A DNA stretch of 64,000 bases. Source: Taibaiella sp. (GTDB lineage: Bacteria; Bacteroidota; Bacteroidia; Chitinophagales; Chitinophagaceae). Below, piece after piece: positions 1-64,000 of the stretch; position 1 is the stretch's first letter; every line of letters starts with the position of its first letter. The notes beneath the pieces were generated by a model. That model was not told the DNA's origin. It ran no database searches and was given only the letters and a program-made list of their open reading frames with translations. The stretch covers positions 1-64,000 of the forward strand of contig JAIOYR010000002.1 of NCBI GenBank assembly GCA_021740995.1, read 5' to 3'. A program made the position numbers and the translations under genes.

Positions 1-79
1 TAGCCTGAGCGAAAGATGCGTTAGAGAATCCTATTACTGCTACTGAAGCGATTGCGATTGACTTGAAGATGTTTTTCAT
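1..79 (-). CDS. 5' end of a secreted protein (partial)
   Basis: Only the first 26 residues are inside the window; the rest lies beyond the left edge. They form a clear signal peptide: a Lys near the start, a hydrophobic core rich in Ile, Ala and Val, then ASFAQA, which looks like a signal peptidase I site (cut after SFA). The start codon is the ATG whose complement is at 77-79. The gene is divergent from the NhaD-type antiporter. The mature protein is not visible, so no function can be given; export to the periplasm or outside is likely. Confidence 0.7.
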   Translation of the reverse strand, partial: MKNIFKSIAIASVAVIGFSNASFAQA

Positions 80-104
80 TTTAGTTTAGTTTAGATTGTT
101 TTAG

Positions 105-123
105 CCTGCCTGCCGCAGGCAGG
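105..123. repeat. GC-rich 9-bp inverted repeat
   Basis: Arms CCTGCCTGC and GCAGGCAGG flank one central C, giving a perfect 9-bp stem in an otherwise AT-rich leader. It is followed directly by five GTTT units at 123-142. It lies about 25 bases upstream of the start of the leftward secreted-protein gene. GC-rich hairpins of this kind recur between genes in Bacteroidota; whether this one acts on RNA or is a dispersed repeat cannot be told from one copy. Confidence 0.6.
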
Positions 124-142
124 TTTGTTTGTTTGTTTGTTT
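123..142. repeat. (GTTT)5 short tandem repeat
   Basis: Five exact copies of GTTT abut the GC-rich inverted repeat in the leader of the leftward secreted-protein gene. Such tetranucleotide tracts can change length by slippage, which could alter promoter spacing; that is inference only. Confidence 0.65.
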
Positions 143-403
143 GAAAGGTATATTACCAAACACGTGCCATAAATGTAAGTAATTGATTATCAACATATTA
201 AAAGTTGGCACGGCATACTATTCTTCCATGCGGCGGACGGTTTTTCCGGATTATGGAACAATAGAGGGATCATATATACAAAAGAAGGAGTTTTAGGCTG
301 TCAAATCCACGATGATGACCACTATTCCAGCTGTTTACAATAGTGTTAGCTTCAAAAGGTGTAATTTTAACCATTATTTTATGTATTGCAATAAGAATAA
401 CGG
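143..403. other. Divergent intergenic region, no gene seen
   Basis: About 260 bases separate the divergent secreted-protein gene and the NhaD-type antiporter. A 67-residue open frame starting at 343 overlaps the antiporter start in another frame and has no protein-like features, so I treat it as a shadow. No RNA gene or clear operator was recognised. Promoters for both neighbours should lie here, but no strong TTTG-N19-TAnnTTTG pair was found. Confidence 0.5.
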
Positions 404-1684
404 ATGGCGACACTACTTATACTGGTATTTATTATAGGATATATTGCTATAGCAACCGAACATCAGATAAAGATAAACAAAGCTGCCTCGGCGCTCGTTA
501 CCGGGGTAATATGCTGGACCATCTATATGTCTTACAATACGGATAAACATCTGGTAACCCATGAACTCACAGAGCAACTGGGCGAGATGGCCGGTATACT
601 GTTCTTTCTGATGGGGGCTATGACTATAGTAGAACTTATAGATGCCCACAATGGATTCGACATCATAACCAAAAGGATAAAACAGACCAACAAACGCAAG
701 CTGCTCTGGATAATCTCTCTAATAACCTTCTTTCTGTCTCCTATTCTCGACAATCTTACCACTACTATAGTTATGGTATCAATGGTGCGTGTGCTTATCT
801 CTGAGCAGGAGGAGCGAATGTTTTTTGTAGGGATGATAGTAATAGCAGCCAATGCAGGTGGTGCGTGGTCGCCGATAGGTGATGTAACTACCACCATGAT
901 GTGGATAGGCGGGCAGGTAACCGCATGGAACATCACCACACAGCTGCTGCTGCCCAGTCTGGTGTGTCTTCTGGTGCCTTTATCTATCCTTAGCCTGCGT
1001 ATGAAGGGGAATATTGCTCCACCAGCAGCGCAGCCCGTGATAGATACGGATGTACTACCAGTGAGCCAGCAGAAAATCGTGTTTTTCAGTGGTGTGTTTA
1101 TTTTGTGTATGGTGCCGGTATTCAAGGGTGTTACCCACCTACCTCCTTATATGGGTGTGCTTATAGGGTTGGGCATACTGTGGATCATCACCGAAATAAT
1201 ACACGGCAAAAAAGACGAAGAAGATAAGCATGCTTTTTCAGTGACACATGCCCTTAGAAAAATAGACACGCCAAGTATTTTGTTTTTTCTGGGCATACTG
1301 CTGAGCATAGCTGCGCTGCAGGTATCGGGCCTGCTCACCGGTCTGGCAACGTGGATGACTAATACCCTGCAAAACGATAATGTTATTGTGTTGTCTCTGG
1401 GGGTCTTATCATCGCTGATAGACAATGTGCCGCTGGTAGCAGCAGTGCAGGGTATGTATACCCTGGAGCAATACCCAACAGACCACTATTTTTGGGAGCT
1501 ATTGGCCTACTGCACGGGTACAGGTGGCAGTGCACTCATAATAGGTTCTGCAGCAGGTGTAGCTGCTATGGGTATGGAGTCAATAGGCTTTTTCTGGTAT
1601 CTTAAGAAAATGACACTACCTGCACTTGCGGGCTTCTTTGCAGGAGCGGGCGTGTATGTAGTGATGTATAATCTGATGCACTAA
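404..1684 (+). CDS. nhaD: NhaD-type sodium:proton antiporter
   Basis: A 426-residue inner-membrane protein with about ten to twelve hydrophobic segments over its whole length, of the ArsB/NhaD (ion transporter) superfamily. It probably exchanges Na+ (or Li+) for protons to keep cytoplasmic sodium and pH in range. Family hallmarks are visible: a DN pair followed by LTTT at residues 116-120, the GGAWSPIGDVTTTM stretch near 150-165 and a second DN (SLIDNVPLV) near residue 345. The length fits NhaD. The ATG at 404 puts a short hydrophobic segment right at the N terminus, as expected. It stands alone, convergent with ruvB. Another anion or cation carrier of the same fold is possible, but NhaD is the best match. 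Confidence 0.85.
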   Translation: MATLLILVFIIGYIAIATEHQIKINKAASALVTGVICWTIYMSYNTDKHLVTHELTEQLGEMAGILFFLMGAMTIVELIDAHNGFDIITKRIKQTNKRKLLWIISLITFFLSPILDNLTTTIVMVSMVRVLISEQEERMFFVGMIVIAANAGGAWSPIGDVTTTMMWIGGQVTAWNITTQLLLPSLVCLLVPLSILSLRMKGNIAPPAAQPVIDTDVLPVSQQKIVFFSGVFILCMVPVFKGVTHLPPYMGVLIGLGILWIITEIIHGKKDEEDKHAFSVTHALRKIDTPSILFFLGILLSIAALQVSGLLTGLATWMTNTLQNDNVIVLSLGVLSSLIDNVPLVAAVQGMYTLEQYPTDHYFWELLAYCTGTGGSALIIGSAAGVAAMGMESIGFFWYLKKMTLPALAGFFAGAGVYVVMYNLMH

Positions 1685-1718
1685 GGGCATAAGCATTACG
1701 TCGGAAGAAATATACATT

Positions 1719-2741
1719 TTAAAAAAGAGTGCCTGCACCGAAGTCTTTTTTTCTACCCAGGTGTTTGTAAGCTTTTTCTGTAGCCTCGCGCCCACGGGGA
1801 GTACGCATTATGTATCCCTCCTGTATCAGAAAAGGCTCGTATACTTCCTCTATAGTACCTGCTTCTTCGCTTACGGCTGTGGCTATATTGTTGATACCGG
1901 CAGGGCCTCCCTTAAATTTATCTATGAGTGTGGTCAGTATTTTATTATCCATATCGTCCAGGCCGCTCTCATCTACATTAAGTGCTTTAAGCCCATGTTC
2001 TACTATTGCCCTGTCTATCACGCCATTGCCCAACACCTGAGCAAAGTCGCGCATACGGCGTAGCAAACCATTGGCTATACGTGGTGTGCCGCGGCTGCGG
2101 CCGGCTATTTCCATAGCGGCATCAGATGTTACTTTCACATTCAGCACACCGGCTGCACGCATAATAATGCGTTGCAGCACCTCGGCAGTATAGTATTCCA
2201 GTCGCGACTTGATACCAAACCTCGACAATAACGGTGCTGTGAGCAAACCACTACGGGTAGTAGCGCCCACCAGCGTGAAGGGGCTGATGGTAAGCTGTAT
2301 AGACCGTGCCGACGGGCCGCTGTCTATCATTATATCTATCTTAAAGTCTTCCATAGCGGCATAGAGGTATTCCTCTACAACGGTACTCAAGCGGTGTATC
2401 TCGTCTATAAACAGCACATCCCGCGGCTCCAGACTGGTGAGCAGCCCTGCAAGGTCGGCGGGCTTCTCTATAACTGGTCCGCTGGTTTCTTTGATTTTTG
2501 CACCCAGCTCATTGGCTACTATTCTGGACAGGGTTGTTTTACCCAATCCGGGCGGGCCATGAAAGAGGATATGATCCAGTGCCTCGCCACGGAGGTTGGC
2601 TGCCTTGATAAATATGCGTAGGTTTTCAATCAGTTTTGGCTGACCGGCAAAATCCTCGATGGTCTGCGGCCGGATAGTATTTTCATACTCCCGCTCCTGC
2701 GGACTCAAGTCATCTGAAGGCCTAACATTCGAATTTGCCAT
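1719..2741 (-). CDS. ruvB: Holliday junction branch migration ATPase RuvB
   Basis: RuvB is the hexameric AAA+ motor that, with RuvA, drives branch migration of Holliday junctions in recombination and repair. Counted from the chosen start, the Walker A GPPGLGKT is at residues 62-69, followed by Walker B (LFIDEIHRL), sensor I (GATTRSG) and the arginine finger in LLSRFGI. The C-terminal third is the winged-helix domain ending in RTPRGREAT. The frame opens at 2759, but I chose the ATG at 2741 (MANSN): it gives about 340 residues, the usual size, and the six extra residues have no counterpart in the family. ruvA and ruvC are not in the window. It is convergent with the antiporter gene. Confidence 0.95.
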
Positions 2742-2820
2742 GAGGCTAAAATTAAACAAAAGTTGACAGTTTTGACCTGCTGCTTTTCGCAGCTACTGAT
2801 AATGATAGTATCATTGCAAT

Positions 2821-3447
2821 ATGAAACTGCTTGTAATAGCCGCCACAAGGATGGAAATTTTGCCCTTTATAGAGCATACAGGCACCCGCGCAGACATTCT
2901 TATTACCGGAGTAGGTATGCTGGCAACCGGCTATGCCCTCACCAAAAAACTGAATAATACCGGCTATGACCTGGTGATACAGGCAGGCGTGGGCGGCAGC
3001 TTTGATATGAGCCTGCCGCTGGGCGAAGTAGTATTTGTTACTACCGACCGTTATGGAGACCTTGGTGCAGAAGACCACGACGAATACCTCGATTTTTTCG
3101 AGATGGGGTTGATAGACAAAGAGGCAGCACCCTATGCCAATGGCATACTGAAAACACCGCTATTAGCAATACACGAAAAAATAGAACTGCGGCACGTCTC
3201 CGGACTCACTGTAAACACTGTGAGTGGCAGCGAAAACACCATAAGGCGGCGCAGGCAATATGGCTGTGCTGTAGAAAGCATGGAAGGTGCAGCTTTTCAC
3301 TATGTATGCCTGCAGGAGGGTGTACCGTTTGCACAGATAAGAAGTTTGTCGAACTATGTAACCCCTCGCGACAAAAGCCAATGGAAAATGAAAGAGGCAA
3401 TTATCAACCTGAATGATTGGCTGATAGATTTTACAGCCCGGCTATAA
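2821..3447 (+). CDS. mqnB: Futalosine hydrolase MqnB
   Basis: A 208-residue cytoplasmic enzyme of the purine nucleoside phosphorylase/MTA-SAH nucleosidase fold. In the futalosine route of menaquinone synthesis it removes the base from futalosine to give dehypoxanthine futalosine. Seen in the sequence: an N-terminal strand ending AATRMEI, a glycine-rich ITGVGMLATGY, the QAGVGGSF loop, and VESMEGAAF, whose Met-Glu contacts the ribose in this superfamily. mqnD follows 27 bases downstream on the same strand, which separates it from a general MTA/SAH nucleosidase and makes the assignment firm. The gene is divergent from ruvB. Confidence 0.9.
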   Translation: MKLLVIAATRMEILPFIEHTGTRADILITGVGMLATGYALTKKLNNTGYDLVIQAGVGGSFDMSLPLGEVVFVTTDRYGDLGAEDHDEYLDFFEMGLIDKEAAPYANGILKTPLLAIHEKIELRHVSGLTVNTVSGSENTIRRRRQYGCAVESMEGAAFHYVCLQEGVPFAQIRSLSNYVTPRDKSQWKMKEAIINLNDWLIDFTARL

Positions 3448-3460
3448 GCTATCTGGTACT

Positions 3461-3468
3461 TACCTTTG
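3461..3468 (+). promoter_or_regulatory. TAnnTTTG box before mqnD
   Basis: TACCTTTG matches the Bacteroidota -7 element TAnnTTTG and ends 6 bases before the mqnD ATG. If used, the mRNA would start at or next to the ATG. No good -33 TTTG was found at 19 bases, so use is uncertain; mqnD may also be read through from mqnB. Confidence 0.4.
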
Positions 3469-3474
3469 CACTCC

Positions 3475-4305
3475 ATGACACTTACACTCGGTTTCAGCCC
3501 CTGCCCCAACGACACATTCATCTTTGATGCTATGGTGAACGGCAAAATAGATACGCACGGCATCACCTTTGACTATGTGATGGAAGATGTGCAGACGCTT
3601 AACCAATGGGCCAATGAAGGAAAGCTGGATATAACAAAACTTAGTTACAATACTTTTCTGCATACAGTAGATAACTACGCATTGCTGCACAGTGGCAGTG
3701 CGCTGGGCGAGGGAGTAGGACCTCTGCTGGTGGCAAAACGCCCTTTGGACGAAGCACACATGGAGCAGTACAAAATTGCTATTCCAGGTATTAATACTAC
3801 AGCCAATCTGCTGCTATCGCTGGCATATCCACAGATAAAATATAAAACAGCACTTGTCTTCAGTGAGATAGAAGCAGCCGTACTATCCGGTGCGTATGAT
3901 GCCGGACTTATCATTCACGAAAACAGATTTACCTACGCACAAAAAGGACTTGTAAAACTGGCTGACCTTGGTGACTGGTGGGAGCATGCTACCGGTGCAG
4001 CCATACCGCTGGGTGGTATAGTAATGCGCCGAAACCACGATAAAGAGCTGTGTGCAACAGTAGATAAAATAATAAAGGAAAGCTTGGCTTACTCCTGGAA
4101 ACATTATCCTGAACTGGCACCCTTTGTAACGGCTAATGCACAGGAAATGGAAGAGGCTGTAATGCGCAAGCACATAGAGCTATATGTAAACGACTATACT
4201 ACTGACCTGGGAGAAAAAGGTGAGCAGGCAATAGCTATATTGTTTACGAAGGCAGAAGCTGCCGGGCTTATAGCGGCTGATGTGCCGGGGAATATTTTCT
4301 ATTGA
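3475..4305 (+). CDS. mqnD: 1,4-dihydroxy-6-naphthoate synthase MqnD
   Basis: MqnD converts cyclic dehypoxanthine futalosine to 1,4-dihydroxy-6-naphthoate, a late step of the futalosine route to menaquinone. It has the periplasmic-binding-protein-like fold but acts in the cytoplasm. The N-terminal GFSPCPNDTF is a family signature, and GEGVGPLLV, PGINTTANLL and LADLGDWWEH also fit. I chose the ATG at 3475 (MTLTLGF) over 3466, because three extra residues precede the conserved strand and the TAnnTTTG box lies in between. The 276 residues match the family. Pairing with mqnB shows that this organism makes menaquinone by the futalosine route; menaquinone is the likely acceptor for the complex I encoded further on. 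Confidence 0.93.
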   Translation: MTLTLGFSPCPNDTFIFDAMVNGKIDTHGITFDYVMEDVQTLNQWANEGKLDITKLSYNTFLHTVDNYALLHSGSALGEGVGPLLVAKRPLDEAHMEQYKIAIPGINTTANLLLSLAYPQIKYKTALVFSEIEAAVLSGAYDAGLIIHENRFTYAQKGLVKLADLGDWWEHATGAAIPLGGIVMRRNHDKELCATVDKIIKESLAYSWKHYPELAPFVTANAQEMEEAVMRKHIELYVNDYTTDLGEKGEQAIAILFTKAEAAGLIAADVPGNIFY

Positions 4306-4362
4306 GCGGGTTCTGATTATATCTCGGGATGCGCTTCAGTCTAACAGACTTTCTGTTGTAAC

Positions 4363-4551
4363 TTACGTTTCCTCTGGCAGTTGTTTATCCTTATCTCCCT
4401 TTTCCTTTTTTCTACCGGCCTTTTTCAGAGATGAATCTATAAGCCATTCTATCTGGCCGTTGACACTGCGGAAATCATCCGCAGCCCAGCGCTCCAGGGC
4501 CTTATAGACGTCCTCGTCTAACCGTAGTACAAATGTCTTTTTTGCTGCCAA
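4363..4551 (-). CDS. Small Arc-like ribbon-helix-helix protein
   Basis: A 62-residue basic protein. Residues 4-30 (KTFVLRLDEDVYKALERWA) look like the strand and first helix of an Arc/MetJ ribbon-helix-helix DNA-binding domain, with VNGQIEWLID as the second helix and a charged Lys/Glu tail. The start codon is TTG, since no ATG is in frame. It lies downstream of the SPFH gene on the same strand, probably in the same transcript, with a tandem-repeat block in the gap. I infer a small regulator or accessory DNA-binding protein. The operator pair in front of the SPFH gene is a natural candidate target, but that is not shown. It resembles antitoxins in size, yet no toxin partner is visible. Confidence 0.75.
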   Translation of the reverse strand: MAAKKTFVLRLDEDVYKALERWAADDFRSVNGQIEWLIDSSLKKAGRKKEKGDKDKQLPEET

Positions 4552-4557
4552 TTTACT

Positions 4558-4634
4558 AATGTGAAAATGTGCTTAATGTGCTTAATGTGAAAATAGTGTG
4601 CTTAATGTGAAAATAGTGTGCTTAATGTGAAAAT
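4558..4634. repeat. 20-bp tandem repeat with a nearby inverted copy
   Basis: Two exact copies of a 20-bp unit (CTTAATGTGAAAATAGTGTG) lie at 4581-4600 and 4601-4620, followed by a partial copy at 4621-4634 and preceded by diverged partial copies from 4558. The reverse complement of a diverged unit (CACATTAAGCACATTTCCACACTATT, in part) is at about 4688-4713, overlapping the SPFH stop codon. The block fills the gap between the SPFH and ribbon-helix-helix genes. Transcribed RNA could fold into alternative long hairpins; the repeats could also be protein-binding sites. Confidence 0.85.
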
Positions 4635-4708
4635 TAAGTATTCTCCGGGTTGCCTTTTACGGGATTTCAGAAAAAATACCGGGGTTTCACATTAAGCACA
4701 TTTCCACA

Positions 4709-5578
4709 CTATTGGTATATAGTTCCTGTATTGAGTACGGGCTGTGCTGCTTTTTCGCCACATAGCACTACCATCAGGTTGCAAACCATGTTTGCCTTCT
4801 TTTCTTCATCCAGGTCCACTATTTGTTTTTTGCTTAGTTGCTCCAGCGCCAGCTCTACCATGCCTACAGCGCCTTCTACTATCTTGTAGCGTGCTGCCAC
4901 TATTGCCGATGCCTGCTGGCGTTGCAGCATGGCGCCTGCTATTTCCTGTGCATAGGCCAAATGGCTGATACGGGCTTCTGTGACTATTATGCCCGCTGTA
5001 AGCAAGCGCTCGTTCAGCTCCTGCTGCAAGAGTTCTATTATTTTTTCGCCACCCTCGCGCAGGGTTATATCTGCATTCTGGTCTTCTATGCTATCATACG
5101 CAAAGCGCATAGTAAGCGCACGCACCGCAGCCTCGCTCTGCATGCGCACAAATGCGTTGTAGTCTGCCACCTCGTACGCAGCTTTGTAGGTATCCTGTAT
5201 CTGCCATACTATTACTGCAGCTATCTCTACAGGGTTACCCATTTTGTCATTTACCTTCATGGTAGGGGTAGCCATATTCTGCACACGCTGTGTAATGCGG
5301 ATACTGGCATATAGTGGATTTACAAAAAACATACCGTTGTCCTTGATAGTGCCCACATACTTACCAAAGAGATTGAGAATGCGTGCATGGTTTGGCTGCA
5401 CGATCATCAGCCCCTTCCAGATAACAAAACAGGTGAGCAGCAGCAGTACACCCGGCACTACATAGATCGGGTCGCCATCGGCGCCTGAGAGTACAAAACA
5501 ATAGATGGCAGCAGCCATAAACAACAGAGACAGGAATAAGGCTAAATAGCCGTTGGTTGGTTTGATTAGTTTTTCCAT
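4709..5578 (-). CDS. SPFH (band 7) domain membrane protein
   Basis: A 289-residue protein with two hydrophobic N-terminal segments (about residues 12-28 and 34-52) followed by an SPFH/prohibitin-like domain (RILNLFGKYVGTIKDNGMFF, then the helical EARISHLAYAQEIAGAML). Such proteins form ring or cage oligomers at the membrane and organise microdomains or control proteases; the substrate here is unknown. The frame opens at a TTG at 5602, but that would place the palindromic operator inside the gene, so the ATG at 5578 is preferred. Transcription seems to be controlled by two tandem TTGATATCAA sites overlapping the promoter. The small ribbon-helix-helix gene lies downstream. Confidence 0.85.
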   Translation of the reverse strand: MEKLIKPTNGYLALFLSLLFMAAAIYCFVLSGADGDPIYVVPGVLLLLTCFVIWKGLMIVQPNHARILNLFGKYVGTIKDNGMFFVNPLYASIRITQRVQNMATPTMKVNDKMGNPVEIAAVIVWQIQDTYKAAYEVADYNAFVRMQSEAAVRALTMRFAYDSIEDQNADITLREGGEKIIELLQQELNERLLTAGIIVTEARISHLAYAQEIAGAMLQRQQASAIVAARYKIVEGAVGMVELALEQLSKKQIVDLDEEKKANMVCNLMVVLCGEKAAQPVLNTGTIYQ

Positions 5579-5591
5579 TTTGCGAAAATTG

Positions 5592-5614
5592 TTTGATATC
5601 AATTTGATATCAAA
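5592..5614. promoter_or_regulatory. Tandem palindromic operator of the SPFH gene
   Basis: TTTGATATCAA at 5592-5602 is followed without gap by TTTGATATCAAA at 5603-5614. Each contains the perfect 10-bp palindrome TTGATATCAA. The second site overlaps the -7 box of the promoter and the first ends 13 bases before the ATG, so a bound dimer of dimers would block transcription. The ligand protein is unknown; the downstream ribbon-helix-helix protein is one candidate. Confidence 0.75.
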
Positions 5615-5640
5615 AGTATATCTTTTTTTGAAATTGCAAA
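5611..5640 (-). promoter_or_regulatory. Promoter of the SPFH gene
   Basis: On the minus strand TTTG (complement at 5637-5640) is followed after 18 bases by TACTTTTG (complement at 5611-5618), matching the Bacteroidota consensus TTTG-N19-TAnnTTTG within one base of spacing. Its 3' side overlaps the palindromic operator. Confidence 0.7.
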
Positions 5641-5719
5641 AATTATTTGAGAAATATTTTTTTAGTGGAATTTATACTGGTTTTGTGGCTATCGTCAGCG
5701 AGTGGCATATTTTATGTGA

Positions 5720-5893
5720 AGTGCTTTCTGTCTGCACATTAATATAAAAGGGGGAACCAACGAAGGCATAAGACTTATAGATGTAGGTATATCTGCACTG
5801 CGCAGCCAGGTAGGCGACAAGTTATTTGATAAGTATGTGGCTATAGAACTGCAGGAATTAGATTTGTTTTGCAGCTATTTTCTGAATCGGTGA
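5720..5893 (+). pseudogene. Possible 3' remnant of an unknown gene
   Basis: The gap between the divergent SPFH promoter and the BrkB gene contains a forward frame without ATG that ends at TGA 5891-5893. Its last part reads like real protein, with GGTNEGIRLIDVGISALRSQ followed by a region rich in Leu, Glu and Phe. It has no start, no upstream domain and no partner. I did not recognise the family. It may be the decayed end of a displaced gene or chance. The rest of the roughly 300-base gap (5641-5720) is AT-rich, with nothing recognisable beyond promoter sequence. Confidence 0.3.
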
Positions 5894-5906
5894 TTTGTAT
5901 GTATCC

Positions 5907-6875
5907 CTATGCTTTACCCAAATCTTCGTCTACGTGGGTCTTCAGGGTGGGCAGCTCTTTTGCTTCACGCTTTATTATAAACACTGCCGATTTTTTTACT
6001 ACAACCCCCCTGCCACACTTGCGGGCATACACATCGGTAAACTCTGCACCGAAGTATAATATCAGCGCAGAATAGTATATCCACGAAAGCAGTATGATCA
6101 ATGATGCGGCAGCACCATAAGCCGTAATGAGCTTGGAGCTTGTGAGATACCAGGTAATGAGAAACTTGCCAATAAGAAATAGAACACCTGTGAATGAGGC
6201 TCCTACTACTGCATCTTTCCAGTGAATTTTTGCATCCGGCAACACTTTGAATATCACCACAAAAAGGAAGGTAACAATAATAAACAATACCCCTGTATTG
6301 ATAGTTGAGAACAGTGCTATGTTGTCTTTGCCCAGATATTGCTGCAGATACTGAAACCGCTGCAATTGTCCGGTAACCATATCCACTATCACAGTGAGCA
6401 GCAAGGATGCAATCAGCATCAGCCCCATACCTATTATGAGCAGGAAAGACAACAAACGGTCTGTGATAAATTTGAGCCAGCCTCGCCTTGGCCTTGCTTT
6501 CACAGACCACATATAGTTGATAGAGCTTTGCATCTCTGTAAAAATGCTGGTAGCACTAAATACAAAAACAAGGATACCTATAATACCAAACAGAGTGCTG
6601 TTATTGTTGGTATTCATTTTCTCCATCATCCCCTCAAGCTGTGCAGCACCATCAGCACCTATAAACTGTCCTATCTGATCAAATACGGCATTTGTGGCCA
6701 CATCCTTTTTTTTGTAGAAGACACCAATTATGTGAATAATGACCAACAGCAGAGGACCTATTGAGAATATGGTATAGTATGCCAGTGATGCACTGAGTTT
6801 GGTGGCATGGTCGTCATCAAATTCAGTGCCAGTTTCTTTTAAAAGTTCCCAAAAAGTGCGGAGTTTTACCAACAT
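5907..6875 (-). CDS. YihY/BrkB-family inner-membrane protein
   Basis: A 322-residue protein of the YihY/virulence factor BrkB (formerly RNase BN) family. Seen: the N-terminal KLSASLAYYTIFSIGPLLLV, typical of the family, and about six membrane segments, with conserved PDAKIHWKDAVVGASFTG and ending near SALILYFGAEFT before a basic cytoplasmic tail of about 45 residues. The function of the family is not settled; transport or envelope roles have been proposed, and the old RNase BN annotation is wrong. It stands between the SPFH gene and a small unknown gene on the same strand. A TAnnTTTG box lies 24 bases before the start. Confidence 0.88.
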   Translation of the reverse strand: MLVKLRTFWELLKETGTEFDDDHATKLSASLAYYTIFSIGPLLLVIIHIIGVFYKKKDVATNAVFDQIGQFIGADGAAQLEGMMEKMNTNNNSTLFGIIGILVFVFSATSIFTEMQSSINYMWSVKARPRRGWLKFITDRLLSFLLIIGMGLMLIASLLLTVIVDMVTGQLQRFQYLQQYLGKDNIALFSTINTGVLFIIVTFLFVVIFKVLPDAKIHWKDAVVGASFTGVLFLIGKFLITWYLTSSKLITAYGAAASLIILLSWIYYSALILYFGAEFTDVYARKCGRGVVVKKSAVFIIKREAKELPTLKTHVDEDLGKA

Positions 6876-6899
6876 ATATATCGCTGCTTACAGCCTGCC

Positions 6900-6907
6900 A
6901 AAAGTAA
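6900..6907 (-). promoter_or_regulatory. TAnnTTTG box of the BrkB-family gene
   Basis: TACTTTTG on the minus strand, 24 bases before the ATG. A TTTTG lies 21 bases further upstream, slightly long for the -33 element. Confidence 0.45.
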
Positions 6908-6940
6908 GTAACACAAATCACAAAACTCAAAAGGGATTTT

Positions 6941-7270
6941 TTACCATTTCAGGTCAGGTTCTATATTGTCTTTGTTTTGCCGGTTTTTATTTCTGCTGAT
7001 TATTTTGTCCAGTTGCCGGTTATATATCAGCCGGGCTATTTGCTGCGCGGCATCCTTACTACCTGTTACTTCGTTTAGTTTTCGCTCAGATATATCTAAG
7101 CGGTACATGAGCTGATAAAAAACATCTGGGCCCTGCTGCAGGATTTCGGTAATTTTCTGTGCGAGTAGTTGTAATATTTCTTCCTCGGATAGATTGCCGG
7201 ATGGCTGTATGCCCCATTCTGCACGCAATGCTGTGGCTGTATCGTGAATTATGTGGTTTTCTTCAGGCAT
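6941..7270 (-). CDS. Unknown 109-residue protein
   Basis: A soluble, mostly helical protein with no signal peptide or membrane segment. It has an acidic N-terminal half (GNLSEEEILQLLAQKITEIL) and a basic tail rich in Lys, Asn and Arg before the C-terminal LKW. I do not recognise a family beyond a general resemblance to short helical proteins conserved in Bacteroidota. It follows the glycosyltransferase gene by 15 bases on the same strand, so the two are probably co-transcribed. It was accepted as real because of its reading-frame length, its normal composition and the tight spacing. Confidence 0.6.
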   Translation of the reverse strand: MPEENHIIHDTATALRAEWGIQPSGNLSEEEILQLLAQKITEILQQGPDVFYQLMYRLDISERKLNEVTGSKDAAQQIARLIYNRQLDKIISRNKNRQNKDNIEPDLKW

Positions 7271-7285
7271 GGTGGTGGGTGTTAC

Positions 7286-8413
7286 CTATGGTTTTACACA
7301 GCGCATCATACAATCCCACAGCTTATCGGCAGAGGATTGCCAGTTAAATTTCTTCACCTGCTCTTTTGCATTCTCTATCAGTTTTGCACGCAGCGCTTCG
7401 TCTTTGTAAATCTGGTGCATTTTATTGGCTATATCGTCGGGGCTGGTAGGGTCTACCAGCAGTGCAGCATCACCAGCCACCTCCGGCATAGAAGATGTGT
7501 TGCTTACTATTGCCGGTACATTGCATTGCATTGCCTCCAGTATAGGTATCCCAAACCCCTCAAAAAGGGAAGCATATACCAGTGCGTAGGCACCGCCTAT
7601 TACTTTAGATAGCTCATCCACATTCATGTAGCCCACCCATTTCACCTCTTTGCGATAGGGCATGGTCTGCTTCATTTCGTCTACTTCTTCATACTTCCAT
7701 GCAGGCCGGCCCACTATCAGCAGCTTCATATTGGTAGGCTGCCGTTTTTTGAATATTACAAACGCCTTCAACAGGTTTACTATGTTCTTGCGCGGATGTA
7801 GCGCCCCGGCAAATACAAAGTATTCGCAGCCGTCGGCATATTTTTCCTGTACTGCCTTTCGCTCATCTATGTTCAGCGGCTTGTATTCGTCATGTGCACC
7901 ATTGTATACTACATCTATCTGCTCCGGGCTTATACCGTAATGCGTACTTATATCTTCCTTGGAAAAAGTAGATACCGTGGCTATGCGGCGGGCTTTTTTA
8001 GCAAATAATGGCGAGTAATGCCTCCAGTATAGTTTGTGGCTCATTACAAAATGCTCTGGATAATGCTCAAATGCAAGGTCGTGTATTGCCAGACAGGTAG
8101 GTACTTTGGTACTCAGCGACATATACCCATCGGTAGACAGAAAAAGGTCAATTTTATATTTGCGCAGCAAAAGCGGTAAGCTCCACTCGAACCAAATATA
8201 AAAGAGTATAGGGTGCCGTGCCTGTGGATGTACCACTACCGGGGTTACATTTGGCGCAAATACGAATTGAGGGTCATACGGACGGTCGAAAAAGAAAAAG
8301 AACTCATGCTCAGGATGTTGCCTGACCATGCGCTCCAATGTCTGATAAGTAAACCAACCTATACCCTCCAGTTTCCCTTTTAACAGTAACCGTGTATTTA
8401 CAGCTATTCGCAT
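7286..8413 (-). CDS. Group 1 (GT4-like) glycosyltransferase
   Basis: A 375-residue enzyme of the GT-B fold. The N-terminal domain starts MRIAVNTRLLLKGKLEGIGW, and the GIGWFT loop is the acceptor or phosphate loop of this group. The C-terminal domain has GALHPRKNIVNLL (donor phosphate binding) and ASLFEGFGIPILEAM, the E-x7-E type motif that binds the nucleotide sugar. It probably adds a hexose to a lipid-linked glycan or cell-surface polysaccharide on the cytoplasmic side. The divergent flippase gene next door suggests a shared role in exporting surface glycans. Donor and acceptor cannot be told. Confidence 0.88.
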   Translation of the reverse strand: MRIAVNTRLLLKGKLEGIGWFTYQTLERMVRQHPEHEFFFFFDRPYDPQFVFAPNVTPVVVHPQARHPILFYIWFEWSLPLLLRKYKIDLFLSTDGYMSLSTKVPTCLAIHDLAFEHYPEHFVMSHKLYWRHYSPLFAKKARRIATVSTFSKEDISTHYGISPEQIDVVYNGAHDEYKPLNIDERKAVQEKYADGCEYFVFAGALHPRKNIVNLLKAFVIFKKRQPTNMKLLIVGRPAWKYEEVDEMKQTMPYRKEVKWVGYMNVDELSKVIGGAYALVYASLFEGFGIPILEAMQCNVPAIVSNTSSMPEVAGDAALLVDPTSPDDIANKMHQIYKDEALRAKLIENAKEQVKKFNWQSSADKLWDCMMRCVKP

Positions 8414-8425
8414 ACCTTATGCCGA

Positions 8426-8433
8426 CAAAAATA
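8426..8433 (-). promoter_or_regulatory. TAnnTTTG box of the glycosyltransferase gene
   Basis: TATTTTTG on the minus strand, 12 bases before the ATG; no clear -33 partner. Confidence 0.4.
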
Positions 8434-8468
8434 TACTTTTACTGCTTTATACACCGTTATTTGTAGGA

Positions 8469-9944
8469 ATGCAGCGATTTTTTGTTAAAAATATTCTGTT
8501 TATCATAGCGGTAAACGTACTTGTGAAGCCAATATGGGTGCTTTTTATAGACCGTACCGTGCAAATAACGGTCAACCCGGCGTCTTTTGGTACCTATCAG
8601 GCATTGTTCAGTCTGGGAATAATTTTCCAGACACTACTGGATTTTGGCATCAGCAACTACAACAGCCGCACCATATCCCAAAACCCTGACAGGCTGCCGG
8701 AGCTTTTTCCGGCTATGCTCTCAGCAAGGCTGGCGCTGATGGTGGTATATATGATTGTTGCCTTTTCCTTCGGCTACCTGCTTGGCTACCGCGGCTGGGA
8801 GTTGCTTATGCTTCTGGGAGTACTGCTCATACACTCACTCAATGCGCTGGTATCTTTTGTGAGGAGTAATGTGTCTGCCCTGCATAGGTTCAAAACAGAT
8901 GCATTGCTGTCTGTAACAGACCGGTTGCTGATGATAATAGTATGTGGCTTTTTGCTGCTGTACCCACCTACGGCCCGTATTTTCAAGATACAGTGGTTTG
9001 TCATCACCCAGATAGTCTGCTATTTTATTGCCGCTTTAGCTGGCTATGTAGTGCTGCGACGTATTGGAAAGGTAAAACTGCGCTTTTCTTTTAACCTGGC
9101 GGAGATTGCCGGCATCATGCGCAGCAGCTTTCCCTATGCATTGCTTATCTTCCTGATGTCGGTGTATAACCGTGCCGATGCTGTAATGATAGAGCGTATG
9201 TGTGCCGACGGCAAAATACAGGCAGGTATATGGGTTGCAGCCTTCCGCCTGCTGGATATGGCCAATATATTTGGTCTGATGTTTGCCACTATGCTGCTAC
9301 CCGTGTTTGGGCGTATGCTGAGCCAGAAGGACAATGTGCAGCCCATAGTAAAGCTTTGTGTGAACATGATGCTGCCTTTCTCTGTGATGGTAGCAGTAGC
9401 CGGTGTGTTTTTTGGAGAGGATATTATGTATCTGCTTTACCACAAGAGCGACCTGTATCAGTCTCACGCCTGGCACTACCGGATTGTTTTTTCCTGCCTT
9501 ATGCTGTCGTTTCCTGCCTGGTGCCTTATGTATGTATATTCTACGCTGCTTACCGCCAATGGCAGCCTGAAAACACTCAATATTATTGCCTTTGCCGGTG
9601 TGATTTTCAATCTCTCGCTCAATTATTATCTGGTGCCCCGCTACAAGGCCTTTGGCGGTGCAATTACCTCTCTTGCCACACAGTCTGGTCTTGCGCTGGT
9701 TTTCATTGTATATGCCGTGAGGATACTGAAGCTGCCGCTGAATGTAAAGTGGGTGATGGCGCACCTGGGGTATATAACACTGGTAGCTATACTGGGTTAT
9801 GGTCTGGTACACTCGCTGGATGGACTTGGGAAACCAATGCAGTTAATACTGTTCGGGGCGATGTGTGCCGGATTGATGTTTGTATTCAGGTTTGTATCCA
9901 TAAACAATCTGAAACAACTGGCGAACAAAAAAATGGAAGGGTAA
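8469..9944 (+). CDS. Polysaccharide/lipid-linked oligosaccharide flippase
   Basis: A 491-residue inner-membrane protein with about 12 to 14 hydrophobic segments spread evenly, of the MOP superfamily (Wzx/polysaccharide transport family). These carriers flip undecaprenyl-linked sugars to the periplasmic face. Seen: GTYQALFSLGIIFQTLLDFG near residue 45, an early loop with Asn-Tyr-Asn-Ser-Arg, and SVYNRADAVMIERM near residue 237, which matches the charged segment of this group. The C terminus has a short basic tail. It is divergent from the glycosyltransferase, with 55 bases between them. The substrate is unknown. A teichoic-acid-type or MurJ-like lipid II flippase is less likely, given the sequence and context. 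Confidence 0.85.
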   Translation: MQRFFVKNILFIIAVNVLVKPIWVLFIDRTVQITVNPASFGTYQALFSLGIIFQTLLDFGISNYNSRTISQNPDRLPELFPAMLSARLALMVVYMIVAFSFGYLLGYRGWELLMLLGVLLIHSLNALVSFVRSNVSALHRFKTDALLSVTDRLLMIIVCGFLLLYPPTARIFKIQWFVITQIVCYFIAALAGYVVLRRIGKVKLRFSFNLAEIAGIMRSSFPYALLIFLMSVYNRADAVMIERMCADGKIQAGIWVAAFRLLDMANIFGLMFATMLLPVFGRMLSQKDNVQPIVKLCVNMMLPFSVMVAVAGVFFGEDIMYLLYHKSDLYQSHAWHYRIVFSCLMLSFPAWCLMYVYSTLLTANGSLKTLNIIAFAGVIFNLSLNYYLVPRYKAFGGAITSLATQSGLALVFIVYAVRILKLPLNVKWVMAHLGYITLVAILGYGLVHSLDGLGKPMQLILFGAMCAGLMFVFRFVSINNLKQLANKKMEG

Positions 9945-9966
9945 TCTATACACGTGGTAGCATTTT

Positions 9967-10020
9967 AAACCTATAGATTTAAAATAGGTTTTATAATTTG
10001 AAAGTAAAGACTTAAATTTG
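9967..10020 (+). promoter_or_regulatory. Operator-like inverted repeat and -7 box before the XRE-Fic pair
   Basis: AAACCTA (9967-9973) and TAGGTTT (9985-9991) form a 7-bp inverted repeat with an 11-base spacer. TAAATTTG at 10013-10020 fits the TAnnTTTG element, and the ATG follows 26 bases later. The layout, an inverted repeat just upstream of a promoter box for an XRE gene, fits autoregulation by the first gene product; this is inference. Confidence 0.5.
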
Positions 10021-10046
10021 TGGTTTATATTTAAAGTTGTAGCATT

Positions 10047-10511
10047 ATGAAAATAAGAAACAACAATCTATTGCTAAAGCAGGCAGACCACAAAATGGAT
10101 GCCCTGAATCCGCTATTGAAGGTGACAATGCCTGCTGATGGCTGGCTGCGCATGATACGTAACGCACTCAATATGTCGTTGAGGCAACTAGGAGAGCGCA
10201 TGTCTGTAACACCACAGAGTGTGCGCGATATGGAGCGCAGAGAAAAAGAAGGCGTTGTAACCATAAAAATGCTGCGGCAAGCCGCCGAGGCGCTGGATAT
10301 GCAACTGGTGTATGGTTTTGTGCCCAAAGATGGCAGCCTGGAGAAAATGATAGAGCGCAAAGCATATGATGCAGCCAAAAAAATAGTGAACCGCACCCAT
10401 GTAAGCATGACGCTGGAAGGGCAGGGAAATACAGAAGAGCGGTTGCAAGCCGCTACCATGGATCTTGCCAATGAAATAAAAAGGGAAATGCCAGGTAAGC
10501 TATGGGATTAG
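10047..10511 (+). CDS. XRE-family regulator, 'mobile mystery protein A'
   Basis: A 154-residue protein with a helix-turn-helix of the XRE/Cro type at about residues 32-90 (LRQLGERMSVTPQSVRDMER), followed by a helical tail ending IKREMPGKLWD. Size, domain order and partner match the family named mobile mystery protein A, always found beside protein B. It ends in a 10-base overlap with the Fic gene (ATGGGATTAG), so translation is coupled. The likely role is antitoxin and autorepressor of the Fic protein, by analogy with Fic/antitoxin pairs; this has not been shown for the family as far as I know. The isolated position between house genes fits horizontal movement. Confidence 0.85.
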   Translation: MKIRNNNLLLKQADHKMDALNPLLKVTMPADGWLRMIRNALNMSLRQLGERMSVTPQSVRDMERREKEGVVTIKMLRQAAEALDMQLVYGFVPKDGSLEKMIERKAYDAAKKIVNRTHVSMTLEGQGNTEERLQAATMDLANEIKREMPGKLWD

Positions 10512-11092
10512 TACTGACATTCGAATACGGGCAAACACCGTTGGACGATGACGAGAAAGACGGACTGCTGATACACAGTGTGGATACAAAAGGAGCGCTG
10601 GACGAACTGGAACAAAGAAACATAGAAGAGGCTATAAAATGGACGTTGTACAGGCGAAAGGCGTTTGGTGCCGATGAAGTGCTTTCGGAAGACTTTATAG
10701 TGTTGCTGCACAGAAAGATGCTGGGCAATGTATGGCAGTGGGCGGGTACATACCGGAAAACAAACAAAAACCTGGGAGCAGACAAGTACCAGATAAGCGT
10801 GGAACTAAAAACCCTGCTGGATGACTGTAAGTACTGGATAGCCAATAACACTTTCGGGGCAGAGGAGATTGCCATCCGGTTCAAACACAGAATTGTATCG
10901 ATTCACTGCTTTGCAAATGGAAACGGGCGACATTCCCGCCTGATAGCAGATGTCATTATCGAAAAGATATTCAAAAAGGAGGTTTTCTCGTGGGGTAGTA
11001 ATACCGGTCAAGCCAGAACCGTGTACCTGAGAGCGCTACATGCAGCAGACAGGGGTGATATTAATCCGTTACTGCACTTTGCACGGTCGTAG
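10502..11092 (+). CDS. Fic-domain protein, 'mobile mystery protein B'
   Basis: A 196-residue Fic (filamentation induced by cAMP) protein. Fic enzymes usually transfer AMP from ATP to Ser, Thr or Tyr of a target. The active-site loop is at residues 135-143, HCFANGNGR, with the catalytic His135 and the anion-binding Gly-Asn-Gly-Arg present. Compared with the usual HPFx(D/E)GN(G/K)R, Pro is Cys136 and the Mg-binding acidic residue is Asn139, so activity may differ. Upstream, VWQWAGTYR near residue 79 is the typical loop before the Fic core. No clear S/TxxxEG inhibitory motif is seen, so restraint probably comes from the preceding XRE protein. A hairpin terminator closes the pair. Confidence 0.85.
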   Translation: MGLVLTFEYGQTPLDDDEKDGLLIHSVDTKGALDELEQRNIEEAIKWTLYRRKAFGADEVLSEDFIVLLHRKMLGNVWQWAGTYRKTNKNLGADKYQISVELKTLLDDCKYWIANNTFGAEEIAIRFKHRIVSIHCFANGNGRHSRLIADVIIEKIFKKEVFSWGSNTGQARTVYLRALHAADRGDINPLLHFARS

Positions 11093-11122
11093 GGAATTGT
11101 CGGGGGATGTGCTTTTAAAAAC

Positions 11123-11157
11123 AATAGCCAGTCTGCGTTTGTGTCAGACTGGCTATT
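11123..11157. terminator. Bidirectional terminator between Fic and ferritin-like genes
   Basis: AATAGCCAGTCTG and CAGACTGGCTATT form a perfect 13-bp stem with a 9-base loop, followed by TTTATTT on the plus strand and preceded by A-rich sequence for the minus strand. It sits between convergent genes. Confidence 0.85.
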
Positions 11158-11181
11158 TTATTTCTATTGAGTGTGTTTGTA

Positions 11182-12051
11182 TTATAACTTGAATGGGGCT
11201 ATGAGTGTCAATACCCTTGTTTTGTCGAAAGGTTCATCAAATGCACCCGTGGCTGATATTTTCGGCATAGCACCATTGTTATAGTGTATGTTTGGCAGAT
11301 TGGTAATGATAACACCATTGTGCTCTACATTATCCTCGCCATTGTAGTATGCCTGAAAAGGAATTGTTGGCGGAATGTTGTTTGATATCCAGGGAGACGG
11401 TGTTTCGGGTGCATTGATAGGTGCCAGCCTACGTATATGCCGCACAAATGCCGCATGACGTGCCTCTACCGACTGCAACTGAAATGCCTGTGTAAGTATT
11501 GGGTTGTTGCCCAGCAATTGGCTCATTTGCCCCTGTAGTGCATGTACGCCGGTATCTTCAAATATCTGTGCCAGCAAAAGGAAAACTTTGTAGTCGCTGA
11601 AGGGTGTATACTTTCCCCCCATAGTGAAATCGTAAGCTGCTGGAACATAGGGTGCCACAGTAGTGGGTGCACCAAAGTTCTTAGGAGTAAAGGGTACGCC
11701 GCCTAATGAAGTAATGGTAGTATTAAGAAAGGTAATGTGCGCTTTCTCCTGTGTTTCCATTGCTTTGAAGCCAGGCAGGTCGTTGGCAGGTATGAGGCTG
11801 CCGGTATTATTGCCCTGACGGTAGTAGGTGTACTCGAGATACTCAAATTCCAGTGCCAGGTTAAGTGCATCTATAACGGCATCAGTGGTTTTGCCATAAG
11901 CCTTCTTAAACATGGAACCCAGCGCCAGCGGCAATGCTGCCAGCGCTACCTTTGAGCCGAAGCTCTTGAGCGCATCTCTGCGACCACTAAGCTTCTGATA
12001 AACCTCGGGGTCTGTTTTTTCTATCTCTGAAAGTATATGCTTAAAGTTCAT
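11182..12051 (-). CDS. Ferritin-like domain protein (larger of a pair)
   Basis: A 289-residue protein of the ferritin-like superfamily (Ferritin_2/desiccation-related type). Residues 24-45 (GRRDALKSFGSKVALAALPL) resemble a twin-arginine export signal with a hydrophobic core. Four-helix-bundle metal-ligand patterns follow: LALEFEYLEYTYY, KAMETQEKAHITFL (E-x-x-H), IFEDTGVHALQGQ and VEARHAAFVRHI (E-x-x-H). The C-terminal 70 residues have no recognised domain. It probably sits in the periplasm; a di-iron centre is implied by the ligands, but the reaction is unknown. The smaller ferritin-like gene lies just upstream, 12 bases away, in one operon. Confidence 0.8.
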   Translation of the reverse strand: MNFKHILSEIEKTDPEVYQKLSGRRDALKSFGSKVALAALPLALGSMFKKAYGKTTDAVIDALNLALEFEYLEYTYYRQGNNTGSLIPANDLPGFKAMETQEKAHITFLNTTITSLGGVPFTPKNFGAPTTVAPYVPAAYDFTMGGKYTPFSDYKVFLLLAQIFEDTGVHALQGQMSQLLGNNPILTQAFQLQSVEARHAAFVRHIRRLAPINAPETPSPWISNNIPPTIPFQAYYNGEDNVEHNGVIITNLPNIHYNNGAMPKISATGAFDEPFDKTRVLTLIAPFKL

Positions 12052-12063
12052 GATTGTGTGAAA

Positions 12064-12759
12064 TTAGAAAGTAGGTAATTTGCTTTTGTCAAACTTGGTT
12101 TCAATATACTTTTCGAGCAAGGTCATACCTGCAAGTGGTGCTATAACTTTATCCAGTCCGTTAGAATCAAGCAATGAACCGTCAGCAAAAGTGTTGTGTG
12201 TATTTATGTCGCGAACAAAACCCGCATGGCGCGCATCTACCGATTGTATTTTGCTGAGTGTCAGCATATAATCAGTGTTGGTAAGCACCCTTATTACACC
12301 TGCATAAGCCGCTACAGACAAGTCTTCGAGTGTAGTAGCATGAGAAAGGAAATTCTTTTTATCGGCGAAGGTCACTGCTGAAAGCTGTGTAGCTATTTCT
12401 TTCACTGCATCTTTAGCAAGTAGTTTTTTGAAGAACTCGCGATGAGCTATTTCCTGATCGCGGAGGTCTACCTGAAGTTCAGTTTCTACCAGCGATATTC
12501 CGTAAAAAGGCGTGGCTACTGCCTGCGTATAAAAGGCTGCAGTTACCTGCTTCATTATATACAGATAGTTGAGCAGCGCTACATCTCCGGCACCCAGAAA
12601 CGTGGTACTGGAAGGAGTACGACGGCAAGATGCTGCAGACAGCAAAAGGCCGGCTCCGGCTATACCACCGGCAAGCTGGAAAAACCTCCTTCTCGACGAG
12701 TCAAATACCATTTCGGTTTCTTCCACCTGTACGTTTTCAGGTGTGTTGTTTATTTTCAT
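12064..12759 (-). CDS. Ferritin-like lipoprotein with Tat-type signal
   Basis: A 231-residue protein. A twin-arginine motif (SSRRRFFQLA, residues 21-30) is followed by a glycine/alanine/leucine-rich core and a lipobox SAASC with Cys45, so it is probably exported folded and anchored as a lipoprotein. The mature part has ferritin-like helices: ALLNYLYIMKQVTAAFY, LRDQEIAHREFFKKLL (E-x-x-H) and VDARHAGFVRDI. Some positions that are Glu in the neighbour are Asp or missing here, so metal binding may be weaker. It is the first gene of a two-gene operon with the larger ferritin-like gene. Tandem ferritin-like pairs of this type are common in Bacteroidota; their role is unclear. Confidence 0.8.
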   Translation of the reverse strand: MKINNTPENVQVEETEMVFDSSRRRFFQLAGGIAGAGLLLSAASCRRTPSSTTFLGAGDVALLNYLYIMKQVTAAFYTQAVATPFYGISLVETELQVDLRDQEIAHREFFKKLLAKDAVKEIATQLSAVTFADKKNFLSHATTLEDLSVAAYAGVIRVLTNTDYMLTLSKIQSVDARHAGFVRDINTHNTFADGSLLDSNGLDKVIAPLAGMTLLEKYIETKFDKSKLPTF

Positions 12760-13012
12760 AAAGTCAATTTATTAAGAACGCCTGCTATAGCACCAACCTG
12801 CTATAAAGCCTTAAAATTAATAAAAGCAATGTTCAAAGCAATAGTACTCTATAGCATTGAAAATAACGCCGACAACCGGAACGGCTGTCGAGCGGTTATA
12901 AAGTTATTCAGAAAAATCAGTAAAAAAAACTTTAGGAGTATATTATGCCCTAAAACTATGTAATTGGTGCTTTTGTGCTATAACTATGGGGGCCTTTGCA
13001 GACTTCCGTATA
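12760..13012. other. Intergenic region, mainly ferritin-operon upstream sequence
   Basis: About 300 AT-rich bases lie between the zinc-ribbon gene terminator and the ferritin-like operon start. An imperfect GC-rich inverted repeat (CGACA/TGTCG, about 12869-12889) stands out, but its inner pairs do not match well. No gene was recognised; a 173-residue forward frame overlapping it is antisense to the ferritin-like gene and was rejected. Confidence 0.5.
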
Positions 13013-13019
13013 ACAGAAA

Positions 13020-13038
13020 AGAAGCGATAAACGCTTCT
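13020..13038 (-). terminator. Terminator of the zinc-ribbon/Nif3 operon
   Basis: AGAAGCG and CGCTTCT form a 7-bp stem with a 5-base loop, followed on the minus strand by TTTTC. It lies 30 bases past the stop of the zinc-ribbon gene. Confidence 0.7.
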
Positions 13039-13068
13039 CTTCAGTTATTTAAATATGTAGTAAGGATA

Positions 13069-13824
13069 TTATTTGATAACCACTTTATCGTTGAGGTCTG
13101 TATCTACCAGTATACGACCGCAATGTTCGCACACAATGATTTTTTTGTGCTGGCGAATTTCACTCTGACGCTGCGGTGGAATAACATTGAAACAACCACC
13201 ACATGAATCACGAATAATAGGAACTACTGCCAGACCATTGCGGTAACTGCCACGTATGCGATCATACGCAGTAAGCAAACGGGCTTCTACTTTTTCTTTA
13301 GCTTCGGCCGAGCGAACTGCAAGAACTTTTTCTTCTTTTTCTGTTTCCACAGAAATTTTTTCCAGTTCCTTGCGCTTTACTTTCAGCGTTTCCTCTATGT
13401 CCTTTATTTTTTCTTCTGTTTTTATGCGGGCGTTGGTGCGGTCTCTGAGCTCAAAGGTTGTGTCTTTGATGTGCTTGTCATTGAGCCTTACTTCCAGCTC
13501 CTGCATTTCCATTTCTTTGTTTATAGCCTCGAACTCACGGTTGTTTTTCACGTTGTCCTGCTGCTTCTCATATTTTTTTATGAGTGCCTGCGCTTCTTTC
13601 TTCGCATTGGTTTTGGTTTCGATGAAAGCCTCGATGGTGCTTATCTCCGAATCAATATTGTTTATACGAGTCTGCAATCCTTCGATCTCATCTTCGAGGT
13701 CTTTTACCTCCATAGGAAGCTCGCCTTTAAGCGTTTTGATTTCGTCTATTTTAGAGTCAATCTTTTGTAAAGTGAGGACGGAAGTGAGCTTTTCTTCAAA
13801 TGAAAAGTCTTTAACAGTAGCCAT
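13069..13824 (-). CDS. Coiled-coil protein with C4 zinc ribbon
   Basis: A 251-residue protein. Residues 10-190 are rich in Glu, Lys, Leu and Ile with heptad spacing, a long antiparallel coiled coil. The C-terminal 60 residues have two Cys pairs (DSCGGCF and VCEHCGRIL), a C4 zinc ribbon, and GSYRNGLAVVPI before it is typical of the family (CT398/HP0958-like, zinc ribbon domain protein). Some relatives bind RNA or act as chaperone-like adapters, but the function here is unknown. It follows the Nif3-like gene with a 1-base gap and shares its operon, an arrangement commonly seen in Bacteroidota. Confidence 0.85.
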   Translation of the reverse strand: MATVKDFSFEEKLTSVLTLQKIDSKIDEIKTLKGELPMEVKDLEDEIEGLQTRINNIDSEISTIEAFIETKTNAKKEAQALIKKYEKQQDNVKNNREFEAINKEMEMQELEVRLNDKHIKDTTFELRDRTNARIKTEEKIKDIEETLKVKRKELEKISVETEKEEKVLAVRSAEAKEKVEARLLTAYDRIRGSYRNGLAVVPIIRDSCGGCFNVIPPQRQSEIRQHKKIIVCEHCGRILVDTDLNDKVVIK

Positions 13825-13825
13825 A

Positions 13826-14926
13826 TCAGCAAAAATATTTTACAGGATTGGTGGATAAATTTGATAAAAGAATTGCAAAATTAGGGAATTTTTTCTTAAG
13901 TATCGCCTCAAATATTTCTGAAGTGTATTGTTCGCTCTCATAATGGCCAATATCTGCGATTACAATTTTTCCTTCTGCATCAAAAAACTGGTGGTATTTA
14001 TAGTCGGCAGTGATGAAAATGTCGGCCCCTGCCCTAATGGCCTGACTAAGTAAAAAACCACCCGAGCCACCACATATAGCCACCTTGCTTACTAGCCTGC
14101 CACCGAAAGAGGTATGTTTTATACAGCCCGTATTCATTTGTTTTTTTATAAGTGCCAGCATTTCCTGCTCTTGCAGTGGCTGTGGCAGTTCACCTATCAT
14201 GCCTGAGCCGATTTCGGCAGCAGGGTTTGGCAGGCGCACCAGTTCGTAGGCCACCTCCTCGTAGGGGTGGGCAGCCCGTATGGCCTGCAATACAGCAGCC
14301 TCAGTGTGCCGCGATACCAATACTTCTATGCGAACCTCTGCAACGCTTTCCCGCTCGCAACCGGCGATACCTATAGCAGGGTTGGCACCGGCAGATGCCC
14401 TGAAGGTACCTGTGCCGGTAGTATTAAAACTACATTCGCTGTACTCACTGATATTTCCGGCACCTGCCGCAAACATGGCATCCCTTACCCCATCGGCAGC
14501 AGAAAGCGGCGCATAGGTGTATAGTTTAGATAATATATCTGATTTGGGCGACAGTATACGGGTGTTTATCAGTCCCAGCTTTTCGGCAAACTTTGCATTT
14601 ACTCCCTTGTATACATTGTCCAGATTGGTATGAGCGGCATAAATGTTGATGTCATTCTTAATAGCGATGCGCACTACCCGCTCCACATAATTACGACCGG
14701 AAAGCTGCTTCAATCCTGAGAATATAAGCGGATGATGTGCCACTATCATATTGCAGCCACGAGCCATCGCCTCGGCTACTATTTCCTCTGTTACATCCAG
14801 CGATATCAGAATTCCGGTTACTTCGTCGGTAGTGTTGCCTAACTGCAGGCCGGAGTTATCGTAGCTTTCCTGGTATACCGGAGGCGCAAAGGCCTCTATG
14901 GTGCTTATTATTTCTTTTACAGTCAT
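13826..14926 (-). CDS. Nif3-like dinuclear metal-centre protein
   Basis: A 366-residue protein of the Nif3/GTP cyclohydrolase I type 2 (YbgI/YqfO) family. The N-terminal half begins TVKEIISTIEAFAPP and has MIVAHHPLIFSG, whose His pair binds the metals; the C-terminal half has DIFITADYKYHQFFDA and IADIGHYESEQY, supplying the remaining His and Glu ligands. Between them is the CutA-like insert domain seen in the longer YqfO type (about residues 130-240), which explains the length. These proteins form hexameric rings; the substrate is not known. It is the first gene of the operon with the zinc-ribbon protein. Confidence 0.88.
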   Translation of the reverse strand: MTVKEIISTIEAFAPPVYQESYDNSGLQLGNTTDEVTGILISLDVTEEIVAEAMARGCNMIVAHHPLIFSGLKQLSGRNYVERVVRIAIKNDINIYAAHTNLDNVYKGVNAKFAEKLGLINTRILSPKSDILSKLYTYAPLSAADGVRDAMFAAGAGNISEYSECSFNTTGTGTFRASAGANPAIGIAGCERESVAEVRIEVLVSRHTEAAVLQAIRAAHPYEEVAYELVRLPNPAAEIGSGMIGELPQPLQEQEMLALIKKQMNTGCIKHTSFGGRLVSKVAICGGSGGFLLSQAIRAGADIFITADYKYHQFFDAEGKIVIADIGHYESEQYTSEIFEAILKKKFPNFAILLSNLSTNPVKYFC

Positions 14927-15132
14927 GTGTGATTCTACTTTATATTGATGAAAATGCAGGGAAATGCAAACATACTACAAATACCTATGTGGCGTGTTGT
15001 GTGTGAATCATCAATATATAGATTTACAAAATAGAATAAACCCTAAAAGGTTGTATACCACTCACCTAACAAATTTGGTAGGGGAAATTAAAACCAGATT
15101 GCCAGATAAACCGGTAGCATAGAGATATACTA

Positions 15133-16518
15133 CTATACTGTATTCAGAAACAGCTGAGGCAATACGCCCAGCAGTATTACCAGCGCGCAGGTAATGATGA
15201 GCATTGCTTTGTCGCCATTGGTTACGGGCGAGCTCATCTCGGGTGTGCCGGTCTTAAAGTACATGGCTATGATAACCCGGAAGTAATAGTAAATACTAAT
15301 AGCAGCCATGAGCAGCGCAAAAATAACCAACCATAACAACTGACCCTGCTGCACTACAGCCAGCAACACGTAATACTTTGCCATAAATCCACCGGTAAGC
15401 GGTATGCCCGCCAGCGAAAAAATGAATATAGATGCAGTGAATGCCAGCAGCGGTTCTTTCTTTGCCAGACCGTTGAATCCATCATACGTGAAATCTTTAA
15501 GCTTCACCAGTACTGAAAATATGCCAATGGTTGCCAAGCTGTAAGCAACAGCGTATATAATAATACCCTGCCAGGCAAACTTATTGAGTGCCAATACCGA
15601 AAACAACATAAAGCCGGCCTGAGCTATAGAGGAGTAGGCAAGCATACGCTTGACACTCTGCTGGAAGACTGCAGTAACATTGCCCACAAGCAGGGTAGCT
15701 GCGGTAATGATAGCAAGCACCAATGTCCAGTGTGCGTTGAGCGTGCTGAACGATACCTGAAACAAGCGCAGGAACGCAAAGAATGCTGCCGCCTTGACAA
15801 TCGTAGACATATAGGCGGTAAACGGAGTAGGCGAGCCATCATACACATCTGGTGTCCACATGTGCATGGGTGCTGCAGACACCTTGAAAGAGAAAGCAAT
15901 CATGATGAACATGATACCTGCCAGTGCCAACGGATTGAGCGAATCGGTATGGAGCATAGCTGCTATCTCCATAATGTTGAAACTACGTGCTGCGCCATAT
16001 AGCAGCGTAATACCCATGAGCAGTATACCGGTAGTAAATGCACCCATCAGGAAGTATTTGAGCGACGCCTCGCTGCTTTTCAGGTTTTTCTTATCACTAC
16101 CTGCCAGTATGTACTGTGGAATAGATAGTATCTCGATACCCAAAAACATCATCAACAGATTGTTGTAGGTAGCAAGCAGGTACAAACCACAGAGAATAAA
16201 AAAGATAAGTGCAAAATACTCAGCCACATGAGCCCCAACACGCTGTATCTCCTTGCCCAGGAGCAAAACATAGATGAGTGTGCAGCCGGTCATTACGGTG
16301 TTGAACCAAACAGAGTAGTGCTCAATACGGAGCATATTGTTGAAGAACAGGTGATCGGCAGCATTGGGTGAAGTGGAAGTAAGATCCCAGATATTCACAC
16401 CCAGCAATGCGGCAAAAAGCGCGGCAGCAATAGCAGCAACGCTCTTCTTGTTGCTTACCATCAGCCCGGTAAACATCATGATTACACCAAAAATAGTTGT
16501 AGCAATAATTGCTTTCAT
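15133..16518 (-). CDS. nuoN: Complex I subunit N
   Basis: A 461-residue antiporter-like membrane subunit of NADH:quinone oxidoreductase, one of three proton-pumping modules. It has about 14 membrane segments. Family marks include FLGIEILSIPQYIL (the Glu in TM5), AAPMHMWTPDVYDGSPTP, the broken TM7 region, and KRMLAYSSIAQAGFM. It is the last gene of the operon, 69 bases after nuoM. An imperfect hairpin at 15065-15082 lies about 50 bases past the stop, but no T-run was seen, so the operon terminator is uncertain. Confidence 0.95.
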   Translation of the reverse strand: MKAIIATTIFGVIMMFTGLMVSNKKSVAAIAAALFAALLGVNIWDLTSTSPNAADHLFFNNMLRIEHYSVWFNTVMTGCTLIYVLLLGKEIQRVGAHVAEYFALIFFILCGLYLLATYNNLLMMFLGIEILSIPQYILAGSDKKNLKSSEASLKYFLMGAFTTGILLMGITLLYGAARSFNIMEIAAMLHTDSLNPLALAGIMFIMIAFSFKVSAAPMHMWTPDVYDGSPTPFTAYMSTIVKAAAFFAFLRLFQVSFSTLNAHWTLVLAIITAATLLVGNVTAVFQQSVKRMLAYSSIAQAGFMLFSVLALNKFAWQGIIIYAVAYSLATIGIFSVLVKLKDFTYDGFNGLAKKEPLLAFTASIFIFSLAGIPLTGGFMAKYYVLLAVVQQGQLLWLVIFALLMAAISIYYYFRVIIAMYFKTGTPEMSSPVTNGDKAMLIITCALVILLGVLPQLFLNTV

Positions 16519-16587
16519 ATTCCCTAAACCCCAAAACGGGCTTTTAACTCGTTTATAATCTAATATTCAAAAAATCACTGCACCACA

Positions 16588-18039
16588 TCAGGATACAGGT
16601 ACTATCATACTTGCTATACCTGCCGTGAGATCCAGTAATGGTTTCGGATATACACCCAGAAATAGTATCAGGCTTATTATAATTGCCAGTCCTGCATATT
16701 CGTTGATACTCAGGTCTTTGTTTACCGTCATTTCGGCTACATTGCCATAGGCTGTTTTCTGAATCATATTGAGTGTATACACAGCACCCAATATTATACC
16801 CAGACCGGCAAAAACCATTATTACTATCTGTGCCACACTATCCCCCCTAAACAGCCCGTTGAACAGCATGAACTCACCTACAAAACCATTGGTGAGCGGC
16901 AGTGCTATGTTAGCAAGCGAAATGATAACAAGCGCTATTGCCATTCTGGGAGCAACGGTAGCCATACCTCCGAGTTTAGTCATATCGCGTGTGCCCCAGC
17001 GGTTCTCTATCATGCTCACTATAAGCCACATGCCGGTGATATTGATACCGTGGTTGAACATCTGCACCATGATACCATGCATACCCACATTGCTCTGCAT
17101 GAATGCCACTGCACTCATAAGCCCCATATGCGCTATAGAAGAATAAGCGATAAGTCGTTTGATATCTGTCTGCACAATAGCTATACAAGAAGCATATACG
17201 ATACCAATAACAGAGAGAATAACAACAGTATTGGACCAATATGCTACACCAGCAGGCAAAACAGGCAGCAACCAGCGCAATACAGCAAACAAGCCCATCT
17301 TCACCATTAGGGCACTCAGAATGATGGTAACAGGTGTAGGTGATTGCTCGTAAGTATCGGGCTGCCATGTGTGGAAAGGGAAAATAGGCATCTTGATAGC
17401 AAATGCAATGAAAATGAGCCAGAATAACCACAGCTGCTGTGCTTCGGGCAGCGCATTTCCTGCCTGCACCAGATCGGCCCATGCAAAACTGCTGACACCA
17501 TTGGGGTTCTGAATAGACAGATATATAAGACCTGCCAGCAACATAAGACTACCAACGAATGTATACACGAAGAACTTGAAGGTAACGGGTATCCGCTTTT
17601 CGCCACCCCAGCGGGAGCAAAGGAAGTAAACAGGAATAAGTGCCAGCTCCCAGAATACATAAAAAACCAGTGCGTCGGAGGCAAGAAAAACGCCCATAAG
17701 CCCTGCCTGTGCCAGCAACAGGAAGCCATGAAAAGCACCGGGGTTTTCTGTATCCTTATTGGCATTGCTTATCATCACTACCATAGTGACGATACCTGTA
17801 AGCAAACACAGCATACTACTCATACCATCTGCCAGCAAACTAAAACGGGTGCCCAGCATAGGAATCCACTCATGCGAAAATGACACCGGCTGTGCATAGT
17901 TGGTACCGCTTATATAAGCCGAAACAGCAAGCGTAACCATAGAGCTGATAAGGGCAAGCGTTTTTGCACCATCGCCCTTGATGGCGAAAGACAGAATGCC
18001 TGACAGCAGCGGAATAAGAATAAGTAATATTAAAATCAT
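16588..18039 (-). CDS. nuoM: Complex I subunit M
   Basis: An antiporter-like membrane subunit of complex I (about 483 residues) with some 14 transmembrane helices. Diagnostic stretches are FYVFWELALIPVYFLCSRWG (TM5 Glu), MPIFPFHTWQPDTYEQSPTP and KRLIAYSSIAHMGLMS. The frame is open from 18078, but the first 13 residues derive from the CCCCTAAAGGGG repeat spacer, so the ATG at 18039 (MILILL) is chosen; it gives the normal short N terminus leading into TM1. It sits between nuoL and nuoN. Proton translocation is its expected role. Confidence 0.95.
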   Translation of the reverse strand: MILILLILIPLLSGILSFAIKGDGAKTLALISSMVTLAVSAYISGTNYAQPVSFSHEWIPMLGTRFSLLADGMSSMLCLLTGIVTMVVMISNANKDTENPGAFHGFLLLAQAGLMGVFLASDALVFYVFWELALIPVYFLCSRWGGEKRIPVTFKFFVYTFVGSLMLLAGLIYLSIQNPNGVSSFAWADLVQAGNALPEAQQLWLFWLIFIAFAIKMPIFPFHTWQPDTYEQSPTPVTIILSALMVKMGLFAVLRWLLPVLPAGVAYWSNTVVILSVIGIVYASCIAIVQTDIKRLIAYSSIAHMGLMSAVAFMQSNVGMHGIMVQMFNHGINITGMWLIVSMIENRWGTRDMTKLGGMATVAPRMAIALVIISLANIALPLTNGFVGEFMLFNGLFRGDSVAQIVIMVFAGLGIILGAVYTLNMIQKTAYGNVAEMTVNKDLSINEYAGLAIIISLILFLGVYPKPLLDLTAGIASMIVPVS

Positions 18040-18061
18040 ATTATAAAGCAAAAACCCCTGA

Positions 18062-18147
18062 CCCCTAAAGGGGGACAACTAAATTAGCTGATACCAGGGC
18101 ATTGAACCATATTGTTAACCTTTTTTAACCCCAAACCCCTAAAGGGG
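18062..18147. repeat. Two CCCCTAAAGGGG hairpins in the nuoL-nuoM spacer
   Basis: The 12-mer CCCCTAAAGGGG occurs at 18062-18073 and 18136-18147, each flanked by runs such as AAAACCCCTGA or CCCCAAA. On the coding strand these read as a GGGG/CCCC mini-hairpin with nearby T-rich sequence. Similar 'CCCCTTTAGGGG' elements are widespread in Bacteroidota spacers. Here they expand the spacer to about 160 bases inside an otherwise tight operon. Confidence 0.75.
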
Positions 18148-18198
18148 CTTCACTCATTTTAATTAACCTTTTAACTCTTTATCCTATTAACCTTTACC

Positions 18199-20088
18199 CT
18201 ATTTTACCCAAAAGAAACTAATTGTAAATAACACCACAATACCCAGCACCATAATAAAGATATAAAAACCTACCTGGCCGGTCTGCAGTAGCCGCAACTT
18301 ATCGCCACCCCAGCGCACTGTTTTGCCTACACCATTCACTATTCCATCAATACCCTGTCTTTCTGCAAATCTGTCGAGGAGGCCGGATATGGCCGCTATT
18401 GGTTTTACAATTATTGCATCATAGAACTCATCCAGATACCATTTGTTCTCCAGCACCTTGGCAAAACCCGTATTTTCTTTAAATTCAGGTTTGCGATGCA
18501 GTGCATAAGCTATAAATATCATAGCAATAGAAACAGCAACGGATAATCCCATTAGCCCCCACTCTGTGCCATGCGACAAATGATGTGTGCCGAAATTGGT
18601 AACAACAGGACTGAGGAAATCGCTAAAAGCATTGTGCTCGCTGATAACTGCAGGTAAACCCACATAACCGCCTACAATAGATAATATTGCCAATACAACC
18701 AGAGGAATTGTCATTGCAGCAGGGCTTTCATGCAGGTGATGATGCTGGTCCTCTGTGCCGCGGAAACTACCATTGAAAGTAAGGAAGTATAGACGGAACA
18801 TGTAGAAAGCGGTCATCATGGCTGCTAGTATACCGAAAGCATACATCACCGGGCTGTGCATGAAAACATTCGCAAGTATCTCGTCTTTAGAAAAGAAACC
18901 GGACAAACCGGGTATACCTGAGATAGCAAGGCAACCAATAAGGAAGGTAGCCTGTGTAACCCTCATGTGCTTGCCGAGACCGCCCATTTTGCGGATGTCC
19001 TGCTCGCCGCCCATGGCATGAATGACACTGCCGGAGCCAAGGAACAAAAGAGCTTTGAAAAATGCGTGTGTCATAACGTGAAACACAGCAGTAGTATAGG
19101 CACCAACACCCAGTGCCAGAAACATAAAACCAAGCTGGCTAACAGTAGAGTATGCAAGTACTTTCTTAATATCGTATTGCTTGATAGCTATAGAGGCCGC
19201 AACAATCGCAGTAATAAGACCTATAACGGCTACGATATGTAGGATTTCGGGGGTAAGGCTGTACAGAACACCGCTACGCGCTATCATATAGATACCGGCA
19301 GTAACCATGGTAGCGGCATGTATGAGTGCCGAAACCGGAGTAGGACCCGCCATGGCATCGGGCAGCCAGGTGTATAGTGGCAGCTGAGCACTCTTACCGG
19401 TAGCACCTATAAAGAAACAAAGTGCAATCCAGTTGTATACAGAACTGTTGACTGCAACTGTGCCCTCTGTAATCTTTCCGAAAAACTCGAGATAAGAGAG
19501 TGTGCCAAAATTGAACAATACTAAAAGCATACCTACCAGAAAGCCAAGGTCACCGATACGGTTCATCACAAATGCTTTTTTGGCTGCGTTTGTATAATCC
19601 CTGTTTTTGAACCAGAAGCCGATAAGCAGGTAAGAACAAAGCCCTACACCCTCCCAGCCTATGAACATAATAAGGTAGTTGGCACCGAGTACCAGCAACA
19701 ACATTGAGAACACGAACAGATTGAGGTAGGCAAAATACTTCACCATGCCCTCGTCGTGATGCATGTAAGAGGTAGAATAAACGTGTATCAGGAAACCTAC
19801 GCCGGTGATGATCAACAGAAACAAAGAAGAAAGTGCATCGACCTGAAAGGCGAATGGCACATGCAGATTAGCAGAGTTGATAAAATCGAACAGGGTAACA
19901 ATAACCGGTCCGTGAAATGCAGCACTCTTCACCTCGAAAAAGATGCCAAGTGAAACGATGAACGAAGCAAGTATTGCAACGGTGCCAATAGCCCCGCCAA
20001 GGGACTTCGGCATTTTTTTCCAGAAGATACCATTGATAAGGAAGCCTATCAATGGGAATAACGGTACTAAGTAAACAAGGTTAGCCAT
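18199..20088 (-). CDS. nuoL: Complex I subunit L
   Basis: The largest membrane subunit of complex I, 629 residues, with antiporter-like core and the C-terminal lateral helix. Seen: TMFIGWEGVGLCSYLLIGFW-type TM5 (FIGWEGVGLCSYLL), LPLYTWLPDAMAGPTPVSAL, KKVLAYSTVSQLGFMFLALG and HAFFKALLFLGSGSVIHA. The C terminus has the long amphipathic helix region followed by a final membrane helix. It lies between nuoK and nuoM, 110 bases before the repeat-containing spacer. Role: distal proton channel and mechanical coupling along the membrane arm. Confidence 0.96.
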   Translation of the reverse strand: MANLVYLVPLFPLIGFLINGIFWKKMPKSLGGAIGTVAILASFIVSLGIFFEVKSAAFHGPVIVTLFDFINSANLHVPFAFQVDALSSLFLLIITGVGFLIHVYSTSYMHHDEGMVKYFAYLNLFVFSMLLLVLGANYLIMFIGWEGVGLCSYLLIGFWFKNRDYTNAAKKAFVMNRIGDLGFLVGMLLVLFNFGTLSYLEFFGKITEGTVAVNSSVYNWIALCFFIGATGKSAQLPLYTWLPDAMAGPTPVSALIHAATMVTAGIYMIARSGVLYSLTPEILHIVAVIGLITAIVAASIAIKQYDIKKVLAYSTVSQLGFMFLALGVGAYTTAVFHVMTHAFFKALLFLGSGSVIHAMGGEQDIRKMGGLGKHMRVTQATFLIGCLAISGIPGLSGFFSKDEILANVFMHSPVMYAFGILAAMMTAFYMFRLYFLTFNGSFRGTEDQHHHLHESPAAMTIPLVVLAILSIVGGYVGLPAVISEHNAFSDFLSPVVTNFGTHHLSHGTEWGLMGLSVAVSIAMIFIAYALHRKPEFKENTGFAKVLENKWYLDEFYDAIIVKPIAAISGLLDRFAERQGIDGIVNGVGKTVRWGGDKLRLLQTGQVGFYIFIMVLGIVVLFTISFFWVK

Positions 20089-20115
20089 AACGCCAATCCT
20101 GCAAATGCAGGAATT

Positions 20116-20421
20116 TTAGTGTTTTAATCTGTTTAGAATATTTATATCTACTGAGTGCACCTTGCGATACATCATTACTATAATTGCCAGCCCCACCGCT
20201 ACCTCTGAAGCAGCTACCACCATATTGAAAAAAACGAATATTTGTGCATTAGGGTCTGCATAGATTTTTGAGAAAGCTACCAGAAGCAGGTTCACAGAAT
20301 TGAGCATGAGCTCAATGCACATAAATATAATAATGGCATTGCGCCGCATAAGTGTACCCATGATGCCGATAGAAAACAGCAGCAAGCTTAGAAAAAGATA
20401 ATGTGTTGAATTTACCGGCAT
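20116..20421 (-). CDS. nuoK: Complex I subunit K
   Basis: A 101-residue protein with three membrane helices, the exact usual length. The conserved Glu residues are visible in IFMCIELMLNSVNLLLVAFS and VVAASEVAVGLAIIVMMY, both part of the proton path. It is positioned between nuoJ and nuoL as in most bacterial nuo operons. Confidence 0.95.
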   Translation of the reverse strand: MPVNSTHYLFLSLLLFSIGIMGTLMRRNAIIIFMCIELMLNSVNLLLVAFSKIYADPNAQIFVFFNMVVAASEVAVGLAIIVMMYRKVHSVDINILNRLKH

Positions 20422-20461
20422 AGCCTTAAAGTAAAAATTAAAAATAAATAATTAAAACTGA
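20422..20461. repeat. AT-rich heptamer-like spacer between nuoJ and nuoK
   Basis: The 40-base gap is nearly all A and T with a period close to 7 (AAAAATT, AAAAATA, AATAATT). The same kind of spacer occurs between nuoA and nuoB, nuoB and nuoC, and upstream of nuoF. Confidence 0.5.
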
Positions 20462-20980
20462 TTACACCTCGCCTTCCTGAGTTAGTGGTTCTTTTTTACC
20501 TATCACTACCGCACCTATCATAGCACTCAGAAACAGTACACTACTGATCTCAAACGGTAATACGTATTCTTTGAACAGCACCTTGCCAAGGTTGGTAATA
20601 AGACCAATGTCGATAGAATTAGTATCGATAGATACAGGTACGGCCGTTTTAATTGCAGCGAGCAATACCAGAAACATTACCCCGCCCGATATGACCCCCG
20701 CCAACTGTACCAATTGCCCCTTTTGGGGCTCTACATCGGCATTTAGGTTCATAAGCATGATCACAAAAAGGAATAATACCATGATAGCTCCGGCATAAAC
20801 TATGATATTGACAACAGCAAGAAACTGTGCATTCATGAGTATGTAGTGACCAGATATGGAAAAGAATGTAAGTATCAGGAACATCACACTATTTACCGGA
20901 TTGCGACTAAGGATAACCCCGAGCGCACAGCCAACAGCAATAGCAGATAGTACCCAGAAAAGTAAGTCGTAAATGCCCAT
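20462..20980 (-). CDS. nuoJ: Complex I subunit J
   Basis: A membrane subunit of about 172 residues with five hydrophobic segments and the conserved VIVYAGAIMVLFLFVIMLMN stretch (TM3, the site of the pi-bulge helix). The frame opens at 21013, inside nuoI, but the ATG at 20980 (MGIYDLLFW) is preferred: it directly follows the nuoI stop (TAA at 20982-20984) with a small overlap and begins at the family's first helix. It works with NuoH, A and K near the quinone chamber. Confidence 0.93.
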   Translation of the reverse strand: MGIYDLLFWVLSAIAVGCALGVILSRNPVNSVMFLILTFFSISGHYILMNAQFLAVVNIIVYAGAIMVLFLFVIMLMNLNADVEPQKGQLVQLAGVISGGVMFLVLLAAIKTAVPVSIDTNSIDIGLITNLGKVLFKEYVLPFEISSVLFLSAMIGAVVIGKKEPLTQEGEV

Positions 20981-20981
20981 A

Positions 20982-21491
20982 TTATTTACCTTCATGTTTT
21001 TGAGGGTGAGCAATCAGCAGGTCTTCTTTTTTGTATATAAATGAAGCTCTGTTGTAGTTTGATGGCATTACGGTTTCGGAAAGGTATACTGCATCCTTGG
21101 GGCAAGCCTCTTCGCAATAGCCACAGAAGATGCAACGGAGCATATTTATCTCATATTTTGCAGCATATTTTTCTTCGCGATACAGTTTTTCTTCGCCGGG
21201 TTTGCGCTCTGCAGCCTCCATAGTTATGGCTTCGGCAGGGCAGGCAAGCGCACAAAGACCACAAGCAGTGCAACGCTCAGCTCCTGTCTCATCCCTGTTG
21301 AGTACATGCAGTCCACGGAATACCGGGCTAAAAGGTCGCTTTTCTTCGGGATAGCTGGTTGTGGCACTTTTCTTAAAAATATGACTAAGTGTAGTGCCCA
21401 AACCCTTGGCGATAGCAGGCAGGTAAGCACGCTCCCCGAAAGTCATCGGGCTGCGGTCTATCTGTATGGCTCTGTTAGTTAACTTTTGCAT
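20982..21491 (-). CDS. nuoI: Complex I subunit I (two 4Fe-4S clusters)
   Basis: A 169-residue peripheral-arm subunit with two ferredoxin-type motifs, CTACGLCALACP and CIFCGYCEEACP, which hold clusters N6a and N6b feeding electrons to NuoB. The N-terminal helix region (FGERAYLPAIAKGLGTTLSH) matches the family. The start ATG overlaps the stop of a short coding-like remnant in another frame (see the MNT remnant). It lies upstream of nuoJ, but the usual tight junction with nuoH is broken by about 210 bases of decayed sequence. Confidence 0.95.
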   Translation of the reverse strand: MQKLTNRAIQIDRSPMTFGERAYLPAIAKGLGTTLSHIFKKSATTSYPEEKRPFSPVFRGLHVLNRDETGAERCTACGLCALACPAEAITMEAAERKPGEEKLYREEKYAAKYEINMLRCIFCGYCEEACPKDAVYLSETVMPSNYNRASFIYKKEDLLIAHPQKHEGK

Positions 21492-21594
21492 TGTTTTCTT
21501 TTTCCAGCACTTCTATAATGTGTTCAATTTTTGTATCTGTGTCGTTTAATACAATTAATCAGTTTCACAAATCCAAATGAAAAATTTACCAGCC

Positions 21595-21678
21595 TCAACC
21601 GAACAAATATACTCTTTTCACCGGCTTATCTTTGAAATAGTCGGTAACGGTATGTTTTATCTGTTGCACGGTCAGCAT
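21595..21678 (-). pseudogene. Decayed MNT nucleotidyltransferase N terminus
   Basis: A 27-codon frame with ATG at 21678 ends at TGA 21595-21597. It reads as the start of a minimal nucleotidyltransferase: IKHTVTDYFKDKPVKRVYLFG lines up with the N terminus of the intact MNT gene about 1.8 kb upstream in transcription (IKQVIASFFSKKPVKKVWLF). The frame stops exactly where the GSYARG active-site loop should begin. Further stops follow in the same frame, then a short open stretch (about 21481-21545) reading DTDTKIEHIIEVLEKENN that runs into the nuoI start. I take this as a remnant of a second MNT (and perhaps partner) gene between nuoH and nuoI. Confidence 0.7.
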
Positions 21679-21703
21679 CGTATATTCTTTTTCTAAATTA
21701 TAT

Positions 21704-22780
21704 TTAATGGCTTTTGAAAACCCACAATATCAATATTCCTGTTACCAACATATTAGCTAATGCAAGTGGTATCAATGACCGCCAGCCCAGTTTCATCAAC
21801 TGATCGTAACGGAAGCGGGGTAACGTCCAGCGAACAAACATGAAAAAGAGAATCATGCCCACTACCTTGGATATAAGCACCAACATGCAGATAATACTAA
21901 ATAACAACGGGCTCACGCTGGCTGCAACCTGATCCATAAAAGGGAAGTTGTACCCACCAAAATAAAGTGTAATAAGTATAGTGGAGCTGATAAACAGATT
22001 GATATACTCTGCGAAGAGGTAAAAGCCCAGCTTCATAGATGAATACTCCTGATGATAGCCCATGTTCAGCTCGCTCTCACATTCCGGCAAATCGAACGGT
22101 GCACGGTTAAGCTCAGCAAAAGTGCAGGTAAGAAATATGATGAAGCCAACCGGTTGCTTGAAGAAATTCCAAGTGAAGTAGCCATCGCCCCAGAAGCCAT
22201 GTTGCTGCTGCACGATCTCGCGCAGGCTTAGCGAGCCGGTCATCATAAGTAGCGCTATAAGGCTGATACCCATAGCCAACTCGTAAGAGATAGCCTGAGA
22301 TGCTGCACGAATACTACTGAGCAATGAGAACTTATTGTTTGACGCCCAGCCACCCAGCATTACCCCATACACACCCAGACTTACCACACCAAAGACAAAC
22401 AAGATGCCAATGTTGATGTCTGCTACCTGAAAAGCTACGGTATGCCCCGACGAGGTAATAAAGTCGGGAGCCCAGGGAATCACTGCACTGGTCATAAGCG
22501 CAGTAAGCATAGCGAGACAAGGACCCAGAATGAAAATGAAGCGCGTGGAGCGGTCCGGTATAATTTCTTCTTTGAAGAAAAGCTTAAGACCATCGGCAAG
22601 TGGGAGGAAAAGACCAAGAGGGCCGGCACGGTTTGGGCCAACACGGTCCTGCATGATAGCGGCTACTTTTCGTTCGCCCCATGTAGCATACATAGCTATA
22701 CCCAATGACACCATCAGGATAGCGGAAATGAGTATCAGCTTTTCTATTATAAGCGCTGTGTCAATTTGTAGTAACAGCAT
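21704..22780 (-). CDS. nuoH: Complex I subunit H
   Basis: A 358-residue membrane subunit that forms the quinone-binding chamber between the two arms. Conserved stretches: ERKVAAIMQDRVGPNRAGP on the first cytoplasmic loop, ELNRAPFDLPECESELNMGY, and FMFVRWTLPRFRYDQLMKLG near the end. Length and start are normal. It is flanked on both sides by nucleotidyltransferase-type sequences: the MNT-HEPN module upstream and a decayed MNT downstream. Confidence 0.96.
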   Translation of the reverse strand: MLLLQIDTALIIEKLILISAILMVSLGIAMYATWGERKVAAIMQDRVGPNRAGPLGLFLPLADGLKLFFKEEIIPDRSTRFIFILGPCLAMLTALMTSAVIPWAPDFITSSGHTVAFQVADINIGILFVFGVVSLGVYGVMLGGWASNNKFSLLSSIRAASQAISYELAMGISLIALLMMTGSLSLREIVQQQHGFWGDGYFTWNFFKQPVGFIIFLTCTFAELNRAPFDLPECESELNMGYHQEYSSMKLGFYLFAEYINLFISSTILITLYFGGYNFPFMDQVAASVSPLLFSIICMLVLISKVVGMILFFMFVRWTLPRFRYDQLMKLGWRSLIPLALANMLVTGILILWVFKSH

Positions 22781-22821
22781 AGTGGAGCAAAAGTAATTTT
22801 AGTTAGTTAAAAAATGATAGT

Positions 22822-23149
22822 TTACCCGAGTTTTATTGCTTTAAGTTTTGTTTTCAGATCTTTCAATAGAATTGTAGCTTTCCAAATAGCAAGATAGTCT
22901 ATGTCAAAATATCTATGAACCATTACATTTCGCATACCGACCATTCTTTTCCATTCAATATCGGTGTACCTGTTTTTGGTTTCTTCAGACACATAACGAG
23001 CAGCCTCACCAACAACAGTTAACCAATGTACCACGGCCGCTCTGATAATTGCATCCTCAAAAAAATCATCAAATGTAACATCTTGTAAAGCAAGCTCAAT
23101 GTTATCAATACACTCTATTAATGTGCGATAGTCTGATAGTGTCGGGCAT
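22822..23149 (-). pseudogene. HEPN-domain toxin (HepT-like), frameshifted N terminus
   Basis: The C-terminal 70 residues from GTG 23034 and the in-frame upstream codons back to 23157 form a HEPN (DUF86/HepT-like) protein. The RNase motif R-x4-H is present as RNVMVHRY, extended to RX4HXY, the Tyr being the AMPylation site in known MntA-HepT pairs. No start codon exists in this frame upstream of 23034. The ATGs at 23161 and 23149 (the first overlapping the MNT stop) are in another frame that ends after 15-19 codons. A 10-base near-duplication (ACTATCAGAC) just after the ATG could have caused the shift: removing it joins MPD to YRTLIECIDN. The gene is probably inactive, unless shifting occurs or the truncated GTG form is made. 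Confidence 0.7.
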
Positions 23150-23150
23150 A

Positions 23151-23447
23151 CTACCTTTCATAGATAATAAGTTTGTCTCTATCTATAAATGGTTTTATGT
23201 ATTTATTTTCCCAGCCTGCACTCACTATATCTACATTTTTTTGCAATTTTTCTGCAAGTTCATCCTGCCAACCAAAGTATTCAAATCCTGCAAGCGCATT
23301 ATAGTCAATGTCAACCAAAACATCAATATCGCTAGTATCATCTGCTTCTCCACGGGCATATGATCCGAAGAGCCACACTTTTTTTACAGGCTTTTTTGAG
23401 AAAAAGCTGGCAATAACCTGTTTGATATGTTCTGTGGTTAAAATCAT
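23151..23447 (-). CDS. MNT-domain nucleotidyltransferase (MntA-like antitoxin)
   Basis: A 98-residue minimal nucleotidyltransferase. The motif GSYARGEADDTSDIDVLVD (G-S-x10-D-x-D) near residues 30-48 supplies the metal-binding Asp pair. In MntA-HepT systems this protein blocks the HEPN RNase by adding AMP units to its Tyr. The HEPN gene follows immediately, with the first HEPN ATG overlapping the MNT stop. The pair interrupts nuoG-nuoH. Two overlapping palindromes upstream suggest separate regulation. The MNT frame is intact although its partner is broken, which fits loss of the toxin before the antitoxin. Confidence 0.88.
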   Translation of the reverse strand: MILTTEHIKQVIASFFSKKPVKKVWLFGSYARGEADDTSDIDVLVDIDYNALAGFEYFGWQDELAEKLQKNVDIVSAGWENKYIKPFIDRDKLIIYER

Positions 23448-23466
23448 TTATCCCTTTTTCAAAAAT

Positions 23467-23496
23467 GCTAAAGTTGACTTTAGCCAGATCTGGCTA
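23467..23496. promoter_or_regulatory. Two overlapping palindromes upstream of the MNT gene
   Basis: GCTAAAGTTGACTTTAGC (23467-23484, 8-bp arms around TG) overlaps TAGCCAGATCTGGCTA (23481-23496, a perfect 16-bp palindrome that includes the nuoG stop codon). They lie 20-49 bases before the MNT start. They could be operators of the toxin-antitoxin module or an RNA processing or attenuation hairpin between nuoG and the insert. Confidence 0.6.
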
Positions 23497-24600
23497 TTTT
23501 TTAGCCCCTTTCGTTACAGAATTAAAATCATCTGAATGTGCAGGGCCGTCAATTTTTGACAAGTGTATTTCTGGCTTGTTCACATCGCTGATGCTGTGTA
23601 TGTCCAACAACATTTTAGGTTGTTTGCCTATAACCTTATCAATGAGAATGGGTGTAGGTGCTGTTCCCACATTACCTTCATAATGCCCCTGAGCTATCAC
23701 GCTGCTGCGAGCTATTTTTGATGGTCCTTCAATCACCCAATCTTTAGTAGATTTTTTGTGGAAACGGCAATCGTTGCAAATCCAATCTTCCACCTCGCCC
23801 CACTGGTCTTTGCGGGCAGTAACGCGGTATACCTCCTCTCCTCTGAGCCATAAGCGCGCCTTGCCACTGCACTTGGTGCAACTGCAATGAGCATCTACCG
23901 GCTTGGTGAACCATACACGGTTTTTGAAGCGGAACGTCTTGTCTGTAAGTGCACCCACGGGGCACACATCTATCACATTTCCTATAAATTCGTTGTCCAG
24001 TGCTTTGTGGAGCATGGTGCTTATCTGTGCATGGTCGCCACGCTCCAGTATACCATGTTCCCGCTTTTCTGTTAACTGTTCTGCAGCAAAAACACAGCGG
24101 AAGCACATGATACAGCGCGTCATGTGCAGGGATATGTATGGACCTATGTCTTCTTTCTCAAAAGTGCGGCGTTTGAATTCGTAACGGGTAGCTTCGTTGC
24201 CATGCTCATAGCTCAGATTTTGCAGGTCGCACTCACCTGCCTGGTCGCATACCGGGCAGTCGAGCGGATGATTGAGCAGCAGGAACTCTACAATACCTTT
24301 GCGGGCATCTACCACTTTGGGAGAGGTGATGTTCTTTACCTCCATACCATCCATTACAGTAGTACGGCAGCTGGCAACAAGCTTTGGCATAGGGCGGGGG
24401 TCTTTCTCAGAGCCCTTGCTTACCTCTACCAGGCAGGTACGACACTTGCCACCGCTGTCTTTCAGCTTGCTGTAATAGCACATAGCCGGCGGTGTTACCT
24501 CTCCGCCTATCATACGTGCTGCATTGAGTATAGTAGTACCTGCGGGTACCTCTATACTAATGTTATCAATTGTTACTTTAAAATTCGGTGTTTCAGACAT
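23494..24600 (-). CDS. nuoG: Complex I subunit G, short form
   Basis: A 368-residue peripheral-arm subunit. The N-terminal 2Fe-2S ferredoxin domain has MCYYSKLKDSGGKCRTCLVEV and SCRT; next comes the His-Cys motif HPLDCPVCDQAGECDLQNL for cluster N5, then CIMCFRCVFAAEQ and DVCPVGALT for N4, and CSCTKCSGKARLW plus WICNDCRF. The large molybdopterin-like C-terminal domain of classical NuoG (about 900 residues in E. coli) is absent, as is usual in Bacteroidota. It passes electrons from NuoF/E to NuoI. The stop codon lies inside a palindrome that precedes the MNT gene. Confidence 0.93.
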   Translation of the reverse strand: MSETPNFKVTIDNISIEVPAGTTILNAARMIGGEVTPPAMCYYSKLKDSGGKCRTCLVEVSKGSEKDPRPMPKLVASCRTTVMDGMEVKNITSPKVVDARKGIVEFLLLNHPLDCPVCDQAGECDLQNLSYEHGNEATRYEFKRRTFEKEDIGPYISLHMTRCIMCFRCVFAAEQLTEKREHGILERGDHAQISTMLHKALDNEFIGNVIDVCPVGALTDKTFRFKNRVWFTKPVDAHCSCTKCSGKARLWLRGEEVYRVTARKDQWGEVEDWICNDCRFHKKSTKDWVIEGPSKIARSSVIAQGHYEGNVGTAPTPILIDKVIGKQPKMLLDIHSISDVNKPEIHLSKIDGPAHSDDFNSVTKGAKK

Positions 24601-24618
24601 AAAATAAATCTAAATAAT

Positions 24619-25974
24619 TTAAGCACTTGCAGGTACATGTATCGGGTCGGCATAGTGTGCAAGACCATAGTTACGTGTCTGCGATTCTTCGGGGTTCAGT
24701 ACATGCCATTCAAACTCATCGCGGAAGTGACGGATAGCGGCTGCAACCGGCCATGCGGCAGCATCGCCCAACGGGCAAATGGTGTTGCCCTCTATGCGGC
24801 GCTGTATGTCCCAAAGCAGGTCTATGTCGCTCATCTTTCCTTTTCCGTATTCTAGATTCTTCAGTATCTTGTACATCCAGCCGGTGCCTTCGCGGCATGG
24901 GCTGCACTGTCCACAACTCTCGTGATTGTAAAAGCGGGCAAGGGTCATGGTGTGACGCACTACACATTGTGCGTCATCCAGCACAATAAACCCACCTGAG
25001 CCCATCATGCTACCTGATACAAACCCACCGTCTGACAGGCTCTCGTAGTTCATATATCGTGTTTCACCTTTTGCTGTTTTCAGCAGCAAATTGGCAGGTA
25101 CTATAGGCACAGATGAGCCACCAGGTATACACGCCTTAAGTTTTCTGCCCTTGGGTATACCTCCGCAATATTCATCGCTGTACAAAAACTCCTCTACAGA
25201 GCAGGTCATGTCTATTTCATACACTCCCGGCTTGTTGATATTGCCACAAACAGAAAGCAGCTTGGTGCCCGTAGACTTACCTACACCTATCTTTGCATAC
25301 TCATCGCCACCCATATTGATGATGGGTACGACAGCTGCAAGGGTTTCTACATTATTCACTACTGTTGGGCGCATCCACACACCCTGTATAGCAGGGAATG
25401 GTGGCTTCATGCGCGGATTGCCACGTTTTCCTTCCAGCGATTCTATCAGTGCGGTTTCCTCTCCACAGATATAAGCCCCTGCACCCCTATGCACATATAT
25501 CTCGCAGTCGAAGCCTGTGCCCAGAATATTCTTTCCCAGAAAGCCATTGTTTTTGGCTTCTATAATCGCCTGCTCCAGTATCTCCGGTATCCATGCGTAC
25601 TCGCCACGTATGTAGACATATGTAGCATTGCTGCCGAGTGCAAAGCTGCTGATAAGCAATCCCTCTATAAACAAGTGGGGATGAAACTCCATCAGGTAGC
25701 GGTCTTTGAATGTACCGGGTTCTGATTCATCAGCATTGCACACCAGATGACGTGGAACTCCCTCCGGCTTTGCCAGAAAGCTCCACTTCATGCCGGTAGG
25801 AAAACCCGCACCACCGCGACCACGCAGACCGCTTTTTTTCACCTCTTCCACTATATCAGCAGGCGACATCTTAAATGCCTTCTCTGCAGCACGGTAGCCG
25901 CCGTTCTTCCGGTAGGTATCGAAATAACGGATACCTTCTATGTGGTCGTTTTCTAATAAAAGTTTTATCGCCAT
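24619..25974 (-). CDS. nuoF: Complex I subunit F (NADH/FMN site)
   Basis: A 451-residue subunit holding FMN, the NADH site and cluster N3. Seen: GLRGRGGAGFPTGMKWSF (NADH/FMN loop), NADESEPGTFKDR, GAGAYICGEETALIESLEG (FMN), and the cluster ligands ESCGQCSPCREGTGWM with a distant Cys in NTICPLGDAAAW. Length is normal. It is separated from nuoE by the SRPBCC/NTF2-like pair, whereas the two are usually adjacent. Confidence 0.96.
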   Translation of the reverse strand: MAIKLLLENDHIEGIRYFDTYRKNGGYRAAEKAFKMSPADIVEEVKKSGLRGRGGAGFPTGMKWSFLAKPEGVPRHLVCNADESEPGTFKDRYLMEFHPHLFIEGLLISSFALGSNATYVYIRGEYAWIPEILEQAIIEAKNNGFLGKNILGTGFDCEIYVHRGAGAYICGEETALIESLEGKRGNPRMKPPFPAIQGVWMRPTVVNNVETLAAVVPIINMGGDEYAKIGVGKSTGTKLLSVCGNINKPGVYEIDMTCSVEEFLYSDEYCGGIPKGRKLKACIPGGSSVPIVPANLLLKTAKGETRYMNYESLSDGGFVSGSMMGSGGFIVLDDAQCVVRHTMTLARFYNHESCGQCSPCREGTGWMYKILKNLEYGKGKMSDIDLLWDIQRRIEGNTICPLGDAAAWPVAAAIRHFRDEFEWHVLNPEESQTRNYGLAHYADPIHVPASA

Positions 25975-26010
25975 TTTTAAAAGTCAAAATTCAAAAGTCA
26001 ATAGTTGGTG
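25975..26010. repeat. Degenerate heptamer repeat upstream of nuoF
   Basis: The spacer before nuoF reads AAAGTCA, AAATTCA, AAAGTCA, ATAGTTG in register of 7. A closely related array (AAGTCGA units) lies upstream of nuoB's neighbour at 29794-29826. These arrays mark several junctions of the nuo operon. Confidence 0.6.
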
Positions 26011-26044
26011 GCTATGCACCGACGATTTCAATTTGAGTTTACAA

Positions 26045-26479
26045 TTATTTTTCTTTTGGTACTGATACACTTTGTCTTGCAAACAGCATCCAATGTTCAT
26101 TTTCCCATGTCCATACCTGCAATACTTTCAGCTTGAAGGACATCAGCTTTCCATCCATTACCGCATCAATATCTGCTACACTTCGTGCTGCGGCTAAATT
26201 TCCGGTAGTTTTGACCTCCGGTTTTGTAGCTGCTATTTTTTTGTATATCAGCTTCCCATTGTACAGGTCGTCTATCAGTTCTTTTTTTGTCTCTATCCAG
26301 CCGTTCGAGTGACCATAACTTATTTTGTCACTTACCAGCCATTTGAGTGCTACACTGTCTCTTGACTCCAACGCCTTGTCGAAGTCAGCTATCGCATGAT
26401 TAAGACTAGCATAGTCGGGCTGCTGTGCATAGGTGCAGCAACTAAGAGCCAATAACAGTATGGTTAATAAGTACTTCAT
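26045..26479 (-). CDS. Secreted NTF2-like (DUF4440) protein
   Basis: A 144-residue protein with a signal peptide (MKYLLTILLLALSCCTYAQQ; the Cys residues also allow a lipoprotein reading, but no good lipobox is seen). The rest fits an NTF2-like fold of the DUF4440 type: LNHAIADFDKALESRDSVAL, then ISYGHSNGWIETKKELI and LQVWTWENEHWMLFARQS. Such proteins bind small molecules or act as enzymes; no catalytic set can be named. Its ATG shares one base with the stop of the SRPBCC gene (TGATG), so the two are translationally coupled. The pair is inserted between nuoE and nuoF and is not a complex I component. Confidence 0.8.
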   Translation of the reverse strand: MKYLLTILLLALSCCTYAQQPDYASLNHAIADFDKALESRDSVALKWLVSDKISYGHSNGWIETKKELIDDLYNGKLIYKKIAATKPEVKTTGNLAAARSVADIDAVMDGKLMSFKLKVLQVWTWENEHWMLFARQSVSVPKEK

Positions 26480-26883
26480 CAGTCTTGTTCAAAAATCATT
26501 ATATAGTCTTCCATTGGGTCAAAGAAGTAATCTGTCCAGCCGCTGCGATGGCTTTTCATTTCGTCTTCATTGGGAAGTCCAGTATGGGTTATTGTTACCT
26601 TCGTTCCACCATCGTGTTTTTTCAGCAAATAATGAACTTCAGTTGGTGCTGTATCCTCTGCCCAATCGGTTGTTTTCCAGGTATATGCCAGTTCGCTTGC
26701 ACCCGTTTTCAACACGTTGCCGGTAGCCCAGCCGTCAAACATCATAAACTCCCCGCCTACTTTGTTTTCCAGTATCGCTTCACCTCCACTCCATTTTCTT
26801 ATCAGCACTGCATCAGTTAGCAACTGCATCACTCTATCGGGTGCTGCAGAAAGCTGAAATTCGAGCGATAGGTCGTATGCCAT
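26479..26883 (-). CDS. SRPBCC/START-like (AHA1-type) protein
   Basis: A 134-residue cytoplasmic protein of the SRPBCC superfamily. Typical features: an N-terminal strand with APDRVMQLLTDAVLIRKW (helix under the ligand cavity), GGEFMMFDGWATGNVLK, and a C-terminal helix MKSHRSGWTDYFFDPMEDYI. AHA1-type members bind hydrophobic ligands or chaperone partners; the ligand here is unknown. It comes 10 bases after nuoE and is coupled to the NTF2-like gene downstream. These genes interrupt the normal nuoE-nuoF order. Confidence 0.82.
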   Translation of the reverse strand: MAYDLSLEFQLSAAPDRVMQLLTDAVLIRKWSGGEAILENKVGGEFMMFDGWATGNVLKTGASELAYTWKTTDWAEDTAPTEVHYLLKKHDGGTKVTITHTGLPNEDEMKSHRSGWTDYFFDPMEDYIMIFEQD

Positions 26884-26893
26884 TTTAGTTTTA

Positions 26894-27382
26894 TTATTTT
26901 CCTCTTAGTTCTTCTATTAGTTTATCTACTTTCTCTTTCGTCAGATGCTCCCTATACGTTTTGCCGAGCTGCATCATGGGTGCGTAACCACAGGCTCCCA
27001 AACACTCTGCGGGCTTGAGGGTAAACAGACCATCGGTCGTTGTTTCGCCCTCGCTGATACCCAGCTTCTCTTTGATGTATTCAATCATTTCGTCGCTGCC
27101 ATTGAGCATACAAGGGCCGGTGCGGCACACCTCCAGCAGATACTTACCTACGGGTTTGGTATTGAACATGCTGTAAAAGGTAGCTACTTCATACACCTCT
27201 ATGGGCAGTATATTCAATATTTCTGCCACATAGTCCATAACTGGCGCATCGAGCCAGCCGCCAAACTCGTCCTGAGCAATGTGCAGCAATGGTATCAGGG
27301 CACTCTTCTGCTTACCCTCTGGGTAATGGGCAATAAGCTCCTTGATTTCGCTTAATTTTTGTTCGCTAAACTTTATATTCAT
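26894..27382 (-). CDS. nuoE: Complex I subunit E (2Fe-2S)
   Basis: A 162-residue peripheral subunit carrying cluster N1a. The four ligands are visible as VCRTGPCMLNG (C-x4-C) and AECLGACGYAP (C-x3-C). An N-terminal helical part (YPEGKQKSALIPLLHIAQDE) matches the thioredoxin-like family. It lies after nuoD in the operon. Confidence 0.95.
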   Translation of the reverse strand: MNIKFSEQKLSEIKELIAHYPEGKQKSALIPLLHIAQDEFGGWLDAPVMDYVAEILNILPIEVYEVATFYSMFNTKPVGKYLLEVCRTGPCMLNGSDEMIEYIKEKLGISEGETTTDGLFTLKPAECLGACGYAPMMQLGKTYREHLTKEKVDKLIEELRGK

Positions 27383-27421
27383 TTAGATTGGCTGATTGTG
27401 TTTTTCAAAATGGCACTCTAT

Positions 27422-28675
27422 TTATGCATCCAGCTCTCCGGCTATTACATTCATACTACTCAGGGTTACTACTGCATCGCTTAGCAAACCGCCTTCCACT
27501 ATTTCAGGGTAGGCCTGATAGTAAATGAAGCATGGCCTGCGGAAATGCAATCTGTATGGTGTGCGGCCGCCATCGCTTATAAGGTAGTAACCCACCTCGC
27601 CATTGCCGCCCTCTACCGAATGATATACCTCGCCCGGTGGCACATCTATTTCACCCATTATTATCTTGAAGTGCCAAATAAGTGCTTCCATTTTAGTGTA
27701 TACATCCTCTTTTGGCGGCAGGTGATAATGGTCTGCTTCTTTAGCATAAAATATTTCTTTCTGTGCAGGGTCTTCTTTTTCTATCTTCTCTATCTTTTCT
27801 ATGGCCTGATTGATGATGCTTACACTCTCCCACATCTCTCCATTGCGCACCATAAAGCGGTCGTAGACATCGCCGGTAGTACCTATAGGTATCTTGAAAT
27901 CAAAGTCTTCGTAAGAAGAGTATGGCTGGGCTACCCGCACATCGTAGTCGATACCTGCTGCCCGTAAATTGGGGCCTGTAAAACCATAGTTCAACGCACG
28001 CTCTGCACTTATGGGTCCTGCGCCTATGCAGCGGTCCATAAATATGCGGTTGCGGTTGAGCAGGGATTCAAATTCTTTTAAAACCTTAGGGAAGTTCTCC
28101 ATAAAATCATGGAGCTTGGTGAAGAACGCAGCAGAAAAATTGCGCTCAAAACCACCAACTCTGCCTATATTGGTAGTGAGGCGGGAGCCGCACACCTCCT
28201 CAAACATTTCGTATATCTTCTCACGTTGCTGAAACACATAAGTAAACGGTGTAAGCGCACCGGTATCAACCGCTATCACTGAATTGCACACCAGATGATC
28301 TGCTATACGCGACAGTTCCATAATTATTACACGCAAGTATTCTACACGCTTTGGCAATTTGAGATTCAGCAGTTTTTCTATAGTCATCATCCACCCAAAA
28401 TTGTTGATGGGCGCTGAGCAATAGTTGAGCCGGTCTGTAAGCGTAGTTACCTGATAGTAGGGCCTGCGCTCTGCTATCTTTTCGAATGCACGGTGGATAT
28501 AACCAATTGTAGGTACTGTTTCCAGCACCCGCTCCCCATCTATCTCCATTATGTTCTGAAACACACCATGCGTGGCAGGGTGTGTAGGACCAAGGTTGAG
28601 CGTGGTAGTCTGTTTCTGAAGAGATTCTTCAGAAAGTTTTATATGGTGCTGTTGTTGTGGTTGTATTTCGGTCAT
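27422..28675 (-). CDS. nuoD: Complex I subunit D (49-kDa type)
   Basis: A subunit of about 417 residues that, with NuoB, forms the quinone-reducing site. Marks: LNLGPTHPATHGV near the N terminus (quinone-site His), IGYIHRAFEKIAERRPYYQV, and DVPPGEVYHSVEGGNGEVGY-like sequence near the end. The frame opens at 28690, but the ATG at 28675 (MTEIQPQQQ) is preferred: it stands one base after the Uma2 stop (TAGCATG), giving coupling without overlap. NuoC and NuoD are separate proteins here, split by the Uma2 gene. Confidence 0.95.
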   Translation of the reverse strand: MTEIQPQQQHHIKLSEESLQKQTTTLNLGPTHPATHGVFQNIMEIDGERVLETVPTIGYIHRAFEKIAERRPYYQVTTLTDRLNYCSAPINNFGWMMTIEKLLNLKLPKRVEYLRVIIMELSRIADHLVCNSVIAVDTGALTPFTYVFQQREKIYEMFEEVCGSRLTTNIGRVGGFERNFSAAFFTKLHDFMENFPKVLKEFESLLNRNRIFMDRCIGAGPISAERALNYGFTGPNLRAAGIDYDVRVAQPYSSYEDFDFKIPIGTTGDVYDRFMVRNGEMWESVSIINQAIEKIEKIEKEDPAQKEIFYAKEADHYHLPPKEDVYTKMEALIWHFKIIMGEIDVPPGEVYHSVEGGNGEVGYYLISDGGRTPYRLHFRRPCFIYYQAYPEIVEGGLLSDAVVTLSSMNVIAGELDA

Positions 28676-28676
28676 G

Positions 28677-29264
28677 CTAAATTTTTTCAAACAATTCAGA
28701 AAGGTTCAATGAAAATCCGGGTAATACTGTAGAAGTTACTATATCTCCTGCCACCATCAGGCGTGATGACTGATAAGTACCCGCCTCCAGCCTGTATAAA
28801 GCGAATGTCTGGTCTTGTGGCGACACTACCCAGTATTCGCTTACACCCGACTCTTCGTAAATCTCAAATTTATTTTTTAATTCCTTGCTGTTATTTCCGG
28901 GCGATAGAATTTCAACTACTATATCCGGCGCACCTATACAGCCACGGTCATCCAGTTTTGAGGGGTCACATATCACACAAATGTCAGGTTGCAGCACGGT
29001 AATAATATCTTTATCTTCTTTCGATTTACGTGGCAGTCGCACATCGAATGGGGCAACGTATACTTCGCATTTTTTACCTTTCAGGTAGTTGCGCAATTCA
29101 TAATATATATCTCCTGAAAGCCTCTGGTGTCGCCTGTTTGGTGCAGGGCTCATTTTGAAGATACGACCTTTTATCAACTCCACCCGCTCTTCAAATTTCC
29201 ATTTGAAGTAGTCAGCGTAAGTGTATGTTTTGTTTATATCAAGGTCTGCGAGTACCATTACCAA
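28677..29264 (-). CDS. Uma2-family (DUF820) nuclease-fold protein
   Basis: A 195-residue protein of the Uma2/DUF820 family, which has the PD-(D/E)XK restriction-endonuclease-like fold. The core reads PDICVICDPSKLDDRGCIGA, then DIVVEILSPGNNSKELKNKF with the Asp, Glu and Lys of the active-site set, followed by GVSEYWVVSPQDQT. The N-terminal VELIKGRIFKMSPAPNRRHQ is typical. Its biological role is unknown; the family is abundant in Cyanobacteria and Bacteroidota and may move as single genes. It sits between nuoC and nuoD, ending one base before the nuoD ATG, so it is transcribed with complex I. Confidence 0.88.
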   Translation of the reverse strand: MVMVLADLDINKTYTYADYFKWKFEERVELIKGRIFKMSPAPNRRHQRLSGDIYYELRNYLKGKKCEVYVAPFDVRLPRKSKEDKDIITVLQPDICVICDPSKLDDRGCIGAPDIVVEILSPGNNSKELKNKFEIYEESGVSEYWVVSPQDQTFALYRLEAGTYQSSRLMVAGDIVTSTVLPGFSLNLSELFEKI

Positions 29265-29290
29265 ATATATTTACTTAATAAGTTGCTGTT

Positions 29291-29788
29291 TTACCTGCCA
29301 AACATTTCATTGTCTTTGTCCGTTCTTGTGGGGTCTTCCATCTGGTACTCCTTGCGCATAGGAAAGTAGTCCATCTCATCCACATTCAGAATGCGGACAA
29401 GATTAGGATGCCCTATAAAGTTGACACCAAAAAAATCGTAGGTTTCCCGCTCCATCCAGTTGGCTGCCGAGAAAAGCTTGGAAGCTGTGTATACATCTGG
29501 CTTTTCAATAGGCACAAATATTTTGAATCTGAGGCGTATATTGTCGGTGAGGTTGTGCAGGTGGTATACCACACTCAGTTCTTCTCCCTTTCTGTCGGGA
29601 AAATGAACGCCCGTGAGGTCTGTCATAAACCGGAAACGCAGTGTTTCATCATCATGAAGAAACTGCATTACTTTCAGGTTCATTTCGGCTGGGGCGGTGA
29701 ATGTTAGTATACCATACGGCTCCTCCCATCCGGTGAGAGCCTCTCCGAACTTATCCGTCAACCGCTGTCTGATTATTTCGTTTGTCAT
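29291..29788 (-). CDS. nuoC: Complex I subunit C (30-kDa type)
   Basis: A 165-residue peripheral-arm subunit. Family marks: LTGVHFPDRKGEELSVVYHL, LRFKIFVP, and the C-terminal WMERETYDFFGVNFIGHPNL with the conserved Glu-Arg-Glu and Asp-Phe-Phe-Gly, then FPMRKEYQMEDPTRTDKDN. It stabilises the NuoB/D junction. It lies after nuoB and is separated from nuoD by the Uma2 gene. Confidence 0.94.
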   Translation of the reverse strand: MTNEIIRQRLTDKFGEALTGWEEPYGILTFTAPAEMNLKVMQFLHDDETLRFRFMTDLTGVHFPDRKGEELSVVYHLHNLTDNIRLRFKIFVPIEKPDVYTASKLFSAANWMERETYDFFGVNFIGHPNLVRILNVDEMDYFPMRKEYQMEDPTRTDKDNEMFGR

Positions 29789-29793
29789 TTTTT

Positions 29794-29826
29794 AAGTCGA
29801 AAGTCGAAAGTCAAAAGTTGAAAGTT
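29794..29826. repeat. AAGTCGA heptamer array between nuoB and nuoC
   Basis: Units AAGTCGA, AAGTCGA, AAGTCAA, AAGTTGA and part of a fifth follow without gaps directly upstream of nuoC. Related arrays lie before nuoF and between nuoA and nuoB. The remaining part of this spacer (29827-29890) is T/A-rich, without a recognised signal. Confidence 0.7.
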
Positions 29827-29890
29827 CTGACCCGATTTTAAAAAAGCCTTTTTTATTGTAGTCGAAATGTCTTTTCTGATTTTCGAAAAA

Positions 29891-30454
29891 TTACTGTATT
29901 CCGTAGCTTTCCATCAATTCTTTGTATACACCACTTCCTCTGCGACGCAGACTTTCGTTCTGTACCAGATCCTGTAGTCTAAGTATACCATCTATGATGC
30001 CTTCCGGACGGGGAGGGCATCCCGGCACATATACGTCTACCGGTATCACCTGATCTATTCCCTGAAGCACTGAATAAGAATCAAATATACCGCCGCTGCT
30101 GGCACATGCACCTATAGCTATCACCCAGCGAGGCTCAGCCATTTGCAGGTATACCTGACGTAAAATCGGCCCCATCTTTTTGGAAATGGTGCCCGCTACC
30201 AATAACATATCGCACTGGCGGGGAGTGAAACCCATTCTTTCGGAGCCAAAGCGCGAAAGGTCGTAGTTTGAGCCCATGGTAGCCATAAACTCAATCCCGC
30301 AACAAGATGTTGCAAATGGTAATGGCCACAATGAGTTTTTACGGGCCAGCCCCACTACTTTGTCAAAAGAAGTAGCGTGAAATCCTTCACCGGAGTACCC
30401 TTCGGGTATCTCCACCATTTTCACATTTGTATTGTATTGTACTGGCCTACCCAT
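29891..30454 (-). CDS. nuoB: Complex I subunit B (cluster N2)
   Basis: A subunit of about 187 residues that holds the terminal 4Fe-4S cluster N2. The ligands appear as ATSCCGIEFM (adjacent Cys pair), a Cys in RQCDMLLVAGTISKKMGP and VYVPGCPPRPEGII. The frame opens at 30502, but the first 16 residues (Phe/Ile/Asn-rich) are translated from the AT heptamer spacer, so the ATG at 30454 (MGRPVQYNT) is chosen; this gives the normal length. It lies between nuoA and nuoC. Confidence 0.95.
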   Translation of the reverse strand: MGRPVQYNTNVKMVEIPEGYSGEGFHATSFDKVVGLARKNSLWPLPFATSCCGIEFMATMGSNYDLSRFGSERMGFTPRQCDMLLVAGTISKKMGPILRQVYLQMAEPRWVIAIGACASSGGIFDSYSVLQGIDQVIPVDVYVPGCPPRPEGIIDGILRLQDLVQNESLRRRGSGVYKELMESYGIQ

Positions 30455-30456
30455 AT

Positions 30457-30489
30457 TGAAATTAAAAATTAAAAAGTAAAAAATGAAAA
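30457..30489. repeat. AAAAATT-type heptamer array between nuoA and nuoB
   Basis: The spacer reads in units of seven as TGAAATT, AAAAATT, AAAAAGT, AAAAAAT, GAAAATC. It creates a false N-terminal extension of nuoB if read as protein. Confidence 0.6.
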
Positions 30490-30882
30490 TCAATCTTCCC
30501 AATCAAGCGCACCTTTTTTCACTATATATATAAAACCACAAAGGAAAAATGATACAAACATAACCACAGCTAAAAATCCTTCCTGACCCAAATATCTAAA
30601 ATTAACTGCGTATGGGTAAAAGAAAATAACTTCCACATCGAAGAGAACAAAAAGAATGGCCACAAGAAAGTACTTGATACCCATAGGCTGGCGGGCATTG
30701 CCTACAGAGGGTATACCACTTTCAAAGTTTACCAGTTTATCTTTTGTTCTCCGTTTGGGCCCCAACAGATGTGTGGCACCCATCATCACTATAATAAAAC
30801 CAACAGCGATCACCAACTGTAATGCTATTGGAAAATAGTTGACCGGTGTATTCTGTGTTACTGCCTGCAATAAAAGATTCAT
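30490..30882 (-). CDS. nuoA: Complex I subunit A
   Basis: A 130-residue membrane subunit with three helices, first gene of the operon. The conserved loop NFESGIPSVGNARQPMGIKYF is present (Glu-Ser-Gly and Gly-Asn-Ala), as is ILFVLFDVEVIFFYPYAV with the Asp-Val-Glu typical of TM2. A good promoter lies 38 bases upstream. Together with the other genes all 14 subunits A-N are encoded in order. Confidence 0.95.
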   Translation of the reverse strand: MNLLLQAVTQNTPVNYFPIALQLVIAVGFIIVMMGATHLLGPKRRTKDKLVNFESGIPSVGNARQPMGIKYFLVAILFVLFDVEVIFFYPYAVNFRYLGQEGFLAVVMFVSFFLCGFIYIVKKGALDWED

Positions 30883-30919
30883 AACTGTGTGTGCTTACTG
30901 AAGTGTATAATAGAATAGA

Positions 30920-30949
30920 CAAAGTTACATCTAAGGAGCGAAAATACAA
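30920..30949 (-). promoter_or_regulatory. Promoter of the nuo operon
   Basis: On the minus strand TTG (complement 30947-30949) is followed after exactly 19 bases by TAACTTTG (complement 30920-30927), matching the Bacteroidota consensus TTTG-N19-TAnnTTTG. Transcription would start near 30914, leaving a leader of about 30 bases before nuoA. Confidence 0.75.
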
Positions 30950-30999
30950 GCAGCATTTGATTATGAAACAAACCAAATAATCGGCTGGGTTTGTTTTCT

Positions 31000-31893
31000 C
31001 TATTGTTGCCAGGCTATGCTGAAATGTTTCCATGTTTTGCTGCTTTCATACAGGCGTTGCATAGGATTATCTTTGCCGGGGCTGGTGCTTGTGGGCCCCA
31101 TAGGGGTGCTGTTCAGCCTGCCACCACCTGCCATTCCGCCACCGCCCATTCCGCCACCCATGTTATTGTTCATTGGGGCTGCATTATTGTCGCCACCTTT
31201 AGCAGATGGGCTTTTGAATGCCTTTACAGCAAAACATACGCTTATAGCTTTGCCGGAGAATGACGAATTAATTCTATCCATATCATATATTGCTTTAAAG
31301 GGTATTACCGCCTCCCATACCAATTGTTTGTATTCGTCTATGCTCAGTTTTACTTTTACACCACAAGAAGTAGTCTGTGAAACTAAAAAGCCACCGTTGC
31401 AACTTCCAAAACCATCGAGCGAAAACTGGGTGCTGCCTTCTGCACTTTTTCTTAGCTTTTGCTCAAATTGCCTGCCCAGATGGGTGCTGCCGCCGCCCTT
31501 CTGCCCATCGCCCCGCATGAGCAGTTCAGACAAGTCGTCATCGTTTTGCAAAGGGAAATTGATATTAAAGCCCGGATCTTTTCTGCCACCGGTGTCTATC
31601 GATACCGTCATTCCCTGCTTCAGAATTTTTATTTGTGTGAGTGCATCACCTGTTTGCATAGTTACATACAGGTTTTCCCGGTCGTTGGAAGTGGCATATG
31701 CAACCATTGCTTTTGCATCATAATTTGGGTAAGGCGATGGCCAATCTGTACAATCGCCATCAATGACTATGGGCTGAGTCTGCCATGTTCCGGGCATTTT
31801 TGTAAATGCTTTTCCTGCCCGCTTAGAGCTGCCACAAGCAACACAAAAAAGTAAAAGACTGAAAATGCCGGTTCTAATACCAATATTCTTCAT
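31000..31893 (-). CDS. Lipoprotein with CBM9-like N-terminal domain
   Basis: A protein of about 297 residues. I chose the ATG at 31893 (MKNIGIRTG): it gives a proper signal peptide ending in the lipobox CVACGSS; the 32 residues opened upstream are not needed. After a short linker, IVIDGDCTDWPSPYPNYD and the following strands look like the carbohydrate-binding-module-9/DOMON-type beta sandwich often found in Bacteroidota surface proteins. The C-terminal part is a Gly/Met/Asn-rich linker (MGGGMGGGGMAGGG) and a short Trp-containing tail (SIAWQQ). Ligand and role are unknown. It is the only leftward gene between nuoA and the divergent PKD gene. Confidence 0.7.
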   Translation of the reverse strand: MKNIGIRTGIFSLLLFCVACGSSKRAGKAFTKMPGTWQTQPIVIDGDCTDWPSPYPNYDAKAMVAYATSNDRENLYVTMQTGDALTQIKILKQGMTVSIDTGGRKDPGFNINFPLQNDDDLSELLMRGDGQKGGGSTHLGRQFEQKLRKSAEGSTQFSLDGFGSCNGGFLVSQTTSCGVKVKLSIDEYKQLVWEAVIPFKAIYDMDRINSSFSGKAISVCFAVKAFKSPSAKGGDNNAAPMNNNMGGGMGGGGMAGGGRLNSTPMGPTSTSPGKDNPMQRLYESSKTWKHFSIAWQQ

Positions 31894-32379
31894 TACCATA
31901 ACCTGCAAAATAAACACGAATAATGTTACAAAAATGCTGTTTACAAAACTTAATGTGTAACTTTTACAGGGCATCTTCCAACGAAACAATCGTTTTAACC
32001 GTCTATTATTATTAAATTGAAATAATATTTTCTACCTTACATGTGCTAATAAGCATATATTATGTAGGTACGGGTGTTTTTTTAAACCTTTAACATTTAT
32101 TTTTTTGCCGGAGCCAGTTTACCTGAAGACACAATTGTAGTATTTAATGCCGTAATCCGGCATGTTTATTAAAAAACGGGTATTAGTAGCAGATTTCTCT
32201 TTGATATAAATCTATGATTTGCATTATTGAGCCGTTTAGGAGCATAAAAATATTTTTATCTGAAAAATAAATAATGCTTTTGCACTAACTTGTTTCAAAA
32301 TTGACATGTCTATTATTAACAAAAGATTATTAACTTTATCATCCGTCTAAAAAAAACGCATGAAATAATTTTAAAGTAC
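31894..32379. other. AT-rich divergent intergenic region
   Basis: About 490 bases separate the CBM9-like lipoprotein and the PKD gene. The sequence is strongly AT-rich with several runs of A and T. GCCGG...CCGGC-type elements occur at about 32108-32161 (TGCCGGAG and ATCCGGCAT), forming a possible long-range hairpin. TTTTGCACTAACTTG at 32279 could be part of a promoter for the PKD gene, but no full consensus was found. No small gene or RNA was recognised. Confidence 0.45.
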
Positions 32380-35300
32380 ATGAGAATATTTATACAAAAT
32401 TTACTATTTACTCTGATTATATTTTCAGCGACTTCTGGTTCTGCCCAGCTTACGGCGGGCTTTACTGCTTCGCCAACATCGGGTTGCGCTCCGTTACTTG
32501 TCAATTTTACTAATACCACCACGCCCTCGGCCGGTACCACCTATTCATGGGTTTTTGGCTCATCGGGAGGTGGGATTTCTACACTTACAAATCCATCGAG
32601 GGTTTTTGCTGCCGCCGGCACCCATTTGGTTACCCTGACAGCTACCAATGGGTCTTCGGTCAGTACTTTCTCCTCTACTATCACAGTACACCCTCAGCCC
32701 ACAGTGAACTTCACTGCTTCAGCTACAGCCGTATGCCCGGGCACTCCTATTACCTTTACCAGTACTACGCTGGGTGGTGTAACAGGCGCGATAACCTGTA
32801 CCTGGAACTGGGGTGATGGAAGCACAAGTACCGGCACTCCTGCCACACATACTTTCTCCGGACCAGGCAGCTATACAATTACGTTGTTTGCTACAAATGC
32901 CATGGGCTGTCAGGCATCGTTGGTGATGCCCGCATATATAACGGTGCATGTTCCGCCAGATGCAGCTATTGCTACGCCGGGCGGAGCGTGCAACCCGCCG
33001 GCCGCAGTATCATTTTCAAGCACCAGCACTGCCGGATCGGGAGCGTTGGGTACTTATGCATGGTCTTTTGGCGACGGAGGTATCGGAGCCGGTTCGCCTA
33101 CTTCTCATACCTATGCTACCTCCGGCTTATATACAGCCAAACTGGTAGTAACAGATGCCAACGGCTGTAAAGACAGTGCAATAGCCGGCATTACCATTGC
33201 TACCATATCTGCTACGTTCACATCGCCGGTCAGCGCCTGTGTATTTGCATCAGTTACCTTTTCCAACACCAGCTCACCACATGGCTCCCGTACCTGGAAT
33301 TTTGGCGACGGCGGCACCAGCACTGCTTACGACGGTGTACATGCCTACTCCTCGCCCGGAACCTATACCGTTACATTGACTATAGTAAATGGTCCATGTA
33401 CCGCCACGTATACCCGAACAATAACTATTCTGCCCGGTCCTGCCACTGATTTTTCTATAGCACCTATACATCCCTGCCCGGCACCGGAAACTATAACCTA
33501 CACCGCAAGTGGCCCAGCAGGCACAACCTATAGCTGGCTTTTTGAGGGAAGCACTACTGCAACTGGCGGTACTGCGTCGCATACCTATGGAACAAATGGT
33601 GTGAAAACGATAAGAATGATAGCTGTAAACCCTGCCAATGGCTGCCGTGATACAGTAACAAAAACGGATACGCTTTATGATTTATTTTTCGATGCATTTG
33701 CATCACCACGCAGAGGTTGTGTGCCGCTGACCGTAACGTTTGGCGGCAATGCTCTTACTACGGTTCCTCCTCCGGGCACCTCCATTTATCCGCTACCGGT
33801 AGCTACGTATTCCTGGGATTTTGGCGACGGCACTACACCCGGTACCGGGCCTGCACCAGTGCATACTTATACAGCCATAGGTATCTATACAGCTACTGTT
33901 ACTATTACCACATCTAATGGCTGTACTGCTACAGATACACTGAGAATAGAAGTAGGTGCGCCGCCCGTAGTAACATTTACCGCCACGCCAAGGCATGTAT
34001 GCTATGGAGCTCATACGCCTATTGTGTTCACTCCGGTTATTGTTACCGGACCAGTAGATGAATACCATTGGTCATTTGGTGATGGAGGTGGCATCATATA
34101 TGACACGGCAAATCCGCCCGACGACGTTTCTCACACATATACTGTTCCCGGAACTTTTGATGTAACAGTAAGGCCCTATTGGCGTGGTTGTCCGGGTTTG
34201 CCCTATACGCTTTCTGATTACATAATCATTGACTCACCCAAAGCCATTATGGGCGATAGTGTTTTCTGCTCCCCACCCAGCAGGGTTAAGTTTTGGGATA
34301 GCTCAATGGGTGACGATACGCACCTCTGGATGTTTGGTGACGGCGCAACTTCGACGCTTGACGACCCTATACATGATTATAGTTCTCTGGGTACTTATAT
34401 CGTTTCGCTGGCAACCTACAATATAGCCAGCGGATGCAGGGATACCGTGCGACGAACCATAAACCTGTCGGCACCAATACCAGATTTCACCGCTAGCGCT
34501 ACTGAGATTTGCCGGGGTCAGAATATTACATTTACTTCTGTAATTACAGGCGGGTTTGCAACCAATTATTACTGGCATGTAGATGGTTTTACTACAATAC
34601 CCGGTGCAACAAATCCTAGTTATACACGACCATTTGCTCTGGTAACAGATACCGGGTACCACACGATAAGTCTGGTCATACGCAACTCTAACGGCTGTCT
34701 GGATACCATAACAAAAACTAATTTCGTTCATGTCAATTCTCCTTCGGTGAGCTTTACCGGATCGCCGGTTACCGGGTGTGTGCCGTTGAGTGTTACGTTT
34801 ACCGATGGCAGTACTGCTGTTTCGGCCACTACCATATCCAGCAGGTTTTGGCGATTTGGAGACGGCACCACAGGAACGGGTACACCTGTCACTCATTCAT
34901 ACGCATTGGCAGGTACTTATATGGTTACAGAAGTAGTAACAGATAGCAGAGGCTGCGTGGATTCCTTGCGACGACCTGCATATATTGTAGCCATCAAGCC
35001 CACCGCATCTTTCAGCGCCAGTACCTTATTTCCGTGCATAGGCGCCCCTGTTGTATTCACCAATACTTCTCCGGGTGTAGTGAGTTCGGTATGGGATTTT
35101 GGAGATGGGGGAACGTCTACAGTCACATCCCCTTCACATTCCTTTTCAGGCGTAGGTGTGTATACTGTAAAGCTAACAATAACAGATATTAACGGGTGCG
35201 TGGATGATACAATAATGACCGGATACATAAATGTAACAAGACCGGATGCAAACTTTTCTATGAGCGACTCTGTGTCTGTGTGTCCGCCGCTGTTTGTAAA

Positions 35301-36966
35301 TTTCACTAATCTGAGTACAGGAGCAGCGATTTATAGCTGGACACTGGGTGACGGTGGTTTTTCTACGGCTTTATCTCCGTCAAACATGTATATCACATCC
35401 GGTCTTTATAATGTGAGGCTGGTAGCAACCAATATACATGGCTGCAAGGATACGGTAGAAAAGCCGGTGAATATCTTTGGTTATGCAGGTGCGTTCAGCT
35501 ATTCGCCACTAGAAGGTTGTGCGCCGCTGACCGTGCATTTTGTAGCTACACTGAGCAATGTTCCGTTTATTACCTGGGACTTCTCAGACGGGGTTACCAG
35601 TACCGTATCTTTCACAGACACCATATCTCATACTTATTTTACTCCGGGAGCATTTATACCCAAACTGGTACTTAGTGATAATACCGGCTGCCAGACATCA
35701 AGTATAGGTATTGACACTATTAAAGTAGATGCCGTTACTGCAAGGTTTGTAACCGACCCTAATCCGGTGTGTATTGGCATGCCTTTTAGTTTCATCGATT
35801 CTTCCACGTTTATATGGTCACCTATTACCTCGTGGGAGTGGACCTACGATGGCCTTACAAGTACGCTTAATTCACCCGGGCATACAATTTATACACCCGG
35901 CACTTATCCGGTAACTTTCAGAGTAGTGAACGGCTGGGGATGTGTAGGCACCGCCAGCGGAGATATAGTAATAGACCCACCACCGATAGTAACTGCCAGC
36001 CCTGATACTGTAGTTTGTGTGTCTGACCCTGCAACACTGTTCGGGTATGGTGCAGTTACTTATACCTGGGAGGCAGCTGCAACACTGAGTTGCACAGCCT
36101 GCAACCCTACTTATGCCACCCCCCTTACAGAAACCACCTATACCGTAACCGGCACTGATGCACGAGGCTGCACAGATACTGCTTCGGTAACCGTAAGATT
36201 GCGTACGCACACCACCAGCAGAGCCTGGGGCGACACTGCCGTTTGTCAGGGTGTGTCGGTGCAGATATTTGATACCGGTGGCACTTCTTATCTGTGGTTG
36301 CCCCCTAACGGTCTCAACAGCAATACAATATTCAATCCTATAGCAACGCCTGACTATACAACCATCTATACAGTTATTGCAAAGCTTGCGGGCTGTATCC
36401 CTGACACAAATACCGTAACAGTAATCATCTATCCGCTGCCTACAGTATATGCCGGCCCTGATCAACGCTTGCTTGCCGGCTCTACTGCCCAACTGGAGGC
36501 AAAAGGAACGAATATTGCCTCGTATATGTGGTGGCCCGGTGAAACCCTTAGTTGTACAGACTGCTACAATCCGGTAGCCAGCATGTCTGTAATGACCACT
36601 TATAATGTGGATGTACTCTCTGACCGCGGTTGCAAAGCATCGGATTCGGTGACGGTAATGCTATACTGCGACAATAGTCAGGTATTCATACCTAATGCCT
36701 TTACCCCCAATGGCGATGGCCAGAATGATATCTTTTACCCAAGAGGAATTGGGTTGAAGCAAATCAAAACATTCCGTATTTACAACCGCTGGGGTGAATT
36801 GCTATTTGAACGCACAGGTATAAACCTGAATGATGCATCGAGCGGGTGGGATGGCTCTTATAAAGGTGATACGCCAAAGCCAGATGTATATGTATATATT
36901 TTGGAAGCCGTATGCTATACAGGCGAGGACATAAGCATAAAAGGCGATGTAAGTATTTTGAGGTAA
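32380..36966 (+). CDS. Giant PKD-repeat surface protein with T9SS type B C-terminal domain
   Basis: A 1528-residue secreted protein. Residues 1-22 form a signal peptide (LLFTLIIFSATSGSAQ). I count about 14 PKD or PKD-like domains, each with a Cys soon after the start and W-x-F-G-D-G near the middle (for example WNWGDG, WSFGDGG, WNFGDGG), followed from about residue 1215 by three Ig/SprB-like repeats with paired Cys. The end is the gliding-motility/type B T9SS C-terminal domain: VFIPNAFTPNGDGQNDIFYP, then FRIYNRWGELLFER and GWDGSYKG. It should be exported by the T9SS and held on the cell surface, probably as an adhesin or motility component. The PorP/SprF gene follows 9 bases later, the usual partner of type B substrates. 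Confidence 0.9.
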   Translation: MRIFIQNLLFTLIIFSATSGSAQLTAGFTASPTSGCAPLLVNFTNTTTPSAGTTYSWVFGSSGGGISTLTNPSRVFAAAGTHLVTLTATNGSSVSTFSSTITVHPQPTVNFTASATAVCPGTPITFTSTTLGGVTGAITCTWNWGDGSTSTGTPATHTFSGPGSYTITLFATNAMGCQASLVMPAYITVHVPPDAAIATPGGACNPPAAVSFSSTSTAGSGALGTYAWSFGDGGIGAGSPTSHTYATSGLYTAKLVVTDANGCKDSAIAGITIATISATFTSPVSACVFASVTFSNTSSPHGSRTWNFGDGGTSTAYDGVHAYSSPGTYTVTLTIVNGPCTATYTRTITILPGPATDFSIAPIHPCPAPETITYTASGPAGTTYSWLFEGSTTATGGTASHTYGTNGVKTIRMIAVNPANGCRDTVTKTDTLYDLFFDAFASPRRGCVPLTVTFGGNALTTVPPPGTSIYPLPVATYSWDFGDGTTPGTGPAPVHTYTAIGIYTATVTITTSNGCTATDTLRIEVGAPPVVTFTATPRHVCYGAHTPIVFTPVIVTGPVDEYHWSFGDGGGIIYDTANPPDDVSHTYTVPGTFDVTVRPYWRGCPGLPYTLSDYIIIDSPKAIMGDSVFCSPPSRVKFWDSSMGDDTHLWMFGDGATSTLDDPIHDYSSLGTYIVSLATYNIASGCRDTVRRTINLSAPIPDFTASATEICRGQNITFTSVITGGFATNYYWHVDGFTTIPGATNPSYTRPFALVTDTGYHTISLVIRNSNGCLDTITKTNFVHVNSPSVSFTGSPVTGCVPLSVTFTDGSTAVSATTISSRFWRFGDGTTGTGTPVTHSYALAGTYMVTEVVTDSRGCVDSLRRPAYIVAIKPTASFSASTLFPCIGAPVVFTNTSPGVVSSVWDFGDGGTSTVTSPSHSFSGVGVYTVKLTITDINGCVDDTIMTGYINVTRPDANFSMSDSVSVCPPLFVNFTNLSTGAAIYSWTLGDGGFSTALSPSNMYITSGLYNVRLVATNIHGCKDTVEKPVNIFGYAGAFSYSPLEGCAPLTVHFVATLSNVPFITWDFSDGVTSTVSFTDTISHTYFTPGAFIPKLVLSDNTGCQTSSIGIDTIKVDAVTARFVTDPNPVCIGMPFSFIDSSTFIWSPITSWEWTYDGLTSTLNSPGHTIYTPGTYPVTFRVVNGWGCVGTASGDIVIDPPPIVTASPDTVVCVSDPATLFGYGAVTYTWEAAATLSCTACNPTYATPLTETTYTVTGTDARGCTDTASVTVRLRTHTTSRAWGDTAVCQGVSVQIFDTGGTSYLWLPPNGLNSNTIFNPIATPDYTTIYTVIAKLAGCIPDTNTVTVIIYPLPTVYAGPDQRLLAGSTAQLEAKGTNIASYMWWPGETLSCTDCYNPVASMSVMTTYNVDVLSDRGCKASDSVTVMLYCDNSQVFIPNAFTPNGDGQNDIFYPRGIGLKQIKTFRIYNRWGELLFERTGINLNDASSGWDGSYKGDTPKPDVYVYILEAVCYTGEDISIKGDVSILR

Positions 36967-36975
36967 CTATATCCT

Positions 36976-38043
36976 ATGAACAAGAACACTATTATCAACA
37001 AAAGCATCAGGCGTTTTTTCAGAGCATGTTTTCTGTCGTTAGTGCTTATTTACGGCACAGGCTCTGAATCTATTGCACAGGCAGATATACACTTTTCACA
37101 GTTTTATGAAACATCAGTACTGCGAAATCCATCTCTTACGGGGGTGTTTTCATCGGACTATAAAGTGGGGGTGTATTATCGCAATCAATGGAGCAGTATC
37201 AGTCACCCTTTTGAGACAAAACTTGTGAGTGCCGAAGGTCGTTTTCAACTAAGTGAAATGTCGAATGACTTTTTCAGTGTCGGCGTTTTGGGTTTTAATG
37301 ATAAAGCAGGAAGTGTAGACCAGCGAATAACCGGCATATACCCTGCTGTCAATTACAATAAATCTATGAATCCGGAGCATAACTCTTACCTGTCTGTGGG
37401 TTTCACCGGCGGGCATTTGCAATATAGTTTCGACCCGGCAAAGGCTACCTTCAACAATCAGTTTCAGGGGGGCAGGTTTGATGTGAACCTGCCATCGCTG
37501 GAGAACATACCTTTTGCCAAAATGAGCTTTTGGGATCTGGGTGCCGGCATCAACTACAACACCAGCATGGGCCCGGATAACAATGTTACCTGCGTAGTCG
37601 GATTCTCTGGTTATCACTTTACCCAACCCAAGTTTTCTTATTATCAGGTAGAGGGTATTACCCAGAATATGCGTTTTAACGGTAATGCAGCGATGGGCTT
37701 TAATGTTACGGAATCTATACTGGCACAAATGCACGTCAATGCCGCTTTTCAGGGTACTTACAAAGAAATAGTAGCCGGAGGACTTATTAGCTGGACAAAA
37801 GAGCTTGCTGAGATGAAATCATTCACGTTGACCGGTGGTGCCTTTTACCGTATGGCCGATGCCGTGATTCCGGTAATAAGAGTAAAATATAACAGCCTGG
37901 CAATAGGTGTAAGCTACGACGTGAATGTATCGACACTGAAAGCAGCCAGCAACATGAATGGTGGTTTTGAAATCACACTGTTTCATACCGGTGATTTTAC
38001 TAACAAAGGAATGGCTAAAAAAATGGTATGTCCTAAGTTTTAG
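36976..38043 (+). CDS. PorP/SprF-family outer-membrane protein (T9SS type B partner)
   Basis: A 355-residue beta-barrel protein with a signal peptide (LSLVLIYGTGSESIAQADI). The mature start ADIHFSQFYETSVLRNPSLTG is the hallmark of the PorP/SprF family (HFSQFY, NPS/NP). The rest alternates hydrophobic strands with loops, as in an outer-membrane barrel. These proteins dock and present one type B T9SS substrate, usually the gene next to them; here that is the PKD giant. The C terminus ends MVCPKF. It closes the two-gene operon and is convergent with the photolyase gene. Confidence 0.92.
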   Translation: MNKNTIINKSIRRFFRACFLSLVLIYGTGSESIAQADIHFSQFYETSVLRNPSLTGVFSSDYKVGVYYRNQWSSISHPFETKLVSAEGRFQLSEMSNDFFSVGVLGFNDKAGSVDQRITGIYPAVNYNKSMNPEHNSYLSVGFTGGHLQYSFDPAKATFNNQFQGGRFDVNLPSLENIPFAKMSFWDLGAGINYNTSMGPDNNVTCVVGFSGYHFTQPKFSYYQVEGITQNMRFNGNAAMGFNVTESILAQMHVNAAFQGTYKEIVAGGLISWTKELAEMKSFTLTGGAFYRMADAVIPVIRVKYNSLAIGVSYDVNVSTLKAASNMNGGFEITLFHTGDFTNKGMAKKMVCPKF

Positions 38044-38057
38044 CTTCTGTTACACAA

Positions 38058-39368
38058 TCACTTTACTTCCGAAAGCGCTTCTTTATACACTTTCAGGCAA
38101 CGATCTCTGGCTGCGTCGTGTGCTACTATGGGTCGTGCATAGGTAAGCTGTGCATACTCGGGCACCCATTGTTTTATATATTGTAATTGTGGGTCGAACT
38201 TCTGTGTCTGCAACTGCGGATTGAAAACTCTGAAGTAGGGTGCAGCATCGCAGCCACAACCTGCCGCCCACTGCCAGCCACCATTGTTGGCAGCAAGGTC
38301 GTAGTCGAGTAGTTTTGCGGCAAAGTATGCCTCTCCCCATCGCCAGTCTATAAGCAGGTCTTTAGTAAGAAAACTGGCGACTATCATCCTTACCCGGTTA
38401 TGCATATATCCGGTCTCATTTAGCTGGCGCATACCGGCATCTACTATAGGGTAACCGGTTTGTCCGGCACACCACAGTGCAAATTCTTTTTCATTATTTC
38501 GCCAGATAATGCGGTCATATTGTTTTTTAAATGCACCGTCCACCACATGCGGAAAGTGCCATAGAATAGCCATGTAAAACTCTCGCCATATAAGCTCATT
38601 TAGCAAAACAGGATTGAGCTGCATGGCCTGACGTGCCAGCCGGCGCACACTCACCGTACCAAACCGCAAATGAATACCCATACGGGTAGTGCCGTTGACA
38701 GCAGGGTAGTCGCGGGTTTTGTCGTAGTGGGCGGCTATAGCCTCATCAAGCTTTGCAGGTAAAATACCGGGCGGTGCCGATTCAAAATCTATATCCTGCA
38801 AAGATGGTATACTTAAAGGCCGTTGCCTGTAAAAGTTGTAACTGTATTTTTCAACCGGATAAGATCTAAGATAAAAGTCATTTAGTTTTTCCTTCCACTT
38901 GCGGCTATACGGGGTGTATACGGTATAGGGTAGTCCGTTGTCTTTTGTTACCTCGCTCTGCTCAAAAATCACCTGGTCTTTGAAGGTGTGAAAAGGTATA
39001 GATTTGGTTTGCAGGAAGGCGCCTATGTCCGCATCGCGCTGCTGAGCTACCGGCTCGTAGTCGTGATTGGTATATACAGCCTGAATATTGTATGAGGCGG
39101 TGAGCTCTTTGAAACATGCAGCAGGCGTGCCATGCAGCACCTGCAAGCTACTACCCATTGCTGTAAGCTGCTCCTGCATATCCGTGAGCGTATCGTGTAT
39201 AAAGTGCACCCGTTTGTCCTTTTTATCGATCAAGTGGCTGAGAATTGTCGTATCAAACATGAAGACCGGCAGTACGGGTATACCTGCCTTTAAAGCATGG
39301 TACAAACCTGCATTATCAGAAAGGCGGAGGTCGCGACGAAACCAGAATACGGAAACGGATGGTTGCAT
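38058..39368 (-). CDS. phr: Deoxyribodipyrimidine photolyase
   Basis: A photolyase/cryptochrome of about 436 residues that uses light and FAD to split UV-made pyrimidine dimers. Marks: the N-terminal FWFRRDLRLSDNAGL of the antenna-binding domain; LIWREFYMAILWHFPHVV; WCAGQTGYPIVDAGMRQLNE; MHNRVRMIVASFLTKDLLIDW; and the FAD/DNA region DLAANNGGWQWAAGCGCDAA followed by YFRVFNPQLQ. The frame opens at 39380, but the ATG at 39368 (MQPSVSVFW) is preferred, with a TAnnTTTG box 9 bases upstream. Class I CPD photolyase is most likely; a (6-4) enzyme cannot be fully excluded without alignment. Confidence 0.93.
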   Translation of the reverse strand: MQPSVSVFWFRRDLRLSDNAGLYHALKAGIPVLPVFMFDTTILSHLIDKKDKRVHFIHDTLTDMQEQLTAMGSSLQVLHGTPAACFKELTASYNIQAVYTNHDYEPVAQQRDADIGAFLQTKSIPFHTFKDQVIFEQSEVTKDNGLPYTVYTPYSRKWKEKLNDFYLRSYPVEKYSYNFYRQRPLSIPSLQDIDFESAPPGILPAKLDEAIAAHYDKTRDYPAVNGTTRMGIHLRFGTVSVRRLARQAMQLNPVLLNELIWREFYMAILWHFPHVVDGAFKKQYDRIIWRNNEKEFALWCAGQTGYPIVDAGMRQLNETGYMHNRVRMIVASFLTKDLLIDWRWGEAYFAAKLLDYDLAANNGGWQWAAGCGCDAAPYFRVFNPQLQTQKFDPQLQYIKQWVPEYAQLTYARPIVAHDAARDRCLKVYKEALSEVK

Positions 39369-39377
39369 AAGTAGGCG

Positions 39378-39385
39378 CAAATCTA
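39378..39385 (-). promoter_or_regulatory. TAnnTTTG box of the photolyase gene
   Basis: TAGATTTG on the minus strand, 9 bases before the ATG; this again implies a very short leader. No clear -33 element at 19 bases. Confidence 0.4.
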
Positions 39386-39465
39386 TGCAAGATTTGAGGT
39401 TTGCAGATTATTTAACAAACCTAATATGCCTCGATATCGTTTATCTTTACAAAATATAGAAGGAT

Positions 39466-39990
39466 ATGCGTAAATTGAATTTCATTGCCGCTATTGTCTG
39501 CACCATGCTATTTGTGCAGTGCAGCAACGCACAGAATAAAAACAATACCAACATGGCTAATAACAGTAATAACCCGCACTACTCCCGCACAGACACCACC
39601 CGACTGAATGTACCCAACAGTGAGTGGAAAAAAATTCTGACAGGCGAGGTATATCATATAGCCCGCGAAAAAGGCACTGAATATGCTTTCAGCGGCAAGT
39701 ACTATAAAACGGATGTGAAGGGCACCTACTATTGTGGCGTGTGTGGCAACCCACTGTTCCGCTCAGGAGCCAAGTTTGCCAGCTCCTGTGGTTGGCCTAG
39801 TTTTTATGAGTCGCTGCGACCAAATAGTGTTATTTACATTCCCGACAATTCTCATGGCATGGTGCGCACAGAAGTGGAGTGTGGCCGTTGTAACTCTCAT
39901 CTCGGCCATATATTCGACGATGGGCCGCCACCTACAGGTCAGCGTTTTTGTATGAACTCAGCCGTACTTGATTTTGAAGCAGATAAATGA
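39466..39990 (+). CDS. msrB: Exported methionine-(R)-sulfoxide reductase MsrB
   Basis: A 174-residue enzyme that reduces methionine-R-sulfoxide in proteins. The N terminus is a lipoprotein signal peptide with lipobox LFVQCSN, so it probably acts in the periplasm, anchored to a membrane. The MsrB domain has two zinc CxxC pairs (YYCGVCGNPLF and VECGRCNSHLGHIF), the SSCGWPSFYE loop, and the catalytic region QRFCMNSAVLDF. The resolving Cys is in SSCGWPS. It stands alone, divergent from the photolyase gene: oxidative and UV damage genes lie side by side. Confidence 0.93.
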   Translation: MRKLNFIAAIVCTMLFVQCSNAQNKNNTNMANNSNNPHYSRTDTTRLNVPNSEWKKILTGEVYHIAREKGTEYAFSGKYYKTDVKGTYYCGVCGNPLFRSGAKFASSCGWPSFYESLRPNSVIYIPDNSHGMVRTEVECGRCNSHLGHIFDDGPPPTGQRFCMNSAVLDFEADK

Positions 39991-40001
39991 CCTGAAAACA
40001 G

Positions 40002-40034
40002 AGATGTGGCACGCATTGTAAGTATGCCACATCT
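40002..40034. terminator. Hairpin between convergent msrB and small lipoprotein genes
   Basis: AGATGTGGCA (40002-40011) and TGCCACATCT (40025-40034) form a perfect 10-bp stem with a 13-base loop. There is no T-run, so its strength as a terminator is uncertain, but it sits between convergent genes. Confidence 0.5.
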
Positions 40035-40065
40035 GCTGTAAGTATTCTATTATTGCCCGATAGTA

Positions 40066-40248
40066 TTACCAATAACCACCATGGTGTGCACGCGGTCTTG
40101 CACCGTGCCTGTGCCAGAAATGGTTGCGCTGCTTAGCCTTAATGTATTTGTTGCTTTTATACACTTTGCCCCTGTATATAGTGCGCCCGCAGCTACTTGC
40201 GAATATAAGAACGGCCAATAATGCCAGTAATGTGAATCTGTGTTTCAT
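40066..40248 (-). CDS. Small basic lipoprotein
   Basis: A 60-residue protein. The first 20 residues are a lipoprotein signal peptide with lipobox FASSCGR; the mature part of 40 residues is very basic and rich in Arg, Lys, His and Tyr, ending RHGARPRAHHGGYW. It resembles another small lipoprotein at 46114-46341 in layout: a Cys after SS, a Tyr/Lys-rich middle, then a GxRPxAHxGxY end. Its function is unknown. Many Bacteroidota carry several such short His/Arg-rich lipoproteins that escape annotation. Confidence 0.65.
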   Translation of the reverse strand: MKHRFTLLALLAVLIFASSCGRTIYRGKVYKSNKYIKAKQRNHFWHRHGARPRAHHGGYW

Positions 40249-40291
40249 AGCTATTGTTATGCAAAATACTTTATTATTTAATAGGCAGGTA

Positions 40292-40326
40292 ATGAATCAG
40301 GAGTTTTTTTATGAATCAGGAGTTTT
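40292..40326. repeat. Direct repeat at the end of the acetyltransferase gene
   Basis: ATGAATCAGGAGTTTT occurs at 40292-40307 and 40311-40326 with a 19-base period. The second copy encodes the last residues and stop of the acetyltransferase gene, so this looks like a small tandem duplication of a gene end. Confidence 0.7.
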
Positions 40327-40854
40327 CCATTCGCATTTCAGTAGGCCAGCTACTATAGTGTCTTCCGGCACTCCGTTTCTCAGGGTGCTTTGCCTTATTA
40401 CACCTTCCAGACTGAAGCCCAACCGCTCTGCTACTTTGCCGCTGCGCTTGTTGGCTGCTACATAGTGTATCTCTATTTTGTTGAGCCCCGTTACGCTGAA
40501 GAGATAATCTATAAAAGCCTGCAACGAGCGGGTTATAATTCCTTTACCTTCATGCTCCTTCACCAGCCAATAGCCTATCTGCGCTCTTTTGGTAGGGTGG
40601 GTCCAGTCGTGCATACCTACACCCCCTATTATATTGCCATCGAAAAATATACCCAATGCCAATGCCTCCTGTGTGTACAACTGATGTTGTGCCTGTTGTA
40701 TAAACTCCAGCGAATGCTCCTGCCGGGTGGTATTTGCTACCCAGTGAAGCCACGAGCCCAGGTGCTGCCGTGAATTGTTTATAGCATCAAACAGTTGTCT
40801 GAAATCATCTGTTTCATAGGGTCGCAGCAGCAGTTGGTCGTCTATTTTTATCAT
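40309..40854 (-). CDS. GNAT-family N-acetyltransferase (RimJ/RimL type)
   Basis: A 181-residue acetyl-CoA-dependent acetyltransferase. The N terminus LLLRPYETDDFRQLFDAINN is typical of RimJ/RimL-like GNATs. Motif A, which binds acetyl-CoA, is seen as AQIGYWLVKEHEGKGIITRS, followed by IHYVAANKRSGKVAERLGFS and LRNGVPEDTIVAG. The substrate could be a ribosomal-protein N terminus, an amino-glycoside-like compound or a metabolite; nothing in the context decides. It lies 16 bases after lpxD on the same strand. Confidence 0.88.
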   Translation of the reverse strand: MIKIDDQLLLRPYETDDFRQLFDAINNSRQHLGSWLHWVANTTRQEHSLEFIQQAQHQLYTQEALALGIFFDGNIIGGVGMHDWTHPTKRAQIGYWLVKEHEGKGIITRSLQAFIDYLFSVTGLNKIEIHYVAANKRSGKVAERLGFSLEGVIRQSTLRNGVPEDTIVAGLLKCEWKTPDS

Positions 40855-40870
40855 TGCAAATGGCTATCGT

Positions 40871-41824
40871 TTACAGGTTTTTGTTGCCATATACTTTTTC
40901 CCATAGTTCGGGTATGCGTTTTATCCACGCCAGCTCTTTCATTTTTGGCTTTGCCTCACCCACCGGTGAGCCGAAATAGGCCTTGCCACCATCTATGCTT
41001 GCCGGCACACCACTCTGTGCCATTACTATTGCCCCCTTGCCTATATTCAGGTCTTTGCTCACGCCCACCTGCCCCCACAGTATTACCTCATCTTCTATTA
41101 TTGCCTTGCCACCTATGCCCACCTGAGCCGCAAACAGGCAATTCTTGCCTATCACCGCACCATGACCTATGTGAATATGATTGTCGAGCTTGGTACCCGC
41201 ACCTATTATTGTATCGCCGCTCACCCCTTTGTCTATGGTGGTGCCTGCGCCTATTTCTACATCGTCATGTATTACCACTCTGCCGCAGCTTTCCATCTTG
41301 TCATATTGCACCGCTCTGTCTTTCCTGCGCTTGAAGTAAAAGGCATCGGCACCTAATATGGTGCCAGCATGGATAATGACATTATCGCCTATTATGGTAT
41401 GGTCGTATATAGTGACATTGGGGTGGATAAGGCAGTTGCTGCCAATGCGCACGTTGTTGCCTATAAAGGTGCCGGGCTGAACTATGGTTCCTTCGCCTAT
41501 GATAGCTGTATCGCTGATCATTTTGGCAGAGGGCTCAAAAGGTCGGAAGTGTTTTACCAGCTTGACATAGGCAGTAAACGGCTCGTCTGTTACCAGCAAT
41601 GTTTTGCCCTCAGGGTAAGCCACCTCTTTGTTGATGATGATGATAGTAGCGGCGGAATGCAGGCACTTGTCGTAATACTTCTCGAAATCTACAAAAGAGA
41701 TATCGCCTGCAGTTACCTTATGTATCTCATTGATACCTGTTGCATCTTGTGTGCTATTGCCCACCAGTTTTGCACCGGTAAAGTCGGCTACCCATTGCAC
41801 CGGCACAGGTTTTTCGAACTTCAT
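40871..41824 (-). CDS. lpxD: UDP-3-O-acylglucosamine N-acyltransferase
   Basis: A 317-residue enzyme of lipid A synthesis that adds the second hydroxyacyl chain to UDP-3-O-acyl-glucosamine. The N-terminal domain binds uracil; the middle is a left-handed beta helix of hexapeptide repeats (for example VRIGSNCLIHPNVTIYDH, IIGDNVIIHAGTILGADAFY, HIHIGHGAVIGKNCLFAAQV), with the catalytic His in HIHIGHGA. The C terminus is a short helix (KMKELAWIKRIPELWEKVYG). It is somewhat shorter than the usual 340 residues and could be a second LpxD-type paralogue, as seen in other Bacteroidota. Upstream is the msbA-like exporter. Confidence 0.88.
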   Translation of the reverse strand: MKFEKPVPVQWVADFTGAKLVGNSTQDATGINEIHKVTAGDISFVDFEKYYDKCLHSAATIIIINKEVAYPEGKTLLVTDEPFTAYVKLVKHFRPFEPSAKMISDTAIIGEGTIVQPGTFIGNNVRIGSNCLIHPNVTIYDHTIIGDNVIIHAGTILGADAFYFKRRKDRAVQYDKMESCGRVVIHDDVEIGAGTTIDKGVSGDTIIGAGTKLDNHIHIGHGAVIGKNCLFAAQVGIGGKAIIEDEVILWGQVGVSKDLNIGKGAIVMAQSGVPASIDGGKAYFGSPVGEAKPKMKELAWIKRIPELWEKVYGNKNL

Positions 41825-41841
41825 ATTATTTCAGTTTATTA

Positions 41842-41849
41842 CAAAAATA
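41842..41849 (-). promoter_or_regulatory. TAnnTTTG box of lpxD
   Basis: TATTTTTG on the minus strand, 17 bases before the lpxD ATG. It lies in the short gap after the exporter gene, so lpxD may have its own promoter. Confidence 0.4.
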
Positions 41850-41883
41850 CAATACTATCCGTGGTTTTCGTTGTCGCCGTCTA

Positions 41884-43689
41884 TTACTTTACCTGCTGCA
41901 TTTCTACCAGGCGCTTGTATATGCCGCCCGACTGCAGCAGACCGGTATGTGTGCCTCGCTCTACTATCCTTCCTTTTTCCATTACTATTATCTCATCGGC
42001 ATGCTGCACCGTGGACAAGCGGTGGGCTATAACTATGCAGGTGCGGTTTTGCATCAGCTTGTTGATAGCATCCTGCACTATACGTTCGCTTTCTGTATCT
42101 AGCGATGAGGTGGCCTCATCAAGTATAAGTATGGGTGGATTCTTAAGTACTGCCCGTGCTATGGTGATACGCTGCCGCTCTCCACCGCTGAGGCGTGCAC
42201 CACGGTCACCGGCAAAAGTCTGGTAGCCCTCGCCTTTTTGTTTTATGAAACTATCAGCATGCGCTATACGCGCCGCTTCCTGCACACGCTCTTCGGTGGC
42301 TCCGCCCGTACCCAGGGTGATGTTGTTGTAGAGTGTATCGTTAAAAAGTATAGGGTCCTGACTTACCACACCTATCAGCCGGCGCAGGTCATCTATTTTG
42401 CAATGTTTTATATTTACCCCATCTATTAGAATCTCGCCAGCGGTCACATCATGAAACCTGGGCACCAGATCTACCAACGTAGACTTACCGGCACCCGATG
42501 CACCTACCAGTGCAATGGTTTTGCCTTTTTTAATGGTGAGATCTATGCCTTTTAGTATTTCTTTCTGGCCATAAGAAAACTGCACGTTTTTGAAGGTGAT
42601 ATTGTCCTCGAATGACTTTATCGGTTTGGCATCTGGTATCTCGGTAATACTGTTCTCTGCAGCCAACAGGTGTTCTATTCTGTCAAGTGCAGCCGTTCCT
42701 TTTTGCACATTTGAAAAAGCAGAAGACAGGTTCTTAAACGGAGCGATGATCTGCGAAAACATGCCTATGTAAGTAAGAAATAATGGTCCGCTGAACCCCG
42801 ATCCGGAAAATACCATTTTACCACCAACCCATAAAATAATGCTGACAACAATGATTCCCATGGTTTCTGACAATGGCGAGGCAAGCTCACGACGGGCGGC
42901 TATATAGTTGCGGGTGCGGAACAACAAGTTATTGAGCTTCATAAAGCGCAGACGCTGGTGTCCTTCGGCATTAAACGCCTTCAACACGCGCATACCCACT
43001 AATGATTCATCAATGATACCTAGCATATTGCCAAGCTGCTCCTGAGCAAGGTTGGAAGATTTGCGCAATGACCTGGCAATGCGGCCAATTATGAAACCGG
43101 CTATCGGCAGGAAGAAGAACAGTATCAGTGTAAGCTGATAATTGATCATAACCATCGCAGAGAGATAGGCGATGATTGTTAGTGGCTCACGTATAAATAC
43201 TTCCAGAACGCTCATTATCGAGAGCTCAACTTCATTGATGTCATTGGTCATGCGCGACATGAGATCCCCCTTGCGCTCTTCTGTAAAAAAACCTATAGGC
43301 AGGGAAAGAGTCTTGGAAAATAAGTCATTGCGCAGGCGGCGCAGCACTGCATTACGGAGCGGGTTGAGAATATATAGGGCAATATAAAGGAATAGGTTCT
43401 TGCATATGGTGAAAGCTACAACTGCGAAACATACATAGCCTAATGCGGTGAGCTTATCCTGTTGCAATATCAGGTCGCTTATCCGGGAAGTCAGTTTTTC
43501 AAAAAGACCTAAAGAGGGTTTGCCGGTCGTTACCTGCTGCGTTACATTGAACAATACCTGCAATACAGGCCCTATCATAGTGATGGTGAGCAAGGAGAAT
43601 ATTATACCCAGCAGGTTTGCTGCAAAGTATAACGCGATCTTGCCCTTATATTCAGCAAGGTAATTTAGTAGCCTTGATATTTTTTTCAT
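41884..43689 (-). CDS. MsbA-like ABC exporter (fused permease-ATPase)
   Basis: A 601-residue ABC half-transporter working as a dimer. Residues 1-320 hold six membrane helices with the coupling segment GDLMSRMTNDINEVELS; the C-terminal nucleotide-binding domain has Walker A VGASGAGKST, the Q-loop region, signature LSGGERQRIT, Walker B ILILDEATSSLD and the switch HRLSTV. Its closest functional class is MsbA/lipid exporters, which move lipid A or other lipids across the inner membrane. The neighbouring lpxD supports lipid A, but drug or lipid export in general cannot be excluded. Confidence 0.88.
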   Translation of the reverse strand: MKKISRLLNYLAEYKGKIALYFAANLLGIIFSLLTITMIGPVLQVLFNVTQQVTTGKPSLGLFEKLTSRISDLILQQDKLTALGYVCFAVVAFTICKNLFLYIALYILNPLRNAVLRRLRNDLFSKTLSLPIGFFTEERKGDLMSRMTNDINEVELSIMSVLEVFIREPLTIIAYLSAMVMINYQLTLILFFFLPIAGFIIGRIARSLRKSSNLAQEQLGNMLGIIDESLVGMRVLKAFNAEGHQRLRFMKLNNLLFRTRNYIAARRELASPLSETMGIIVVSIILWVGGKMVFSGSGFSGPLFLTYIGMFSQIIAPFKNLSSAFSNVQKGTAALDRIEHLLAAENSITEIPDAKPIKSFEDNITFKNVQFSYGQKEILKGIDLTIKKGKTIALVGASGAGKSTLVDLVPRFHDVTAGEILIDGVNIKHCKIDDLRRLIGVVSQDPILFNDTLYNNITLGTGGATEERVQEAARIAHADSFIKQKGEGYQTFAGDRGARLSGGERQRITIARAVLKNPPILILDEATSSLDTESERIVQDAINKLMQNRTCIVIAHRLSTVQHADEIIVMEKGRIVERGTHTGLLQSGGIYKRLVEMQQVK

Positions 43690-43700
43690 CCGAATTGTGG

Positions 43701-43708
43701 CAAAATTA
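43701..43708 (-). promoter_or_regulatory. TAnnTTTG box of the MsbA-like exporter
   Basis: TAATTTTG on the minus strand, 11 bases before the ATG. Confidence 0.4.
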
Positions 43709-43781
43709 CGCTTTAAAGTGGTAGGTATATGTTAGAATTATTGTATTTCCGTCAAAGGAAGCAACTAAAGCCTTTCAGGCA

Positions 43782-43812
43782 TAAAAAAAGGAGTTGCAGC
43801 TTTGCACCTCCT
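43782..43812 (-). terminator. Terminator of the small lipoprotein gene
   Basis: On the minus strand AGGAG-G-TGCA and TGCA-A-CTCCT pair around a 4-base loop (complement 43789-43812), followed by seven T. It lies 30 bases after the stop of the leftward 159-residue lipoprotein gene. Confidence 0.75.
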
Positions 43813-43842
43813 TATATAAATACTGTTAAGCAAAGCCGACTA

Positions 43843-44322
43843 CTACCAATACTCTATCCGTACATCAGATACGAAATTAGGAGTAGCAGAATATGGATTG
43901 CCCGGTACGGTAACCGTAGAATCATTCATTTTGTAAGTAACCGTATTGGTACATTGGTGTGTTTTTGAGGTGGCGCTTTCATGCTCTATCGCAGAAAGTC
44001 TGTAAATTTTGTTGGATGGTTTCAATGTAATCTCCCAATCATAATCGTAGGTTTCCTCACCTTTTAGCGGGAACTCCATGTACTTGTTGAAACCATCTTT
44101 TACAAGATTGATTTTAGGAAACACCTCTGACACCTGAGAAAATTTGCTGCCTTTTCTGTATTTCACCAGCGAAGCACTGGAATCCGGAACTATTTTTGTA
44201 GAAATAGTGCTGTAAAAATACACGTTCTTAATAACAGGTGTTTGGCAGTTGATGGTCTTTTTGCAGGACAAAAAGCCAATAGTCAATCCCAGTATTATTA
44301 AAAGGCTGGTTACATGTTTCAT
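43843..44322 (-). CDS. Unknown lipoprotein, 159 residues
   Basis: The signal peptide ends in the lipobox IGFLSCKKT, so the mature protein is anchored to a membrane, probably the outer membrane. The rest is hydrophilic with alternating strand-like stretches (VYFYSTISTKIVPDS, YDYDWEITLKPSNKIYRL) and one Cys pair (Cys near residue 27 and CTNTV near 138) that might form a disulfide. No family recognised; it could be a small beta-sandwich lipoprotein. It stands alone between the exporter and purH, with its own terminator. Confidence 0.75.
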   Translation of the reverse strand: MKHVTSLLIILGLTIGFLSCKKTINCQTPVIKNVYFYSTISTKIVPDSSASLVKYRKGSKFSQVSEVFPKINLVKDGFNKYMEFPLKGEETYDYDWEITLKPSNKIYRLSAIEHESATSKTHQCTNTVTYKMNDSTVTVPGNPYSATPNFVSDVRIEYW

Positions 44323-44473
44323 ACGGTTACAACTTGTTTAAATCAAGGTACAATATAAGGGCAAATTAATTTATAAGCAAATCAAAGCCAACACAGACTG
44401 CAATTTACTGGATTTTTTAATCAGTTTAACCAAAAACAGCCGTTGCGGGGCTACACTCGTCTTGGCATTTTGG

Positions 44474-44481
44474 TATCTTTG
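44474..44481 (+). promoter_or_regulatory. TAnnTTTG box of purH
   Basis: TATCTTTG, 33 bases before the purH ATG. The best upstream TTG is 28 bases away, longer than the usual 19. No riboswitch-like structure was found in the leader. Confidence 0.45.
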
Positions 44482-44514
44482 CGCCTCGTTATAAATTAAA
44501 CTTCAATCTATACA

Positions 44515-46029
44515 ATGAACCGCAAAATACAATCTGCACTTATTTCTGTTTTTTATAAAGATGGGCTGGAGCCTGTAGTGCGTAAGCTACACGAGTTGGG
44601 CGTTACTATATACTCTACAGGTGGCACACAATCATTTATAGAGCAATTGGGCTTGCCCTGCATAGCTGTAGAGTCTGTTACCGGCTATCCCTCAATTCTG
44701 GGTGGCAGGGTGAAGACTTTGCATCCGGGTGTGTTTGGCGGTATACTTGCCCGCCGCGACCTGCCGGAAGATCAGGCGCAGGCGCAGCAGTACAATATAC
44801 CTATGATGGATCTGGTAATTGTGGATCTGTACCCGTTTGAAGAAACGGTAAAACAAACTACTGACGATAAAGTGATCATAGAAAAAATAGACATTGGCGG
44901 CGTGTCACTGATACGTGCTGCCGGAAAAAACCACAAAGATGTGTGCATTGTGTCTTCCCGAAACCAGTATGAGCATCTGTTGCAACTGCTGGAGAAAGAC
45001 AATGGCAATACTACACTGGATGAACGCAGAGCCCTTGCTGCTGCTGCCTTTGCCGAGTGTGCTCATTACGATGTAGCTATTTCAGACTACTTCAACAGCA
45101 CCGGTGCTTCTGCACATTTTCAGTTGTCGCACGCCAACAAACAATCGCTGCGCTATGGCGAGAACCCACACCAGCAGGCGGCCTTTTATGGCGACCTTGA
45201 TTCCCTGTTTGAGAAGCTAAATGGCAAAGAATTATCTTACAACAATCTGGTTGATGTGGATGCTGCCTGCCAGATAGTTTCTGAATTTAGCAATCCGGTT
45301 TTCGCTATCATAAAACATACCAATGTATGTGGTATAGCAGAGCGCAATACAGTAGCCGAGGCCTGGGTGGCTGCACTGGCAGGCGACCCGGAAAGTGCTT
45401 TTGGCGGCGTGCTGGTAACCAACCAAACTATAAATGCCGAAGTAGCTGCAAAAATCAATGAGCTCTTCTTTGAGATACTGATAGCACCTGCATACGACGC
45501 AGATGCACTGGCGATACTGAAGGGCAAGAAAAACAGGATACTGCTGCAGCAAAAGAAAGCATTCTACCCCGTAAAAGAATACAAACGTATACTGAACGGT
45601 GTGCTGGTGCAGGATGCCGATACCACAAACTTTACGGAATGGACAGAAGCCGGAGCGCGCAATTGCTCTGCTAATGAAAAGGCCGATTTGCTGTTTGCGA
45701 ACATAGTGTGCAAGCACCTGAAATCAAATGCTATAACAATAGTAAAAGACAGACAACTCATAGGGAAGGGCTGCGGACAAACCAGCCGCATAGACGCGCT
45801 GCGCCATGCGCTGGACAAGGCTAAGCAGTCGGGATTCAGCACGACAGGTGCTGTACTGGCATCAGATGCCTTTTTCCCGTTTGATGATTGTGTGCGTATG
45901 GCTCACGAGGCCGGCATTACTGCCGCCATACAGCCGGGAGGCTCTGTGCGGGATGCAGATAGCATAGCCTATACAAAGGCTAACGATATGGCTATGGTAA
46001 TGACCCAGCTACGGCACTTTAAGCATTAA
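44515..46029 (+). CDS. purH: Bifunctional AICAR transformylase / IMP cyclohydrolase
   Basis: A 504-residue cytoplasmic enzyme that catalyses the last two steps of purine synthesis: formyl transfer to AICAR, then ring closure to IMP. The N-terminal IMP cyclohydrolase domain shows STGGTQSFIEQLG, GGRVKTLHPGVFGGILARRD and DLVIVDLYPFEETV; the C-terminal transformylase domain shows LRYGENPHQQAAFY, IKHTNVCGIA, DPESAFGGVL and the end region DAFFPFDDCVRMAHEAGITA followed by IQPGGSVRD. Length is normal. It is a single-gene unit closed by a strong hairpin. Confidence 0.97.
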   Translation: MNRKIQSALISVFYKDGLEPVVRKLHELGVTIYSTGGTQSFIEQLGLPCIAVESVTGYPSILGGRVKTLHPGVFGGILARRDLPEDQAQAQQYNIPMMDLVIVDLYPFEETVKQTTDDKVIIEKIDIGGVSLIRAAGKNHKDVCIVSSRNQYEHLLQLLEKDNGNTTLDERRALAAAAFAECAHYDVAISDYFNSTGASAHFQLSHANKQSLRYGENPHQQAAFYGDLDSLFEKLNGKELSYNNLVDVDAACQIVSEFSNPVFAIIKHTNVCGIAERNTVAEAWVAALAGDPESAFGGVLVTNQTINAEVAAKINELFFEILIAPAYDADALAILKGKKNRILLQQKKAFYPVKEYKRILNGVLVQDADTTNFTEWTEAGARNCSANEKADLLFANIVCKHLKSNAITIVKDRQLIGKGCGQTSRIDALRHALDKAKQSGFSTTGAVLASDAFFPFDDCVRMAHEAGITAAIQPGGSVRDADSIAYTKANDMAMVMTQLRHFKH

Positions 46030-46050
46030 AAATAACAGGTGAATAAAAGA

Positions 46051-46087
46051 AAAAATGGTTTCAATCGTAGAGATTGAAACCATTTTT
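46051..46087. terminator. Bidirectional terminator after purH
   Basis: AAAAATGGTTTCAATC and GATTGAAACCATTTTT form a perfect 16-bp stem with a 5-base loop. The A/T ends give T-runs on both strands, serving purH and the convergent small lipoprotein. Confidence 0.9.
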
Positions 46088-46113
46088 ATATAAGTTTTGA
46101 CCAGAAATCAGTG

Positions 46114-46341
46114 TTATTGTCTGTATCTGCCTCTGTGTGCATGCGGGCGGGGGCCATAGCGTTTGTTACCCCACAATGCTTTGCGCTGCCAGATACTTTT
46201 CTTGGCACCGTAGTGACGGCTGTTCTTTCTGGGCTGATTATACACTTTGTATGATGTACCCTGTACATCACGCATACGGCAACTACTCATATCGAGCAGC
46301 AAAAACAACAAAGCAAACAGTAACAGTAATTTTCTTTTCAT
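46114..46341 (-). CDS. Small basic lipoprotein, paralogue-like
   Basis: A 75-residue protein. The signal peptide (very Leu-rich) ends with lipobox DMSSCRM. The mature part is strongly basic and Tyr-rich, with a C-terminal RYGPRPHAHRGRYRQ that echoes the end of the 60-residue lipoprotein at 40066-40248. An overlapping frame starting at 46271 is a shadow. Its function is unknown; the high Arg, His and Tyr content might favour binding of nucleic acid, anionic polymer or metal, but this is speculation. Confidence 0.65.
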   Translation of the reverse strand: MKRKLLLLFALLFLLLDMSSCRMRDVQGTSYKVYNQPRKNSRHYGAKKSIWQRKALWGNKRYGPRPHAHRGRYRQ

Positions 46342-46441
46342 CAGCGATTACATTTCGTAGCGGCTAAAGATATAAAAGTATTTCATTAAAATAAAAGTCT
46401 GCTACACGCTGTATACAATCAGCTTAGGAATAGCACAGTAT

Positions 46442-47026
46442 TTATTCTTCTGTTTTCTTTTTCTTTGGTGCTTTTTTTGCCGGCTTTTCGTCGCTGGCTT
46501 CGGCAGCAGGTTCGCCTTCGGTATCTGCTTTTTTCTTTTTAGCAGCTTTCTTAGGCTTTTCAGCTACTTCTTCGGCTATCACTTCTGCCACTGCTTCAGC
46601 AGGTGCTGCTTCTTCGGCGGTTTCAGCTTCCTCTGCTTCAAATTTCAGCAGGTCATTTGCTTTGAGCACTTCATACCATTTGAGCATCTTTTTCATGTCG
46701 CTCACGTATACACGCTCCTCGTCAAATTCGGGGAAGATGTTTTTGAAGTAGCTTTTTATAGCTGCACTATCTGATGTTTTTACTTCGGTAGGAGGCATGG
46801 CAGCTTCGTGTTCCGTCATTTTCTGAAACACTACCTGCAGGCGCACATTGTCGCCGGTGGTATACACTTCAATGCTTTCTATCGGGGTTACATTGTGCTG
46901 ACGGGCAGAGATAAACTTGGTTGTTTTATCTGCTACACTACGCACTATTGCGCCATCACTTTTGGTGGTCAGCAATTGATATAATCCACTAAGTCCTGTT
47001 ACCGCTACTATTTCTCTATATTCCAT
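46442..47026 (-). CDS. DUF5606 protein with Lys/Ala/Glu-rich tail
   Basis: A 194-residue protein. Residues 1-125 match the Bacteroidota-specific DUF5606 family: YREIVAVTGLSGLYQLLTTK, then FISARQHNVTPIESIEVYTT and VYVSDMKKMLKWYEVLKAND. The remaining 70 residues are low-complexity, first acidic/Ala-rich and then Lys-rich (KPKKAAKKKKADTEG, KKAPKKKKTEE), a histone-H1-like tail that may bind nucleic acid. The function of the family is unknown. A TAnnTTTG box lies about 20 bases before the start. It is divergent from dcd. Confidence 0.85.
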   Translation of the reverse strand: MEYREIVAVTGLSGLYQLLTTKSDGAIVRSVADKTTKFISARQHNVTPIESIEVYTTGDNVRLQVVFQKMTEHEAAMPPTEVKTSDSAAIKSYFKNIFPEFDEERVYVSDMKKMLKWYEVLKANDLLKFEAEEAETAEEAAPAEAVAEVIAEEVAEKPKKAAKKKKADTEGEPAAEASDEKPAKKAPKKKKTEE

Positions 47027-47045
47027 AATATGTTTAGAAGGGGAG

Positions 47046-47053
47046 CAAATTTA
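47046..47053 (-). promoter_or_regulatory. TAnnTTTG box of the DUF5606 gene
   Basis: TAAATTTG on the minus strand, 19 bases before the ATG. Confidence 0.4.
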
Positions 47054-47128
47054 TCATTTTTATAGGTAATCTCACCAACTTTTATCAAAAAAGTTCATTC
47101 TAACCCTTTTCGACGGTAGAGAATAATA

Positions 47129-47136
47129 TATATTTG
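47129..47136 (+). promoter_or_regulatory. TAnnTTTG box of dcd
   Basis: TATATTTG ends 4 bases before the dcd ATG, so the transcript may be leaderless or nearly so. Confidence 0.4.
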
Positions 47137-47140
47137 CTGC

Positions 47141-47677
47141 ATGATATTGTCAGACTCACGGATATTGGAAGAAATAGAAAAAGGTACGATTGTTATTGAA
47201 CCTTTTGACCGCAAAAACCTTGGTTCCAACTCCTACGATGTGCATTTGGGTAAATACCTGGCCATGTACGACGATACAACCCTGGACGCAAGGAAGCACA
47301 ATAAAATTACCCATTTCGAGATTCCTGCTGAAGGATATGTATTGCAACCCCATATGTTATACCTTGGTGTAACCATGGAATATACAGAAACCCATGCTCA
47401 TGTGCCTTTTTTGGAAGGAAAGTCGTCTACAGGCCGACTGGGTATTGATATACATGCTACTGCCGGTAAGGGCGATGTGGGTTTCTGCAACGCATGGACA
47501 CTGGAAATATCGTGTGTGCAACCTGTAAGAATATATGCAGGAATGCCCATAGGTCAGCTCATATACTTTGCTGCCGAGGGGGTAATACTGAATGCCTATA
47601 ACACCAAGGATGGAGCCAAGTATAGCAGCCGCACAGACAAGCCGGTGGAAAGCATGATGTGGAAAAACAAGTTCTGA
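47141..47677 (+). CDS. dcd: dCTP deaminase
   Basis: A 178-residue trimeric enzyme that deaminates dCTP to dUTP, the route to dTMP. Family marks: ILSDSRILEEIEKG at the N terminus, RKNLGSNSYDVHLG, the active-site region FLEGKSSTGRLGIDIHATAG with Ser/Arg and the catalytic Glu in CNAWTLEISCVQP, and YFAAEGV. It might be a bifunctional dCTP deaminase/dUTPase in principle; the short form seen here is usually deaminase only. cdsA follows 22 bases downstream on the same strand. Confidence 0.93.
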   Translation: MILSDSRILEEIEKGTIVIEPFDRKNLGSNSYDVHLGKYLAMYDDTTLDARKHNKITHFEIPAEGYVLQPHMLYLGVTMEYTETHAHVPFLEGKSSTGRLGIDIHATAGKGDVGFCNAWTLEISCVQPVRIYAGMPIGQLIYFAAEGVILNAYNTKDGAKYSSRTDKPVESMMWKNKF

Positions 47678-47699
47678 TTTTCAGTAAATCTCTTACAGC

Positions 47700-48545
47700 A
47701 TGGCACTGAATATGCCCGTTTTTTATAAGCGCACCGGCAGCGCAATAGTATTTGCTGCAATAATGCTTACGGGTCTGCTTTGGCACAATGAGTGGGGATT
47801 TCTCTCGCTTGTATGTATTATTAACATGCTTTGTCTGCATGAGTTTTTCAAACTGTTGCAGAAAATAGACGCGGAAGCGTACTGGCCACCATGGTTACCA
47901 ATAGTAATACAGGTGCTGGCTCTGTATCTGATTCTTTTGTTTTCATGGAATTCAGGCGATGCGCTAAAATCTGTATTGTGGGGCGTATTCCGGTTTTTGC
48001 CACTGGCTGCACCTGTACTCTTGTTGGGAAGTACCCTTTTTAAACGAAATTCCTTATCTGCACTTTTTCAGTCATTTGGTGGTGTGTTTTATATCACACT
48101 CCCCATGGTACTACTGTGCAATATGCGTGCACACGATTTTTTATTGCCTATTGTGCTCATAGTGCTGATATGGGTGAATGATACTATGGCTTATATAGTA
48201 GGGTCGTTTATTGGCAAGACTCCCTTTTCTCCTATATCTCCCAAAAAGACCTGGGAAGGAACAGCCGGCGGTGCATTGCTCACTATTATTGCGGCGGGTA
48301 TTTACGGCAGCCTGCCGGTAATATATACCATAGAGGGCGGCAGCCTGATAGACTGGATAATGATAGCGTTATGTGTCGGGGTAGCCGGTACCCTGGGCGA
48401 CCTGCTGGAATCCAAACTGAAACGTATAGCCGATGTAAAAGACTCGGGCAATATAATGCCGGGGCATGGTGGGGCACTAGACCGGTTCGACTCGTTGCTG
48501 ATAGCAGCGCCGGTAGTCTTTGTGTATTATAGTGTGTTTATGTAA
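47700..48545 (+). CDS. cdsA: Phosphatidate cytidylyltransferase
   Basis: A 281-residue inner-membrane enzyme that makes CDP-diacylglycerol from phosphatidic acid and CTP, the branch point of phospholipid synthesis. About seven hydrophobic segments. Marks: NDTMAYIVGSFIGKTPFSPI, SPKKTWEGTAGG, and the signature LKRIADVKDSGNIMPGHGGA followed by DRFDS near the C terminus. It follows dcd and ends exactly one base before the end of the convergent arfB gene. Confidence 0.95.
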   Translation: MALNMPVFYKRTGSAIVFAAIMLTGLLWHNEWGFLSLVCIINMLCLHEFFKLLQKIDAEAYWPPWLPIVIQVLALYLILLFSWNSGDALKSVLWGVFRFLPLAAPVLLLGSTLFKRNSLSALFQSFGGVFYITLPMVLLCNMRAHDFLLPIVLIVLIWVNDTMAYIVGSFIGKTPFSPISPKKTWEGTAGGALLTIIAAGIYGSLPVIYTIEGGSLIDWIMIALCVGVAGTLGDLLESKLKRIADVKDSGNIMPGHGGALDRFDSLLIAAPVVFVYYSVFM

Positions 48546-48944
48546 TTACTCTGATGGCGGCGGTCTGCGCATTTCTTTTTTCAGCGACTCTTTCTTTTTA
48601 GAGTCCAGCCGTTTCTCTTTTGCCGCCTTAGATATTCTGGTGGGTTTTCTTTTTTTAGGTACTATCAGGCTTTTTGCTACAATAGTTTCCATCTTTTTTA
48701 CGGCTATTTCCTTATTCTCCAGTTGCGAGCGGGTTTCGCTGCACTTCACTACCAGATAACCTTCTTTGTTGATTTTGGTTTGCAACCTGGTGGCAATCAT
48801 TTCTTTTTCTTCGGGCATAAAAAACCGGGAGCCGGCTATATGCCACAAAGCTTCAACCATAGTTTCTACTTTGTTCACATTCTGCCCGCCCTTGCCGCCA
48901 CTGCGAGCGGTCTTATATATTATCTCGGAAGAAAAATCGTTCAC
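48546..48944 (-). CDS. arfB: Ribosome-rescue peptidyl-tRNA hydrolase ArfB
   Basis: A release-factor-like protein of about 132 residues that frees ribosomes stalled without a stop codon. The catalytic GGQ is in ARSGGKGGQNVNKVET; the C-terminal 35 residues are a basic tail (KKRKPTRISKAAKEKRLD) that enters the empty mRNA channel. The frame opens at a TTG at 48968, but a TAnnTTTG box lies inside that extension, so the GTG at 48944 (VNDFSSEII) is the better start and gives the family's usual N terminus. Its end abuts the cdsA stop. Confidence 0.9.
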   Translation of the reverse strand: MNDFSSEIIYKTARSGGKGGQNVNKVETMVEALWHIAGSRFFMPEEKEMIATRLQTKINKEGYLVVKCSETRSQLENKEIAVKKMETIVAKSLIVPKKRKPTRISKAAKEKRLDSKKKESLKKEMRRPPPSE

Positions 48945-48949
48945 AACAG

Positions 48950-48957
48950 CAAAAGTA
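48950..48957 (-). promoter_or_regulatory. TAnnTTTG box of arfB
   Basis: TACTTTTG on the minus strand, 5 bases before the chosen GTG start. Confidence 0.4.
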
Positions 48958-49003
48958 GCCCATATCAATATGGTTGGCTAATTTTAGCCTACATTTTTAA
49001 GTT

Positions 49004-50056
49004 ATGAGTGATAGTAAGGGTATACCAAAACCTGCAACAGTACAGTGGGTGCGCGAAGAAGTGCCCGGTGTAAAAACCATTGCTATTGCGATGGAAGATG
49101 GAAGTTCTATTCCCTACACTGCCGGACAGTTTATAGCATTGGTGTTCACCCATCATGGCAGGGAAGAAAGAAGGTCTTACTCTTTATCTTCTGCTCCGCA
49201 AACAGATGAGGTAGTTACATTCACCGTGAAGCGGGTAGACAACGGCGCCTACTCGCGCCTGCTTGCTGACAGAGCGAAAGCCGGAGACAAACTGATGACC
49301 ACCGGAGCTTCGGGCTTCTTTACATTGCCTACCCAAGTGGCAGCTTACCGGCAGGTATTTTTCTTTGCAGCCGGTATCGGTATCACACCCGTTTTTTCGG
49401 TTATAAAGGCACTGCTCCATACAGAACAGCAAACCGAAGCCGTACTTATATATAGCAACCGAAATATAGCAGACACAGTGTTTTATGAAGCACTAAATGG
49501 GCTGCAGGAAAAATTTCCCACGCGTTTCAGGGTATTGTTTCTCTATAGCACTGCCTTTGACCTTAGCAGGGCGCGGCTCAGCAAGTCGCTGGTGCGGCAA
49601 CTGCTGATAGAGTATGCTGATGCCCCGGCAGATAAACAACTGTTTTACGTATGCGGACCCTTTCCGTACATGCGCATGGTTATTTATGCGCTCGAGGAAG
49701 CGGGAATAGATAGTGAGCATATAAGAAAAGAAAACTTCAATACCATAGAGCGGAACATAGCATATGCGCTGCCGCCAGATACTGCTACGCACACTGTTTC
49801 TTTGCTGCAAAATGGTCTGGTGCATACATTCCCTGTATCCTATCCCGACACCATACTGCAGGCTGCTAAAAAATACGGTTTGTCATTGCCCTATAGCTGC
49901 GAAACCGGCCGATGCGGCAGCTGTGCTGCTATCTGTACCTCCGGTAAAGTGTGGCATTCTTACAATGAAGTGCTGATGAATATTGAATTGGAAAGGGGCT
50001 GTATACTTACCTGCACCGGTCACCCTCTGGGTGGCGATGTGCATATTGCGGTCTAG
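49004..50056 (+). CDS. Ferredoxin-NADP-reductase-type flavoprotein with C-terminal 2Fe-2S domain
   Basis: A 350-residue electron-transfer protein. Residues 1-100 form the FAD domain (RRSYSLSSAP binds flavin), 105-235 the NAD(P) domain (FFAAGIGITPVFSVIK and FYVCGPFPYMRMV), and 265-350 a plant-type ferredoxin domain with ligands in SCETGRCGSCAAIC and a final Cys in GCILTCTGHPL. This order is that of PaaE/Hmp-like reductases (FAD, NAD, 2Fe-2S) that deliver electrons to oxygenases. No oxygenase gene is nearby, so the partner is unknown. Its stop overlaps the stop of the convergent membrane-protein gene by three bases. Confidence 0.88.
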   Translation: MSDSKGIPKPATVQWVREEVPGVKTIAIAMEDGSSIPYTAGQFIALVFTHHGREERRSYSLSSAPQTDEVVTFTVKRVDNGAYSRLLADRAKAGDKLMTTGASGFFTLPTQVAAYRQVFFFAAGIGITPVFSVIKALLHTEQQTEAVLIYSNRNIADTVFYEALNGLQEKFPTRFRVLFLYSTAFDLSRARLSKSLVRQLLIEYADAPADKQLFYVCGPFPYMRMVIYALEEAGIDSEHIRKENFNTIERNIAYALPPDTATHTVSLLQNGLVHTFPVSYPDTILQAAKKYGLSLPYSCETGRCGSCAAICTSGKVWHSYNEVLMNIELERGCILTCTGHPLGGDVHIAV

Positions 50057-51768
50057 CGCTGCTCCCCGTTACGCTTGCTCATGTCTACTACCTTCCAGCG
50101 GTCGCCTACCTGGTATAGTATCTGGTAAGCTGCTGCGGATTTGCTCAATGTGATTTCGTAATAATGACCTGCGTCTACCATGTTGACACTGTAGTCTTCA
50201 TTCTTATAGCTTTGCCCTCCCTGCGCTTCATACCACCACCAGGTACCCCACTGGTTCAGCGTCACCCGGATGGTACTGTCGTTCAGCACTGTTACGTGTG
50301 CTCCGTCTTCCGGTGATTGCATATTGTATGCCATCACATCATGCACGGGATTGTTTATCTTTTTTTGTGGCAGCAACAGGTTGTGCATAAGTTTGAATTC
50401 GCTTTCCTTTGTGGCATCTATCATCAGCGCTCCATGCATACATTCCGGTAGGTTGAGTAGCAGAACTATTTTATTGTCCTGTACCGGAATGTTGTGCAGC
50501 AGGCTATCTATTATCGCTGCCGATTTACCCCAATACCTGTTTGCCTTAACGGTATATCGAAGATTGGCAAGGATAAAGATGAGCAACAAGCCTGTGCGTA
50601 TGTATTTGTTGGGGATAGCACTCATCGCCACCGCTACCAGCATAAACAGAAAAGCACCGGCAAAATAAGAATAACGGTCATAGATCACCAACATACTACT
50701 GCCAAACCATAGTGGTGTGATAAGCAGCAAACATATAAACACCAACAAAAACAAAAGTGCCGCCACCTTGCGGCTGCCGCTCAGTTTGCGAAACCGGATG
50801 GTACATACTACAAGCACCACAACACTAATGCCGTAGTAAACAATCATGCCGGGAGCCGAGTCGCAGCAATCGTACACTGCTTTTTTTATATCTGCGAGCG
50901 TTGCACTACCAATATGCCAATGTTCCGGAAGATACCTGCCCAGCAGCAACAGATGAAAGAGATATTTTGCGGGCTTGCCCAGACCAGTATCCTGCAATGA
51001 TAATACTGTCTGAGCACCTATGCGCGACACCCAGTCACCATGCAACAAACGGTACTCCACCAGCCGCAACACAAACAATACCAGCATGGGCAGGAAGAAG
51101 TAACATAATACCTTGCCGAATATTTTTTTGCCGTAAGGCTGATGCCCTACATAAAACAGCGCGAGCGATAACACCAGCCAGGGTGTTATATAAAACACCT
51201 CGAGCGAATGGGTAGACAACAGATACACAAAAAGTGCAACAAAAATATAGCCCCGCTGCTGTGTATGTATGTACAGCTGCACCCATACCAATATAAGCAA
51301 CACCATGAGCAAGCCCTGCAAATAATGGAATGAGGGCTCCCAAACTATTACCTCTGATATATAGGGAGTAACACAAAACAGCACCGCACCTGTGTAGCTG
51401 ATGTACTGATAATTTTCTACGCCGCTATCCTGCAAGAGTCTGCCACAAAGCGTAGCCAGCAGGCAGGCATTGATAACATGTAATGTAAGGAACAACAAAT
51501 GCCACAACCATACATTGATGCCAAACAACTGATAGAAGACCCACGTAACAAATTGTGTGAACTGATACAGGCTTACTACACTGAAATTGGTACGGTTAAT
51601 GTAGTCAGAAAAACTATGATTTTGTATCTGGTCGAGCCAGCCGGTGAAATCTGCTACAAAACCAGCTCGGGCTGCCGGCAGGTAGAGTACAAACACAAGC
51701 ACCCACAAACAGCAGAACAGAGCCCGGATGTTGAGAGAAGATTTGTTGTTGTTGTCTACGATACGCAA
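50053..51768 (-). CDS. Multi-spanning membrane protein, glycosyltransferase-like (GT-C type?)
   Basis: A 571-residue inner-membrane protein with about 10 hydrophobic helices in the first 420 residues and a soluble C-terminal domain of about 150 residues. The start has a luminal loop with FVADFTGWLDQIQ after TM1, and a later VWEPSFHYLQGLLMVLLILV. This layout resembles GT-C-fold protein O-mannosyl-/arabinosyltransferase-like proteins, many of which have an acidic DE/ED in the first loop; here only an Asp is seen, so enzymatic activity is not certain. The role might be transfer of a sugar from a lipid carrier to a protein or glycan. The mgtE gene lies 60 bases upstream on the same strand. Confidence 0.65.
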   Translation of the reverse strand: MRIVDNNNKSSLNIRALFCCLWVLVFVLYLPAARAGFVADFTGWLDQIQNHSFSDYINRTNFSVVSLYQFTQFVTWVFYQLFGINVWLWHLLFLTLHVINACLLATLCGRLLQDSGVENYQYISYTGAVLFCVTPYISEVIVWEPSFHYLQGLLMVLLILVWVQLYIHTQQRGYIFVALFVYLLSTHSLEVFYITPWLVLSLALFYVGHQPYGKKIFGKVLCYFFLPMLVLFVLRLVEYRLLHGDWVSRIGAQTVLSLQDTGLGKPAKYLFHLLLLGRYLPEHWHIGSATLADIKKAVYDCCDSAPGMIVYYGISVVVLVVCTIRFRKLSGSRKVAALLFLLVFICLLLITPLWFGSSMLVIYDRYSYFAGAFLFMLVAVAMSAIPNKYIRTGLLLIFILANLRYTVKANRYWGKSAAIIDSLLHNIPVQDNKIVLLLNLPECMHGALMIDATKESEFKLMHNLLLPQKKINNPVHDVMAYNMQSPEDGAHVTVLNDSTIRVTLNQWGTWWWYEAQGGQSYKNEDYSVNMVDAGHYYEITLSKSAAAYQILYQVGDRWKVVDMSKRNGEQR

Positions 51769-51828
51769 CTAGTGGTTGTATTGAACAACAAATATAATCC
51801 AACACTGCATATACTGGCGGGGTGGTGG

Positions 51829-53199
51829 TTATATTCCCAGTATGGCTGCTGCTATACTGAAGTAAATTACAAGTCCGGTAACATCGACCAGCGTAGCTAC
51901 AAAAGGGGCTGATGATGTGGCGGGGTCCAGCTTCATACGTTTCAGTATCATAGGTATCATAGAGCCGGTGAGCGTACCCCACAGCACTATACCTATCACC
52001 GACAGCGATACTGTCAGCGCCACAAGCACCCAGTTGAAGTGTTCGCCATAGTTGTACCAGCCCATTTTTTGCCATATAGCCAGGCGCACAAAACCCAATA
52101 AGCCCAGTATGAAGCCCAGCGTAAGCCCGCTCAGTATCTCCCGCTTCATTACATACCACCAGTCGCGGTAGGAAAGCTCTTTTAGTGCCATAGCGCGAAT
52201 GATAAGTGTAGCCGCTTGTGAGCCGGTATTGCCACCGCTGGATATGATAAGCGGAATAAACAATTGTAGCACCACTGCCTTGGCAAGCTCCATCTCGAAA
52301 AATGCCATTGCCGTAGCTGTGAACAGCTCTCCTATGAACAGGACTATAAGCCAGCCGGCCCGCTTCTGTATCATGGTGAAGAAGCCAGTCTTTACATACG
52401 GAAGATCCAGCGACTCCACACCACCAAACTGTTGCATGTCTTTGGTGTCTTTTTCTTCCGCTTCGTCTATTACGTCATCTATGGTTACTACACCCATTAC
52501 CACATTGTTGCTGTTGGTAACGGGGATAGCCACACGGTCATACTCCTTAAATTTCTGGATGGCGTCCTCTATGCTGTCTTGTATATCCAGCTTCACATAG
52601 AAGCCGTCCATGATGTCTTCTATTTTTTTTGTCTGTTCGTTGAGTATTAGTTTTCTTATAGCCAGGTCATCTACCAGTTTTCCGTTGTTGTCTACCACAA
52701 AAATCACATTGGCAGCGGGTGTGTCGGTATAAAACCGGCGGATGTGCTCTACAGCCTGCCCCAGTGTCCACTCTTTGCGCACTGTGGTAAACTGTGTATT
52801 GATAAGGCGGGCAACACTTTTTTCGGGATAGCCCAGCAAGTCGTAGGTTGCCAGCCGGTTTTTATCGTTGAGCAGGTTCAGGTATTCGGTGACTTCTACC
52901 CCGTCCAGCGTATCGAAAAAGGCTACCCTTTCATTTGATTCAAGGTTATTAAGAATGTTTGATATCTGAGGCTTGGGCAACTCCTCCATGATGCCCAACT
53001 GAATAACATGGTCGAAATAAGAGAATGTTCTTACCTGCAGCTCCTCGGGAAGAGAGAGGAAGGTATTAATGGTTTCCTCGTTGGTAAATGACTGTAATAG
53101 CCGGGCAACCTCAGCCGGAAAATCTTCATCCGCACTGTGTAGCAGCAAGCCCGAAAGATCGCCCTCCAGAATATTCTCCCTCAATTCCTGTGCCAGCAT
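51829..53199 (-). CDS. mgtE: Magnesium transporter MgtE
   Basis: A 456-residue Mg2+ channel. The N-terminal helical domain (residues 1-125; LPEELQVRTFSYFD, LNNLESNERVAFFDTLDGV) and two CBS domains (about 125-250; VTIDDVIDEAEEKD at the end) sense cytoplasmic Mg2+; the C-terminal part has five membrane helices with the pore motif PLIISSGGNTGSQAATLIIR and the last helices LDPATSSAPFVATLVDVTGL. Length is normal. No M-box-type leader was seen; the leader is short and carries only a TAnnTTTG box. It is upstream of the GT-C-like gene on the same strand. Confidence 0.95.
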   Translation of the reverse strand: MLAQELRENILEGDLSGLLLHSADEDFPAEVARLLQSFTNEETINTFLSLPEELQVRTFSYFDHVIQLGIMEELPKPQISNILNNLESNERVAFFDTLDGVEVTEYLNLLNDKNRLATYDLLGYPEKSVARLINTQFTTVRKEWTLGQAVEHIRRFYTDTPAANVIFVVDNNGKLVDDLAIRKLILNEQTKKIEDIMDGFYVKLDIQDSIEDAIQKFKEYDRVAIPVTNSNNVVMGVVTIDDVIDEAEEKDTKDMQQFGGVESLDLPYVKTGFFTMIQKRAGWLIVLFIGELFTATAMAFFEMELAKAVVLQLFIPLIISSGGNTGSQAATLIIRAMALKELSYRDWWYVMKREILSGLTLGFILGLLGFVRLAIWQKMGWYNYGEHFNWVLVALTVSLSVIGIVLWGTLTGSMIPMILKRMKLDPATSSAPFVATLVDVTGLVIYFSIAAAILGI

Positions 53200-53267
53200 T
53201 GCCGCTCATGTGTTTAAAAGGTTTTATATATAATCCTGTCAGTTGCATACTCTGTGCTAACCGGGTG

Positions 53268-53275
53268 CAAAATTA
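53268..53275 (-). promoter_or_regulatory. TAnnTTTG box of mgtE
   Basis: TAATTTTG on the minus strand, 68 bases before the mgtE ATG; no consensus -33 element. Confidence 0.4.
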
Positions 53276-53372
53276 CCTTTAATTCTTTTTAATGGCGTAT
53301 TAATTTTTTGGGGAGGGGGTGTAATATTGCAAATATTTCTACATTATTTGTAATATCCTTTGTTAATTGTAG

Positions 53373-53519
53373 GGGGCTCAAAGTTCACTAATAGAGGGTC
53401 AGAATAGAATAACTTATATTACCCGGCTCGAAAACGGCAAGCAGGATATAGAAATGGTGACGCTAAAAAGAATATTAGAAGCAGATTTCAATAAACATCT
53501 AAGGATTTCTATTGAGTAA
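53373..53519 (+). pseudogene. C-terminal remnant of an XRE-family antitoxin
   Basis: A forward frame without a usable start codon ends at TAA 53517-53519. It reads ITYITRLENGKQDIEM followed by TLKRILEADFNKHLRISIE, the second half of a helix-turn-helix (recognition helix SYISRLENG type) and the typical end of HigA/RelB-neighbour XRE antitoxins. The first half of the domain is missing: the sequence upstream is AT-rich with a stop at 53370. No toxin gene is next to it. It overlaps the end of the convergent coiled-coil gene by 11 bases. Probably a leftover from a lost toxin-antitoxin module. Confidence 0.7.
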
Positions 53520-54375
53520 CTGTGGGAACGAAAAAATGAATCGCTATAAGTGCTATAATAATTATCATACCCACTATCTGAATAATGACGTTCGTTTTTT
53601 GTTGTTTTTGCTGCCGCTCGTTTTGTTCCGCTACTGATTGAAGCCGTGCTTCCAGCAGTTGAAAACTATTGCGGGTTTCTTCTCCCTGCAACTTCAGGTG
53701 TTGGTGCAGATCTGTTTTTAACGTAGCAAGATCTGATGCTGTTTTTTTATTGACCTCTTCTATTGATGTTTGTACTGAGCCAATACCCTGCGATAGGTTA
53801 TTGAGACTTTGGGTGATTGAGGTAATCGTAAGATTGATAGTATTTACCTCGCCGAAAATATCTAATAACGTCTTTTGGTGTTTGTCGAAATGTTTTTCCA
53901 GATCTATTGCCGTAAGCCTGTCTGTCTCGCGGTGCAGGGTATTGATTTTATCCTGCAGCAAAACACGCTTGTTTTCAAACTTCTTTAACTCTATGGCTAT
54001 ATCGTTTCTGGCTTTGTCTATAAGCTCTGATTGCAGCCCCCTGAACAGCTCTTTAAAATCCGTGGCTACCAGCCGCTCTATTTCCTGCCGCAGATCTGCC
54101 AGCTTATCAGAAAAATCGCCCAGCTTTTTTGAGAATATTTCATCGTTGGCATCAGTGTGGCCGACTGTATCTGAGCCTTTAATTTTACTTTGTTTTGTTG
54201 CTTTGATTTCATCTGTGGCCTCTTCGAATTTGATTGGTATTTGTGCGCCCCTGGTTTTTTTGGCTTTTACACTTTGAGCATGCACCTCCGGCTCAGCATG
54301 CTTTTCATTCTGTTGAGTCACCGTTTCAGATGATGGCTCTATTGGGTCATTATGTATTGTATCTTTAGTGGACAT
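53509..54375 (-). CDS. Tail-anchored coiled-coil protein of unknown role
   Basis: A 288-residue protein without a signal peptide. Residues 1-80 are polar and probably unstructured; 80-255 are long helices with heptad patterns (LGDFSDKLADLRQEIERLVA, FENKRVLLQDKINTLHRE), a likely coiled coil; a single hydrophobic helix at about 262-282 (VIIQIVGMIIIIALIAIHF) ends just before the C terminus. So it is probably anchored in the inner membrane by its tail, with the coiled coil in the cytoplasm. I recognise no family. It stands alone between the XRE remnant and the threonine aldolase gene. Confidence 0.7.
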   Translation of the reverse strand: MSTKDTIHNDPIEPSSETVTQQNEKHAEPEVHAQSVKAKKTRGAQIPIKFEEATDEIKATKQSKIKGSDTVGHTDANDEIFSKKLGDFSDKLADLRQEIERLVATDFKELFRGLQSELIDKARNDIAIELKKFENKRVLLQDKINTLHRETDRLTAIDLEKHFDKHQKTLLDIFGEVNTINLTITSITQSLNNLSQGIGSVQTSIEEVNKKTASDLATLKTDLHQHLKLQGEETRNSFQLLEARLQSVAEQNERQQKQQKTNVIIQIVGMIIIIALIAIHFFVPTVTQ

Positions 54376-54532
54376 GCGGTGGATATTTGCTTGTGTGCCT
54401 GCAGGTGTTTTTTCTCAGGTTCGACAACCTGATTTTCCAACAACAATTTTAGTTGATTTTTTTTAGAAATAGCTCTAGAAAACAACAACCAACAAAATAA
54501 GTTGAAGATGTGCTAATTATGTTCACCACCCA

Positions 54533-55552
54533 CTACATCTCGCCTATAGCATTTATAAATGCTTGTATGTCTTCTTCGCGGGTGTCCCAGGCGCACATCA
54601 GGCGCACTTCGTGGATATCGTCTTTCCATACATAAAACGGATAGTGCTGTTGCAGTGGCTCGTACCAGTTGCGGGGTATCTCTGCAAACACTGCATTGGC
54701 TTGTTTAGGTTTTGTGATTTTTACAGCTGGGTGTGCCGATAGTGCGGTGTGCAGTTGTTGTGCCATAGCATTGGCGTGTGCTGCTGTGGTGCGCCAAAGG
54801 TCGTTTTGCAGCATGGCAGCAAACTGTGTTGCAATAAATCTTGTCTTGGATGCAAGTTGCATCACCTGCTTGTGTTTGAAGGCAATGTTTTTTGCCAACT
54901 CTTTGTTGAACACCACTACTGCCTCTCCAAACATCATACCTGCTTTAGTACCACCCAACGATAGTATGTCTACACCGGCATGTGTACTGATATCTGCCAG
55001 GCTACAGCCCAGAGATGCCGCAGCGTTGAAAAACCGCGACCCATCTACATGCAGGTACAGTCCGTTTTCTTTACAGAGAGCAGCTATTGCTTTTATTTCG
55101 TCAGGTGTATATACCGTGCCGTACTCTGTAGCCTGAGTGATGGAGAGCATGGTAGCCTGTGCATAATGCACATCTCCTTTTCTTATCAGCCGGGTTTTTA
55201 TAGTTTCTATATCCAGTTTGCCGTTTTCGTTGGCGGTAAGCGGAAAGAATCGGCAACCGGTTATGGTTTCCGGTGCAGATGATTCATCGCAATATATGTG
55301 CGAAGTGTCTGCACAGAGTACTGCATTAAAAGATTGGGTAGCGCTGCTTATACTGAGCACATTGGCTCCGGTACCATTGAACACAAAAAACACATCTACA
55401 TCTGCTTCAAATGTCTGGCGAAACAACGCAACGGTATTGGCTGTAATATCATCGGCACCATAAGAGCGGGCGTGCAGCGCATTCGTATTTATCAATGCCT
55501 CCATCACCTGTGGCAACACTCCTGCATAATTATCGCTGGCAAAACTTTTCAT
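54533..55552 (-). CDS. ltaE: Low-specificity L-threonine aldolase
   Basis: A PLP enzyme of fold type I, about 339 residues, that splits threonine (or allo-threonine) to glycine and acetaldehyde. Marks: FASDNYAGVLPQVMEALINT at the start, FVFNGTGANVLSISS, LYLHVDGSRFFNAAASLG with the PLP-binding Asp, and SLGGTKAGMMFGEAVVVFN with the Schiff-base Lys in GGTKAG. The frame opens at 55651, but the ATG at 55552 (MKSFASDNYAG) begins exactly at the family's first conserved strand, and the 33 extra residues overlap the divergent gene. Substrate breadth cannot be read from sequence. Confidence 0.92.
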   Translation of the reverse strand: MKSFASDNYAGVLPQVMEALINTNALHARSYGADDITANTVALFRQTFEADVDVFFVFNGTGANVLSISSATQSFNAVLCADTSHIYCDESSAPETITGCRFFPLTANENGKLDIETIKTRLIRKGDVHYAQATMLSITQATEYGTVYTPDEIKAIAALCKENGLYLHVDGSRFFNAAASLGCSLADISTHAGVDILSLGGTKAGMMFGEAVVVFNKELAKNIAFKHKQVMQLASKTRFIATQFAAMLQNDLWRTTAAHANAMAQQLHTALSAHPAVKITKPKQANAVFAEIPRNWYEPLQQHYPFYVWKDDIHEVRLMCAWDTREEDIQAFINAIGEM

Positions 55553-55622
55553 GGTTTGTATTTTGGCTATAAATTTACTTGTTTTCCGTACTTTGGTGAT
55601 ATAATAATAACCATCAGGGATT

Positions 55623-56129
55623 ATGAAGCGGATAATACTACTTGCCACCATGCTGTGCTGCAGCTATGGGCTGCAGGCACAGAAAACCGTAAAGCTGAAT
55701 AATCTGTGGACAAAGCCACAGGTACATGTGTTGTTTCAGGGATATACTCTCTCCTTCAAAATAAAGGATATAGACAGAGCGCTGGTGCTAATGGATGGTA
55801 TAGGCGACCCGTCGTTCGGAGCCACCTCCGGTCTTGATACTTTAGTAAATTATAATACAGAACTTTTTCCCGGCACCCGCACGCTGTATAGAAACAAACT
55901 GCAACCGCTGATGCAAAAAGGTGTAGGGGCTTTTCTGCTACTTGCCGGTCAGGCACAAGTGGTGAATCACAAAAACAAAAAGCTGAAAGAGATAATAGCA
56001 GACGTACAGCCGGTAAAGATGGACGACTCTTTTGCCTACATCAACTTCTACGACCCCCGAAACAACAATCTGATTTTTTCGGGCAGCATGAATGTGGGTA
56101 TGTATGGGCAGGACCTTGGGATAGAGTAA
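55623..56129 (+). CDS. Secreted protein of unknown function, 168 residues
   Basis: The N terminus is a signal peptide (RIILLATMLCCSYGLQAQK, cut after LQA). The mature part of about 148 residues is strand-rich with Gly/Tyr turns (VHVLFQGYTLSFKIKDIDRA, GVGAFLLLAGQAQVVNHKNK) and ends in FSGSMNVGMYGQDLGIE. It is probably periplasmic or outer-membrane associated. No family recognised. The gene is divergent from the aldolase, its start lying 70 bases from the aldolase ATG. Confidence 0.75.
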   Translation: MKRIILLATMLCCSYGLQAQKTVKLNNLWTKPQVHVLFQGYTLSFKIKDIDRALVLMDGIGDPSFGATSGLDTLVNYNTELFPGTRTLYRNKLQPLMQKGVGAFLLLAGQAQVVNHKNKKLKEIIADVQPVKMDDSFAYINFYDPRNNNLIFSGSMNVGMYGQDLGIE

Positions 56130-56168
56130 CCCTTCTATGTTAGCAATATTCACACTAACTTTGAAGTA

Positions 56169-56372
56169 ATGTATACGCTAGACAGAACTATTGGGACGGG
56201 TCATTCACATGAGGCAAATACTTATCAATCGGCATACTGGAAATCAAAATCTTCTGAAGAGCGATTGGCTGCGGCTATGTACCTTAACAGTGTGGCATAT
56301 AACTTTGATATTAACCATCCACCCCGCATTGATAGAACAGTTTTCAGAACTCGAAAACACAAAATAATATGA
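56169..56372 (+). CDS. Small partner protein of the nucleotidyltransferase
   Basis: A 67-residue soluble protein (MYTLDRTIGTGHSHEANTYQ at the start; SEERLAAAMYLNSVAYNF and HPPRIDRTVFRTRK towards the end). It looks like the short proteins found in front of AbiEii-like/DUF6036 nucleotidyltransferases in Bacteroidota: an EAN/EAxxxQ then a YW, a helical SxEERLxAAxYLxxxAY and a basic PPxxDRTxFxxRK end. Its last codons overlap the next ATG by four bases (ATGA), a sign of translational coupling. The role is unknown; an antitoxin or adaptor is a reasonable guess from the pairing. Confidence 0.75.
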   Translation: MYTLDRTIGTGHSHEANTYQSAYWKSKSSEERLAAAMYLNSVAYNFDINHPPRIDRTVFRTRKHKII

Positions 56373-56827
56373 GTGTATCGCTGAATCCTGATTTTCAGGA
56401 TTTTATCCGTTGTTTTAACGCCAGCCAGGTTGATTACATTGTTGTTGGTGGTTATGCTGTTATTTATTACGGCTCCGCCAGAACAACGGGTGACATAGAC
56501 CTTTGGGTGAGAAAGTCGGAAGAAAATTATATTAAAATTGTGAGCGCTTTTCAAAAATTTGGTATGCCGGTTTTTGATATGACGATAGAAAATTTTCTTC
56601 ACAACGATAAAATGGATGTTTTTTCTTTTGGGAATCCGCCTGTATCTATCGACATCCTGACCAGTGTGAAAGGGCTCTCGTTTAATGAGGCATTCACTCA
56701 TGCAGTAGATGCAGTATGGGACAACGTACCGCTAAGATTGCTTGACCTGCGCGACCTGATAAAAGCCAAAAAAGCTGTTGGTAGGTACAAGGATCTTGAC
56801 GATATCGAAAATATCAGTCCTTTATAA
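56369..56827 (+). CDS. Nucleotidyltransferase (DUF6036/AbiEii-like)
   Basis: A 152-residue nucleotidyltransferase. Motif YIVVGGYAVIYYGSARTTGD leads to DIDLWV (Asp pair that binds metal), and PPVSIDILTSV supplies the third acidic residue. The C-terminal VPLRLLDLRDLIKAKKAVGR followed by KDLDDIENI matches AbiEii-type/DUF6036 proteins. Substrate unknown; relatives act in abortive-infection or toxin-antitoxin pairs by adding nucleotides to RNA or protein. The small gene directly upstream is translationally coupled. The perfect hairpin that follows ends the unit just before tRNA-Leu. Confidence 0.85.
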   Translation: MSVSLNPDFQDFIRCFNASQVDYIVVGGYAVIYYGSARTTGDIDLWVRKSEENYIKIVSAFQKFGMPVFDMTIENFLHNDKMDVFSFGNPPVSIDILTSVKGLSFNEAFTHAVDAVWDNVPLRLLDLRDLIKAKKAVGRYKDLDDIENISPL

Positions 56828-56840
56828 TTTAAATGGGCAG

Positions 56841-56889
56841 CACTTAAATAACAAAACCCGCTTTAACGGCGGGTTTTGTTATTTAAGTG
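56841..56889. terminator. Perfect 21-bp hairpin next to tRNA-Leu
   Basis: CACTTAAATAACAAAACCCGC (56841-56861) and its exact reverse complement (56869-56889) flank a 7-base loop. The inner part with T-run on both sides acts as a terminator for the nucleotidyltransferase gene and, in reverse, for the tRNA gene. The right arm touches the last two bases of the tRNA. Confidence 0.85.
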
Positions 56890-56968
56890 CGGGTGGAGGG
56901 ACTCGAACCCCCATGCCTCACGGCACTAGATCCTAAGTCTAGTGTGTCTGCCATTTCACCACACCCGC
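56888..56968 (-). tRNA. tRNA-Leu (UAG anticodon)
   Basis: Reverse-strand sequence begins GCGGGTGTGGTGAAATGGCA and ends in the complementary CCACCCGC plus discriminator A. The acceptor stem (GCGGGTG/CACCCGC) pairs; the D arm is TGGTGAAATGGCAGACA; the anticodon stem is CTAGA/TCTAG around loop CTTAGGA, so the anticodon is UAG, which reads CUA/CUG-type Leu codons. The long variable arm (about GTGCCGTGAGGCAT) is typical of Leu tRNAs, and GGTTCGAGTCC is the T arm. CCA is not encoded. Confidence 0.95.
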
Positions 56969-56969
56969 T

Positions 56970-57609
56970 TAGGGGACTGCAAAGGTAGGTAAAACGATTT
57001 ATAAACAATCATAGCATACCAAATATTTACCTTTAGCGTGTTAATGTTAGTTATGGGCCGGTTCTTCCACTACTTATCCACATTCTTTTTGTCGGTTGCG
57101 GCATTTATTATATGTGCATTATCTTTTTGTTAGCAGAACCTTAATTATTGTGGGTAACACTACTTCCTTGCCTGTATAACTTCTCTCTTCTCCGGCATTT
57201 AAGGTTTTATACATTTTGGTTCTTCTACTACCTCTGGTTTATCCTCATTAATCCACAACTAGCTACGATATTCACGTTCCTGTTTTTACCAACAACAACA
57301 GTTATTCACAATCCACAGTATTTCTGTTAGTTTGTAGCATTTTCAATACTCTATGGTGTTGATAAAGTCAGAATGATATGTGTATAAACTGAGTCATTGA
57401 CATTCGCAATAGGTGCTTCATTTTTTATTCCCCCAATCCCCACTCCTAATAGTAATAGTCTAAGTTTTTATAAAGATTTAGTTATTACTATTAAGGATGT
57501 GGAAAAGCTGGCTACAGGTCATCACTTTTTCAAATTGAATAATGTGGTACGGTATTTGTTGTATATTTTTGCACTGAATAATTTTCTCAATTACAGCCCC
57601 TTATTTTTT
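56970..57609. other. 640-base gene-free, AT-rich region before nadA
   Basis: No credible gene: a 60-residue frame at 57148 is composed of Leu, Phe, Thr and Tyr from T-rich sequence, and the upstream extension of nadA to 57397 has no family counterpart. The region contains the DnaA-box cluster. The nadA promoter should lie in its right part; no consensus box was found. Confidence 0.6.
57050..57510. other. oriC: DnaA-box cluster, candidate replication origin (oriC)
   Basis: The gene-free block between tRNA-Leu and nadA holds perfect TTATNCACA boxes at 57074-57082 (TTATCCACA), 57302-57310 (TTATTCACA) and, reversed, 57379-57387 (TGTGTATAA). One-mismatch boxes are at 57113-57121, 57149-57157, 57249-57257 and 57498-57506; a weaker CAATCCACA abuts the second. 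The block is strongly AT-rich, notably 57421-57490 (runs such as AATAGTAATAGTC and TTTTTATAAAG), which could be the unwinding element. parS-like sites and mnmG lie a few kb to the right. No dnaA gene is in view, which is common in Bacteroidota. The origin call is an inference. Confidence 0.6.
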
Positions 57610-58614
57610 ATGAATAGTATTTCTATGGATTCACTGGCAGAAAAAGGTTTTCTTGATATGGATGTAGATCCATCTCTTGACCTGTTTGCCGAGATAGAAA
57701 AACTGAAGAAAGAAAAAAATGCTGTGATACTTGCTCACTACTATCAGGAGCCGGATATTCAGGATATAGCAGATTATATAGGTGATAGTCTGGGTCTTGC
57801 ACGGCAGGCTGCAAAGACTGATGCGGATATGATTGTTTTTGCCGGTGTGCATTTTATGGCAGAAACAGCAAAAATTCTCAACCCAACCAAAAAAGTAGTG
57901 ATACCTGATTTGAAAGCTGGTTGCTCGCTGAGCGATAGTTGCCCGCCAGTTTTATTTCAGCAGTTCAAAGATAAATATCCTGATCATATTGTTATCTCTT
58001 ATATCAACTGCTCTGCAGCTATCAAAGCGTTGAGCGACATCATATGTACATCTTCTAATGCTAAGGCTATTGTAGATAGCTTGCCCGAGGATAAGAAAAT
58101 TATATTTGCTCCTGATAAAAATCTCGGTGCATACATCAATAAGGTTACGGGTAGAAATATGGTATTGTGGAATGGTGCATGTATGGTGCATGAGATTTTC
58201 TCGCTTGAAAAAATAACAAGATTGAAAGTAAGGCATCCAGAAGCAAAAGTCATCGCTCATCCGGAGTGTGAGGAACCGGTATTAAGAGTAGCAGATTTTA
58301 TAGGGTCTACTACGGCATTGCTTCAGTATACGCAGCAGGATAGTTCATCCGCCTTTATAGTGGCTACTGAGGCTGGTATACTGCACAAGATGATACAGAG
58401 TTCTCCGGATAAAACATTCATAGCTGCACCGCCTGACAATGCCTGTGCCTGCAACAATTGCCCGCATATGAAACGGAATACGCTGGAGAAATTATATTTG
58501 TGTATGAAGTATGAGCAACCTGTAATATTGATGGAAGAATCTTTGCGAATTGCAGCTAAACGTCCGATAGATAAAATGTTGGAAATTAGTGCGCAATATG
58601 GAATTGGTGTTTAA
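57610..58614 (+). CDS. nadA: Quinolinate synthase
   Basis: A 334-residue 4Fe-4S enzyme that condenses iminoaspartate with dihydroxyacetone phosphate to quinolinate in NAD synthesis. Cluster ligands: Cys in [14 protein letters not shown] (the first Cys is the ligand), NGACMVHE and [10 protein letters not shown] near the C terminus. [20 protein letters not shown] and [12 protein letters not shown] are family signatures. The frame is open back to 57397, but the ATG at 57610 (MNSISMDS) gives the usual length and leaves the DnaA-box region out of the gene. nadB and nadC are not in the window. It is the first gene to the right of the candidate origin and runs away from it. Confidence 0.95.
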
Positions 58615-58716
58615 TTTACCTGTATTTTTATTATAAAACTAACCTCAATAGCGTTATTTTTTGTTTATTTTATAAATTAGTCCTAAATTGTCGAACCAAA
58701 TTTAAAATTTAAAATT

Positions 58717-60705
58717 ATGAAGCAAATTGTTACACTAAAAAACCTTTTACTGGCATCGTGTATCGCCGGTACAGGTATTGCCAATGCACAAATTCATCCA
58801 TTAGCATTTGGCGCAAGAACATTGATGGGCGGTGCAACTGCTGAGTCGAATTGGTATGCAGATTATGTGGGTCTGAGGTTCGTTGTAAACAGCCCTGCTT
58901 CTGTAGCTGGTCAAAAAATATATACCCATCCGGGTATAGGTACTACGCCTTGGGGTACTACTGTTACTACACCTATTGTCAATACACAAATTGTTATACC
59001 TTCTGATACGCTGGCTGCTGCAGCCTTGCCTGCTGGTTCTTTGGCTGGTAAAATTGGGTATGTATACAGAGGCGGCGGTGTAGAGTTTGTCTGTAAGGCA
59101 GAGCGTTGTGCAGCAGCTGGTGCTGTAGCTTGCGTAATAGTAAATAACATTCCCGGCGGTCCTATTGGTATGGGTCCTGGTACTACCTGCCCTGTTGCTG
59201 GTGTTACTATTCCGGTATTTATGATATCTAAAGAAGAAGGCGATGCAATAACAGCACTTTACCGTGCCAACGATACAGCCCGTTTCACCATCACTCCATG
59301 GGGTTTAGGTAATGCCAAAGATCTTGGTTTTGTTCCAAGTGGTGTTGCAAACTGGCATAACTTTGCTATACCGTCGAATCAGTTAGGTGCTTCAGGTAAT
59401 CCTCATGCATACAAAATGATTGATGGTTCATTTATAGCTAACTATGGTAGCGACGATGTTACGGGTGTAAAAGTAAGCAGTACCTTATCTTTCACTCCTA
59501 TAGAAACAGGAGTGCCTGCAGTTCAGCATACAGATACAGTTAACCTTGCTACTTTTAAAGGTTTTGCACAGCCTGTTCTTGCCGACAGAGATTCTATCTA
59601 TGCTATGTATGCTAATTCTGAGTATGACTTGTCAGCGCCAGGCAAAGGTCGTTTCGATCTGACTTACAGAATTACGCATTCTGTAGCTGATGATTATCCT
59701 GCTGATAACACGCTTACCACTTCTTTCTATACTACGGATAGCTTGTACGCTAAAGCTCGTTATGACTTTACTACAAATGCACCTATTAGAACGATTTATA
59801 ATTCATGGAATTCAGGTGGTGATTTCTTGTGGGGACCGATGTACTTTGTAAAAAATGCAGGTACAGCTTTGTCAAGAGTTCAGTATTCATTGTCTACTAA
59901 TGCAGGTGGTGTATTGGGAACGACTGTTAATATATACCTGTTCAAATGGGTAGATGGAGCCAACACACAGCCAAACGATAGTTTGATGCAAGATGGCGAG
60001 TTGGATATGGTTGGTATTGGTACACATTCTTATGATGGTGTGTCTGATACTTCTGGTGCAAATCTGAATTTCAGAGGCATGACTCTTCCTTCAGGTACTC
60101 CGGCAAATATCATGCTTGAGGCTAATACCTGGTATTATCTGGCTATAGGTGTACCTGGTGGTCACTTCCTCGGTTCCGACGGGATTATGCATCCTCTTAC
60201 CCGTATATATGGTCGTGGTTTAGGCGCTACCGGTATCCTCGATTATTCTAACCTAGTTCAGACTACATCAGATTTCCCGACAACGACACCTGCTCAGGCT
60301 AATGCTCCTGTGCCTGGTACCTTTGCGAACTTTGTTACTACAATTGATTCATTCAACTTTGCCAGCACAAGAGGTTTGATACCTTCGGTAGCTATGATTG
60401 TTAATAACAACCCTTCTGATATATCTGTAAAGAGCTCTCCGGAGGTTCTTGATACAAGGGTTAATTTGTTCCCTAATCCAGCTAAGGAAAGTTTGAAAGT
60501 TTCATTGTCTCTCGATCAGACTTCAAAGTCTGTAACCTATACTATCATTGACGGTTTAGGTCGTTTTGTAAGCAAAGAGACACACAACAATGTAAAGGAA
60601 GAAAACTTTACTATCAATACTTCTAAATTAGCTTCCGGTCATTATTTCTTTGTAGTAAATACTGATTCGAGAACAATTTCTAAGAGCTTCATAATAGCTA
60701 AGTAA
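58717..60705 (+). CDS. Secreted PA-domain protein with T9SS type A sorting tail
   Basis: A 662-residue secreted protein. The signal peptide ends ASCIAGTGIANAQ. Residues about 75-195 resemble a protease-associated (PA) domain (GKIGYVYRGGGVEFVCKAER, then AAGAVACVIVNNIPGG and IPVFMISKEEGDAI). The middle has beta-rich repeats with no catalytic motif seen, so it is probably not itself a peptidase. The C terminus from about 585 is the type A T9SS sorting domain: VNLFPNPAKESLKVSLSL, then YTIIDGLGRFVSKE and KLASGHYFFVVNTDSR followed by SKSFIIAK. It should be exported by the T9SS and released or attached to the surface. It has its own terminator. Confidence 0.88.
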   Translation: MKQIVTLKNLLLASCIAGTGIANAQIHPLAFGARTLMGGATAESNWYADYVGLRFVVNSPASVAGQKIYTHPGIGTTPWGTTVTTPIVNTQIVIPSDTLAAAALPAGSLAGKIGYVYRGGGVEFVCKAERCAAAGAVACVIVNNIPGGPIGMGPGTTCPVAGVTIPVFMISKEEGDAITALYRANDTARFTITPWGLGNAKDLGFVPSGVANWHNFAIPSNQLGASGNPHAYKMIDGSFIANYGSDDVTGVKVSSTLSFTPIETGVPAVQHTDTVNLATFKGFAQPVLADRDSIYAMYANSEYDLSAPGKGRFDLTYRITHSVADDYPADNTLTTSFYTTDSLYAKARYDFTTNAPIRTIYNSWNSGGDFLWGPMYFVKNAGTALSRVQYSLSTNAGGVLGTTVNIYLFKWVDGANTQPNDSLMQDGELDMVGIGTHSYDGVSDTSGANLNFRGMTLPSGTPANIMLEANTWYYLAIGVPGGHFLGSDGIMHPLTRIYGRGLGATGILDYSNLVQTTSDFPTTTPAQANAPVPGTFANFVTTIDSFNFASTRGLIPSVAMIVNNNPSDISVKSSPEVLDTRVNLFPNPAKESLKVSLSLDQTSKSVTYTIIDGLGRFVSKETHNNVKEENFTINTSKLASGHYFFVVNTDSRTISKSFIIAK

Positions 60706-60729
60706 TTTGGTTTATTATCAGCTTGAAGC

Positions 60730-60762
60730 AGTAAAGGCTACCCAATCAGGGTAGCCTTTACT
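60730..60762 (+). terminator. Terminator of the T9SS cargo gene
   Basis: AGTAAAGGCTACCC and GGGTAGCCTTTACT form a perfect 14-bp stem with a 5-base loop, followed by TTTTTT. Confidence 0.92.
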
Positions 60763-60770
60763 TTTTTTAT

Positions 60771-61060
60771 GCGGTTGTGGCCAATTTCACTGTGAGGTAT
60801 GCGGCTGATGCTTGTCTGACGCTACATCATAATGTTTCACAAGGAATTGTTGTTTTGTTTTTAACTGTTATATTGTCTGGTTGCAATATCGAAAAGCGGT
60901 GTTTGCAACCTTTTACTGTTCTTTTATTTAAGCAATATTAGCTGTTGAAGTTTGTGTTGTGGGAAAGAGAATTATGATTCGCGCGGGTTGCAGTCGGCAG
61001 CTGAAACGATTCGAATATTTCGCTCTCTTTAGAGTGTCACAAGAACACATGCGGCTGCAC
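60771..61060. other. Intergenic region, nothing recognised
   Basis: About 290 bases between convergent genes. Composition is mixed and no open frame, repeat or RNA signature was found. Confidence 0.5.
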
Positions 61061-61711
61061 TTATTTTATTCTGTATCCGATACCAAAGTTGATACCTATA
61101 GGCTTGATTCCATTCTCTGGGAGAATGTGTATTGATTGTGATATCTGTATGTCAGGTGTGATGTCGTATATAAGCCCTTGTGTGAAGATGAAATTAATAT
61201 ACCTGAGCTTGCCAGATGTTTGTTGAGAGTTGTTTTGTGTATCCTTTCCGTTGGTAATATTCGTATTATGATTAGTGTATTGCAGCCCGCTTCCAAAGTA
61301 GGGCCTTAATCTACTCTTATCATTACGCACATGGTATTGTAGTGATATTGGAACAGAGATTGTATTGTTATCACTCAGACTGAATTCTGTGTATTGTTTC
61401 ACTCCATTGTTTAGTATACGGTCTATGGCTTTATAACTCAAACCCGTTTCTATTCTGAAGTGATTGGTTAGTTTCATACGAAGCAATATTCGGTTGCAAA
61501 TATCTACAGAACTTTGCGTTTTTTTACTGTAGGTTATGTTTTGTGGCATATATACAGAGTATATGCGCCTCTCAAAACCTACAGTGATCTTATGGTCTAT
61601 TTTTGTTAGTTTGCTACGGTCATAGCTTTGGGCAATGGTAGTACCTCCAAGCAATACCATAGCGATAATGCTTGCAAGAATGTACTTGTTTATGTGCCTT
61701 GGTGCACCCAT
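61061..61711 (-). CDS. Outer-membrane beta-barrel protein, 216 residues
   Basis: A signal peptide (ILASIIAMVLLGGTTIAQ) is followed by alternating amphipathic strands: RIYSVYMPQNITYS, HFRIETGLSYKAIDRIL, NTISVPISLQYHVRNDKSRL, PYFGSGLQYTNHN and a last strand GINFGIGYRIK. The pattern fits an eight-stranded OMP-beta-brl/PorT-like barrel of the outer membrane. The function is unknown. It is the only leftward gene right of the candidate origin, and it is divergent from mnmG with about 500 bases between them. Confidence 0.75.
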   Translation of the reverse strand: MGAPRHINKYILASIIAMVLLGGTTIAQSYDRSKLTKIDHKITVGFERRIYSVYMPQNITYSKKTQSSVDICNRILLRMKLTNHFRIETGLSYKAIDRILNNGVKQYTEFSLSDNNTISVPISLQYHVRNDKSRLRPYFGSGLQYTNHNTNITNGKDTQNNSQQTSGKLRYINFIFTQGLIYDITPDIQISQSIHILPENGIKPIGINFGIGYRIK

Positions 61712-61768
61712 TGCATCTTTATAACGCGCAAAGTTATATAATATTGTTAAAATAAAATAATATTTTTC

Positions 61769-61784
61769 TGTTTCACGTGGAACA
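61769..61784. promoter_or_regulatory. parS-like centromere site 1
   Basis: TGTTTCACGTGGAACA differs from the general bacterial parS consensus TGTTNCACGTGAAACA at one position. It is expected to be bound by ParB and to seed the origin-proximal partition complex. An identical site lies 821 bases to the right. Confidence 0.8.
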
Positions 61785-62197
61785 TTTTATCAGAAGTTAA
61801 GATCTCGGGGCAGCAACATTTATAGAAACCATATTTTCCTGGATAATTTTTTACTTTCACTTATCAATACAGTTGTTCTAATGTATAAACCAAACTTTCC
61901 GTCTCTTTAACTTTTCCTCTAATTGAGCCTATATTTTATCGTCGGTGTCTTTTCTGTATCGAGAATTTTCCCTTTCACAAACGTTTTGCGACCTTCTTTG
62001 ACATACAATACTAGTTAGAATACCCAATGGATTAGATATATTATTTCTCATCTCAATATTCTCTGTTTTTATGCCTTTGTCCTGCAGTTTACCTTCGTCC
62101 ACAAATTGTTTTTAGTTATTGTCACACATACTTGCGTCGCTCATTGTGTATTCATTATCCATCTTACATTTCTGCTACTCATAAGCATATCTCTTAG

Positions 62198-62205
62198 TAT
62201 CTTTG
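62198..62205 (+). promoter_or_regulatory. TAnnTTTG box of mnmG
   Basis: TATCTTTG ends 4 bases before the mnmG ATG, so a leaderless or very short-leader transcript is possible. Confidence 0.4.
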
Positions 62206-62209
62206 CCGT

Positions 62210-64000
62210 ATGTTTTCTGAATACGATGTCATTGTTGTAGGTGCAGGGCATGCCGGTTGCGAAGCTGCCGCGGCGGCTGCCAATATGGGTTCCAGGGTTT
62301 TGCTTATTACAATGAACATGCAGACCATTGCTCAGATGAGTTGCAACCCAGCAATGGGAGGAATTGCTAAAGGACAGATAGTGAGGGAGATAGATGCATT
62401 GGGTGGCTATAGTGGTATAGTCAGCGATAAGAGTACCATTCAGTTCCGTATGCTCAACAAGTCTAAAGGACCAGGAATGTGGAGTCCACGGTCACAAAAC
62501 GACCGTATGTTGTTTGCCGCTACCTGGCGGGAGATGCTGGAGAACACCCCTAATGTGGATTTTTGGCAGGATATGGTTAGCGGACTGATTGTTTCACGTG
62601 GAACAATTACGGGTGTTGTCACCGGAATGGGTCAGCGAATCATGGGAAAGTGCGTGGTGCTTACCAATGGAACCTTTCTGAACGGGGTGATTCACGTTGG
62701 TGAAAAGCAATTTGGCGGCGGTAGAATGGGCGAAAAAGGAGCTACCGGTATTACAGAGCAGTTGGTAGAGCTGGGTTTTGAGACCGCAAGGCTTAAAACA
62801 GGCACACCACCAAGGATAGATGGCAGAAGCCTGGATTATACCAAAATGGAAGAACAATATGGCGACGAAGAAGTAGTTGGCTTCTCTTATCTGCCTATTG
62901 AGCGAATAAAATCAAAAGAACAAAGGTGCTGCTGGGTAACCTATACCAGCCCCGAAGTACATGAAATATTGAAGACCGGCTTTGATCAGTCGCCTATGTA
63001 TCAGGGACGTATAAAGGGTAGTGGCCCCAGATATTGCCCCAGTATCGAAGATAAGATTGGCCGTTTTGCAGAAAGAGACAGACATCAGTTGTTTGTAGAG
63101 CCGGAGGGATGGAGTACTGTAGAGATTTATGTAAACGGATTCAGCACCTCTCTGCCCGAAGAAGTGCAGTACAAAGCACTAAAATTGGTGCCGGGTTTTG
63201 AAAACTGTAAGTTCTTCCGCCCCGGATATGCTATAGAATACGATTACTTTCCACCTACACAGCTTAGTTTCACCCTGGAGACTAAATTGGTACGTAACCT
63301 TTTCTTTGCCGGACAGATAAATGGCACCACAGGTTACGAAGAAGCAGCTTGTCAGGGTTTAATGGCAGGAATCAATGCTTCCCGCAGAGCCTCTGAGCAG
63401 GATCCTTTGGTCCTCAAGCGCAGTGATGCCTATATAGGTGTGCTCATAGATGACCTGATAAATAAGGGAACAGACGAGCCATACCGTATGTTTACCAGCA
63501 GGGCAGAGTATCGCACACTGCTCAGGCAGGATAATGCCGACTTCCGTCTTACAGAATTGGGACATAGTATAGGTCTTGCTTCTGACGAACGGTTGGAACT
63601 CATGAACGCTAAAAAGCAAAAAGTAGCAGAAATCAGACGTACACTCTCAGAATTTTCACTCGATGGGGCTACTGTGAATGGTTTTCTTTCAGATAATGGT
63701 TCTGCTGCTCTTACTGAAAAAACCAGAGCAGCCAAGCTACTGCTAAGACCGGGAATAGGACTCAAAGAAATGCTGACCGCGATACCGGCTCTGGCATCAG
63801 CTGTAGATGAGACCGACCCTCTGATAATAGAGCAGGTAGAAATTCAGATAAAATATGAGGTCTACATAGAAAAAGAGCAGGAATTGGTGGCAAAGATGGC
63901 TACATTGGAGCACCTGATAATACCTGATAAATTCAATTACGAAAAGCTATCGGCTATGTCGCTGGAGGCCAGGCAGAAACTAAGCAAAATAAGACCTGCA
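62210..64000 (+). CDS. mnmG: tRNA uridine-5-carboxymethylaminomethyl enzyme MnmG (3' end cut)
   Basis: 597 codons are in the window and about 25 are expected beyond its end. MnmG (GidA), with MnmE, makes the cmnm5 modification of wobble U34 in several tRNAs, using FAD. Marks: YDVIVVGAGHAGCEAA (FAD-binding GxGxxG), SCNPAMGGIAKGQIVREIDA, TPPRIDGRSLDY, GRIKGSGPRYCPSIEDKI, FVEPEGWSTVEIYVNG and AGQINGTTGYEEAACQGLMA. Nucleotides 62590-62605 form a parS-like site within codons for VSRGT. mnmG is near oriC in many bacteria. It begins 498 bases after the divergent barrel gene. Confidence 0.97.
   Translation, partial: MFSEYDVIVVGAGHAGCEAAAAAANMGSRVLLITMNMQTIAQMSCNPAMGGIAKGQIVREIDALGGYSGIVSDKSTIQFRMLNKSKGPGMWSPRSQNDRMLFAATWREMLENTPNVDFWQDMVSGLIVSRGTITGVVTGMGQRIMGKCVVLTNGTFLNGVIHVGEKQFGGGRMGEKGATGITEQLVELGFETARLKTGTPPRIDGRSLDYTKMEEQYGDEEVVGFSYLPIERIKSKEQRCCWVTYTSPEVHEILKTGFDQSPMYQGRIKGSGPRYCPSIEDKIGRFAERDRHQLFVEPEGWSTVEIYVNGFSTSLPEEVQYKALKLVPGFENCKFFRPGYAIEYDYFPPTQLSFTLETKLVRNLFFAGQINGTTGYEEAACQGLMAGINASRRASEQDPLVLKRSDAYIGVLIDDLINKGTDEPYRMFTSRAEYRTLLRQDNADFRLTELGHSIGLASDERLELMNAKKQKVAEIRRTLSEFSLDGATVNGFLSDNGSAALTEKTRAAKLLLRPGIGLKEMLTAIPALASAVDETDPLIIEQVEIQIKYEVYIEKEQELVAKMATLEHLIIPDKFNYEKLSAMSLEARQKLSKIRPA
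62590..62605. promoter_or_regulatory. parS-like centromere site 2 inside mnmG
   Basis: The same 16-mer, TGTTTCACGTGGAACA, lies in the coding region and is read as Val-Ser-Arg-Gly-Thr. Keeping a 16-bp palindromic word identical inside a gene suggests selection at DNA level. Confidence 0.8.

Follow-up and report, generated by a model that had tools for sequence, protein, structure and literature searches.

A probable chromosome replication origin beside nadA and remote from dnaA in Chitinophagaceae, with facing box-trio units

Introduction

In Helicobacter pylori two clusters of DnaA boxes flank dnaA at the replication origin (oriC), with one unwinding site. The basal unwinding system (BUS) of Bacillus subtilis is composed of the DnaA boxes #6/#7 together with DnaA-trios (Pelliciari et al. 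2021, PMC8287927). According to the excerpted text of that paper, a BUS was recognized by a box with at most two mismatches to TTATCCACA, a spacer of at most 16 bp and at least three NAN trios, and in >99% of genomes the screen kept just one candidate, the best, for each origin. Because only this single best candidate was retained, as the excerpts describe it, a second copy facing the first would go unlisted. The terms Bacteroid*, Chitinophag* and Flavobacter* are absent from the main text of the paper.

Searches of the open-licence PMC text returned nothing on a Chitinophaga replication origin with a DnaA box and nothing on inverted or both-sides DnaA-trios at oriC. The combination of DnaA-trio and Bacteroid gave only work on Medicago-Sinorhizobium nodules, as seen from titles and abstracts, and that of oriC, nadA and Bacteroidetes only papers unrelated by title.

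The DNA analysed here, called the window, is a stretch of 64,000 nucleotides from Taibaiella sp., corresponding to bases 1-64000 of the 119-kb contig C6 in an assembly of 3.91 Mb and 151 contigs. A first-pass annotation had placed a candidate chromosome origin between a tRNA-Leu gene and nadA. In this work, we present evidence that this gap is very probably the chromosomal oriC of a Chitinophagaceae bacterium, lying far from dnaA.

Results

The gap between tRNA-Leu and nadA (56969-57609, about 630 bp) is intergenic and, as previously described, AT-rich, with a G+C content of 34%. It contains all three perfect TTATNCACA boxes reported before (Table 1); boxes with one mismatch were also present as claimed, but there are six of them in 57050-57510, two more than the four originally counted. 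The three perfect boxes compare with 0.066 expected, and only 0.0002 of 5000 dinucleotide shuffles reached this number; boxes with at most one mismatch amount to 10 against 1.33 expected, a count found in 0/1000 shuffles. Within the 119-kb contig no place is denser than the gap, where 500 bp hold 10 boxes with at most one mismatch; next comes a cluster of six such boxes in 500 bp near 4568. In the latter region, positions 4568-4700 of the window, five copies of TTAAGCACA, one mismatch away from the DnaA box, lie within 133 bp.

Table 1. Positions in the window of the putative origin elements and of neighbouring features.
Feature	Position	Strand	Remarks
tRNA-Leu	56887..56968	-	ARAGORN; left neighbour of the gap
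DnaA box TTATCCACA, perfect	57074..57082	+	motif scan
DnaA box TAATGCACA, 1 mismatch	57113..57121	-	motif scan
DnaA box TTACCCACA, 1 mismatch	57149..57157	-	motif scan
Head-to-tail DnaA boxes TTATCCTCA (57239-57247) and TAATCCACA (57249-57257), 1 mismatch each	57239..57257	+	
DnaA box TTATTCACA, perfect	57302..57310	+	motif scan
DnaA box TTATCAACA, 1 mismatch	57357..57365	-	motif scan
DnaA box TTATACACA, perfect	57379..57387	-	motif scan
Putative left BUS, degenerate tandem boxes TTATTCCCC, CAATCCCCA	57425..57442	+	2 and 3 mismatches to TTATNCACA
Putative left BUS, spacer CTCC, 4 bp	57443..57446	+	
Putative left BUS, DnaA-trios TAATAGTAATAG	57447..57458	+	TAA TAG TAA TAG
AT-rich core between facing trios	57459..57481	.	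23 bp, 83% A+T
Putative right BUS, DnaA-trios TAATAGTAATAA	57482..57493	-	TAA TAG TAA TAA
Putative right BUS, spacer TCCT, 4 bp	57494..57497	-	
Putative right BUS, DnaA box TTTTCCACA, 1 mismatch	57498..57506	-	motif scan
nadA (quinolinate synthase)	57610..58614	+	PF02445, 2.2e-123; right neighbour of the gap
parS-like site TGTTTCACGTGGAACA	61769..61784	+	one mismatch; 4.3 kb from core
mnmG/gidA	62210..64000	+	PF01134, 1.9e-160; runs off the window; origin-proximal gene
parS-like site TGTTTCACGTGGAACA, inside mnmG	62590..62605	+	one mismatch; 5.1 kb from core

The most telling part of the origin evidence is the DnaA-trios, which the first-pass annotation had missed. On the reverse strand of the window, TTTTCCACA-TCCT-TAATAGTAATAA (57506 down to 57482) faces CAATCCCCA-CTCC-TAATAGTAATAG across the 23-bp core. 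When separate 40-bp stretches of the window are ranked by stability, the second least stable one falls in the trio region, and the fractions of window stretches less stable than the best one at the core were 0.0003 (40 bp), 0.0117 (60 bp) and 0.0148 (100 bp). When compared with the BUS rules as excerpted from the published screen, both units have a spacer (4 bp) well below the 16-bp limit and at least three NAN trios; the right box, TTTTCCACA, has one mismatch to TTATCCACA and lies within the two allowed, whereas the left boxes, with 3 and 3 mismatches, fall outside this limit and the Chitinophagaceae consensus within it.

That consensus, derived from 97 loci, reads TTaTCCaC-a-aATtCACA-gCC.-TAATAgTAATAG followed by AT-rich DNA; its second box, spacer and trios were themselves selection criteria, while the first box TTaTCC is independent of the selection. 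The pattern ATNCACA-N4-TAATARTARTAR with at most one mismatch was found in 122 of 147 Chitinophagaceae genomes, being absent from 25, as opposed to 34/147 for a control with the spacer one base shorter. The exact pattern occurs in 11/14 Chitinophagaceae members versus 1/381 other Bacteroidota sampled, and an exact search with the 3-base spacer gave 0/395 in the phylum. In the window's own assembly the pattern matches only twice, and both matches are the facing units described here. Among named records, some of which are the same genomes as in the Chitinophagaceae set, 25 of 26 loci titled Chitinophagaceae or Chitinophagales carry the pattern (at most two mismatches, no more than 800 bp upstream of nadA), the sole exception being L202, titled Chitinophaga pinensis; the same search found it in 0/19 nadA loci titled Sphingobacteriaceae. 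Four loci with Sphingobacteriaceae titles (L185, L188, L199 and L210) have two or three perfect boxes upstream of nadA without the BUS pattern. The link between nadA and the origin may be older than the Chitinophagaceae.

The DNA upstream of nadA was compared in 84 of the 131 Chitinophagaceae genomes with a nadA match (30 best-scoring, 14 complete, near-complete or of the same genus, and 40 others picked by hand), 82 of which offered enough sequence on that side to be counted. Between -700 and -50 of nadA these 82 genomes hold 109 perfect boxes, against 5 for the reversed motif and 3.7 (sd 2.1) in shuffles, and 22 of the 82 regions have no perfect box at all. The frequency of perfect boxes peaks from -500 to -100, where each genome has on average roughly 0.23-0.32 of them in 100 bp, versus 0-0.06 further upstream. 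Across 16 neighbourhoods, each 20 kb long, the richest 500 bp contain 5-16 boxes with at most one mismatch (at least seven in 15/16), and G141 is the exception, with its best 500 bp elsewhere; the maximum in 96 stretches from other places was five. In five genomes (G101, G001, G099, G031 and G125) there is at most one such box upstream of nadA, and for G031 and G125 the origin was not found.

Facing units were also searched for. A loose regular expression for a facing box, 4-bp spacer and trios matched 13 of 164 loci, 12 of them believable, including the window, and one (L025) discounted as chance. Facing units are also present in G005, on both strands, and at the displaced origin of G099 described below, while G101 and G001 show a clear facing box with its 4-bp spacer and weak trios. 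In the tree of NadA proteins a single clade of 12 rows takes in eight of the nine facing loci with full-length NadA, the window lying outside it. The spacing in the facing pattern CACA-N-TAATA over 73 loci was 4 bp in four cases and 6 and 7 bp in one case each, with none at 1-3, 5, 8 or 9 bp. A strict rule (box with at most one mismatch) found 4/100 distinct loci, as compared with 0.25 in shuffles (maximum 2), and a looser one (at most two mismatches) found nine of 100 versus 2.4 (maximum 8); since related sequences are counted, this excess is modest evidence. Two of the nine loci under the looser rule (L091 and L101) look like chance. We regard the facing arrangement as genuine, both in the window and in the relatives closest to it, and any function of it as putative.

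The GC skew was analysed in eight single-contig relatives, sampled round the circle as either 10 or 20 stretches, each 20 kb long. In all eight the half-circle to the right of the nadA site has a higher mean skew than the left one, and the contrast at dnaA is lower than at this site; no other split does better in six of the eight, the best position being offset in G116 and G085. In G085 (L267-L276) the skew is negative over about the first 0.3 of the circle to the right of the origin and then jumps, perhaps due to a large inversion. Pooling the stretches, 40/50 on the right are positive and 45/50 on the left are negative. Locally, over 9 kb, the right side is higher in 13/16 neighbourhoods, and 3/16 show no local rise. 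On the window's own contig the skew minimum near 57 kb named in the first-pass annotation did not appear: the cumulative minimum falls at the contig end, the mean skew being -0.023 on the left and -0.025 on the right. The local skew of this one contig out of 151 is uninformative and is not used as support.

The proposal that dnaA lies elsewhere proved correct. The window's genome carries it on contig C98, it is also remote from the site in the 17 relatives in which it was located, and the distance from the nadA site is 0.09-0.43 genome lengths in the eight complete relatives. An origin at dnaA was considered and discarded: the 43-kb C98 has one perfect box, at 39890, 16 kb from dnaA (~23355), and no comparable box cluster. 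Both parS-like sites mentioned in the annotation are present, each with one mismatch to the parS consensus, GTTTCACGTGAAAC. Moreover, of 17 origin neighbourhoods, each spanning 20-119 kb, 12 contain matches to this consensus with at most two mismatches, frequently in groups, and elsewhere there were three weak matches in 96 stretches (1.92 Mb). The mnmG gene shares a 20-40-kb stretch with the site in 11/16 relatives.

As for the surrounding genes, Pfam searches agreed with the names NadA, MnmG, T9SS-tailed protein, MgtE and LpxD, as well as with an ABC exporter and a beta-eliminating lyase; for nadA an upstream in-frame GTG start is possible. The orientation described around the gap also holds, with 33/47 long ORFs to the left of 57450 running leftward and 21/28 from 57450 to 100 kb running rightward. 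Beyond 100 kb, 0/9 long ORFs of the contig run rightward. This segment (C6:100001-119489; L076, L077) has a skew of -0.12 to -0.155, with 9/9 long ORFs leftward; either it is a genuine block of genes, or it results from a rearrangement or a misjoin. The tRNA-Leu was dropped as a conserved origin flank: no tRNA adjoins nadA in the 17 relative stretches scanned. In the NadA tree the window's protein clusters with those of G104 and G004 and not with that of its genus mate G097. The window's MnmG shares 85% identity with the G097 protein, versus 68-72% with the others; nadA may have been exchanged beside the origin.

Discussion

According to these data it is very likely that the gap is the chromosomal origin, since in the relatives the conserved boxes and BUS, the division of the skew, the parS sites and the remote dnaA all agree with the first reading of this locus. 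In the mechanism that we propose, DnaA would bind both the 57074-57387 boxes and the ones next to the trios, and would move from the double-stranded boxes to the single-stranded TAATAGTAATAG trios; the AT-rich core would melt, and two helicases would be loaded there and depart in opposite directions. ParB bound to the parS sites 4-5 kb away would then organise the new origins. The least certain step is the role of the facing units, which may allow the core to be opened from both sides. A fully symmetric origin, with convergent BUS modules, two DnaA filaments of opposite polarity and one helicase per strand, is a tentative idea that we consider rather doubtful. If it were true, such an origin would be two-way by construction, and an asymmetric second loading step would be unneeded. 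The facing units offer a natural test of helicase loading in opposite directions, which is an open question for origins with one trio tract.

The position next to nadA raises the possibility that the region serves that gene, with the boxes and the TAATAGTAATAG repeat controlling its transcription, either through DnaA or through some nicotinate regulator; the inverted repeat would then be an operator or hairpin. In 62/97 loci about 40-60 bp separate the end of the unit from the aligned start of nadA, and the AT-rich core could house a promoter. Among the exact matches listed, which covered 116 of the 122 genomes with the pattern, 62 of 68 are found on the nadA strand, no more than 350 bp upstream of this gene. 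Of the other six listed, four belong to genomes without a nadA match at E<=1e-80 (G073, G017, G115 and G131), one is the facing copy of G005 and one is in G101. In G101, G001 and G099 the unit stands away from nadA together with 7-8 boxes (at most one mismatch) in 600 bp, beside another gene, and in G099 it is about 2 kb from mnmG. That neighbouring gene encodes an ABC-transporter ATPase (PF00005; L289:1431-2981, L290:3367-4917, L291:5179-6726). The unit thus goes with the origin and not with nadA, and skew and parS point to the same place. Since the unit outlives nadA, we rejected a nadA promoter, and a regulatory region of this gene is an improbable explanation.

The first-pass annotation regarded denser clusters of DnaA boxes in other parts of the genome as evidence against its origin. 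Such clusters of perfect boxes are indeed present, but their place is between mraZ and purL, they lack the BUS and mraZ fits the skew worse. Among the 190 perfect boxes that could be placed, out of 197 in the assembly, five are found in 188 bp at C104:8715-8902 (L287) and four in 181 bp on C125, both exceeding the density of the three reported here. The gap could then be a secondary titration or regulatory cluster and the true origin lie elsewhere, for example at the C104 cluster. The boxes upstream of mraZ recur in the family: the 500 bp upstream in the 30 best loci (L293-L322) hold 41 perfect boxes, with at least one in 22/30 and none in a control stretch, and they keep steady places near -190 to -170 and -99 to -83. 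Nevertheless, the mraZ-purL clusters gave no BUS match, and in all eight complete relatives mraZ is 0.08-0.30 genome lengths from the nadA site and shows a lower skew contrast. A merely secondary cluster in the gap, with the origin elsewhere, is therefore very improbable; as they have no BUS match, the mraZ-purL clusters look like a regulatory or titration site, not an origin. The gene mraZ heads the cluster of division and cell-wall genes, and the MraZ operator consists of direct repeats spaced by 10 bp. The boxes upstream of mraZ may link DnaA to cell division or serve to titrate it; alternatively, they could be MraZ operator repeats, with the same letters read in two ways. Searches of the open-licence PMC text found no paper that brings mraZ, DnaA box and dcw together. 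The 5.8-kb contig C125 (L288) is a diverged repeat of the C104 region, with MraZ 85% identical, and, judging from its sequence, stems from another strain or species within the assembly.

That second copy, the draft state of the assembly with its contamination of 4.61% and the separation of the window's nadA from that of G097 would all suit a contaminant contig, or an origin that belongs to a plasmid, chromid or integrated element. Against this, the same locus is found in single-contig genomes of 2.8-8.4 Mb, a plasmid search gave no matching record, and mnmG sides with the genus mate as seen above, which makes such an explanation barely credible.

With the nadA-side gap as the chromosomal origin, the replication start of a whole and largely uncultured family would be fixed by a short pattern, ATNCACA-N4-TAATARTARTAR, that can be used on draft genomes. 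The re-orientation of Chitinophagaceae chromosomes based on dnaA would be wrong, and growth estimates from peak-to-trough ratios would need an origin point on the nadA side.

The kind of origin is already known, and the news is its place and the facing units. It is similar to other dnaA-remote origins situated near mnmG/gidA and parS, with mnmG no further than about 12 kb and parS no further than about 11 kb away in most relatives, and it differs from them in that its immediate neighbour in Chitinophagaceae is nadA. In contrast to the oriC of H. pylori, the facing units share a single gap, and dnaA is absent from it. The adjacency of DnaA boxes and DnaA-trios is shared with the bipartite oriC of that organism, as described in the excerpted text of PMC8235120. 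The closest likeness in arrangement is to the BUS of B. subtilis as excerpted from PMC8287927, with tandem boxes, a GC-rich gap of about 4 bp, NAN trios and adjoining AT-rich DNA; unlike the system described in those excerpts, the lineage of the window has a second unit facing the first.
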